This document shows, piece after piece, positions 1 to 39,531 of a DNA stretch of 39,531 nt. Origin of the DNA: Cytophagales bacterium (lineage in GTDB: Bacteria; Bacteroidota; Bacteroidia; Cytophagales; Cytophagaceae); assembly GCA_013297765.1 (NCBI GenBank), contig JAAFID010000012.1, forward strand, positions 1 to 39,531, written 5' to 3'. Numbering within the stretch: the stretch's first letter is position 1; every line of letters starts with the position of its first letter. The translations under genes were made by a program, and so were the position numbers. The notes below the pieces were generated by a model. That model searched no databases and was not told the DNA's origin. It was given only the letters and a program-made list of their open reading frames with translations.

Positions 1-2157
1 ACGCCTTACAAATTTGAACAATGTTTAATTGCTTATGAAGACCGCTATTTTTACTATCATCCGGGTATCAACATAGTTGCCATATCAAAAGTAATTGTAG
101 AAAATTTAAAAAAAGGAACACGAAAGAGAGGTGGCAGTACGCTTACCATGCAATTGGCACGATTAACTAGGGGAAACAAATCACGCACCTATTTGGAAAA
201 AATAATAGAAATGTGGCTGGCTATCAGAATTGAATGCAGCTATAGCAAATCTTCCATTTTGAATTATTATGCTTGCAATGCTCCTTTCGGTGGAAATGTG
301 GTAGGCGTTTACACAGCATCATGGCGGTATTTTGGGCGAGATGCCAATCAACTTTCTTGGGCCGAGGCAGCGTTATTGGCGGTTTTGCCGAATGCTCCAT
401 CGCTCATCTACCCAGGCAAAAATCATGATTTGCTATTGCGAAAAAGGAATGGTTTGCTTTACAGATTATTTGAAAATAAAACCATAGACGCCACCACTTA
501 CAAACTATCGTTGCAAGAAGCAATTCCTGACAAGCCACTGGCTTTGCCACAACTTGCTCCGCATTTATTGCAACGTGGTATGCTAGAATATGGTGAGGGA
601 AATTTGTATCAAACCACTATAGTAAAAGAACTTCAACAGCAAACCATTGCGCTACTTGAAAAACACAGCAGCATTCTGAAAAACAACCAAATCAACAATG
701 CCTGTGCGTTGATACTGGATACGGAAACGGGCAATGTACTCGCCTATGTGGGCAACAATATTTCACATAAAAAATTGTACAACAATGATGTGGACATGAT
801 TGCCTCGAAAAGAAGTTCGGGCAGTATATTGAAACCAATTTTATATGCCTCGCTGATTCACAATGGCAGCATAGCACCACATACTTTGCTAGAAGATGTG
901 CCTACTCAAATAGGAGCCTACGCACCCAAAAATTTTAACCTCACTTTCGATGGTTTAGTTCCTGCCAGCGAAGCACTATCGAGGTCGCTCAATGTGCCAG
1001 CTGTAAAAATGCTGCAACAATATGGCGTTGCTCCCTTTATTCATCTACTAAAAAATGTGGGGTTTACTACTATCAATAAATCGGCCGACCATTATGGATT
1101 ATCGCTAATACTGGGCGGTGCAGAAGTAACGCCTTGGGATGTTGCTAGTGCCTACGCAAACATGGGACGAACCTTAATCAATTATAATTCAAACAGCAGT
1201 GGAAACAATATTTTACAACCCAATTACATTAAAAACAAAGCCGTAGAGAAATCCGTCAATACAACTACACCACTATCGGCAAGTAGTTTGTGGACTACCT
1301 TTCAAGCCATGACTGAGCTGGTGCGGCCTGAGCAATATGCAGCAAATAGTATTTTTTCATCTACACATAAAATAGCGTGGAAGACTGGAACTAGTTTTGG
1401 TTTTAGAGATGGATGGGCAGTAGGGTTAAATCAAAAATATACGGTAGTTGTATGGGTAGGCAATGCCGATGGCGAGGGCAGGCCAGGCCTTACTGGCATT
1501 GATGCTGCAGCCCCCCTCCTATTTTCAATTTTTAATAGTTTGAATCATCAGCAATGGTTTAAAAAACCAACCAAAGAATTGATTTTGGTTGAAACTTGCT
1601 TCGAATCTGGATTTAGAGTTTCGGAAAATTGCCCTACAAAAAGAATAATTGAAGCACCTACATCGGTGTTGAAATCGCCAGCTTGCCCGTTTCACAAAAT
1701 AATTCATACAGATTCTAGTGGTAGATTTCAAGTGAATAGCCTATGCTACCCAGTAGTACAAATGAAACATAAACCCTATTTTATATTAACACCGTTACAA
1801 CTGTGCTTTTACAAAAGAAAACATCTCGAATATGTAGCCCCACCGCCCTTGCTAGAAGGTTGCCAAGACGAAAGTGCATTCTCTTCATTCGATGTCATAT
1901 ATCCTCGACAGGGATTTAAAGTTTACCTACCCATAGATGAACAAGGTTATAGCAACGAGATAATTATGGATGCCACACATAGTAGAGCAAATTCAAAGTT
2001 GTATTGGTATTTGGATAAAACATATTTGGGAGAAACCCTGAATTATCATCAAATGGCTGCACACCCTGCAATAGGTAAGCACTTACTGACTATTGTAGAC
2101 CAGCGTGGTAAAACTGTAAAAATTGGTTTTGAAATAGTGGGAAAGAAGAATAAATAA
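1..2157 (+). CDS. pbpC: Penicillin-binding protein 1C-type bifunctional peptidoglycan synthase, 5' end outside window
   Basis: The reading frame is open from base 1, so the Met at 148 is internal and the gene is cut by the window edge; 718 residues are visible. The GT51 glycosyltransferase domain is seen from EDRYFYYHPG (catalytic Glu at visible residue 13) and RGGSTLTMQLAR. The transpeptidase domain follows with SILK (catalytic Ser about visible residue 275), SLN (about 329) and KTGTS (about 461). A C-terminal beta domain of the BiPBP_C type ends the protein. PBP1C enzymes polymerise and may crosslink peptidoglycan at the outer face of the inner membrane; the membrane anchor must lie upstream of the window. 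In many bacteria this gene sits beside an alpha-2-macroglobulin gene, which could lie outside. Confidence 0.93.
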   Translation, partial: TPYKFEQCLIAYEDRYFYYHPGINIVAISKVIVENLKKGTRKRGGSTLTMQLARLTRGNKSRTYLEKIIEMWLAIRIECSYSKSSILNYYACNAPFGGNVVGVYTASWRYFGRDANQLSWAEAALLAVLPNAPSLIYPGKNHDLLLRKRNGLLYRLFENKTIDATTYKLSLQEAIPDKPLALPQLAPHLLQRGMLEYGEGNLYQTTIVKELQQQTIALLEKHSSILKNNQINNACALILDTETGNVLAYVGNNISHKKLYNNDVDMIASKRSSGSILKPILYASLIHNGSIAPHTLLEDVPTQIGAYAPKNFNLTFDGLVPASEALSRSLNVPAVKMLQQYGVAPFIHLLKNVGFTTINKSADHYGLSLILGGAEVTPWDVASAYANMGRTLINYNSNSSGNNILQPNYIKNKAVEKSVNTTTPLSASSLWTTFQAMTELVRPEQYAANSIFSSTHKIAWKTGTSFGFRDGWAVGLNQKYTVVVWVGNADGEGRPGLTGIDAAAPLLFSIFNSLNHQQWFKKPTKELILVETCFESGFRVSENCPTKRIIEAPTSVLKSPACPFHKIIHTDSSGRFQVNSLCYPVVQMKHKPYFILTPLQLCFYKRKHLEYVAPPPLLEGCQDESAFSSFDVIYPRQGFKVYLPIDEQGYSNEIIMDATHSRANSKLYWYLDKTYLGETLNYHQMAAHPAIGKHLLTIVDQRGKTVKIGFEIVGKKNK

Positions 2158-2178
2158 GAAAGTGAATATTTCTTCCCC

Positions 2179-3219
2179 TTAACTTTTATCTCCCAACAGC
2201 CTACGTGTGGGAAATGGTATAGAAATGCCTTGAATTTTAAATTCTTTCTGAATACTTTTTATAAACTTATGCCTTATATTGGCTCGGTCTATAATTGTTT
2301 GGGCTTTTAAAAATACCTCGCAATTGATACTGCTTTCGCCAAATTCTTTAAACTGCACAAAAGGAATATATTCTTTTACACCCTCTACCTCTTCTTCCAT
2401 CATCTTTGTAGCTACTGCAATCAATACCTGCTCCACGTGCTCCAAATCACTTTCATAGTCCACCCCTATTTTTACAATTACAAATACCTCCAATAAGGGT
2501 GTACTATAGTTTTTGATAATAGAAGAGGCTACTTTGGTATTGGGAATAATGATATTGTTGTTGGTTTGCTCTCTCAATAAAGTATTTCGCCAAGTAATAT
2601 CTTCGATGATGCCCTCTTGACCATTCTCTAACTGTATAAAATCGCCTTGCCGCAGCCTGCGTCCAGCAATAACATTTAAGCCAGCAAAAAGATTTGCCAA
2701 AGTATCTTGCAGGGCTAGTGCAACCGCCAACCCACCTACGCCAAGGGCCGTGATGATAGGTGTAATGGAAATACCCAACTGCTGCAATACAAATACAAAA
2801 CCGAGTATAAAAATAGTAATTCGGGTAACATTGATAAAAATAGAGCTACCAGGAAACGCACCCTCTGACCTACCTGGCAATAACTTTACAAAACCTACCG
2901 CTATGCGAGCAATCACAATAGTTACTAATAGCACAATAACTACCATAGTACATTTAGTAATCTTTGTATGAATGGCTTCTGGTAGTGATAGCTCTAGCGT
3001 TGCGAAATAAATACCCAACGCAATGATAATGTATTTTAAAATATTTTTAATGGCAGCAATAAATATATCGTCGCCTTCCCACTCGGTGAACGAGGCTATC
3101 TTTTGTAACTTTTTAAGTACGATTTTATCTACAAAAAAAGCAAAAATACAACTACCCAATACCGTAAAAATAGGCGCTATAAAAGGTTGAATGGTGCCAA
3201 TAATTGTAGAATAATCCAT
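2179..3219 (-). CDS. Small-conductance mechanosensitive channel, MscS family
   Basis: 346 residues. About four to five hydrophobic segments occupy the first 180 residues, followed by the MscS pore-helix and beta-domain signature: GGLAVALALQDTLANLFAG, then GDFIQLENGQEGIIEDITWRN and IPNTKVASSIIKNYS. The Gly/Ala-rich pore helix and the cytoplasmic beta domain are both present, so the channel looks complete. It would open under membrane tension and release solutes during hypo-osmotic shock. It converges with the PBP1C gene across 21 bases. The gene upstream is divergent, so it is probably transcribed alone. Confidence 0.92.
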   Translation of the reverse strand: MDYSTIIGTIQPFIAPIFTVLGSCIFAFFVDKIVLKKLQKIASFTEWEGDDIFIAAIKNILKYIIIALGIYFATLELSLPEAIHTKITKCTMVVIVLLVTIVIARIAVGFVKLLPGRSEGAFPGSSIFINVTRITIFILGFVFVLQQLGISITPIITALGVGGLAVALALQDTLANLFAGLNVIAGRRLRQGDFIQLENGQEGIIEDITWRNTLLREQTNNNIIIPNTKVASSIIKNYSTPLLEVFVIVKIGVDYESDLEHVEQVLIAVATKMMEEEVEGVKEYIPFVQFKEFGESSINCEVFLKAQTIIDRANIRHKFIKSIQKEFKIQGISIPFPTRRLLGDKS

Positions 3220-3329
3220 CTGAAGGTATTGATTTAAAAAATCAAAGTTACAGCTTCTATAGAATTTTGCCTATCATTTTTTATACGCAACAATTCAACT
3301 ACTTTTACAACACCAATTAAACTAAAGGC

Positions 3330-3554
3330 ATGACTACCCCCCAAGGAGAAGTATTGATAAAACTAGTATCGACACCAATGCCTTTTGGCAAATTTAAAGG
3401 CGTATTGCTTTGCGATTTACCAGTAAGTTACCTAGAGTGGTTTCAGCGAAAAGGTTTTCCTGCTGGTACACTTGGTATGTGGCTAGCCACTATATATGAA
3501 ATAAAAATAAACGGACTTGAAGATTTGCTAAAACCGTTGAAAAAGATGAAATGA
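3330..3554 (+). CDS. DUF3820 family small protein
   Basis: 74 residues. The block MPFGKFKGVLLCDLP followed by SYLEWFQRKGFP is the hallmark of DUF3820, sometimes labelled a quorum-sensing-regulated virulence factor family. The molecular function is not established, and the residues look soluble and basic at the C-terminus (LKPLKKMK). The Met at 3330 is the only plausible start. The MOSC gene follows 86 bases downstream on the same strand, but no functional link is evident. Confidence 0.8.
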   Translation: MTTPQGEVLIKLVSTPMPFGKFKGVLLCDLPVSYLEWFQRKGFPAGTLGMWLATIYEIKINGLEDLLKPLKKMK

Positions 3555-3640
3555 GTAGTTGATTTTGTTGAACTATACAGAATTTATAATAAAGCAACAG
3601 TAATTTACTAAACACCTGTATATAAATACTATCATACAAT

Positions 3641-4309
3641 ATGAATAAGGACATACTAATTCAATCTATTAATATCAAAGATAAACCCGAAATATTAGTA
3701 GCCGAACATCAATCTGTCACTACCTCATTCAAGAAAGAGAGTATTGGCAAGCAATCTATTTTTTTAACCAAAACGGGTTTTCTGGGCGATAGCGTTTCTC
3801 ATAAAGCTGTTCATGGTGGCAATGATAAGGCTATATGCTGTTATAGTGCCGTTCATTTTCCTTATTGGCATGCACAACTTGGTCTCGATTTTGTGCCTGC
3901 GGCTTTTGGCGAAAATCTTACCTTGGAAGGTGAAAACAGTATCGAAGAAAAAGTTTTTATTGGCGACAGATACCAATTGGGAGAAGCCATTGTAGAAGTG
4001 TCAGAACCTCGAGGTCCTTGCTATATTATTGGTATAAGGCACAACTACAAACCATTTCCCAAGCTATGCCAAGATACTGGATATACTGGATTTTATCTTA
4101 GAACTATCGAGGCAGGAAAGGTAAATGTTGAAGATGGTCTAAAGCATATTTATTCTCATCCCGAGAAAATATCAGTCATGATGGTAAATAAGATTCGTTA
4201 CCACGACACAAAAAACTTGCAAGAATTGCAAAGGTTGGTAAATTTAAAAGAACTCACATTAGAATGGCGAGAAAAATTTGAAGTATTACTAAATAAAATC
4301 AATTCATAA
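3641..4309 (+). CDS. MOSC domain-containing protein (YiiM-like)
   Basis: 222 residues. The MOSC core is visible as KAVHGGNDKAICCYS, FGENLTLEG, FIGDRYQLGEAIVEVSEPR and the conserved Cys in PRGPC (about residue 128), followed by the GFYLRTIEAGKV strand. MOSC domains carry sulfur or molybdenum cofactor in molybdenum cofactor sulfurases and mARC-type enzymes; the stand-alone YiiM group detoxifies N-hydroxylated bases. The C-terminal approximately 50 residues resemble the YiiM 3-alpha region. No molybdopterin biosynthesis gene is nearby, so the substrate is unknown. Confidence 0.88.
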   Translation: MNKDILIQSINIKDKPEILVAEHQSVTTSFKKESIGKQSIFLTKTGFLGDSVSHKAVHGGNDKAICCYSAVHFPYWHAQLGLDFVPAAFGENLTLEGENSIEEKVFIGDRYQLGEAIVEVSEPRGPCYIIGIRHNYKPFPKLCQDTGYTGFYLRTIEAGKVNVEDGLKHIYSHPEKISVMMVNKIRYHDTKNLQELQRLVNLKELTLEWREKFEVLLNKINS

Positions 4310-4325
4310 CTCATCATTCATCACT
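4301..4325. repeat. ATTCA/CATCA-type simple repeat, left copy
   Basis: Low-complexity run with units such as ATTCAT, CATAACTC and CATTCATCACT. The 11-mer CATTCATCACT (4315-4325) recurs at 5275-5285 on the other side of the esterase gene. Repeats of this style are common in Bacteroidota intergenic DNA. Confidence 0.5.
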
Positions 4326-5233
4326 TACTCCACCGTCTTCCTAAAAACCTGCAAATGTCCAAACATGCTGAGAAAGCAGTTTGCATTCCACTCATGGCCA
4401 CCAGGGTATTCGGCATAGATGTAGGGAATTTTATATTCTTCTAGCATGTTGCGAAATTGGTGGTTGGTTTTGTATAGAAAATCCTCTCGACCTACTTCCA
4501 CAATTATAGCGACATCTTTTCTGGCTTTTATTTTATTAATCAAATTGAAGCAACTGTTCAGGTGATAGCTTTCTTGGTTTTTCCAATACGAACCTAATAC
4601 AGGAAGAGGAAAGGCTGCATCGTCCCAGTTCAAATCTTGTACACCTGTAGCAAGGTTCAGCACCCCTGCACGATTTATGGCCACCGAAAACGTTTCAGGA
4701 TAGCGGCACAGCAAACTTACTGCACCATAGCCACCCATGCTGAATCCCGCTAAAAACCTACCTTCACGTGTGTTGGTAGTGCGAAAATTTTGATCTATAA
4801 ATTTGGGAATTTCTTCACCCACATAAGTTGCAAATTTGGCCATGCTATCTAATGGTGAATCTATATAAAAGCTATTGCCCGTAATGGGTGTGACAATGAT
4901 GACTTGAAACAATTCTGCCATTTCTAATATCTTGGTAGCGGGGTTGTTTAAGCTACGAATACCTTGTTCATTCAGCGGTTGTCCATTGACCCCATGAAGC
5001 AAATAAACAGTAGGGTATTTGAGTTTGGAAGTCTCATATTTGGTGGGTAAAAATACCAGTACAGGCATTGATTTATTTAAGGCTGTACTTTGAATTGTTT
5101 TGCAAATTCCATAATTGTAGTTGGCTTCTTGCACTACATAACCATTGTCTTTTTTCGGTTTTGCAGTCTGACCATAACCTACAAGGCTTACAAACAGTGT
5201 AGCTACAAAAATCACAGCGAATTTCTTTTTCAT
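4325..5233 (-). CDS. Secreted esterase, alpha/beta-hydrolase fold (putative esterase, PF00756-like)
   Basis: 302 residues with an N-terminal signal peptide (MKKKFAVIFVATLFVSLVGY, then GQTAKP). The nucleophile elbow is GFSMGGYGA; a candidate acid is the Asp in VGREDF, and the His of GGHEWN is the probable triad base. The sequence YLLHGVNGQ supplies the oxyanion-side HG motif. This fits the esterase D / feruloyl-esterase-like group, which hydrolyses acyl esters of carbohydrates or acyl-glutathiones; the signal peptide argues for a periplasmic or extracellular ester substrate. The gene stands alone between simple repeats. The substrate cannot be told from the sequence. Confidence 0.85.
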   Translation of the reverse strand: MKKKFAVIFVATLFVSLVGYGQTAKPKKDNGYVVQEANYNYGICKTIQSTALNKSMPVLVFLPTKYETSKLKYPTVYLLHGVNGQPLNEQGIRSLNNPATKILEMAELFQVIIVTPITGNSFYIDSPLDSMAKFATYVGEEIPKFIDQNFRTTNTREGRFLAGFSMGGYGAVSLLCRYPETFSVAINRAGVLNLATGVQDLNWDDAAFPLPVLGSYWKNQESYHLNSCFNLINKIKARKDVAIIVEVGREDFLYKTNHQFRNMLEEYKIPYIYAEYPGGHEWNANCFLSMFGHLQVFRKTVE

Positions 5234-5260
5234 ATATTTTATTTTTTTATTAACAAACCT

Positions 5261-5293
5261 AATTCAACATTCAACATTCATCACTCATAACTC
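5261..5293. repeat. ATTCA-type simple repeat, right copy
   Basis: Run of ATTCAAC, ATTCAAC, ATTCATC, ACTCATA and ACTC units between the esterase start and the dehydrogenase stop codon. It shares CATTCATCACT and CATAACTC with 4301-4325. Confidence 0.5.
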
Positions 5294-8102
5294 AAACACT
5301 CACCTCATCTACCAAATATAAAATTGATTCGTAATTTTTACCCACCCCATCAGAGAGGGCAATTTCACAGGTTTTTGCAGAAGAATAGTAACCGTCGTAT
5401 TGCATTTGTTTTACTTCGCTTGACTCGTGAGCCACGGCAGATGTCGTAAGTTTGGGATATAGAAAACCTCTATCGCCCGCCATACCGCAGCAATTGGCAG
5501 CGTCTGGCATAGTAAATTGTGTGGAGCAAGCCTTTCCTATGGTTTTTAGTTTGGCAAGGTTGCCTAGTTTGGTGAGCGAACAAACGGGGTGAAACACTAC
5601 GTTTTCTTTGGGTGCAGCGACATTTAATAGCGGCAACAATTGGTCAGCCAAATAATCTACACTGTCTAGAATTTTGATTTTAGACAGTCTGATTTGATTT
5701 TCTGGAGTCAAAAATTTATTGGCTTGAAGTAATGTGTAAGTGCAAGAGCTCACATCTAGTACCAGCGGTAGTTTGCCTTGCGCTGTCCATTCCCATGCCG
5801 CCGCCACGGTTTTGTTCATCATCAATTCGGCGGCGGGGTTAAAGCCTTTAGAAGAGAATACTTGCCCGCAACAATGCCCTTGAACTTTATCAGCTATTTT
5901 TACCTTTTGCCCTGCTTTGCCTGCAACACTAAGGAAAGTGTCTATAATATTTTTCTTTCCATATTCTGATGCTCCCATGGCTCTAGAGATACAAGTGGGC
6001 AAATACACCACGTCGGCATTGGTACTGCTTGTTTTAGGTAACTTGGCTGGGGCTGTTAGGTGCAAACTCCACAATGGAAATGGAGGAATTATTTTCTTAA
6101 TTAATAAAGTAAAATTGGTCATGGTATTTTTACCAAATACTTTATTGACGCCAGTACCAAAGCGTATGGCAAATTTGACCAAAGACTCTACCGTATAGAA
6201 ATTTTTTGAAACTAACAGTGCAATTTTATTGGCCGTTGGCGAATGGTTTTCTTTTCTCAATCTTTTTACCAGTTCCCCGGTATTGATGTCAACAGGGCAG
6301 TCTGTAGCACACATACCATCTACAGCACAAGTGTCTAGCCCATCGAACTGGTATTCTTCTACTAGTTTTTTATAATTTACAGTGTCAGATTTTGACTTCA
6401 TAGTCGCCAATGCCCTACGTACCACTATTCTTTGGCGAGGGGTAAGTGTGTAGTCACGGCTGGGGCAGCTTCGTTCGCAATAGCCGCACTCTATACACTT
6501 GTCTACCTCTGCCTCTACAATGGGCATGGATTTTAAATTTTTCAAATGTGCCAATCGGTCTTCGTTGATAATAACCCCAGGGTTTAGGATGCCATTGGGG
6601 TCTAGCACCTGCTTTATTTTTTTCATGATGGCATAAGCATCACCACCCCATTCTGTCTCTACAAATGGAGCCATATTGCGACCTGTACCGTGTTCTGCCT
6701 TCAATGTGCCTTGGTATTTGTTCACTACCAACTGCACTACATCGTCCATGAATGCTTGGTAGCGAGTAACATCAGTAGGCGTATTGAATGATTGAGAAAC
6801 CACAAAATGAATATTTCCATCTTTGGCGTGGCCAAATATGATACCGTTGTCGTACCCATGCTTGTCAAACAAAAGTTGTGTGTCCACCACCGCATCTGCT
6901 AACCTGTCTAGTGGGAAAGCAATGTCTTCAAGCAATACCGTAGTACCTTGTTTGCGTACTGCACCTACAGATGGGAACATTCCTTTGCGAAGTTTCCATA
7001 AAAAATATTGTTGGTAAGCGTCTGTAGTGAAGCTAGGAATGTGAAGTAGGCTTAGCTCTGAAAAATATTTGCTTGCATGCGATAGTTTTCTTTCCAATTC
7101 TTCTTGCGTATGTGCTTGGTACTCGCAAAGCAATGCTGCTGCACCTTCTGGCAAGTTTTTTAGTTCATCTGGTACTCCCTTAATCATCTCAATCGACCGC
7201 AATGCTGGCCTATCCATCAACTCCAGTGCGTCGGCTTTTGAATCTATCAACGGCAGTATAGCTGAACAGGCTGCATGAATGGTTTCGAAATATAAAAGAC
7301 CAGTAGATTTGAATGGAAGGTCAGCAACTGTTTCCATCACTGCCTCTGCAATGAAGCCCAGTGTGCCTTCTGCACCTATCATCAGGTGAGCCAGAATGTC
7401 TAGCGGATGCTCATAATCTATCAAAGAATTTAACCCATAGCCCACCGTATTTTTAAGTTGGTATTTGCTGCGAATTTTATTAAGCAATGGTTCATTGCTT
7501 AATACCTCTAGCCGCAAGCCCATTAAACACTCGGCTACAGTTGGGCATTGGTCTAAGAATAAATTATAATCGCTTGGATTTTCAGTAGAGAAAACTTGTC
7601 CGTTTGGAAGAATTATTTTAATGTATTTGAGCGTATGGTAAGAGTTTTGGCTTACCCCACAGCACATGCCACTAGAGTTGTTAGAGAGAATGCCGCCCAT
7701 CATGGCCGAGTTAATGGAAGAAGGATCGGGTCCCATTTTCATTCCATATTTTTTCAAGGAAAGATTTACCCAAGAGCCAATAACACCTGGCTGTGTACGT
7801 ACTTGCTTGCCTTCCATTTCTGGTTTTACACTTCGCCAATGTTTTCCCAAATCAACGAGAATGCCATCGCTTATGGCTTGCCCCGAAAGGCTAGTGCCCC
7901 CACAACGAAAAGTCATGGGCATTTTAATGTCATTGCAAAGTTGAAACAAATCTTGAATCTCTTTTTCTGAAATCGGCAGCACCACGGCTTTAGGCGTAAG
8001 GTGATAAAATCCTGCATCGCTAGCGTAAGCTGTTACATCTATCAATCTATCTTTGATGCGGTCAGGTGCTATGAATTTTTCTAAATTATTTCTAAGATTC
8101 AT
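5292..8102 (-). CDS. FAD-linked dehydrogenase fused to Fe-S and CCG domains (D-lactate / D-2-hydroxyacid dehydrogenase type)
   Basis: 936 residues in four parts. Residues about 35-260 form the FAD-binding PCMH domain (FRCGGTSLSGQAISDGILVD; GGILSNNSSG). Residues about 265-515 form the FAD-oxidase C-terminal domain (FGHAKDGNIHF; AEHGTGRNM). Two 4Fe-4S sites follow: CIECGYCERSCP (Cys 536, 539, 542, 546) and CAVDGMCATDCP (Cys 592, 598, 602). The C-terminal third has the paired CCG motifs (HCCGQ and NCCGM) of GlpC/HdrD-type electron-transfer subunits. Such fusions oxidise D-lactate or D-2-hydroxyglutarate and pass electrons to quinone. The fusion looks intact. Substrate choice between D-lactate and D-2-hydroxyglutarate is not decided here. 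Confidence 0.9.
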   Translation of the reverse strand: MNLRNNLEKFIAPDRIKDRLIDVTAYASDAGFYHLTPKAVVLPISEKEIQDLFQLCNDIKMPMTFRCGGTSLSGQAISDGILVDLGKHWRSVKPEMEGKQVRTQPGVIGSWVNLSLKKYGMKMGPDPSSINSAMMGGILSNNSSGMCCGVSQNSYHTLKYIKIILPNGQVFSTENPSDYNLFLDQCPTVAECLMGLRLEVLSNEPLLNKIRSKYQLKNTVGYGLNSLIDYEHPLDILAHLMIGAEGTLGFIAEAVMETVADLPFKSTGLLYFETIHAACSAILPLIDSKADALELMDRPALRSIEMIKGVPDELKNLPEGAAALLCEYQAHTQEELERKLSHASKYFSELSLLHIPSFTTDAYQQYFLWKLRKGMFPSVGAVRKQGTTVLLEDIAFPLDRLADAVVDTQLLFDKHGYDNGIIFGHAKDGNIHFVVSQSFNTPTDVTRYQAFMDDVVQLVVNKYQGTLKAEHGTGRNMAPFVETEWGGDAYAIMKKIKQVLDPNGILNPGVIINEDRLAHLKNLKSMPIVEAEVDKCIECGYCERSCPSRDYTLTPRQRIVVRRALATMKSKSDTVNYKKLVEEYQFDGLDTCAVDGMCATDCPVDINTGELVKRLRKENHSPTANKIALLVSKNFYTVESLVKFAIRFGTGVNKVFGKNTMTNFTLLIKKIIPPFPLWSLHLTAPAKLPKTSSTNADVVYLPTCISRAMGASEYGKKNIIDTFLSVAGKAGQKVKIADKVQGHCCGQVFSSKGFNPAAELMMNKTVAAAWEWTAQGKLPLVLDVSSCTYTLLQANKFLTPENQIRLSKIKILDSVDYLADQLLPLLNVAAPKENVVFHPVCSLTKLGNLAKLKTIGKACSTQFTMPDAANCCGMAGDRGFLYPKLTTSAVAHESSEVKQMQYDGYYSSAKTCEIALSDGVGKNYESILYLVDEVSV

Positions 8103-8181
8103 GGGGGTTTGAGAGGGTAATCATTGATTAATAACACTAAAAATAGTATCATTGTTATCGGCTGCAAATCGAATACTACTA

Positions 8182-8757
8182 ATGAATAAAATTAAATCAA
8201 AAAATCAAAGATTGATAATGCGCCTAGCATATTTTCTGTTGCTGGCGTCTTTATTGGTTTTTGGTAGTTGTAAATCGTCAAAGAAAAACAAGGAAAATAA
8301 GCACAACCACCCATCGGTCAAGAAAGAGAAAGAGAAAAAGAAAGATAGAAAATCAGCCGAGGAAATTAGCGATAAAGCCAGTAAAGTGATTAAAACTGCT
8401 CGTTCGTACATTGGTACTAGCTACAAATATGGTGGAACTACACGTGCAGGCCTCGATTGTTCAGGGCTAATGTTGCTTTCGTTTAAAAGTATAGACTTGC
8501 AACTGCCTCGCAATTCGGAAGAGCAAAGCAAAGTGGGGGAACCAGTAGCAGTAAAAGATTTGAAGGCTGGCGATTTATTGTTTTTTTCTGATAAAAAAGG
8601 TCACAAAAAAATATCTCATGTGGGTTTAGTAACAGAGGTGCGAGATGAGGATAATATTAAATTTATTCATTCTACTACCAAGCTAGGCGTCGTTGAAAAC
8701 AACCTCAAATCTGAAATTTACTATCCTATTTTTTTAAAGGCGGTGAGGGTGTTTTGA
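8182..8757 (+). CDS. NlpC/P60 family lipoprotein (cell-wall endopeptidase)
   Basis: 191 residues from the Met at 8182. A lipobox ends in VFGSC, followed by a Lys/Glu-rich linker (KEKEKKKDRK). The NlpC/P60 domain has its catalytic Cys in LDCSGLM, His in SHVGLV and a third polar residue, His, in FIHSTT. Members cleave gamma-D-Glu-diaminopimelate bonds in peptidoglycan stems. Met codons at 8152, 8182 and 8218 are all possible: 8218 gives a compact 17-residue signal before the Cys, 8182 gives a more basic n-region. The earliest lies very near the divergent dehydrogenase start and is less likely. Confidence 0.9.
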   Translation: MNKIKSKNQRLIMRLAYFLLLASLLVFGSCKSSKKNKENKHNHPSVKKEKEKKKDRKSAEEISDKASKVIKTARSYIGTSYKYGGTTRAGLDCSGLMLLSFKSIDLQLPRNSEEQSKVGEPVAVKDLKAGDLLFFSDKKGHKKISHVGLVTEVRDEDNIKFIHSTTKLGVVENNLKSEIYYPIFLKAVRVF

Positions 8758-8839
8758 GTTTTTTGATGAAGATTTATAGTAGATTTGGTAGAATAATTTT
8801 GTTAGTTTGATAATCATTACAATAACTTAATTTTTAATT

Positions 8840-9147
8840 ATGATAAATCCAGATTTTCTTCGAGCTATTCCTTCTGTAATTGAGATTTTAAAAAAAATAA
8901 AGTAAAAGAGGCTTAGCTTTTTGGGTCGGTTGTTACGGAAAAATTCAGTACGAATAGTGATGTAGATTTTGTAATTAATTTTCAAGAAAATCTTCCTCTA
9001 GTTGAAACGGGAGAATTATGGTGGAATTTGCATGATAGCTTAAGAGAAAGCCTAAATCGAGAAATTGATTTAGTGTCAGAAAAAGCATTAAAAAATCCTT
9101 ATTTTATTAATGAAATCAACGCTACAAAAGTAAAAATTTATGGATAA
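8840..9147 (+). pseudogene. Broken MntA-type nucleotidyltransferase (antitoxin) gene
   Basis: The frame starting at ATG 8840 encodes MINPDFLRAIPSVIEILKK and stops at 8903. The shifted frame from 8902 carries the rest of the protein: an in-frame TAG at 8914-8916, then LFGSVVTEKFSTNSDVDF, which is the nucleotidyltransferase signature GSX10DXD, continuing to LNREIDLVSEK and ending KIYG with a stop at 9145-9147. So a frameshift and an amber codon both break the gene, while the catalytic motif itself is preserved, suggesting recent decay. Members of this family AMPylate and neutralise HepT toxins. The truncated partner follows directly. The gene differs clearly from the intact mntA at 14779-15075. 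Confidence 0.8.
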
Positions 9148-9183
9148 TGAAATTAAAAAATTATTGTATAATATTTTACATTA
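9140..9183 (+). pseudogene. Truncated HepT-like (DUF86) toxin gene start
   Basis: An ATG at 9140, overlapping the nucleotidyltransferase stop by 8 bases, begins MDNEIKKLLYNILH. This matches the usual N-terminus of HepT partners of this nucleotidyltransferase subgroup, and the overlap is the normal operon arrangement. After about 14 codons the similarity ends and the DNA continues as the tail of a T9SS cargo gene in another frame. The exact join is uncertain within about 10 bases. Confidence 0.55.
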
Positions 9184-9455
9184 CCGGTGCTTTAGGTGTA
9201 GAAGGTGGTAGCGATTCATTTGGAATTTCGATTTATCCAAACCCAAGTAAAGGTAATTTCCAAGTTAATATTCCAGAAACAGTACAAGGATTGTCACAAA
9301 TAAAAGTGCTTTCTAGCAGCGGTTCTTTAGTAGCAGAATCTGCGGGAAAAATAGTCATGAACAATTTTGACATATCTAACTTGAGCAAAGGAATATATGT
9401 AGTAAAAGTTATTCATGAAGGTGGTACTACTACCAAAAGATTGACTGTTTTATAG
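9147..9455 (+). CDS. Orphan T9SS type A sorting domain in a chimeric ORF
   Basis: 102 codons. From about residue 13 the sequence is a type A C-terminal sorting domain: a GGSDSFGISIYPNPSKGNF start, a central KVLSSSGSLV, then ISNLSKGIYVVKVIHEGG and the basic end TTKRLTVL. This domain directs cargo across the outer membrane by type IX secretion. Here no passenger domain and no signal peptide precede it: the first codons read the hepT start out of frame. It is best seen as the 3' remnant of a larger secreted-protein gene left by a deletion or recombination. Whether it is expressed is unknown. A terminator hairpin follows at 9482. Confidence 0.65.
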   Translation: MKLKNYCIIFYITGALGVEGGSDSFGISIYPNPSKGNFQVNIPETVQGLSQIKVLSSSGSLVAESAGKIVMNNFDISNLSKGIYVVKVIHEGGTTTKRLTVL

Positions 9456-9481
9456 CCACTGCAATAATTTTATAGATTTAC

Positions 9482-9517
9482 AATAGAGGCTGTCCATGGA
9501 TGGCCTCTATTCATTTT
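9482..9517 (+). terminator. Intrinsic terminator after the T9SS fragment
   Basis: Perfect 9-base inverted repeat AATAGAGGC / GCCTCTATT (9482-9490 and 9503-9511) around a loop that contains TCCATGGA, followed by a T run. Confidence 0.75.
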
Positions 9518-9584
9518 TTAAAGGCAATTAGGCAATAACAATTATCACTAAAATTATATTATGGATAACTTATTCAATATTATG

Positions 9585-9614
9585 TTTGGATTATGAAATA
9601 TTATTTTATTTTTG
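9585..9614 (+). promoter_or_regulatory. Bacteroidota-type promoter for the DUF2795 gene
   Basis: TTTG at 9585-9588, 18 bases, then TATTTTTG at 9607-9614, an exact match to TAnnTTTG. The start codon at 9640 lies 25 bases downstream. This excludes the upstream Met at 9586 as the true start. Confidence 0.6.
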
Positions 9615-9639
9615 CGAAATAAACAAAACAAGTTACACT

Positions 9640-9861
9640 ATGTACTGGACATTAGAATTAGCTTCATATCTCGAGGATGCACCTTGGCCTGCGAGCAAAG
9701 ACGAATTAATAGATTTTTCAGTAAGATCGGGTGCACCGATGGAAGTGGTAGAAAACCTACAAGAACTGGAAGACGATGGGCAACCCTTTGAAAGCATCGA
9801 AGAGATATGGCCCGATTATCCTACTAAAGATGATTTCTTCTTCAATGAAGACGAATATTAA
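9640..9861 (+). CDS. DUF2795 domain-containing small acidic protein
   Basis: 73 residues from MYWTLELASYLEDAPWPA to the acidic end FFFNEDEY. This length and sequence style match a strongly conserved Bacteroidota DUF2795 protein with no established function. The frame extends to a Met at 9586, but that codon lies inside the promoter, and family members begin at MYWT. The protein is rich in Glu and Asp and has no membrane segment. It converges with ispD. Confidence 0.85.
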   Translation: MYWTLELASYLEDAPWPASKDELIDFSVRSGAPMEVVENLQELEDDGQPFESIEEIWPDYPTKDDFFFNEDEY

Positions 9862-9867
9862 AAATTT

Positions 9868-10578
9868 CTAACCATTGCTGGTTCGCTTTAATAGCAAAGC
9901 CTCAGCTACTAGCAAATCTTCGGGAGTTGTGACTTTAATATTTTCATAACTCCCATTGATTAAATTTATTTTTAACCCCATATTTTCAACCACACTGGCA
10001 TCATCGGTAAAATTGTTAGCATCACTGTTTGTTTTTTCAAAAGCATTTTTCAGTTGTGCTACTAAAAATGTTTGAGGTGTTTGCACCAATTGATAATCAT
10101 CTCTATTCACCGAAATGTTTTCGCTTCCCGATATTTTACGCACCGAATCTTTGAGCGGCACGGCAACTATTGCATTTCCTTTTTCTAGTGCGGTGGTATA
10201 GCTTTCGGCTATGATATTGGAGCTTACTAATGGCCTTACTCCATCATGTATTGCTACTAGTCCATCATTTCCGACTACGTGCAACAAACCATTTTTTACC
10301 GATTCAAACCTATTGCTACCTCCTAGGGCAATATCAATGGTAGAATATTCAAAATCATGTTCTAAACACAATTTTTCCCACATTGTCATTTGATTTTGTG
10401 GTAACACCAAAATAATTTTTACAGATTTATTCCAGTTGCGAAAAGCATCAATTGTATGCATAAGAATAGGTTTACCAGCAATAGAAAGAAATTGCTTAGG
10501 TATATCGCTATTCATTCGGGTACCGCTGCCGCCCGCCACAATAATGGCATATAAAGGAGTTGAAATCATTAATATCAA
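9868..10578 (-). CDS. ispD: 2-C-methyl-D-erythritol 4-phosphate cytidylyltransferase
   Basis: 236 residues. The nucleotide-binding loop AGGSGTRM followed by PKQF, the motif AIHDGVRPLVS, and VQTPQTF near residue 160 are IspD signatures. The enzyme transfers CMP from CTP to MEP, the third step of the non-mevalonate isoprenoid pathway, in the cytoplasm. Start candidates are Met 1 and Met 4 (MISTPLYAIIV); both are compatible. It lies downstream of queA on the same strand, separated by a strong inverted repeat. Confidence 0.95.
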   Translation of the reverse strand: MILMISTPLYAIIVAGGSGTRMNSDIPKQFLSIAGKPILMHTIDAFRNWNKSVKIILVLPQNQMTMWEKLCLEHDFEYSTIDIALGGSNRFESVKNGLLHVVGNDGLVAIHDGVRPLVSSNIIAESYTTALEKGNAIVAVPLKDSVRKISGSENISVNRDDYQLVQTPQTFLVAQLKNAFEKTNSDANNFTDDASVVENMGLKINLINGSYENIKVTTPEDLLVAEALLLKRTSNG

Positions 10579-10594
10579 TAAGGGCTATAAACTA

Positions 10595-10629
10595 TCAAAG
10601 CCCAAATCATTTCTTGCTTTGGGCTTTGA
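10595..10629 (-). terminator. Inverted repeat between queA and ispD, probable terminator
   Basis: Perfect 12-base arms TCAAAGCCCAAA / TTTGGGCTTTGA with an 11-base loop, just past the queA stop. The T-rich tail is weak, so termination may be partial and ispD may be reached by readthrough. Confidence 0.55.
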
Positions 10630-10651
10630 CAGTATTAAATAAACTATACTA

Positions 10652-11698
10652 TTAAATAATTAGCATGGCATCACCATAGCTGTAAAATCTGTATTTTTCT
10701 TTGATAGCAAGTTTATATGCTTTCATAATCAAATCGTATCCACCGAAGGCACAGGTCATCATCAATAGGGTAGATTCTGGCATGTGAAAATTGGTAATTA
10801 ACGCATTGCCAATTTTAAATTCGTAGGGTGGAAATATAAATTTATCAGTCCATGCATCGGTTGCCTTCAACCTATTGTTGGCCGAGGTAGATGATTCTAT
10901 AGATCGCATGGAAGTAGTGCCCACGGCACACACTCGTTTTTTAGCATCCAAAGCTTTATTTACTTTGTCGGCAGTTTCTTGATTAATGATGAAATTTTCC
11001 GAATCCATCTTATGTTTCGTCAAATCTTCTACATCCACAGGGCGAAATGTACCTAGCCCCACGTGTAGTGTAACAGGTGCTATTTCTACACCTTTTATTT
11101 CTAGACGTTTCATTATTTGCTTAGTAAAGTGCAAGCCAGCGGTAGGTGCCGCCACAGCTCCTGTATGCTCTGCATAGATGGTTTGATACCTATCTTTATC
11201 CGATTCTTCGGCCTTACGTTTGATGTATTTTGGCAAAGGTGTTTCACCTAGCGAATCGATGGTTTTGTAAAATTGCTCATCTGTACCATCAAACAAAAAT
11301 CTGATAGTACGGCCACGAGAGGTCGTATTGTCAATTACCTCGGCAACTAGTTCGCCATCACCAAAGTAAAGTTTGTTGCCTACACGTATTTTTCTTGCTG
11401 GATCTACCAATACATCCCAAAGGTGAGCTTCTTGGTTTAATTCTCTCAATAAAAAAACTTCTATTTTTGCACCTGTTTTTTCTTTATTCCCATACAACCT
11501 AGCAGGAAAAACCTTGGTATTGTTGATGACAAATACATCGCCTTCATCAAAATAATCAATGATGTCTTTGAAAATTTTATGTTCAATAGTACCCTTTGCA
11601 CGGTCAACCACCATTAGCCTTGATTCGTCACGATTTTCTTGAGGATACATCGCCAACAATTCTGGGGGTAGCACAAGCTTAAATTCTGATAATTTCAT
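10652..11698 (-). CDS. queA: S-adenosylmethionine:tRNA ribosyltransferase-isomerase
   Basis: 348 residues, the usual length. The N-terminus [19 protein letters not shown] with [11 protein letters not shown], the block [23 protein letters not shown] and [11 protein letters not shown], and the C-terminal [13 protein letters not shown] are all QueA signatures. The enzyme moves the ribosyl group of SAM to 7-aminomethyl-7-deazaguanine in tRNA to form epoxyqueuosine. No other queuosine gene is in the window. It is divergent from the SNF2-like gene. Confidence 0.96.
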
Positions 11699-11901
11699 TG
11701 GTTTTTATTTTTTTGTTTAATTGAAATCACAAAGGCATAATTCCTAAGTTTTAGTTACAAATTTGTTAATTGTAATTTCATAAGTTTAACATTACGGTAT
11801 TAAATTGTTGCACTGCTTTTTTTACATATTACAGAGTGTTAAAGTTACTAAAATTGTAGGTGCTTAAAAAATTATATTTTCTACAGCTTTGATTATTGCT
11901 C

Positions 11902-11926
11902 ATAGCCAAACGGCTATTTGTTTTTA
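11902..11926 (+). terminator. Terminator-like hairpin in the queA/SNF2 intergenic region
   Basis: ATAGCC-aaac-GGCTAT (11902-11917) followed by TTGTTTTT, 49 bases before the SNF2 start. No plus-strand gene lies upstream, so it would end a short untranslated transcript or act in the SNF2 leader. The rest of 11699-11974 is AT-rich with nothing recognisable. Confidence 0.35.
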
Positions 11927-11974
11927 AATTATTTTTACCCATTTTATTCTACAAATTTATATTTATTACAATTC

Positions 11975-14410
11975 ATGGCAAGCAAAATCATCAAACCCAC
12001 AGAAGTCAGTACTAATAAGCTCTCGCACAAAATAAAACCTGAGAAAATGACAGTGGTCGCTTGGCAATTTGCATTACGCAGACAGTTTGGGCAAGGCAAT
12101 ATTTTTGAAGTTAAAAATTTGGGGACAAAACCTGTCTATTCTGATTTTGACGTGTACAATGCCGAAACCGATAAACACTACAAAGTAGCCATTCGTAGCC
12201 AAGACAATTCCCTTAATTTTTGTACTTGCAACGATTTTAAGACCAATGGACTGAATACTTGTAAGCATATTGAATATGTACTGCATCAAATCAGAAATTA
12301 CGCACCCTATCACAAAATACTATTGGCAGGCTACCAACCCGATTATTCTTCTATATACCTGAAATATGGAGCAGTGAGAGAGGTGAAAATAAAAATAGGT
12401 ACGCAGGGCAAAGGAAAATTAGAAGCACTTGCTAAAAAATATTTCAATGTAGATGATACCTTGAAAGACACTGCCTACAGTCATATCAATGATTTGGTGC
12501 AGGAAGCAAAGCAAATCAACAATACGTTTCGTATTTACGACGATGCCATGGAATATATTATCGAACGTAGAGAAACCGAGCAGCGAAAACAAATACTAGA
12601 GGCTACTTTCGTAGAAGGTATTCATTCAAATTATTTCAAAAATCTCACCAATACTAATCTCTATGATTACCAAAAAATAGGGGCTATTTTTTTGGCCAAA
12701 GCAGGAAGAGCATTACTTGCCGACGATATGGGGCTTGGCAAATCGCTTCAAGCTATTGCCGCCTGCCAAATTTGGCATCGGTTGTTTGATGCTAGAAAAA
12801 TATGGATAGTTTGCCCTAGGTCGCTTGTACTTTTTTGGAAATCAGAAATAGAAACACACACCACATTAATCGCTAAAATAATAGAGGAACATGAGCCGAA
12901 TGCCTCTACAGTATTGGCAAGTAACAAATGGCTTTATACTATTGTTAGCTTTGAAACCATTGCCGATATGCCCGAATTGTTGCAAAGCATCGAGCCTGAT
13001 GCCATCATCATAGACGAGGCACACCGTATCAAAAATTGGCCTACAGACATAGCAATGCCGATTAAACAAATAAAATCGAAATACATCATCGCTATTTCTG
13101 CAACTCCATTGGATAGGCAGCTAGAAGAACTTTATGGTGTGATGCAGTTTATAGATATTTTCAAACTAGGGCCTCGCTACCAGTTTATGTACAACCATCA
13201 AACGCTAGATAAAGAGGGCAATGTAACTGGATATAAAAATCTACAACACATTAAACTGATGTTGACTGATGTGCTACTACGCCGCACTCTGCCAGAGGTA
13301 TTGCCACAGTTGCCAACTATTGTAGAGAAAAATCTATTAATGCCTATAAGTAAACCGCAGTATGAAATGCAGCGGGTACACCACGAACTATTGAAAAAAT
13401 TGGTTGCCAAATGGCAATTGGCAGGTAAATTAGGAGAAACCGATAGACAACAACTGCTGATTCATTTACAGCAGCTACGCATGATTTGTACCAATACATT
13501 TGTAGCCGACCAGCAGACCAATAGTGGATTTAAGCTACAAGAATTGCTCTTTATATTGCAAAAAGCAAGTGTGTATTTACCCCAAAAAATAGTCATTTTT
13601 AGCCAATGGGAACGCATGACACGCTTAGTTGCTAAGGCACTTCACGAGCATAAATATCAGTTTCAATATATAGAAACCACTACTGCAAAAAAAGCTAAAG
13701 AACAATTAATACAAGCTTTCGCAACGTCTAAAGCCAACAGCATACTTCTTTGTACAGATAGTGGTATGGAAGATTTGAAAGTACCCCAGACCAGCCTACT
13801 TGTTAACCTAGACTTGCCTTTAACCCCCGATTTATTAGCATCTAGAATCGCTACCACCAATACTAATGGTGGGTTTATACAAATTGTAAATTTGATTTCT
13901 AGCCATTCTATAGAACAAAAATTATTTGAAATTTATCATAAAAAGTCTACTTCACAGAACCTACTTGCGCTAGGCGACAACATTATTTTTGCAAGCGACT
14001 TCCAGTTTGATTTGTTCATGAAAACCATAGAGCGATTGGTCGATTGGAAGGAAGAATGGGGCTACGCTATGCTAGAAAATGAGCAAAATAATATTGCAAC
14101 TCAGAAAAAAAATACAGGAGAAGCTAGCCTACAGCTTTCTTTTTTTGAAAATATATGGGACAATACGACGCCTTCACACCCTACAGAAATAGTAAAGTCA
14201 AAGGCTTCAAAAACTATTTTTCCCAATACAGAACCAACTTCTTTGGAGCAATCAGAAGGGATAATTTCAGCACAATTATTGGAAAAATATATGGTTAAAG
14301 ATGACCTTTCGGGGGCGATATTTTTAAAAATTCCCTTGACCGATATAAAGACACTAGACCAAATAAGTAAGGCAATAATGGAATTGAAAAAAATGGTAAA
14401 AAAAAGATAG
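11975..14410 (+). CDS. SNF2-family helicase-like protein with SWIM zinc finger and atypical motif VI
   Basis: 811 residues from the Met at 11975 (MASKIIKPTEV); the ORF could begin at 11918, but those codons read as an unlikely Phe/Tyr-rich stretch. A SWIM zinc finger is at Cys83, Cys85, Cys96 and His98. The SNF2 ATPase core has Walker A DDMGLGKS (250-257), DEAH (347-350) and SATP. The second RecA lobe starts near KIVIFSQWERM. Motif V reads DSGMEDL (595-601) instead of the usual DAGGxGLNL, and the motif VI region reads SRIATTNTNGG (623-633), lacking the two arginines of QRxxRxxRxGQ. ATP hydrolysis coupling may therefore be altered. The C-terminal 130 residues are unlike known domains. It probably acts on DNA or nucleoprotein. 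Confidence 0.85.
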   Translation: MASKIIKPTEVSTNKLSHKIKPEKMTVVAWQFALRRQFGQGNIFEVKNLGTKPVYSDFDVYNAETDKHYKVAIRSQDNSLNFCTCNDFKTNGLNTCKHIEYVLHQIRNYAPYHKILLAGYQPDYSSIYLKYGAVREVKIKIGTQGKGKLEALAKKYFNVDDTLKDTAYSHINDLVQEAKQINNTFRIYDDAMEYIIERRETEQRKQILEATFVEGIHSNYFKNLTNTNLYDYQKIGAIFLAKAGRALLADDMGLGKSLQAIAACQIWHRLFDARKIWIVCPRSLVLFWKSEIETHTTLIAKIIEEHEPNASTVLASNKWLYTIVSFETIADMPELLQSIEPDAIIIDEAHRIKNWPTDIAMPIKQIKSKYIIAISATPLDRQLEELYGVMQFIDIFKLGPRYQFMYNHQTLDKEGNVTGYKNLQHIKLMLTDVLLRRTLPEVLPQLPTIVEKNLLMPISKPQYEMQRVHHELLKKLVAKWQLAGKLGETDRQQLLIHLQQLRMICTNTFVADQQTNSGFKLQELLFILQKASVYLPQKIVIFSQWERMTRLVAKALHEHKYQFQYIETTTAKKAKEQLIQAFATSKANSILLCTDSGMEDLKVPQTSLLVNLDLPLTPDLLASRIATTNTNGGFIQIVNLISSHSIEQKLFEIYHKKSTSQNLLALGDNIIFASDFQFDLFMKTIERLVDWKEEWGYAMLENEQNNIATQKKNTGEASLQLSFFENIWDNTTPSHPTEIVKSKASKTIFPNTEPTSLEQSEGIISAQLLEKYMVKDDLSGAIFLKIPLTDIKTLDQISKAIMELKKMVKKR

Positions 14411-14426
14411 TGGCGGTTGATGTATT

Positions 14427-14786
14427 TTAATTTTGTGAATTCTTTTCTTCGAAATCAATAACTTCAATTATTTGGTCGTGTAGTATTGGTATTTTGTTTT
14501 TAATAACATCCCAAACAATTGAATAATTTATGCCTATATAATCGTGAATCAATCTATCCCTCATGCCAGCCATACTTTTCCAAGAGATTGAATTCCACTT
14601 AAGCTTAAAATCTGCGGGAATTTGTTTAGTTGCTTCACCTATTATTTCAAGACTTCTAACTACAGCTCTTTTTAAGGTTTCATCTTTTATAAAATTTTCT
14701 TTGTCAATGTTTTTATCAATTACATATAAAATATAATTTGTTTCATCTTTAATATGTTTTAAATATTCTATTGGATTTTTAAACAT
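14427..14786 (-). CDS. hepT: HepT-like ribonuclease toxin (DUF86/HEPN)
   Basis: 119 residues. The HEPN active-site motif RX4HXY is intact as R76-DRLI-H81-D-Y83. The N-terminus (MFKNPIEYLKHIKDETNYI) and the middle block RSLEIIGEATKQIP are typical of DUF86. HepT proteins are RNases, reported to cleave tRNA or mRNA, and are inactivated when the partner MntA AMPylates the Tyr of this motif. The gene overlaps mntA by 8 bases, as expected for translational coupling. It converges with the SNF2-like gene. Confidence 0.9.
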   Translation of the reverse strand: MFKNPIEYLKHIKDETNYILYVIDKNIDKENFIKDETLKRAVVRSLEIIGEATKQIPADFKLKWNSISWKSMAGMRDRLIHDYIGINYSIVWDVIKNKIPILHDQIIEVIDFEEKNSQN

Positions 14787-15075
14787 ATAATACTTCTTTT
14801 AAAATTGTAGGTCCAATGTATGGACTTAAACCATTTTTAGTTACGACTTCAATTTTTTCATTTTTAAAAATAATTTCAAATATATCTACAACTGCCATAA
14901 AATTATCAAAATTTTCTTCACTTTGCTTGAAATCAATTAGTAAATCAATATCACTATTTTTAGATTGTTCGTTTCTTACATAAGAACCAAACAATCCTAC
15001 ATGCGTTACTCCAAATTTCGAAAGCTCGTTTTTATGCAATTTTAGTTGCGTAATGATGTGATTTTTCGTAGTCAT
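14779..15075 (-). CDS. mntA: MntA-like nucleotidyltransferase antitoxin
   Basis: 98 residues. The minimal nucleotidyltransferase motif GSX10DXD is G30-S31 ... D42-I-D44 within GLFGSYVRNEQSKNSDIDLL. MntA antitoxins transfer AMP to a Tyr of HepT and so block its RNase activity. It is the first gene of the pair and both active motifs are intact, so the module is probably functional. It is only distantly similar to the broken nucleotidyltransferase at 8840-9147, so the two loci were probably acquired separately. Confidence 0.9.
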   Translation of the reverse strand: MTTKNHIITQLKLHKNELSKFGVTHVGLFGSYVRNEQSKNSDIDLLIDFKQSEENFDNFMAVVDIFEIIFKNEKIEVVTKNGLSPYIGPTILKEVLYV

Positions 15076-15156
15076 TATGATTTTTTAATAAATATATAAA
15101 ACAAAAATGATTTTAGATACCATCAATACTTTGATTGCAAATTTCAAATTTTAACA

Positions 15157-15187
15157 TTGCACATTAAAAAAAAATCGGCTATGTTTG
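15157..15187 (+). promoter_or_regulatory. Bacteroidota-type promoter of the leader-peptide/aminotransferase unit
   Basis: TTG at 15157-15159, 20 bases, then TATGTTTG at 15180-15187, an exact TAnnTTTG. A start site about 5-8 bases on would place the first leader ATG (15199) almost at the 5' end of the RNA. No comparable promoter is seen between here and the aminotransferase. Confidence 0.65.
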
Positions 15188-15198
15188 CAATTCAAATT

Positions 15199-15252
15199 AT
15201 GAAAAGCAATAATACACATATTCTAGTCTTGGTAGCAGTCGCAAAGCGGTAG
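15199..15252 (+). CDS. Leader peptide 1, branched-chain amino acid-rich
   Basis: 17 codons: MKSNNTHILVLVAVAKR then TAG. The run Ile-Leu-Val-Leu-Val-Ala-Val holds six branched-chain residues in seven positions of interest. CTTGG (15228-15232, within the Val-Leu-Val codons) can pair with CCAAG (15253-15257) just past the stop. GGTTC (15257-15261) can instead pair with GAACC (15287-15291), which overlaps the 5' arm of the terminator. That is the pause / antiterminator / terminator arrangement of ribosome-mediated attenuation: a ribosome stalled on the Ile, Leu or Val codons would mask the first arm. The gene is too short for standard callers. Confidence 0.65.
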   Translation: MKSNNTHILVLVAVAKR

Positions 15253-15280
15253 CCAAGGTTCGTTATGTTTAATTGATATT

Positions 15281-15312
15281 AAATCTGAACCATACCAGTT
15301 CAGATTTTTTTA
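15281..15312 (+). terminator. Attenuator terminator 1
   Basis: Perfect 10-base arms AAATCTGAAC / GTTCAGATTT (15281-15290 and 15298-15307) with a 7-base loop and a T run. It follows leader peptide 1. Its 5' arm is also the target of the competing GGTTC:GAACC pairing. Confidence 0.8.
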
Positions 15313-15325
15313 TTTTATACCCATT

Positions 15326-15400
15326 ATGAAAATAGTAAACATCAGTGTCGCGCAACTTTTGGTCGTGGTCGCAAGGCTTCGAGTCGCTGTGCGTTGCTGA
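15326..15400 (+). CDS. Leader peptide 2, branched-chain amino acid-rich
   Basis: 24 codons ending in TGA at 15398-15400. It begins MKIVNISVAQLLVVVARL and contains seven Val, three Leu and two Ile, half of the peptide. The core Leu-Leu-Val-Val-Val (15356-15370) would be the stalling site. Possible pairings are GCAAC (15352-15356) with GTTGC (15393-15397), and GCTG (15396-15399) with CAGC in the 5' arm of terminator 2; these are shorter than in unit 1 and less certain. It appears to be a diverged duplicate of unit 1, reached only if terminator 1 is passed. Confidence 0.65.
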   Translation: MKIVNISVAQLLVVVARLRVAVRC

Positions 15401-15429
15401 GAAATATTTTTACAAATTTATTTCTACCC

Positions 15430-15459
15430 AAGCCCAGCCATTCCGCTGGGCTTTTTTTT
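15430..15459 (+). terminator. Attenuator terminator 2, immediately before the aminotransferase
   Basis: Perfect 9-base GC-rich arms AAGCCCAGC / GCTGGGCTT (15430-15438 and 15445-15453), 6-base loop, then a run of eight T. It ends 32 bases before the aminotransferase start, so expression of that gene needs readthrough or antitermination. Confidence 0.85.
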
Positions 15460-15491
15460 GCTCCTTTTGTCACCTTTAAACCCAATTTTAT

Positions 15492-16709
15492 ATGAACACG
15501 CATACCTTACAATCACACCTTACAGATGGCGAATTTAGCTTTGCCAACCGCATGCAATGTATCCCAAAATCTTTCATTAGAGAAATATTGAAAGTAACTG
15601 CCCAACCCGATGTAATCTCATTTGCAGGTGGATTACCCAATCCACAATACTTCCCTGTAGAGGCTTTGAAAAATGCGGCTATAAAAGTATTTGAGCAAGA
15701 TGGTTGCAATGTATTGCAATATGCAGTTTCAGAAGGTTACAAACCTTTGCGAGAGTATATTGCTATGCGGTACAAATTGACGCAAAATCTAGACATAGAT
15801 CCCGATGAAATTCTTATTACCAATGGTTCACAGCAAGGTATAGATTTAGCTGGAAAAGTTTTTTTGAATCCGCACGATAAAGTATTGCTAGAGTCGCCTA
15901 GTTATTTGGGGGCTATACAGGCATTTTCTGCTTATGAGCCTGAATTTATAACGGTAGATTTGCAAGCCGATGGCATAGATACCAATGCACTAAAAATGGT
16001 ATTAGCAAATCAAAACATCAAATTGATGTATGCCATTCCCAATTTCCAAAATCCTACAGGTATCAGTTATAGTATTGAAAAAAGGATAGCGACTGCCAAT
16101 TTGCTTAGCAATAGCAATACTATTTTAGTGGAAGACGACCCTTATGGAAGCATTGAATTTACTGGGAAACCGATGCCTTCTATTAAAAAATTTCTGAATA
16201 AGCAAACCATTCTATTGGGTTCATTTTCCAAAATTGCATCCCCAGGAATGCGGCTGGGTTGGGTAGCTGCCGACAAAAAAATCATTGCACAAATGATTGT
16301 AGCCAAACAAGCTACCGACCTGCATTCCAATTTTTTGTCGCAACGCATCATTTACCAATTTTTAATGGACAATGATTTGGAAACACACATTTCACAAATT
16401 AAAAATGCGTATAAGCAACAGCGAGATCAAATGCTGGGATGCATTCACAAGTATTTTCCCCAACAAGTGAAGTACATCACTCCTGAAGGCGGTATGTTTA
16501 TATGGCTTACGCTACCACAGGGCTACAATGCTTTTGACCTCTTGCAAAAAGCAAGTGAACAGAAAATTGCTTTTGTACCTGGGGGCACTTTTTTCTTAGA
16601 AGGGAAAGGTCAAAATACCATGCGGCTAAACTACTCCAATACTGAAACACAACAATTAGAAGAGGGCATGAAAAAATTGGGAAGTATTTTGTGGGAGTGG
16701 ATGAGGTGA
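15492..16709 (+). CDS. PLP-dependent class I aminotransferase, LysN/2-aminoadipate-transaminase-like; probably branched-chain amino acid related
   Basis: 405 residues. Fold-type I motifs are present: SFAGGLPNPQYFP near the N-terminus, TNGSQQGIDL, the PNFQNPTG motif, the Asp-Pro-Tyr of VEDDPYG, and the PLP-binding Lys in LGSFSKIASPGMRLGW; MRLNYS carries the carboxylate-binding Arg. The closest recognisable group is the LysN / aminoadipate / MocR-like aminotransferases, which have broad substrate ranges including leucine. No DNA-binding domain is fused. The two upstream Ile/Leu/Val leader peptides argue that its main role is synthesis or use of branched-chain amino acids; that is inference. Confidence 0.88.
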   Translation: MNTHTLQSHLTDGEFSFANRMQCIPKSFIREILKVTAQPDVISFAGGLPNPQYFPVEALKNAAIKVFEQDGCNVLQYAVSEGYKPLREYIAMRYKLTQNLDIDPDEILITNGSQQGIDLAGKVFLNPHDKVLLESPSYLGAIQAFSAYEPEFITVDLQADGIDTNALKMVLANQNIKLMYAIPNFQNPTGISYSIEKRIATANLLSNSNTILVEDDPYGSIEFTGKPMPSIKKFLNKQTILLGSFSKIASPGMRLGWVAADKKIIAQMIVAKQATDLHSNFLSQRIIYQFLMDNDLETHISQIKNAYKQQRDQMLGCIHKYFPQQVKYITPEGGMFIWLTLPQGYNAFDLLQKASEQKIAFVPGGTFFLEGKGQNTMRLNYSNTETQQLEEGMKKLGSILWEWMR

Positions 16710-16718
16710 AGTGAATCG

Positions 16719-16757
16719 CCGACCTAATAAATAGTATTTTATTAGGTCGGTTTCTTT
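16719..16757. terminator. Bidirectional terminator between aminotransferase and symporter
   Basis: Perfect 13-base arms CCGACCTAATAAA / TTTATTAGGTCGG (16719-16731 and 16738-16750), 6-base loop, T-rich flank. The two genes converge on it. Confidence 0.8.
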
Positions 16758-16778
16758 AAAAAGAATGATTGTTATCAC

Positions 16779-18401
16779 TTATCTGGTCTGTAAAAATACA
16801 TAAATGCCTATTACAATCACCACCAACACTACAGACCCAATAATAGTGAGTTTTTTAAGTACAGTACTACCTTCGTTTTCTACGGTCATATCTACTTTGC
16901 CTCCTTCATGTGCGTATTTGTAGGTCAAGCCGTGCACTTTCTCTGGCAAAGGCAATCCTGTAGCGGCACTTACGCCAGCAATAATCAATACGGTAGTGGC
17001 AAAAAGAAATACCGCAAAATGCAGAAAATGTATGCTGCCATATTGGTACAAAAGACCACTGGTAATGATGTTTTTGTCAATCAATATTTCTACCAAAAAT
17101 CGCATTGAACCCAATATAAATCCTGCTACCAAACCAGCAGACGCTCCTTTTTCATTGGCTTTGCTCCACAATATTGCCATAAGAAATATGGCCGTGATAG
17201 GTGGGGCAATATAGGCCGTAATACTTTGTAAAAATAAATACAAACTACCCGTGAGGGATTTGATAAATATGACCCAAATAATGGCAAATACCACAATAAC
17301 AAAAGTCATTATTCTACCCACATTTACAATCATAAAATCATTAGCATCTGGATATATTTTTTTGTAAATGTCTAAAGTAAACAAGGTAGAGCAACTAGCA
17401 AATGCTGACGATAAAGAGGACATTATCGCTGCTAGAAATGCGGCTATGACCAATCCCTTGAACCCTACAGGCATTAATTCCATCAGTACAGTAGCATAAG
17501 CATCGTCGGGGCGAATATCTGGGTGCATTATTCTGGCAATAATGCCAGGAATCATAAACATGATAATAGGTGTCAATTTAAAAAAACCACTCAATACACT
17601 TCCAGCTTGTGCATTAGGCAAATCTTTGGCTACCAAATATTTTTGCACCATAAATTGGTCGGTACAATGGTACCAAATGGTAAGAATGGGAATGCCTAAA
17701 ATAACTCCCGTCCAAGGAAAATTGCTACTGCTTGCAGCGTGTAGCAAATGCAAATCTTGAGCAGGAATACTATTTAAAATCACCTCAAAACCACCAATTT
17801 TATTTAGACCGATAATAGTAAGTACCATACCGCCCACCAACATTATCACACCCTGCACTACTGTAGTGTAAACCACGGAAGTAAACCCTCCTGAAATGGT
17901 ATATATACCCGTAATGATAACGAGGCAAATAGAGGAAGTATATACATCTATACCAGCTATTTTTTCTAAAAATATAGCTCCTGCCAATAGCATGATAGAT
18001 ATCTTGGTAAGAATGTAGGCAAAAATAGATCCCACACTCAGGTAAAAGCGACAAAAATAATTGAAGCGTTTTTCTATAAATTCAGGCATGGTAAATACAT
18101 GGTTTCTGATATAGTACCGCCCAAATGTCCAGGATAGCAAAACACAACTTAATGCTCCTAAAAGTTCAAAATTTAGATTGCCTATACCGTTCATAAAGCC
18201 AGTTCCTGCAAGGCCTATTATATGTTCGCTAGAAATATTTGTGGCAAACAACGATAGCCCCACCATACCCCAACCAAAATCTCGCCCCCCGAGAAAATAT
18301 TCAGTAGAATTTTTTTGTGAATAAGTGTATTTAAGACCTATTGAAAAAATAATTAAAAAATACAGTGACACCACTATTATATCTATTGCTTCAAAATTCA
18401 T
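16779..18401 (-). CDS. Sodium:solute symporter, SSS (SGLT-like) family
   Basis: 540 residues with about 13-14 hydrophobic segments. Family signatures include YFLGGRDFGWGMVGLSLFATN near residue 36, ISSEHIIGLAGTGF, ISGGFTSVVYTTVVQG and the long block GLVIAAFLAAIMSSLSSAFAS with the following TLFTLDIY. Such inner-membrane proteins import sugars, amino acids or related solutes with sodium; the SGLT-like sequence makes a sugar or polyol plausible, but the substrate is not readable. It lies 52 bases downstream of kdsA on the same strand, so co-transcription is possible, though no metabolic link is obvious. Confidence 0.92.
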   Translation of the reverse strand: MNFEAIDIIVVSLYFLIIFSIGLKYTYSQKNSTEYFLGGRDFGWGMVGLSLFATNISSEHIIGLAGTGFMNGIGNLNFELLGALSCVLLSWTFGRYYIRNHVFTMPEFIEKRFNYFCRFYLSVGSIFAYILTKISIMLLAGAIFLEKIAGIDVYTSSICLVIITGIYTISGGFTSVVYTTVVQGVIMLVGGMVLTIIGLNKIGGFEVILNSIPAQDLHLLHAASSSNFPWTGVILGIPILTIWYHCTDQFMVQKYLVAKDLPNAQAGSVLSGFFKLTPIIMFMIPGIIARIMHPDIRPDDAYATVLMELMPVGFKGLVIAAFLAAIMSSLSSAFASCSTLFTLDIYKKIYPDANDFMIVNVGRIMTFVIVVFAIIWVIFIKSLTGSLYLFLQSITAYIAPPITAIFLMAILWSKANEKGASAGLVAGFILGSMRFLVEILIDKNIITSGLLYQYGSIHFLHFAVFLFATTVLIIAGVSAATGLPLPEKVHGLTYKYAHEGGKVDMTVENEGSTVLKKLTIIGSVVLVVIVIGIYVFLQTR

Positions 18402-18453
18402 ATTTTATATTATGAGGGAATATTGGTGTAATTGAGATTTATACTATTATTTA

Positions 18454-19263
18454 CTAAAGAATTGAATTTCTGATTCGCAGTAGCTTTGCTAAAAGATTTT
18501 CTAGCAAATCCAATTGCAACATATTGGCACCATCAGATTTTGCCTCCCAAGGCCTAGGATGTGTTTCTATAAACAAACCATCGGCACCAACTGCTATAGC
18601 TGCTTTGGCGATGGTTTCAATCAATTCTGGCTTGCCACCCGTTATGCCCGATGCTTGATTGGGTTGTTGCAAAGAATGCGTACAATCCATCACTACAGGT
18701 ACGCCAGTATTTTTCATTTCAGGAATATTTCTAAAATCGACCACCAAATCAGAATACCCAAAACTATTGCCACGATCGGTAAGTATCACATTTTTATTGC
18801 CGCAAGCATTGATCTTTTCTACTGCAAATTTCATCCCTGAGCCCGATAAAAATTGACCTTTTTTTACATTCACTACTTTTCCTGTTTCGGCAGCGGCCAT
18901 CAGCAAATCTGTTTGCCTACATAAAAAAGCAGGTATCTGCAACACATCTACATATTTTGCAGCCATAGCAGCATCGCTACTTTCGTGTATATCTGTAATG
19001 GTGGGAATATTATATTTTTCGCCTATTGCCTTCAATATTTCTAGTGCTTGCACATCGCCCATGCCTGTAAATGAATCGAGTTTGGTACGGTTTGCTTTTT
19101 TAAATGATCCCTTAAAAATGAGGGGAATTTGAAGTTTATTTGAAATTGAATTGAGTTTTTCTGCAATTTCATAAGCCATGGATTCGTTTTCTATGGCACA
19201 TGGACCAGCAATTAAGAAAAAATGCTGGTGCGAAGTATGTTTTAGTTTCGGAACTGTAATCAT
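18454..19263 (-). CDS. kdsA: 3-deoxy-8-phosphooctulonate synthase (KDO8P synthase), metal-dependent class
   Basis: 269 residues. Typical motifs are LIAGPCAIENESM, FKGSFKKANRTK, TDIHES, KKGQFLSG and VVMDCTHSLQQPN, ending with FIETHPRP and AKSDGANML. The enzyme condenses PEP with arabinose 5-phosphate to make KDO8P, the precursor of lipid A inner-core KDO, in the cytoplasm. Cys22 in AGPCAIE marks the metal-dependent class; the metal-free enzymes such as that of E. coli have Asn there. This agrees with a Gram-negative cell with lipopolysaccharide. Confidence 0.95.
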   Translation of the reverse strand: MITVPKLKHTSHQHFFLIAGPCAIENESMAYEIAEKLNSISNKLQIPLIFKGSFKKANRTKLDSFTGMGDVQALEILKAIGEKYNIPTITDIHESSDAAMAAKYVDVLQIPAFLCRQTDLLMAAAETGKVVNVKKGQFLSGSGMKFAVEKINACGNKNVILTDRGNSFGYSDLVVDFRNIPEMKNTGVPVVMDCTHSLQQPNQASGITGGKPELIETIAKAAIAVGADGLFIETHPRPWEAKSDGANMLQLDLLENLLAKLLRIRNSIL

Positions 19264-19624
19264 ATAAAATAAAAAGTAACTTTAAATCAATCAGGATTTC
19301 TTTGAAAAAAATCCACCGCAAATATCAAAATATTTTTAATGTAATATAGATACTCTGCCACTATTTTAATGGAGGAACTAAAAAATAATAAATTATAATT
19401 TGATGGTAACGAATTATATGTCATTCGCTTGTTTTTCTATGAATGATCAATATTTTTCTCACATAAACAAAATTTATTAATTAATAATCAATACTATATT
19501 TATTTACACCATTAAATTAATGAAAAAAAATATTAGATTTTTTATAAATTTGCTTGTAATGATGTAACATTTTTTTATTTTTACGTTTAAAACAGAAATA
19601 TTTTTTACATAAATCATCAATATT
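19264..19624. other. AT-rich intergenic region between divergent kdsA and coiled-coil gene
   Basis: 361 bases with no gene or RNA recognised. A near-match promoter for the gene at 19625 may be TTTG at 19549-19552 with TATTTTTA at 19576-19583, one base off the consensus and with long spacing. Confidence 0.4.
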
Positions 19625-20629
19625 ATGGAAACTAGGACAAGAGAAAGATTAAGAGAAAGAGATAGAATGAGAGGTAGTGACGAAACTAATGATAACGGTG
19701 GCAATGGCAAAAGTAAGAAAGGCATTATCATAGCAGTTATTTTTTTAATGCTAATCGCCAATGGTATTTTTATTTATTTTCAAGTAACTAAAAATGATGA
19801 GTTGCTCAATGAAAAAGAGCTTACAATAGAGCAACAAAAAGCAGAAATGGAAAGAACTAAAGCAGAGTTGCAAACTGCAATAGCTGAATTGGAAACTAAA
19901 AAAGCTGAATTATCAAAACTCGGTGCCGATACTATGGCATTGCATAATGAACTAGTTCGTGTGAAAGCCAATATGAAAAACAGAAGCACAGATAGCTATA
20001 AAGGAGCATATCTGAAACTGAAAAAAGATCTAGAAGATTTAAGAGCGATGGCTACTGTTTATGAGAGTGAGATTAAAAAATTAAGAAGTCAAGTCGATAC
20101 CCTGCAAAAAAATAATACAAGATTAAAAGGAGAACTATCTGCTGCAGAAAGAGCAAAACAAGAAGCATTGGCACTAAAGCAAGCAGCAAACACCCAAGTG
20201 AAAGCAGCAGCAGAAACTATTAAAGGTGCTTCTTCATTAAAAGCTGAAAATATTCAAACATTTACATTGAGTGCAAAAGGAAAAGAAAAAGAAGGTGGTG
20301 AGTACAAAGTAAAAGACATTGATTTAATGCGTGTTTCTTTCATATTGCCAGAAAACAAATTGGCCAAAACAGAAGGTAAAGAAATAATTCTTAGAATTAT
20401 AGAACCAGATGGTGGTGCATTGTTTGATTTGGCTACAGGTGGTGGCAGTTTCTTATTCAATGGCAAAGAAATTTTTTACACCCAAAAGCAAGATATTCTG
20501 TACGATAAAAAAAGTCAGCAGGTAACTTTTGACTACAAAAAAGGCAATCCTTACAAACCAGGTAGCTACAATATAGAGGTGTATGCAGAAGGTACTAAAA
20601 TAGGAGAGCATTCTTTTAACGTTCAGTAA
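19625..20629 (+). CDS. Membrane-anchored coiled-coil protein with C-terminal beta domain, function unknown
   Basis: 334 residues. Residues 1-32 are highly charged (RERLRERDRMR) and cytoplasmic in prediction; one membrane segment follows at about 33-52 (KGIIIAVIFLMLIANGIFIY). Residues about 58-200 form a long coiled coil rich in Lys, Glu, Ala and Leu. The last 120 residues, from KAENIQTFTLSAKGK to GEHSFNVQ, look like a beta-rich domain (KVKDIDLMRVSFILPENKLA) and recur in proteins of this architecture across the Bacteroidota. No enzymatic motif is seen. An envelope structural or scaffolding role is a guess. A strong terminator follows at once, so it is probably transcribed alone. Confidence 0.75.
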   Translation: METRTRERLRERDRMRGSDETNDNGGNGKSKKGIIIAVIFLMLIANGIFIYFQVTKNDELLNEKELTIEQQKAEMERTKAELQTAIAELETKKAELSKLGADTMALHNELVRVKANMKNRSTDSYKGAYLKLKKDLEDLRAMATVYESEIKKLRSQVDTLQKNNTRLKGELSAAERAKQEALALKQAANTQVKAAAETIKGASSLKAENIQTFTLSAKGKEKEGGEYKVKDIDLMRVSFILPENKLAKTEGKEIILRIIEPDGGALFDLATGGGSFLFNGKEIFYTQKQDILYDKKSQQVTFDYKKGNPYKPGSYNIEVYAEGTKIGEHSFNVQ

Positions 20630-20647
20630 GTTCCTCTATTTAAAATT

Positions 20648-20682
20648 AAAAAAGCCATGATTTCGGAAATCATGGCTTTTTT
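20648..20682 (+). terminator. Intrinsic terminator of the coiled-coil gene
   Basis: A-rich 5' flank, GCCATGATTTC / GAAATCATGGC stem with a minimal loop, then TTTTTT, 18 bases after the stop codon. Confidence 0.85.
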
Positions 20683-20927
20683 AATGGTTTACTATCATAG
20701 TTGATAAAGGGTGTTTTTTACTTTTAGTTTATAGGCTAGCTAGATAGTTTATAATAAGAATTGCTCTCCTATAACAACTTTACTATTAAAATATCAATTA
20801 GTTAACCTAAAAAAGTCATTCTGCTTAATACTAAGTATTTGGATTTAATGTTAAGCTCTACTTTAGGTTTTAATATTGCTATATTTATCTCTTAAACTAA
20901 AATATTCTAGATTAATTTAGCACATAA
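20683..20927. other. AT-rich spacer between two convergent genes' terminators
   Basis: About 245 bases lying between the terminators of the coiled-coil and DUF2911 genes (the whole gene-free gap is 20630-20982). No ORF, repeat or RNA gene was recognised in it. Confidence 0.4.
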
Positions 20928-20962
20928 ACCACAATAGCCTACCAAAGGGAGGCTATTGTGGT
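20928..20962 (-). terminator. Terminator of the DUF2911 gene
   Basis: Perfect 13-base arms ACCACAATAGCCT / AGGCTATTGTGGT with a 9-base loop, 20 bases past the minus-strand stop codon; the T tract is weak. Confidence 0.6.
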
Positions 20963-20982
20963 GATTATACATAAATATACAT

Positions 20983-21531
20983 CTATTTCTTTTTGACGGT
21001 AGCTAATGCTTCGATAGGTATTTCAATCATCACTTCATCCCAAGCCATCAGCATATTTGCTCCCTTATCTGTATCTTTAAATAAAATAGAAAAAGCCTCT
21101 ACCGTTGATTCTATTTTTACAGTTTTTATTTCTACTCTTAATACATCTTTTTCTTTGTTATAGCTGTATGCACCCCATTGATCTAAATCTGAATTGAAAA
21201 TTACCGTCCATTTGTCTTTTTCTGGAATGGTAAATAAGCTGTATGTACCCGCTTTTAGAGGTTTACCCGCTACCATTATATCTTTATAAATTTTGATTTC
21301 AGTAGCTTCATTAGCTCCAGTACGCCATACTTTGCCATAAGGCTCTAGCTCGCCAAAAACTACTCTTCCTTTTTTCTGTGGGCGACTGTAGATAACTTTT
21401 GCTAAAGGCTGCTTATCTTTGCCCTTTACCAAAGCAATATCTACAGGGCTAGCATCTAAATCTGGAAACTTTTGTGCTAATATCTGTGTCGAAAAAAACG
21501 TGCAGAATGCAGCAATAATAAGGCATTTCAT
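20983..21531 (-). CDS. DUF2911 domain-containing exported protein
   Basis: 182 residues with a signal peptide (MKCLIIAAFCTFFSTQILAQ). The DUF2911 pattern is clear: SPRxx-like YSRPQKKGRVVFGEL, YGKVWRTGANEATEI, GKPLKAGTYSLFTIP and WTVIFNSDLDQWGAYSY. DUF2911 proteins are common in Bacteroidota and are predicted periplasmic beta-sandwich proteins without a known activity. It is divergent from the lipoprotein gene at 21726 and has its own terminator. Confidence 0.9.
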   Translation of the reverse strand: MKCLIIAAFCTFFSTQILAQKFPDLDASPVDIALVKGKDKQPLAKVIYSRPQKKGRVVFGELEPYGKVWRTGANEATEIKIYKDIMVAGKPLKAGTYSLFTIPEKDKWTVIFNSDLDQWGAYSYNKEKDVLRVEIKTVKIESTVEAFSILFKDTDKGANMLMAWDEVMIEIPIEALATVKKK

Positions 21532-21621
21532 GGGTGTATTGTTTAATTTATGTAGAAAATTTGATACATTAAAATCAGAGTATTAACAACTGATTTTAAT
21601 ATTTGTTTCTAAATTTACAAA

Positions 21622-21654
21622 TTGTTCTTCACATCCATATAATTTATAGCTTTG
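21622..21654 (+). promoter_or_regulatory. Candidate promoter of the lipoprotein gene
   Basis: TTG at 21622-21624, 22 bases, then TAGCTTTG at 21647-21654, an exact TAnnTTTG. The spacing is slightly long. It would give a 5' leader of about 65 bases. Confidence 0.4.
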
Positions 21655-21725
21655 TTTATAAAAAAATAATCAAAATTTCAGTTTGCTCTTTTTATCAATA
21701 AAAAATTATTTAATTTCAAATACTT

Positions 21726-22577
21726 ATGAAGATTTTATCTTACATCACTACAATTGGTGTATTTGCCATAGCTACGCTAGTTTCGAGCTGTAAAAAAACA
21801 GAGGAAGTGGTGCCACCACCAGCCATAGGTGCGGTAGCGAAAATAGGTTATATAAGTAGCAGCACTACCATACAAAACGGTGATTCGGTGAAAATTTGCT
21901 GGGCAGCGGTAAAAGGTGGCAGCGAATTAGCTACAAGTACTGTTACACTTAATGGAGTTGCTTTTGTAGGTTTTAATGGAGGGCAAGCAAAGAGTATGAA
22001 TGACAATCAGAAAATTGGCTATACCGACGAGATACAATTTAAGCCTAATGCCACTGGCGATTATAATTTTAGAATTACAGCAGCAGATGGAAAGTCGGCT
22101 TCTTTCACCATCACCGTTGTGGTGCCTAGAACGTTGAAAGAAATAAAGTCACAAACATTAGGCACCAATGCAGCTACTTATTTTTCCTCGAGTACAGGCT
22201 TGGTGTATCAAGAGTCGGATTTTATGGCAAACAAAAACAAGATTGACATTACATTTGCTCAAACTGGTACAGTCGCAAAACCTATATTATTACTAATGTC
22301 TTCTGCACAACGTAGCTTTGAGGGGCTATCTACAGGTACAGGAGGTAGTAGTAATTATTTCAAAAAAAGTATGCTGAGTTACGATTCGCTTACTGCACCT
22401 CAAATAAACCAAATAAATACCTTTCTTTCGACCCAAAAAATTGAAATAACGAAAGGTGGTATTTATGAATTTGTAAATGCCTCAGGCAATAAAGGTTTGA
22501 TTAAAGTCAATGATATAGCCCTAGATTCTGCTGGGATAAATACCACTATCAATATTGCTATTAAAGTGCAGCAGTAA
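21726..22577 (+). CDS. Lipoprotein of unknown function
   Basis: 283 residues. The signal peptide ends in a lipobox LVSSC, followed by KKTEEVVPPP, a usual Bacteroidota lipoprotein linker. Residues about 38-135 read like an Ig-like or PKD-like beta domain (FKPNATGDYNFRITAADGKSA ends with SFTITVVVP). Residues about 140-283 form a second domain with YFSSSTGLVYQESDF and GGIYEFVNASGNKGLIKVND, a pattern seen in other secreted Bacteroidota proteins without assigned function. No catalytic motif was seen. It is probably surface or periplasmic and transcribed alone. Confidence 0.7.
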   Translation: MKILSYITTIGVFAIATLVSSCKKTEEVVPPPAIGAVAKIGYISSSTTIQNGDSVKICWAAVKGGSELATSTVTLNGVAFVGFNGGQAKSMNDNQKIGYTDEIQFKPNATGDYNFRITAADGKSASFTITVVVPRTLKEIKSQTLGTNAATYFSSSTGLVYQESDFMANKNKIDITFAQTGTVAKPILLLMSSAQRSFEGLSTGTGGSSNYFKKSMLSYDSLTAPQINQINTFLSTQKIEITKGGIYEFVNASGNKGLIKVNDIALDSAGINTTINIAIKVQQ

Positions 22578-22601
22578 GTTCATTACGGATTAAATTTACA
22601 A

Positions 22602-22641
22602 AATTCCATATTTCAAGAATCAATTCTTGAAATATGGAATT
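22602..22641. terminator. Bidirectional terminator, lipoprotein gene and ruvB
   Basis: Perfect 18-base arms beginning AATTCCATATTTCAAGAA around a 4-base loop (22620-22623), in the convergent gap. The minus-strand side has the better T-rich tail. Confidence 0.65.
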
Positions 22642-22654
22642 ACTGATTTATTTA

Positions 22655-23683
22655 TTATTCAAACAAAGTGCCTGTACGGCTTGGCGGCACTATTTTTAAA
22701 TGTTTGTAAGCTAGTTCTGTAGCCTCTCTACCTCTTGATGTTCGCTTAATATAGCCCTCTTGAATTAAGAATGGTTCGTACACTTCTTCTATAGTTTCTG
22801 CCTCTTCGCTGCATGCAGTAGCAATGGTAGTAAGACCAACTGGCCCACCTTTAAATTTTTCTATAATGGTCAGCAATATTCGATTGTCCATTTCGTCTAA
22901 CCCATTGTAATCTACATTTAGAGCATCAAGGGCTATTTGTGCTATACTCATCGTGATGGTTCCGTTTCCTTTCATTTGTGCAAAATCTCTTGTACGTCGC
23001 AGTAAATTGTTGGCAATACGTGGCGTACCTCTACTGCGGCGGGCTATTTCAAAAGCAGCTTGTTCTTCTATTGGTGTTTTTAATATGGCAGAAGAACGTT
23101 TGATAATACTGCACAGCAACTTTGCATCATAATATTCTAGTCTAGCATTGATGCCAAATCGAGCCCTCAATGGTGATGTAAGTAGCCCTGCACGTGTGGT
23201 TGCACCTATCAGGGTAAATGGATTAAGTCCAATTTGCACAGTACGTGCATTTGGGCCCGAATCTAGCATAATATCAATGCGGTAATCTTCCATGGCCGAA
23301 TACAAATACTCTTCTACCACAGGGTTTAACCGATGAATTTCATCAATAAACAGTACATCGTTTGTGGCTAAGTTGGTGAGCAAGCCCGCCAAATCTCCAG
23401 GTTTTTCTAATACTGGCCCAGAAGTAATTTTGATGCTCGACATTAATTCATTGGCAATGATATTAGAAAGCGTAGTTTTTCCTAAACCAGGTGGGCCGTG
23501 GAGCAGTACATGGTCTAGTGCCTCGCCTCTTTGTTTTGCAGCCCCTACAAAAACTTTTAGATTTTCTAAAATTTTATCTTGGCCAGCAAAGTCATCAAAA
23601 CTTAATGGCCGCAAAGCACGCTCTACTTCTTTCTCTGTCGATGACAGTTGCTCTTCATCTGCACTCAAATAATCTTCTCTCAT
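22655..23683 (-). CDS. ruvB: Holliday junction branch migration ATPase RuvB
   Basis: 342 residues, full length. Signatures: [15 protein letters not shown] at the N-terminus, Walker [10 protein letters not shown], Walker [27 protein letters not shown], and the C-terminal winged-helix end [17 protein letters not shown]. RuvB is the hexameric motor that works with RuvA on Holliday junctions during recombinational repair. It follows the superoxide dismutase gene by 28 bases on the same strand, so the two may be co-transcribed; ruvA and ruvC are not in the window. Confidence 0.97.
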
Positions 23684-23711
23684 AATTAAAATCCATTTAG
23701 CTGGTAAATAA

Positions 23712-24440
23712 TTATTTTGTTTTCATCGCCAAATTAAGTCTTTTATTAGCTTCCTCCCAATTGACAACATTCCAAAAAGCAGCAATATAATCGGATCTTT
23801 TATTTTGATATTTTAGATAATAAGCATGTTCCCAAACATCTAGTGCCAATATAGGGTAACCTTTATCATCAGCAATATCCATCAAAGGATTGTCTTGATT
23901 GGGGGTAGAGCATATTTTTAGTTTCCCATCGGCATAGATAAGCCATGCCCAACCTGAGCCAAACCTAGTTTTAGCAGCATCATTGAATTGATTTTTCATT
24001 GCTTCCATATTGCCAAAATCTTTTTCTATTGCTTTGGCCAAGGTAGAAGATGGTGAACCTCCTTTGGCACTTAGCAGTGACCAAAACAGACTATGGTTGT
24101 AGTGCCCTCCACCATTGTTGCGTACAGCAGTATTGTACTTGCTTACATCGGTACATATTTGCTCTACTGTTTTTCCCTGCAAATCTTTATTTGCTTCTAC
24201 TTCTTTATTAAGGTTCTTGATGTAAGCCGCATGGTGTTTGTCATGGTGTATTTCCATCGTTAGCTTATCAATATGGGGTTCCAATGCATCTAATGCAAAG
24301 GGTAGGGCAGGAAGTTCAAAATTGGTAATTGCATCTTGCAACATATAGCCTTGGCTAGAGGTACCAAGTACTGCACCAGTAGCAACTACTGCCCCAGTTG
24401 CCAATATCGATTTGTGAATAAATTCTCTTCTACGCATCAT
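23712..24440 (-). CDS. sodA: Superoxide dismutase, Mn/Fe family, Tat-exported
   Basis: 242 residues. The N-terminus [20 protein letters not shown] is a twin-arginine signal with a long hydrophobic stretch, so the enzyme is predicted to be periplasmic. Metal ligands are His65, His116, Asp201 and His205 ([28 protein letters not shown]). The Gly-Gly before HYNH and Gln182 in PNQDNP are the Mn-type signature, though cambialistic use of iron is possible. It converts superoxide to peroxide and oxygen. Tat export means the metal is probably loaded in the cytoplasm before transport. Confidence 0.92.
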
Positions 24441-24662
24441 GGTTTATGGATTTTGATTTGGCAAAAATTAACGAAACAAACTGATAAAAAAAATTTATAA
24501 ATCAGGTAATGCAAAGTTTGTAGTATTTAGAGAAATCGAATAGCACAAAAATGAGTGCAAGAAATATGCAAAGTATTTGTACTTTGTATGCTAACCTACT
24601 TGTTATATTTAAAGTGTATGTTCAATATTTGAATTCGTTTTTTTATTCATCGAACATTCTTC

Positions 24663-24670
24663 TATTTTTG
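24663..24670 (+). promoter_or_regulatory. Candidate -7 element for the TIR-like gene
   Basis: TATTTTTG, exact TAnnTTTG, 23 bases before the start codon. No TTG was found at the usual upstream distance. Confidence 0.35.
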
Positions 24671-24693
24671 ATTATTATTGCCAATTTTGATTT

Positions 24694-25422
24694 ATGAGTG
24701 AAATAGATTTTTATATAAAAAAACTGCAAGACTTAGAGCCACGTGGTGAGTGGAAAGATGTTTTTAGTCTTAGTTTTGATAAAGTGTATGAGGTAATATA
24801 TCAATCAATGTATTTGCGAAGAAATTTCTACATTGAAGAATTGAAGAAATATGCAGAAATACTTTTAGACTTGCCTTTTTCGCTAGACGACGACGAACGA
24901 CTAGCATTTAGGCGCAATCAAAAGCATATTATTGATCTATTGTATTTGGTAAAAACAGAGAATAAAAAAATATGCGTAGTACATGGTAGAGATACTGCTA
25001 TTGCAGATAAGATATCGGCAATATTAGGTAGAGTGAAGTTGGATTATATTTCTTTAGATTTTCAAAGCAAAGAAGAAAAAAATATAGTACAGTTTGTAGA
25101 AATTGCCAAAACATGCGATTTTGCCGTTATTGCTCTTATGGCCGACGATGCTTCACGGTCGCTTACTGGTGAAGGGGTTGTCACCAATAGGGTCAGTGAA
25201 AATGTTTGGTTTCAATGTGGTTTTTTTCTTTCTCAAATAGGTAAAAAGAATATCATTGTAGCTTTTCAAGAAAATACAATCCTTGATACCCCTATTGACA
25301 TAAATTTGTTTGAGACATTTGTGATTGATAAAGCTGGTTCATGGAAAAAAACCATGCTTGAGTTAATGGCTAAAGATGGCCTACATATTGAAGAAGAATT
25401 AAAAAATAAAGTAATAAACTAA
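24694..25422 (+). CDS. TIR-like nucleotide-binding domain protein (PF10137-like), possible NADase-type effector
   Basis: 242 residues. Residues about 1-88 form an unassigned, mostly helical N-terminal domain. Residues about 92-218 match the TIR-like nucleotide-binding family: KICVVHGRDTAIADKI, then CDFAVIALMADD, RVSENVWFQCGFFLSQIG and KKNIIVAF. Relatives include the TIR domains of bacterial STING proteins and other immune effectors that degrade NAD. Where most relatives have Glu after the NV-x-F motif, this protein has Gln174, so NADase activity is doubtful. No cyclase or other defence gene is adjacent. It could be a stand-alone defence protein, a signalling protein or an inactive relative. 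Confidence 0.7.
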   Translation: MSEIDFYIKKLQDLEPRGEWKDVFSLSFDKVYEVIYQSMYLRRNFYIEELKKYAEILLDLPFSLDDDERLAFRRNQKHIIDLLYLVKTENKKICVVHGRDTAIADKISAILGRVKLDYISLDFQSKEEKNIVQFVEIAKTCDFAVIALMADDASRSLTGEGVVTNRVSENVWFQCGFFLSQIGKKNIIVAFQENTILDTPIDINLFETFVIDKAGSWKKTMLELMAKDGLHIEEELKNKVIN

Positions 25423-25521
25423 AGTACAGCATTAATCGAGGTTTTAGACCTAGTGAAAGAATCAAACCTACATTTGAGTAATAAAATAGTATATAGGTGT
25501 AGTATTTTATTAAAATGTGTT

Positions 25522-25529
25522 TAAATTTG
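25522..25529 (+). promoter_or_regulatory. Candidate -7 element for the HU-family gene
   Basis: TAAATTTG, exact TAnnTTTG, 21 bases before ATG 25551. It argues against the upstream Met at 25515. Confidence 0.4.
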
Positions 25530-25550
25530 AAAAACTTAACAAATTACAGA

Positions 25551-25865
25551 ATGACAAAGGCAGAATTGATTACCATTATTTCAGAAAAAACAGGTATTGA
25601 TAAAGGCGATGTAAGCCTAACCGTAGAAAGTTTTTTCACCGTTGTTAAAGATTCTATGGCCGATGGAAATGATATTTTCATCAGAGGTTTTGGAAGTTTT
25701 ATTAACAAGAAAAAAGCTAGAAAAATCGGTAGAAATATCACTAAGAACACGGCCATCGTGATTGATGAGCATTATGCTCCGAAATTTAAACCTTCACCAG
25801 AGTTTGTCGATTTGATTAAGGCAAGTGATAAAGTGAAAGCAAAAAAAGAGCAGCCTAAAAAATAA
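25551..25865 (+). CDS. HU/IHF-family DNA-binding protein
   Basis: 104 residues from MTKAELITIISEKTG. The HU/IHF pattern is complete: helix pair at 1-40, IFIRGFGSFINKKKARKIGRN for the beta arm start, and a FKPSPEFVDLI end, followed by a Lys-rich tail (KVKAKKEQPKK). These small dimers bend DNA and organise the nucleoid. The ORF reaches back to 25515, but family starts are at MTKAE and a promoter element lies between. A terminator hairpin follows 20 bases later. Confidence 0.93.
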   Translation: MTKAELITIISEKTGIDKGDVSLTVESFFTVVKDSMADGNDIFIRGFGSFINKKKARKIGRNITKNTAIVIDEHYAPKFKPSPEFVDLIKASDKVKAKKEQPKK

Positions 25866-25884
25866 TTGAAATAATTATTAAATT

Positions 25885-25915
25885 AGCCACTGTCAATTCG
25901 ATTGTGGCTTTTTTT
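25885..25915 (+). terminator. Intrinsic terminator of the HU-family gene
   Basis: AGCCAC / GTGGCT outer stem (25885-25890 and 25904-25909) with inner AAT/ATT pairing, then seven T. Confidence 0.8.
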
Positions 25916-26037
25916 GTTGATATATCTTTATGGGTTTTAACCTTTTTTCATGTACCTATAAAATTGATTACTGGTTCTTATTTTAAATTGGCATCTTAAT
26001 TTATCATATTTTTTTTTAAATGTTCAAACCTTTCAAA

Positions 26038-26067
26038 ACGATTGATTGTAATCGTGATTTTTTTTTT
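26038..26067 (+). terminator. Second terminator-like hairpin, orphan
   Basis: ACGATT / AATCGT (26038-26043 and 26050-26055) with a 6-base loop, then GA and a run of about 12 T. It lies 120 bases beyond the HU terminator with no gene between, so it may back up that terminator or end an unannotated short RNA. Confidence 0.5.
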
Positions 26068-26094
26068 TGAATTTAGCACTTTGCTATTATTATA

Positions 26095-26119
26095 TTGAAA
26101 TACTTTAAAAGTATTTCAA
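26095..26119. repeat. 25-base perfect dyad upstream of the ytxH-like gene
   Basis: TTGAAATACTT-taa-AAGTATTTCAA, 11-base arms, 45 bases before ATG 26165. There is no T run, so an operator or mRNA 5' hairpin is more likely than a terminator. Confidence 0.5.
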
Positions 26120-26164
26120 AGCTATTAGAGTTATTTTAAAACTAACATTTATTGAGTTAATACT

Positions 26165-26479
26165 ATGAGTAAAAGAACAAGTCATATTATTGTGTTTTTA
26201 GCTGGTGCCGCAGTAGGTGCGTCCTTGGGCATACTTTATGCACCCGACAAGGGCTCTAATACTAGAAATAAATTGAGTTTTCAATTGGATAAATATAGAG
26301 CCAAATTGAAGGAAATGATTGAACAATTGGCTAATGAAAAAGATGCCGCCTTCTCGACTGCTAAAGTGGAGGGGCATAAAGTGATATCTGAAACAAAAAA
26401 CAAAGCAGAACGCTTGCTCGAAGATGTAGACGACCTTATTAACCAAATAAAAAATAAAGAAAAAACACACGAAAGCTAG
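26165..26479 (+). CDS. YtxH domain-containing membrane protein
   Basis: 104 residues. One N-terminal membrane segment at about 8-26 (IIVFLAGAAVGASLGILYAP) with the YtxH-typical Gly/Ala pattern and APDKGSNTR, followed by a charged helical tail (LKEMIEQLANEKDAA and onwards). YtxH proteins are small, often stress-induced, with unknown mechanism. It begins the co-directional run that continues to 30357, with 30 bases to the next gene. Confidence 0.85.
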   Translation: MSKRTSHIIVFLAGAAVGASLGILYAPDKGSNTRNKLSFQLDKYRAKLKEMIEQLANEKDAAFSTAKVEGHKVISETKNKAERLLEDVDDLINQIKNKEKTHES

Positions 26480-26509
26480 TTTATCCATTAATCTTAATGC
26501 AATAACGCA

Positions 26510-26998
26510 ATGAAATCAATATCTATGCTATTACTGGCTACAGCAACTTTACTTTATAGCTGTCAAGAAAATAAAAAGCCACTAGAACTGAATGCCACCA
26601 TTAAAGACACCAATGCTGCAGTGGTAGAGAATGATACTACTAAAAAAACATTGGAAGCAACTACCATCGAATTTATAGAATCGGAACACGATTTTGGAAC
26701 AATAAACGAAGGACAAATAGTAGAGTACGATTTTAAATTTAAAAACACAGGAACTCATCCTTTGGTAATAGCTGATGCTAAGGCTTCTTGCGGATGTACC
26801 ATACCAGAATGGACAAAAGATCCTGTATTGCCAGGAAAAGAAGGCACTTTGAAAGTAAAATACAATAGTACAGGTAAAGATGGTAAGATTCATAAAACAG
26901 TGAGTGTTTTTGCTAATACAACTCCAGAAGTAACTACGATAGACATCAATGTCGTGGTAAAAGCAAAAGATACCTCTATGGGGCCTATGAAAAAGTAA
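26510..26998 (+). CDS. DUF1573 domain lipoprotein
   Basis: 162 residues. Signal peptide with lipobox LLYSC at about residue 18. The DUF1573 domain is clear: HDFGTINEGQIVEYDFKFKN, TGTHPLVIADAKASCGCTIP and LPGKEGTLKVKYNSTGKDG, an Ig-like fold (ASPM/SPD2/Hydin related). Function is unknown; the protein is very common in Bacteroidota and often sits close to yajC, as here. Confidence 0.9.
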   Translation: MKSISMLLLATATLLYSCQENKKPLELNATIKDTNAAVVENDTTKKTLEATTIEFIESEHDFGTINEGQIVEYDFKFKNTGTHPLVIADAKASCGCTIPEWTKDPVLPGKEGTLKVKYNSTGKDGKIHKTVSVFANTTPEVTTIDINVVVKAKDTSMGPMKK

Positions 26999-27024
26999 TT
27001 TTTTAAACAATTAAATTTAATATA

Positions 27025-27333
27025 ATGAGCAGTTTATTATTACAAGCAAAAGCAGGTGGATTTGATTTGGTATCAATACTCATGTTTGGTGGTATCTTTG
27101 TCGTGTTTTATTTTTTCATGATTAGGCCACAGCAGAAAAAAACGAAAGAACAAAAGAAGTTTCGTGAGGAATTGAAAAAAGGCGACAATGTGGTAACCAT
27201 TGGCGGTTTGCATGGAACAATTGCGAGCATTGATGCAGATGATACCATTACTTTGGATGTAGATCGTGGTGTGAAAATGAAATTCGAGAAAAGTTCTATT
27301 TCTGCTGAATATTCTAAAAAGGCCAATAAGTAA
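27025..27333 (+). CDS. yajC: Preprotein translocase subunit YajC
   Basis: 102 residues. One N-terminal membrane segment (LVSILMFGGIFVVFYFFMI) is followed by the hallmark RPQQKKTKEQKKFREELKKG, then GDNVVTIGGLHGTIASIDAD. YajC is an accessory inner-membrane subunit of the SecDF-YajC complex that assists Sec-dependent export. In many Bacteroidota it is next to DUF1573 and YbbR genes, which matches this order. Confidence 0.95.
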   Translation: MSSLLLQAKAGGFDLVSILMFGGIFVVFYFFMIRPQQKKTKEQKKFREELKKGDNVVTIGGLHGTIASIDADDTITLDVDRGVKMKFEKSSISAEYSKKANK

Positions 27334-27387
27334 TATTTATTTAGCAATATTGTTTTTGTGAATATTTAGACAAAATGAAAATACACT

Positions 27388-28128
27388 ATGGCTTTTTTTA
27401 ATTCAAATCTAGAAAAATCAAAGCCAGTAGTCATAGATGCCAATTCTCCATTAATTTCAGAGCAAAAGCCAAAATTTTTTAAACAAATTTTGGCTTTTTG
27501 TTTGTCTTTGGTAGGAGCGGCCGTACTTTGGTTTTTAAGTGCTTTAAACCATAATTATACCTCTGATATTCGATATCCTATTCGTATCGTTTACGATGCC
27601 AGCAAATACATTCCACTTGCGAAATTGCCTACTTCTGTAGTCATCAATGCTACAGGATATGGATGGGCATTTTTAAGAAAAACCATGTCTATAAAAAATA
27701 AGCCAATATTGCTAAAGCCTAACACCCTACCGTTTAAAAAGTATTATACAGATGATGAGCTGATGGTACCGTTTGCCCATCAACTGACTACTGTTAAAGT
27801 CAATTTTTTTGAGACAGACACTATCTTCTTTAAGTTTGATAGAGTGGCAAGTAAACGAATAAACCTAGTAGTAGATACTTCTGAATGTATTGTAAATTTT
27901 AAAGAGATGCCTTACCTTAACTTTAAAACATCGCCAGAGGTAATTACTGTAACAGGTCCACAGTCCATGCTAGGTCAGTTGCCAGATAGTATTCATGTCA
28001 AATTATTTCAGAAAGAGCTTATGGTAGGCTATAGTGAACTTTTTGAATTAAAGGATTTGGATAATCCATTATTCAAAAGAGATGCTTCGGAAGTAGAGGT
28101 AAGTGTCGAAAAAAAAAATCACCCATGA
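27388..28128 (+). CDS. YbbR-like domain membrane protein
   Basis: 246 residues. One membrane segment at about 32-50 (ILAFCLSLVGAAVLWFLSAL), then an extracytoplasmic region with YbbR-like beta repeats (YPIRIVYDASKYIPLAKLP; FKTSPEVITVTGPQSMLGQL). In Firmicutes, CdaR proteins of this fold regulate the diadenylate cyclase CdaA; no cyclase is in this window, so that role cannot be assumed. The position between yajC and coaE is conserved in the phylum. The stop overlaps the coaE start by 4 bases (ATGA). Confidence 0.82.
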   Translation: MAFFNSNLEKSKPVVIDANSPLISEQKPKFFKQILAFCLSLVGAAVLWFLSALNHNYTSDIRYPIRIVYDASKYIPLAKLPTSVVINATGYGWAFLRKTMSIKNKPILLKPNTLPFKKYYTDDELMVPFAHQLTTVKVNFFETDTIFFKFDRVASKRINLVVDTSECIVNFKEMPYLNFKTSPEVITVTGPQSMLGQLPDSIHVKLFQKELMVGYSELFELKDLDNPLFKRDASEVEVSVEKKNHP

Positions 28129-28730
28129 ATAAAATATTAACAGTAGGAATTACAGGAGGTATAGGTGTGGGTAAAACAACAGTTGCCAAGGTGTTTACAC
28201 TATTGGGTGTTCCTCTTTACAATGCAGATGAGCGTGCAAAATTATTAGTACACGAAAATTTGAATTTAAAAAAAAGTATTATCGAATTAATGGGTGTACA
28301 AGCCTATTTTCCAGATGGTAGGTACAATACAACCCATATTAAACAACAAATTTTTTCAAATAATATTTTACTCAATCAACTAAATCAATTGATTCATCCT
28401 GCGGTGTCGGTTGATTTTGCTAGATGGGTATCGAAACAATCGGGTACCTATGTATTGAAAGAGGCTGCACTACTGGTAGAATCTGGTTCCTACAAAGAAC
28501 TAGATTGGTTAATAGTAGTTACTGCTCCTATGTCTATTCGCTTGCAGCGCATTCAGCAACGTGATTGTCGCAGTGTTGAGGAAATCAATCAAATAATGAC
28601 TTTACAGCTAGGCGACGATGCCAAAATAGCGAAAGCCAATTTTACCATTGCAAATGACAACAAGATCTTGGTTATACCACAGGTACTAGCTATTGATGAG
28701 CAATTGCGGCAATTAGCAAGCAGGCAATAA
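28125..28730 (+). CDS. coaE: Dephospho-CoA kinase
   Basis: 201 residues. P-loop GITGGIGVGKTTVAKVF at the N-terminus, YNADERAK, LNQLIHPAV and the substrate-binding block EAALLVESG are CoaE signatures; the QRDCRS region carries the lid arginines. It phosphorylates the 3' hydroxyl of dephospho-CoA, the last step of coenzyme A synthesis. The 4-base overlap with the YbbR-like gene indicates translational coupling. Confidence 0.95.
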   Translation: MNKILTVGITGGIGVGKTTVAKVFTLLGVPLYNADERAKLLVHENLNLKKSIIELMGVQAYFPDGRYNTTHIKQQIFSNNILLNQLNQLIHPAVSVDFARWVSKQSGTYVLKEAALLVESGSYKELDWLIVVTAPMSIRLQRIQQRDCRSVEEINQIMTLQLGDDAKIAKANFTIANDNKILVIPQVLAIDEQLRQLASRQ

Positions 28731-28819
28731 GGTTGATTTTCTCGCTCAAACAAATATGCACACCATGCGTTTACTACACAATTGCATTGATGGTAATGCA
28801 GCCTAAAAACTCTAAAACT

Positions 28820-29650
28820 ATGGAAGACCAAGCAGAAAATCTTATCAATAAAATCGATGGTTTTAAAAAAGAAGAAAAAGATAATTTAAAAGAACTAAGA
28901 CAAGAGGAAGAAATAAAGGTAGCACCACGCGAGAATGTGACGCTGGAAGAAGAAAACCGTATCAAAAGAGCCTTTAAGGATAGAGATTGGAACGAAATAA
29001 AAAGTGCAGATTCGTGGGCAATTTTTAAAGTAATGGCAGAGTTTGTTGAGGGGTTTGAGAAGCTTTCACGCATAGGCCCATGTGTTACTATTTTTGGCTC
29101 GGCACGTACAGCTACAGACAATCCTTATTACAAGATGTCCACCGAAATAGCAGCTAAGCTAGTGCGACATGGCTATGGTGTAATTACTGGCGGCGGTCCT
29201 GGTATTATGGAGGCGGGTAACAAAGGGGCGTATTTAGAAGGTGGTAAATCAGTAGGCTTGAACATAAAATTGCCTTTTGAACAATTTAACAATCCTTATG
29301 TAGATAAGGATAAATTACTAAACTTTGAACATTTTTTTGTACGCAAAGTAATGTTTATGAAATATTCTCAAGGATTTATAGTAATGCCTGGTGGTTTTGG
29401 TACACTCGACGAGTTGTTTGAGGCCATGACACTGATTCAAACGAAGAAAATAGGTCGTTTTCCAATTGTTCTAGTAGGTAAAAAATACTGGGATGGATTG
29501 ATATATTGGATAAAAACTACGATGTTGGAAATGGAAAAAAATATTCATCCCGAAGATTTAAATCTAATAAATATTGTAGATACGCCTACAGAGGCTGTAA
29601 AAGTAATTGACGATTTTTATTCAAAATATTTATTGCAACCCAATTTTTAA
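28820..29650 (+). CDS. LOG-family Rossmann-fold protein (TIGR00730-like)
   Basis: 276 residues from Met at 28820 (MEDQAENLINKID). The ORF extends upstream to 28733, but those codons do not resemble the family. The N-terminal 65 residues are a charged helical extension. The LOG core has FGSARTATDNPYY, GYGVITGGGPGIMEAGNKGA and the catalytic PGGFGTLDE. Family members hydrolyse nucleoside 5'-monophosphates such as cytokinin ribotides to base and ribose 5-phosphate. The physiological substrate in Bacteroidota is not settled. Confidence 0.88.
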   Translation: MEDQAENLINKIDGFKKEEKDNLKELRQEEEIKVAPRENVTLEEENRIKRAFKDRDWNEIKSADSWAIFKVMAEFVEGFEKLSRIGPCVTIFGSARTATDNPYYKMSTEIAAKLVRHGYGVITGGGPGIMEAGNKGAYLEGGKSVGLNIKLPFEQFNNPYVDKDKLLNFEHFFVRKVMFMKYSQGFIVMPGGFGTLDELFEAMTLIQTKKIGRFPIVLVGKKYWDGLIYWIKTTMLEMEKNIHPEDLNLINIVDTPTEAVKVIDDFYSKYLLQPNF

Positions 29651-29652
29651 TA

Positions 29653-30357
29653 TTGAAAATTTATCAAAAAATAGGTTTGCTGGCGGCCTTAATGGTTGTT
29701 GCCATAAGCATTGGTTGGCTGTGGAAAGGCAAATCTATTTTTTACAATGCCGACCAACAGCATTTTCATCAGAAAGTAATACTGGCCATACCCGACGATT
29801 TGGCCTTTGCGGGCGAGCGAGTACATTTTAAAAATCCTACTGCTTATCAGCTTTTTTATCGAGAGCTACGCCTCAATGCTTCTAAAAATGCCAGTTCCAA
29901 TGCTATTAAGAGAAATTCTAAACGACTTTTACCTATGATAGAAAAGGTGTTTAGAATAAATCACGTGCCAGACGATTTTAAATATATTGCTATAGCAGAA
30001 AGTAATTTAAGAAATGATGTGAAATCGTCGCAAGGAGCTACTGGGATATGGCAATTGACCAAGCCTACAGCACTAGCTTTGGGGCTAAAGGTAAATAATG
30101 AAATAGATGAGCGGCTGAATACCTTAAAATCGACTAAGGCTGCTTGCAAATACATTAAATCGGCAAAAAAGAAATTTGGTAGCTGGACCTTGGCAGCGGT
30201 TGCATATAATAGAGGTGCAGGTGGGCTAGAGCGGGCTATGGCCAAGCAAGAAATTACCTCTTATTATGACCTAGATTTGAATCCAGAAACAGAAAAATAC
30301 ATATACAAAATACTGGCTTTTAAGCAACTATTTGAATCTTCGGGATTCGGCTATTGA
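29653..30357 (+). CDS. Lytic transglycosylase (SLT/GH23-like)
   Basis: 234 residues from a TTG start at 29653, two bases after the LOG stop; the next ATG (29692) would remove half of the membrane anchor (MKIYQKIGLLAALMVVAISI). The transglycosylase domain has the catalytic Glu in YIAIAESNLR, the GATGIWQLTKPTA block, and VAYNRGAGG near residue 190. It cleaves peptidoglycan glycan strands with formation of 1,6-anhydro ends, in the periplasm. It is the last gene of the run beginning at 26165. Confidence 0.92.
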   Translation: MKIYQKIGLLAALMVVAISIGWLWKGKSIFYNADQQHFHQKVILAIPDDLAFAGERVHFKNPTAYQLFYRELRLNASKNASSNAIKRNSKRLLPMIEKVFRINHVPDDFKYIAIAESNLRNDVKSSQGATGIWQLTKPTALALGLKVNNEIDERLNTLKSTKAACKYIKSAKKKFGSWTLAAVAYNRGAGGLERAMAKQEITSYYDLDLNPETEKYIYKILAFKQLFESSGFGY

Positions 30358-30417
30358 TTGGTATTGTGAAGGCACAATTTTTAACACTGGGCTGATTAAA
30401 TTCTAAACAATAATACC

Positions 30418-30918
30418 ATGGAAACTGAAATCACACAAGCCGAAAAATTAGCACATTTAAAATCGCTGATTAAAGGTGTAGAAACCGTAATGTTTACTAC
30501 CCTAGATGCACAAGGGCAGATGAGGTGTCGCCCTATGACCCCAATGGAAATGGATAAGGAAAATAAACTTTGGTTTTTTACCAATGAGTCATCTAAGAAA
30601 ATAGATGAAATTCAGGCCAACCCAATTGCTAATATTTCTTATGCACACCCCGATGAAAATACCTATGTCTCTATTAAAGCTAGGGTCAAGGTGATAAATG
30701 ACAGGGATAAAATAAAAGAACTGTGGTCGCCGATATTAAAAGCATGGTTTCCCAAAGGGATAGATGACCCCGATTTGGCTTTGGTAGAGTGTACTGTATT
30801 GGAAGCCGAATATTGGGATGCTTCCTCTAGTAGAATGGTGCAGTTGTTTTCTATGCTAAAAGCCGCAATCACTGGTAAAGAATATGATGAAGGTAAACAT
30901 GCTACTCTGAAACTGTAG
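30418..30918 (+). CDS. Pyridoxamine 5'-phosphate oxidase-like FMN-binding protein
   Basis: 166 residues. MFTTLDAQGQMRCRPMTPM, LWFFTNESSKKIDEI and the IANISYAHPDENTYVSIKAR strand are typical of the general-stress-protein-26 group of the split-barrel PNPOx family. These proteins bind FMN or F420-like flavins and reduce unknown substrates. It follows the transglycosylase by 60 bases and is closed by a terminator. Confidence 0.87.
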   Translation: METEITQAEKLAHLKSLIKGVETVMFTTLDAQGQMRCRPMTPMEMDKENKLWFFTNESSKKIDEIQANPIANISYAHPDENTYVSIKARVKVINDRDKIKELWSPILKAWFPKGIDDPDLALVECTVLEAEYWDASSSRMVQLFSMLKAAITGKEYDEGKHATLKL

Positions 30919-30936
30919 CTATAATACTTTTGATAA

Positions 30937-30967
30937 AAGAAGAGCCAACTACATCTTGGCTCTTCTT
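30937..30967 (+). terminator. Terminator after the PNPOx-like gene
   Basis: Perfect 12-base arms AAGAAGAGCCAA / TTGGCTCTTCTT with a 7-base loop; T tract weak. Confidence 0.65.
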
Positions 30968-31009
30968 ATTCGCTAATTTTTATTCAATAATCGTTGATAG
31001 ATAGTGTAC

Positions 31010-31192
31010 TTAACTTAACATTCTCAAATCTATTGGCAATACCCTAGATATACTCCTTGCTCTACCATGGAATGCCATAGAGGAAATAGGTGTGCTAAAC
31101 ATGTTGCCTTTGTCGTGTGTCACGATGATAAATTGCAACCCTGAGAAGATTGTTTGACATTGTTGAACATGTCAATGTTGGTGCTGTTATCG
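31010..31192 (-). pseudogene. Decayed coding fragment, possibly the end of an SMC-like ATPase head
   Basis: Minus-strand reading gives DNSTNIDMFNNVKQSSQGC in one frame. After a one-base slip near 31134, QFIIVTHDKGNM continues in the next frame to RSISRVLPIDLRMLS and a stop at 31010-31012. The string Asn-Ile-Asp ... QFIIVTHDK resembles the D-loop to H-loop region of SMC-type ABC ATPases (QFIVVTHNK), but the last 30 residues do not, so the family is uncertain. The remaining bases of 30968-31258 hold nothing recognised. Confidence 0.3.
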
Positions 31193-31258
31193 TAAAACTA
31201 GTCTATTTCTATTTTTATTTGATTGTAAGATTCTTTCAGGATATTAAAGTACAATTAA

Positions 31259-34087
31259 TCACTTCACCATTGTTGCTATTTCATTTTTAGAAAAGCTTTT
31301 AGTAGGGCTAAATTTTGAAGAGTTCATATAATTCAATATGGAAGTGTACAGTTGCTTGCCTTCGGGCAAGTGTTGTATTTTATTGAGTCTGGAAGAGCAA
31401 ATTAGTAGACTGCCTTTACCTACTTTGCCTTCCAATATTAACCCTAATTTTTTGTTTCTTTCAAAGTTGTCAATCACTTGCACTATAGGTAAATAATTGT
31501 CACTAGTGGGCAATTGCACAGCATAACTATTTTTGATAATGCTCCACCACTGCCAATTGGTATAAAATTCGGTAGGAAACGATTCAAAAATAGGATGTTG
31601 CTGATTTATCAGCAGCCCCATAGTGCCAGGGGAAAATGGTTTTTTGAAAAGTTTACTTAGCCCCTCAAACATTCCATAGCTCCAAAATTCGGGGTTGTAC
31701 ATGCCTTCTATGGTTTTCCCCTTACTACCCTGTGGCAGATACAAAACTTTAGCCCCATTTTCTAGTTGGCTCACAGTGTTATTGTTCCACACTGTAGCTA
31801 CAATCACCTCTTGCTTTGAGTCTGTTTGCTTGATAGTGGGATAAACCCAAATAGGATAAGTGTTTTGATAGGCTGTATTTGAAATAGAGATTTTTAAGAG
31901 CAACTGACTAGCCGATTTAATCTTCTGCAGGTCAAAACTTATAGGCAGTTTTAAACCTAGATTGCCTTTGGCAAATGTAGTGTTTGAGAAATCATGGGTG
32001 TATAAAATATTTTTTTGATCATCCTCAATGGTCACATGTACAGTATTTTTAATGTCCTTATCAGAATAATTGGCAATTTTTATATCGGCTTTAAAGACCT
32101 CTTCCGATTTCCAGCAATACTTGTCAAATAGAGCTAGTGGCACTACATCATTGCAAAAGTATTTCCATGCTGTAGGGGCAATTAGATTTTTAGAATCCAT
32201 AAAGGCATCTAAAATACCTACCAATGCTGTGCCTTGACCGGGATAATCTTGCAAATCTAATAGTTGAAAACCTGCTAAATCTTTGGTGCGAAGTGCTGCT
32301 TCTATTTCAGCTTTGTAACATATTACTGCCAAGGCTCCTGATGCTTTTTGAAATTCTTTGTTTAATGAAAGCATACCTGCTTTCTCTAGTCGGTTCTTGA
32401 ATATTTCAAGGTTTTTGGCTTTTACTACACCCGTATATTTTTTAATTTCATCATAATCGGGAAACACTAAAAACTGCCCTATCTCGTGGCTAATCATCGG
32501 GATTTTAATCTTTGCTACAGCCGAATCAAAGTTCATGGTAGTATTGGGATATACCTTGTTGAGCAATCCACCTTGATCTGATTCGCCATACCAAAATGTA
32601 AGTCTAATATGATACAATGAGGTGTCTTTTTGATAGGGCGTTCTTACCGTTACGTGAAAATCTGAATTGGTAGATGGAAAAGAACTACCCAAATTATTGT
32701 TTGACGATTGGGTATATAATATTCGCCTGTCTCTTTTCTTTATAGTGCCTATAAACGCTGTTAAGGTATCATTATTAATCCACAGTTCATTTCCCATGGC
32801 AAACATAGCCAGCGAAGGATGATTGCCGTAAGATTGCTGCATAGCAAAAGCTTCTTTTAGTAACATACCCCCAGTTTTACCAGCTATCGATGAACCCCAA
32901 AAAGGCAACTCAATTTGCAAAATTATTCCTTCATCGTCGGCTGCTGCAAAAGCTGCTTCGGGCGGGCACCAAGTATGGAATCTATAATGGTTGATGCCGT
33001 ATTGCTTTGCTATTCTGAAAATCCTTCTCCAGGCCGCCGTGTCCATAGGAGGGTGTCCAGTAAGGGGAAATACGCAACCGTCATGTTTACCTCTTAAAAA
33101 AGTTTTTCTGTTATTGATGTAAAAACTCGTTTGCTTTGCTTCAAATTTTCTGAACCCAAACCTTACTGTTTGCTCATCTACAGGTTTATCATCTTCTTTG
33201 ATGGTGGCGGTATATTGATATAAATTTTGGTGGTAATCATCCCATAAAGCACATTCTTTTTCTATAGCACAATCTAGTTTTATGGTTGAATCTGTTCCCA
33301 TTTTAGTTTGCCCAGTGGAAACTAAAATTTTATTGCCATTTTCTATTTTAAAAATCTGATATGCAATTGCTAGGTTAGCTTTTTTCTGCACACCAGAAAC
33401 AGAGATATTTGCTTGAACACTTTTCTTATCTACATCTGTGTACAGTTGAATGTCTTTGATATTCGTAGCATGCTTTGCGGTTAGTTTTAATTCGCCCACC
33501 ATTCCATTCCAGTTGGTTGCAGTTTCATCGGTATTGATATGTACGTTGCCATAATCGGTCAATTTGAGCGAATTATTTACCGCAATGCAGATAGCGTGTT
33601 TGCCCACACCTAGAAACTTTGTCAAATCAAATACTTGTTTAGATTGAAGTAGTGTCGATGAACCTACATATTTTCCATCTACCCACACGTCGCTGATTTT
33701 GGTTCTTTCTATCGTAAGTTGAATATTTTTGTTTGCCCAATTTTCTGGAATTTCAACAGTTTTACTGTACCATGCCACCCCTTCATATTTGTAATTTCTA
33801 TGCAATCTGGTGGTTAATGTATCATTATTAAAAAAACCTTTCTTGCTAAGGTCAGTAGTGCCAGGTAGTTTGATAGAATCGCCTAATAGGTGGGTAGGCA
33901 AGTACCATTTTTCTTTACTACCTATGCTATCTGCATCTATTTGAAATTTCCAGAATCCTGCCAAGTCAATTTCTTCTCTCAAGGTGGTGTTTTTCTGGCC
34001 ACATTGCATAGCTAACATTGGTATTATAAGTAGCATTGAAAATTCAATACACTTCTTGAATTTTATTTTGTGCATTTTTCTATTCAT
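31259..34087 (-). CDS. Glycoside hydrolase family 2-type lipoprotein (beta-galactosidase/glucuronidase superfamily)
   Basis: 942 residues. The signal peptide ends in lipobox LAMQC near residue 29. A GH2 jelly-roll sugar-binding domain covers about 40-220 (GVAWYSKTVEIPENW; ISDVWVDGKYVGSS), then an Ig-like domain, then the TIM barrel from about 325 (GKHDGCVFPL; YGINHYRFHTWCPPEAAF). The acid/base Glu is in FAMGNELW and the nucleophile Glu is likely in MISHEIGQF. The last 300 residues contain further beta domains. The enzyme would release a beta-linked sugar at the cell surface or in the periplasm. No SusC/SusD pair or other CAZyme gene is adjacent, so the glycan is unknown. Confidence 0.87.
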   Translation of the reverse strand: MNRKMHKIKFKKCIEFSMLLIIPMLAMQCGQKNTTLREEIDLAGFWKFQIDADSIGSKEKWYLPTHLLGDSIKLPGTTDLSKKGFFNNDTLTTRLHRNYKYEGVAWYSKTVEIPENWANKNIQLTIERTKISDVWVDGKYVGSSTLLQSKQVFDLTKFLGVGKHAICIAVNNSLKLTDYGNVHINTDETATNWNGMVGELKLTAKHATNIKDIQLYTDVDKKSVQANISVSGVQKKANLAIAYQIFKIENGNKILVSTGQTKMGTDSTIKLDCAIEKECALWDDYHQNLYQYTATIKEDDKPVDEQTVRFGFRKFEAKQTSFYINNRKTFLRGKHDGCVFPLTGHPPMDTAAWRRIFRIAKQYGINHYRFHTWCPPEAAFAAADDEGIILQIELPFWGSSIAGKTGGMLLKEAFAMQQSYGNHPSLAMFAMGNELWINNDTLTAFIGTIKKRDRRILYTQSSNNNLGSSFPSTNSDFHVTVRTPYQKDTSLYHIRLTFWYGESDQGGLLNKVYPNTTMNFDSAVAKIKIPMISHEIGQFLVFPDYDEIKKYTGVVKAKNLEIFKNRLEKAGMLSLNKEFQKASGALAVICYKAEIEAALRTKDLAGFQLLDLQDYPGQGTALVGILDAFMDSKNLIAPTAWKYFCNDVVPLALFDKYCWKSEEVFKADIKIANYSDKDIKNTVHVTIEDDQKNILYTHDFSNTTFAKGNLGLKLPISFDLQKIKSASQLLLKISISNTAYQNTYPIWVYPTIKQTDSKQEVIVATVWNNNTVSQLENGAKVLYLPQGSKGKTIEGMYNPEFWSYGMFEGLSKLFKKPFSPGTMGLLINQQHPIFESFPTEFYTNWQWWSIIKNSYAVQLPTSDNYLPIVQVIDNFERNKKLGLILEGKVGKGSLLICSSRLNKIQHLPEGKQLYTSILNYMNSSKFSPTKSFSKNEIATMVK

Positions 34088-34444
34088 TATTTAGGTTATT
34101 ATTTAGGGCTAAAAACTGGACATTTCTAGGGTAATTAATTTGGTTAAATGCCCAATACATAGGCTAAAGATGAGTGTTTTTTTATAATAATGATAACTAA
34201 TATTACGATTTGTAAAAAATATATTTAGGTATTAAAAATCTTAAAATGAGTTGAACAATGTAATCGTTTGATTGTAATGATGTCCACTAAAAAAAATCTT
34301 CATGGTGATTTTTGATTACAGATTTTATCAAATAAGCAGGAATATTTTTTAATTTGAATAAAAAACTAGTATCTAAATTTTAGAAAGTATTAAAACAATG
34401 GCTAAAAAAGTTAATTTTGGCAAATAAACCAACAATTTTTAATT
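34088..34444. other. AT-rich intergenic region between divergent GH2 and DinB genes
   Basis: 357 bases with no gene, RNA or strong repeat recognised, apart from a candidate -7 element at 34412-34419. Confidence 0.4.
34412..34419 (+). promoter_or_regulatory. Candidate -7 element for the DinB-family gene
   Basis: TAATTTTG, exact TAnnTTTG, 25 bases before ATG 34445; no upstream TTG at the usual distance. Confidence 0.35.
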
Positions 34445-34909
34445 ATGAAAGCTTATTTTAAAAAACTATTTACCTACAATCACTGGGCAAATGAAACAAC
34501 TTTGCAAACTTTAAAATATAACAATATTGTAGATGGCGAGGCAGTGAGGATTTATAGCCACGTAATTAATGCTCAATATATATGGTTTAGCAGAATCACA
34601 GGGAATAAAGAGCTGCATAAACCTGTATGGAGTGTACATTCGCTGGAAAGTATAGCTGATTTTTTGCCACAAAATTTGTCGTTGTGGATGGAGTATATCG
34701 ATGCCTTGACCGATGCAGAATTAGAAAGAAGTATTAATTACTCTAATTCGGAAGGGCATCAATTTGAAAATGTGGTAGGCGATATGTTACCACATTTGGT
34801 AAATCATGCTTCTTACCACCGTGGTCAGGTGGCTAAGCTGGTAAGGCAAGCAGGTTTTGCCCCCGCCAATACAGATTATATTACTTGGTGCAGAACAGTA
34901 AAATATTAG
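34445..34909 (+). CDS. DinB-family putative metal-dependent protein
   Basis: 154 residues, four-helix type. The three His of the DinB metal site are seen in FTYNHWAN, IYSHVINAQ and NHASYHRGQ. DinB/YfiT-like proteins bind a divalent metal; some are thiol-dependent transferases, but most, like this, have no known substrate. Despite the name the family is not DNA polymerase IV. The last 4 bases overlap the end of the convergent VTT-domain gene. Confidence 0.9.
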   Translation: MKAYFKKLFTYNHWANETTLQTLKYNNIVDGEAVRIYSHVINAQYIWFSRITGNKELHKPVWSVHSLESIADFLPQNLSLWMEYIDALTDAELERSINYSNSEGHQFENVVGDMLPHLVNHASYHRGQVAKLVRQAGFAPANTDYITWCRTVKY

Positions 34910-35637
34910 GCTCTATCAGTAGTATCATTGGTTTGGATAGCTTTGTCAATGCCTGATTTCAACGCTCTGTTGGCCAATAAGAATAAGCCCAATGAAGAAA
35001 GCATGAGCAATGCCACAAAGGAAATTTTTGCATAAATATTTTCTTTTGGGCCGTTCATAATTTCTGAAATATTTTTTGCTTCCATACCTAGCCAACTAAA
35101 TAAAAGTGTACGAGGCAGCATACCTGCCAATGTTGCAGGTATGTATTTGCTAAGCGTTGCCCCTAGCATAGAAAGTACAGCATTCATTACTGCAAAGGGA
35201 AGTATTGGAGAAATACGGGAAAAGAAAATGACCAGTAATTCTTTTTCCTTCAAATGCGTGAAAATACGAGCCGACTTGCCACCTTTTAAAAAATAGGACT
35301 TAAGTTTTCCATTATCAATTACCTGACCTAGGAAGAAACCAATAATAGTAGCCCCCAAATAGGCAGGAACCATATAAACAAGCGATTGCCAGCCTAAAAA
35401 ATACCCACCTACCAAGGCAATAAAAGTAGTATGCGTAAGACCTACAGCCATAGCTATAGCTGCAACCATGTATGCCAGCACCCAACTAAACTGCCCGAAG
35501 GTAAGTATCGTTTTTTCGTGCTGCACTAATAAGTAAACAATACCAGCATCGACCAATAGCGGAAGTATGGAAATGGCAAAAAGATAATAAACCGATTTCT
35601 GATTTTCTTCTAAAAATTCATTCAGCTCGTTCAACAT
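34906..35637 (-). CDS. VTT-domain (TVP38/TMEM64, DedA-like) membrane protein
   Basis: 243 residues with about six hydrophobic segments. The VTT signature is visible as ALVGGYFLGWQSLVYMVPAY, GATIIGFFLGQ, and FFSRISPILPFAVMNAVLSM with the conserved Arg and Pro. DedA/TVP38 proteins are thought to scramble or flip lipids such as undecaprenyl phosphate in the inner membrane. It follows dnaK on the same strand after a terminator hairpin and may receive readthrough. Confidence 0.87.
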   Translation of the reverse strand: MLNELNEFLEENQKSVYYLFAISILPLLVDAGIVYLLVQHEKTILTFGQFSWVLAYMVAAIAMAVGLTHTTFIALVGGYFLGWQSLVYMVPAYLGATIIGFFLGQVIDNGKLKSYFLKGGKSARIFTHLKEKELLVIFFSRISPILPFAVMNAVLSMLGATLSKYIPATLAGMLPRTLLFSWLGMEAKNISEIMNGPKENIYAKISFVALLMLSSLGLFLLANRALKSGIDKAIQTNDTTDRA

Positions 35638-35661
35638 AGGAGTAGTTTTTTATGAAAATGA

Positions 35662-35690
35662 AAGAGGCTGCTTTTAGTAAGCAGCCTCTT
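35662..35690 (-). terminator. Terminator after dnaK
   Basis: Perfect 12-base arms AAGAGGCTGCTT / AAGCAGCCTCTT with a 5-base loop, 20 bases beyond the dnaK stop; modest T tract on the minus strand. Confidence 0.7.
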
Positions 35691-35710
35691 CAAATTAGCA
35701 TTAGAAATAA

Positions 35711-37642
35711 TTATTTTTTACTTTCGCCGCTTACCTCTTCATAATCTACATCAGTCACACTGTCTGCACTTTGAGCTGAACCGTTTGCACTTTCATTTGC
35801 ACTGCCAGTTGCTGTATTTGCAGTAGGGTCGCCTTGTGTAGCACTATACATTTCTTGCGAGGCATTTTGCCATGCAGCATTTAGGCTTTCCATTGAGCTG
35901 TCAATAGCAGCCAAATCTTTGCTTTCATGTGCAGCTTTCAAACTTGCCAAAGCAGTTTCAATAGCAGATTTGTTGCCAGCAGAGATTTTTTCTCCATATT
36001 CTTTCAATTGTTTCTCCGATTGGAAGATTAACGAATCGGCAGCATTTACTTTCTCTATTTTTTCTTTCTCGGCTTTGTCGCCAGCTTCATTTGCTTTAGC
36101 TTCATTTTTCATTCTTTCTATTTCTGCATCAGAAAGTCCAGAAGAAGCTTCAATTCTTATTTTTTGCTCTTTTCCAGTGCCTTTATCTTTGGCCGACACG
36201 TTTAAAATTCCGTTGGCATCTATATCAAAAGTAACCTCTACTTGTGGTACGCCTCTAGGAGCAGGAGGAATATCGCTTAGGTGAAAACGGCCAATGGTTC
36301 TGTTATCTTTGGCCATTGCACGTTCGCCTTGCAATACATGAATCTCAACTGCTGGTTGATTGTCAGATGCTGTTGAGAATACTTCCGATTTTTTAGTAGG
36401 AATGGTAGTATTTGATTCTATCAATTTGGTAAATACGCCACCCATAGTTTCAATACCTAAAGAAAGTGGAGTTACATCTAGCAACAATACATCCTTAACA
36501 TCGCCTGACAATACACCACCTTGAATAGCAGCACCTAGTGCAACTACTTCATCAGGGTTTACCCCTTTTGAAGGTTTTTTGCCAAAGAATTTCTCAACTT
36601 CTTCTTGAATTCTTGGAATACGGGTTGAACCTCCTACCAAGATTACTTCGTCAATTTTATCTATAGAAAGACCAGCATCTTTAAGTGCTTTTTTGCATGG
36701 CTCTAGCGACCTACGGATAAGGCTATCGGCCAATTGCTCAAATTTTGCTCTGCTTAATGTTCTTACCAAATGTTTTGGAATACCATCTACAGGCATGATA
36801 TATGGCAAATTGATTTCTGTAGAAGTAGAGCTTGACAATTCAATTTTAGCTTTCTCAGCAGCTTCTTTTAAGCGTTGCAACGCCATTGGATCTTTTCTCA
36901 AGTCTATACGCTCGTCGTTCAAAAATTCTTCTGCCAGCCAGTCAATAATTACTTGGTCAAAATCATCACCACCTAAATGTGTATCGCCATTGGTAGATTT
37001 TACTTCAAAAACACCATCGCCCAATTCAAGGATAGATATATCGAAAGTACCACCACCAAGGTCAAATACTGCGATGGTCATGTCTTGATTTTTCTTGTCC
37101 ATACCATAGGCCAATGCCGCAGCAGTAGGCTCGTTGATAATTCTTTTTACGTCCAACCCAGCAATAGCACCAGCTTCTTTGGTAGCTTGTCTTTCAGCAT
37201 CGTTGAAATAGGCAGGAACAGTGATTACAGCTTCTTTTACTTCATATCCCAAATAGTCTTCTGCTGTTGTTTTCATCTTTTGAAGAATCATGGCAGAAAG
37301 TTCTTGGGGAGTATAATGGCGGTCGCCAATCTTTACTCTAGGAGTATCGTTTTGCCCTTGTTCTACTTTGTAAGAAACATGTGACGCCTCTTTATTCGAT
37401 TCGGTATAGGTTCTACCCATGAATCTTTTGATAGAAGATATGGTGTTGGTCGGGTTTGTGATGGCTTGTCTCTTGGCAGGATCGCCTACTTTTCTTTCAC
37501 CATTGCCGTTGTCTAAAAATGCAACGATAGAGGGGGTGGTTCTTCTGCCCTCACTGTTTGGAATTACCACAGCTTCATTACCTTCCATCACAGCAACGCA
37601 AGAGTTTGTAGTACCCAAATCAATACCAATTATTTTTCCCAT
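35711..37642 (-). CDS. dnaK: Molecular chaperone DnaK (Hsp70)
   Basis: 643 residues, full length. The ATPase domain has [25 protein letters not shown] and [11 protein letters not shown]; the substrate domain has [16 protein letters not shown] and [18 protein letters not shown]. The C-terminus is Ser/Asn/Ala-rich and ends near [12 protein letters not shown], as in DnaK proteins. It folds and protects proteins with DnaJ and GrpE, neither of which is in the window. No CIRCE operator was found upstream. The 615-base upstream gap contains an apparent small RNA gene instead. Confidence 0.98.
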
Positions 37643-37862
37643 ATTATTTAAAGTAAAGTTTAATTTTTTCTTTCAAAGCTGTTTTATCAATAGCCATGCC
37701 ATCGATAATTAGGGTTTAGGCCATATTAAAAATCGGACAAGGTTTCATACATCTTTGTTTTTTGTATGACAATTATTTTAAAATCTAGTCTAATTGAAAA
37801 GAAGAAAGCCATTTTAAAGCGACATTTTGACAATTGATAGAAAAGATTGTTGAAGTAGGTAC

Positions 37863-37925
37863 AAAAAAAAACTTGGAGCAAAGGACGGGCGTCCTTTATT
37901 TGCTCCAAGATCTTTCAACCAGCTA
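37863..37925 (-). ncRNA. Candidate small RNA (about 60 nt) upstream of dnaK
   Basis: On the minus strand an exact TAnnTTTG promoter (37931-37938, with TTTG at 37959-37962) is followed by about 15 bases, then a long hairpin. The outer stem is CTTGGAGCAAA with TTTGCTCCAAG (37872-37882 and 37899-37909), the inner stem GGAC with GTCC around a 4-base loop. A run of about nine T ends it (37863-37871 on the complementary strand). There is no ATG inside. It could be a stand-alone small RNA or a terminated leader of dnaK, whose start is about 220 bases further on. Confidence 0.5.
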
Positions 37926-37930
37926 TGATT

Positions 37931-37962
37931 CAAAAATAGGGTTTCAAATTTTAATATCCAAA
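37931..37962 (-). promoter_or_regulatory. Promoter of the candidate small RNA
   Basis: Minus-strand TTTG (37959-37962), 20 bases, TATTTTTG (37931-37938), both exact to the Bacteroidota consensus. The predicted start is near 37925. Confidence 0.6.
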
Positions 37963-38227
37963 TATTTAGTAAATATTATTTCTGTTTATTTACCCTAAAT
38001 AGATACGGTAACTACTAGTATTTAAAAAAAATCGTTAAAAATTATTTTAAAATACATAAAAGATAATTTCCTGAAAATTATCGTAGGTCGTTATTTTGAT
38101 ATTTCTACCTTCTTTGTCCTAAATAATAATCTGAAAATGCTAAGTAAGGGGGCTCAATGTAGCATTGGAATAAATAAATTATGAGTGGGATTTTTTTGAA
38201 ATGAATGATGATTCTAAAATCTATCGT
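37963..38227. other. AT-rich intergenic DNA
   Basis: Part of the 615-base gap between dnaK and the rRNA methyltransferase gene. Beyond the small RNA unit no gene or repeat was recognised here, nor in 37643-37862 next to dnaK. Confidence 0.4.
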
Positions 38228-38235
38228 TATTTTTG
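38228..38235 (+). promoter_or_regulatory. Candidate -7 element for the rRNA methyltransferase gene
   Basis: TATTTTTG, exact TAnnTTTG, 22 bases before the GTG start at 38258. The nearest TTTG (38195-38198) is too distant for the usual spacing. Confidence 0.35.
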
Positions 38236-38257
38236 ACAATAAACGTAGAAAAATACT

Positions 38258-39466
38258 GTGAAAGAATTTCATCTCAACATTGTGCATGCTGTGGTAAGTG
38301 CACTTCAACAAATTTTTGAAGAAAATAAATATGCCGACAAGGTGATTGAAAAACTGCTGCGGTCGAACCCCAAATGGGGTAGCAGAGATCGTAAATTTAT
38401 AGCAGAAACTACTTACGAAGTGGTCCGTTGGCATAGGCTACTTAGGTATGTACAAAGCCCTGAAACAGAAATAGCAGTTAATCATTGGCATACGCTGGCA
38501 GCATGGTTTATCATTAGCAAACAAGCATTCCCCAAATGGAAAGAATTTGAAGGAGTAAATGCAAAACAAATTTTGGAAAATTACGAGCATGCCAAAAAAG
38601 TACGTGCATTGCGAGAAAGTATCCCCAATTGGATGGATAGTTTGATTAGTGCCGAATTGGGCGAAGCGACTTGGGATAAAGAAATTGGTTTTTTGAACAA
38701 TCAAGCAGGTGTAGTACTTAGGGTAAACACATTGAAAAAATCTGTGAAGCATTTGCAAAACGAATTGGCCACCGATGGCATTGCAACCTATACGGTGCAA
38801 GGCTTTCCAGATGCTTTGGTACTAGAGCGTAGGCAAAATATTTTTCAAACACAGCAATTTCAAAAAGGTTATTTTGAGGTACAAGATGCAGGTTCTCAGT
38901 TGATAGCTTCGTTTCTAAAAGTAGGCGAAGGCATGCGTGTAATAGATGCTTGTGCTGGTGCTGGGGGCAAGTCGCTGCACCTGGCCGCACAGATGCAAAA
39001 CAAAGGCAAGCTGATAGCCATGGATATTGAAGCATGGAAACTAGATGAATTGCAAAAAAGAGCCAAGCGTGCTGGGGTTTCTAACATTGAAACCCGCCCT
39101 ATTGAAGGCACGAAAACCATCAAACGACTAGAAGAAACAGCCGACAGATTGTTGCTCGACGTGCCTTGTAGTGGGCTGGGGGTATTGCGAAGAAACCCCG
39201 ATGCAAAATGGAAACTGTCGATGGACTTTATAGAAAAGGTAAGAAAAACACAAGCAGAAATCTTGGAAAGCTATTCTCGTATGCTGAAGGTCGATGGGCA
39301 AATGGTGTATGCTACTTGTAGCTTGTTGCCATCAGAAAATAGGAATCAAGTAGATCAATTTATTGCCTCCCAAAATGGCAGATTCGAATTTATAGAAGAC
39401 CGCTCGGTAATGCCCTCTGAGGGTTTCGATGGTTTTTATATGGCAAGGCTGGTGCGGAAGAGGTAG
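38258..39466 (+). CDS. RsmB/NOP-family rRNA (cytosine-C5) methyltransferase
   Basis: 402 residues from a GTG start at 38258; a later ATG would remove the conserved N-terminal RNA-binding region (NIVHAVVSALQQIFEENKYADKV). The SAM-binding motif is VIDACAGAGGKSLHLA, and the two catalytic cysteines are in DVPCSGLGVLRRNPD and ATCSLLPSENRNQV. RsmB methylates C967 of 16S rRNA; whether this protein has that exact target or the related RsmF one cannot be told. Ends near FYMARLVRKR. The remaining 65 bases of the window hold nothing recognised. Confidence 0.92.
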   Translation: MKEFHLNIVHAVVSALQQIFEENKYADKVIEKLLRSNPKWGSRDRKFIAETTYEVVRWHRLLRYVQSPETEIAVNHWHTLAAWFIISKQAFPKWKEFEGVNAKQILENYEHAKKVRALRESIPNWMDSLISAELGEATWDKEIGFLNNQAGVVLRVNTLKKSVKHLQNELATDGIATYTVQGFPDALVLERRQNIFQTQQFQKGYFEVQDAGSQLIASFLKVGEGMRVIDACAGAGGKSLHLAAQMQNKGKLIAMDIEAWKLDELQKRAKRAGVSNIETRPIEGTKTIKRLEETADRLLLDVPCSGLGVLRRNPDAKWKLSMDFIEKVRKTQAEILESYSRMLKVDGQMVYATCSLLPSENRNQVDQFIASQNGRFEFIEDRSVMPSEGFDGFYMARLVRKR

Positions 39467-39531
39467 GGGAGCTTTTATTTTTAAATGGAAAAGATTAATG
39501 TGGTTATAAAATTTATAAAGTACTAATTTAT

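Follow-up and report, generated by a model that had tools for sequence, protein, structure and literature searches.

Tandem Val/Ala-rich leader-peptide attenuators predicted upstream of a LysN-like aminotransferase gene in Bacteroidota

Introduction

Leader-peptide attenuation of branched-chain amino acid (BCAA) genes has been known for a long time. In E. coli ilvGMEDA, ilvB and leu, and in the uORF of Corynebacterium ilvB-II, to which this form of control was recently extended (PMC10272879), a leader ORF rich in the regulated amino acid is accompanied by an antiterminator, an intrinsic terminator and a downstream amino-acid gene. Each of these attenuators is a single unit with Ile/Leu/Val codons before an ilv or leu operon, whereas the locus described here has two units, favors Val and Ala (with GTC as the Val codon), and precedes a lone LysN-like aminotransferase gene in Bacteroidota.

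Translated tandem attenuators have been described for Salmonella mgtCBR, which its authors termed a singular example (PMC3641672). Two leader ORFs stand in series on one transcript there as well, but they sense different signals (ATP and proline) and serve an Mg2+/virulence operon. In the present locus, by contrast, the codon bias is the same in the two units, and an intrinsic terminator belongs to each of them. Riboswitch logic gates were reportedly described by Sherlock et al. in 2018. Tandem riboswitches such as B. clausii metE (cited in PMC3641672) are likewise serial RNA gates on one transcript, but consist of ligand-binding RNAs rather than translated leaders.

For leaders in Bacteroidota, our literature search returned only a remark in a B. 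thetaiotaomicron map, where leader-like sORFs are listed as candidates only (PMC7366714), and it found no attenuation in Cytophaga; the attenuation survey of Lopatovskaya et al. (2010), which may list Bacteroidetes cases, was outside its scope. Relative to the literature compared, and with caution because that survey lies outside it, the new element appears to be translated tandem attenuators of the same bias in Bacteroidota.

Here we analyzed a 39,531-nucleotide stretch of a Cytophagales genome (contig JAAFID010000012.1), hereafter the window. Its anatomy, conservation, complementarity and codon placement, established below, make it very probable that the LysN-like aminotransferase gene is controlled by a series of two ribosome-mediated transcription attenuators that share one promoter and one transcript.

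Results

Anatomy of the leader region

The region 5' of the aminotransferase gene contains two consecutive units, each with a leader ORF, a predicted antiterminator and an intrinsic terminator (Table 1). The first-pass annotation had placed both leader ORFs, both terminators and the promoter, and all of these positions were correct when checked against the sequence. It had also called the promoter an exact Bacteroidota promoter, which is true of the -7 box, an exact match to TAnnTTTG, and not of the -33 element, which reads ATTG without the full TTTG. The T tail of the second terminator ends 32 nt 5' of the aminotransferase gene. Divergent from the attenuator promoter, at 14427-15075 on the reverse strand, lies a HepT-like/MntA-like nucleotidyltransferase pair resembling a type VII toxin-antitoxin system, which reached the Pfam cut-offs and missed the NCBIfam equivalog cut-offs.

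Table 1 Features of the leader region and of one related locus; positions refer to the window unless a locus is named.
Feature	Position	Strand	Details or basis
Promoter, Bacteroidota-type	15157..15187	+	TTG 15157-15159, 20-nt spacer, TATGTTTG 15180-15187
Leader peptide 1, MKSNNTHILVLVAVAKR	15199..15252	+	ORF call; counterparts in relatives with V-[LA]-V-A core
Unit-1 1:2 hairpin CTTGG:CCAAG	15228-15232/15253-15257	+	Predicted fold
Unit-1 antiterminator helix GGTTC:GAACC	15257-15261/15287-15291	+	Predicted fold
Intrinsic terminator 1, AAATCTGAAC / GTTCAGATTT	15281..15307, T tail to 15311	+	10-bp stem
Leader peptide 2, MKIVNISVAQLLVVVARLRVAVRC	15326..15400	+	ORF call; counterparts in relatives
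Unit-2 antiterminator, interrupted long helix taking up the terminator 5' arm	15381..15443	+	Predicted fold
Intrinsic terminator 2, AAGCCCAGC / GCTGGGCTT	15430..15453, T-run to 15459	+	9-bp stem
Regulated gene (putative), LysN/PH0207-like class I aminotransferase, 405 aa	15492..16709	+	Pfam, structure relatives; ATG at 15492
G008 locus with leader and EamA transporter gene	L014 130-1349	reverse	EamA gene followed by the aminotransferase gene

Both strands of the window contain 554 ATG-started sORFs of 10-42 aa, 26 of which are rich in V/L/I/A (at least 7 of 9 residues). Only two of the 554 combine this richness with an intrinsic terminator behind them, and these are the two leaders, one of which has an alternative upstream ATG. 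The same filter, run over family loci (941 kb of strand sequence), gave 16 distinct matches, and all but one of these were located at aminotransferase orthologs. A long structured leader with terminators could also harbor a riboswitch or T-box. However, no Rfam family (T-box, known riboswitches, leader families) matched at gathering score anywhere in the window, and terminator arms differ between genera while the leader ORFs are kept, so we rejected this reading, whose probability we consider negligible.

Conservation in relatives

We compared the regions upstream of the aminotransferase orthologs in Bacteroidia; the first-pass annotation had named conservation in relatives as a refutation test of its proposal. 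The layout proved conserved. With the window, G003 and G008 included, a tandem pair is present in 16 genomes, whereas three have a single unit (two g5 genomes and one Bacteroidales MAG) and five have no visible leader (L050, L081, L172, L176 and L177). Aminotransferase orthologs of another class (f133 and others) have no leader units. Within the family, the pair occurs in three Cytophaga genomes, four g7 genomes, a g5 genome and G003. In G003, the Val/Ala frame of unit 1 is without an ATG, and a sequence error may be present there. Outside it, where some units were found through the V/L/I/A filter, the pair occurs in two f18 genomes, one f20 genome, Desertivirga (Sphingobacteriaceae) and one Bacteroidetes MAG. 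The distribution thereby extends over four genera of the family (Cytophaga and three others) and two additional families of the Cytophagales, and also takes in Desertivirga and the Bacteroidetes MAG. Because the two-in-a-row layout recurs in such distantly related Bacteroidota, it appears to be a real, conserved double gate rather than a product of chance.

In every one of the 30 units measured, the gap from leader stop to terminator falls between 21 and 39 nt. The unit pitch is 127-159 nt in 11 of 12 pairs, and unit 2 begins 14-38 nt past terminator 1, again in 11 of 12. A TAnnTTTG box lies 12-33 nt 5' of unit 1 in the majority of tandem-bearing genomes, among them three Cytophaga genomes, four g7 genomes, the f20 genome and Desertivirga; directly 5' of unit 2 it is missing, which leaves a promoter box before unit 1 only. 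In Cytophaga (L004, L005 and L006) the box ends 4 nt ahead of the unit-1 start codon, and leader 1 is therefore probably translated from an mRNA that is leaderless or nearly so. Flanking genes of the aminotransferase vary among genera. The G008 locus has at least unit 1 and a second terminator, with a poorly defined second ORF, ahead of an EamA transporter gene that lies directly 5' of the aminotransferase gene, which suggests that an amino-acid transporter is under the same control. In L007-L010 the two units have almost the same terminator (aagccccgga...cggggctt). This hints that one arose by duplication or that gene conversion took place, and that the units might cross-pair.

Within genera, changes in the leaders comprise 56 synonymous and 162 non-synonymous codons. 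There is no synonymous excess, and dN/dS-type evidence of coding was not found, which indicates that conservation does not extend to the peptide sequence itself. The lack of synonymous excess argues against the peptides being small hydrophobic (membrane) proteins that have their own function, as does the absence of sequence conservation beyond the Val/Ala codons. Two of them, unit 2 of L041 and unit 2 of f18, do resemble short transmembrane segments, but many others are short and charged (for example MKNTFSVVALVVAARPKVRRK), and the position of the ORFs is locked to the terminator. We rejected the membrane-protein reading as highly improbable. Across orders, sequence, terminator arms and neighboring genes turn over, but the double gate is conserved and its two units share one codon bias.

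Antiterminator pairing

Next, we examined whether the segment around each leader stop is complementary to the 5' arm of its own terminator. Compared with dinucleotide shuffles, the complementarity was strong across 19 representative units (Fisher p 1.5e-12), although full independence does not hold among units from the same genome or genus. Taken by themselves, the units of the window gave a weak signal (p 0.18 for unit 1 and 0.086 for unit 2), and the case for attenuation therefore rests on the relatives. Pairing with the own arm averaged -15.2 kcal/mol, compared with -10.4 ± 0.6 kcal/mol for permuted arms, and none of 20,000 permutations was as good. This loss of pairing on arm swap amounts to covariation.

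The weakness of the individual window units would suit two unregulated terminators behind chance hydrophobic ORFs, which would damp transcription constitutively and sense nothing. However, ORF, antiterminator and terminator recur in this order in 16 genomes, and neither the own-arm pairing nor the placement of Val and Ala codons (see below) fits with chance; this reading was rejected as very unlikely. Anatomy, complementarity tests and relatives together support the original proposal of leader/terminator attenuators in tandem before a lone aminotransferase, and as comparative evidence that Bacteroidota use leader-peptide attenuation they are strong.

Ribosome position and the predicted switch

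For each ribosome position, the RNA ahead of the ribosome was folded codon by codon as it would be before the terminator 3' arm is made. The mean probability of the antiterminator was about 0.7 with the A site at codon -8 or earlier (0.73 at -10) and 0.13 with the ribosome at the stop. In unit 1, it was 0.96-0.98 with the A site at codons I to K, and the antiterminator was masked by a ribosome at R or at the stop. In unit 2, the antiterminator had a minimum free energy of -17.4 kcal/mol with the A site at the third Val of VVV (15368) and was lost once the ribosome was at the stop. When the complete unit-1 RNA was folded to equilibrium, the terminator was favored at every stall position. The model thus depends, like attenuation models generally, on the order in which the RNA is made.

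The two unit-1 helices had been proposed to be mutually exclusive. Instead, they have a single base (15257) in common and form together in the predicted fold, and hence do not exclude each other; without a ribosome, their probabilities were about 0.7-0.8 for the 1:2 hairpin and about 0.5 for the antiterminator helix. Unit 1 therefore has no classical trp/his-type 1:2 protector hairpin that excludes the antiterminator, a feature that marks the trp/his layout and not all attenuators. In most units the antiterminator probability stayed high with the ribosome far upstream, and, in contrast to trp, we found no protector helix by which transcription of an untranslated leader would be terminated. Given the co-existing helices, the OFF switch is likely a ribosome at the stop that masks the antiterminator strand, rather than a protector hairpin.

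From these folds and the codon data below, we infer termination and readthrough, the sensed amino acids and a multiplicative effect. A ribosome that reaches the leader stop would cover the segment around it, the terminator would form and transcription would end. When charged tRNA-Val, and probably also tRNA-Ala, is short, the ribosome would stall about 8-17 codons before the stop, leaving the stop segment free to pair with the terminator 5' arm so that RNA polymerase could read on. As RNA polymerase must pass two gates, repression would multiply, and the response to a Val/Ala shortage would be steeper than with one gate. Such a locus would offer a clean setting in which to ask what evolution gains from keeping a second gate, be it dynamic range, sharpness or noise.

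Codon bias and the sensed amino acids

The first-pass annotation had assigned the sensing to Ile, Leu and Val. Among the pooled leaders of the 19 units, enrichment was found for Val (18.8% vs. 5.7% background, p 1e-22) and also for Ala (12.9% vs. 7.6%, p 6e-5). Leu (10.7% vs. 9.8%) and Ile (9.0% vs. 9.2%) were not significantly enriched in these pooled leaders, so that only the valine part stands; f18 is the one family whose leaders are also prominently Leu-rich. Val and Ala together make up 31.7% of codons in frame, compared with 3.9% and 5.7% in the other two frames. Val occupies 63% of positions at codon -10 and 53% at -8, and Ala 53% at -9, a peak that coincides with the stall positions that free the antiterminator segment. 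The rare codon GTC accounts for 44% of leader Val codons, compared with 8% in the nine window genes that served as background codon usage (p 6e-20). Among the tRNA loci read (L182 in G000 and L209 in G013), from whose lists the rRNA-operon tRNAs are missing, the only tRNA-Val was tRNA-Val(UAC). If those operons also lack a tRNA-Val(GAC), GTC would be a poorly read codon.

Two gates in series had been expected to give an AND-like or a sharpened response. A true AND gate, in which both units are attenuators that sense different amino acids, would agree with the somewhat different cores in single genomes (HILVLVAVA and LLVVVA in the window). When pooled, however, unit 1 and unit 2 leaders share the same bias (15.3% and 20.9% Val, 12.4% and 13.2% Ala), and we consider the AND gate unlikely. 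This shared bias makes a steeper gate on the same signal the likelier arrangement, in line with the sharpened response. A broader proposal is that these loci form a Bacteroidia-wide class of same-signal double attenuators, with protector-less Val/Ala leaders, GTC as the sensing codon and roughly squared control of a LysN-like alanine/valine transaminase; we see the chances of this as evenly balanced.

The aminotransferase

The product of the downstream gene is an Aminotran_1_2 protein (Pfam) that reached no NCBIfam equivalog cut-off. Its best solved relatives are PH0207, of the multi-substrate type, and T. thermophilus LysN (2egy). Residues S27 and R30 align with S20 and R23 of LysN, which we take to be the substrate-recognizing residues, and both are invariant in the ortholog alignment A1. 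On this basis, we assign the enzyme as a predicted LysN-like multi-substrate aminotransferase. With A1 as the search query on genome contigs, orthologs showed a patchy distribution: 13 of 19 family genomes, 18 of 390 in the order and 2 of 395 in the class sample. Class IV aminotransferases occur in all 19 family genomes, most of which include a BCAT-sized protein of about 363 aa; the LysN-like enzyme is therefore not the sole candidate for a branched-chain aminotransferase.

The pyruvate family of amino acids comprises Val, Ala and Leu, and the E. coli alanine-valine transaminase AvtA is repressed by Ala and Leu. By analogy, we favor AvtA as the functional counterpart of the LysN-like enzyme, which would then make Val, Ala or Leu. 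The leaders point to a role of this unassigned aminotransferase in valine/alanine supply.

Leaders at other amino-acid genes of the family

No leader was found in the upstream regions of ilvD, indicating that the tandem leader is not a general ilv leader. In the same family, leuA is preceded by a leader ORF with its own terminator (L140, reverse strand, 1346-1465; L132; L135; L137). This is a single, Leu-rich unit, unlike the Val/Ala tandem. Its sequence is MKSLHYCIFAYLLPKALAIHVG in the window's own genome and MFKSFNILFKTLLLLKVKFSVG in genus g7, and it has a conserved terminator (AAAGCCATTC...GAATGGCTTTTT) and GTTG/CAAC complementarity.
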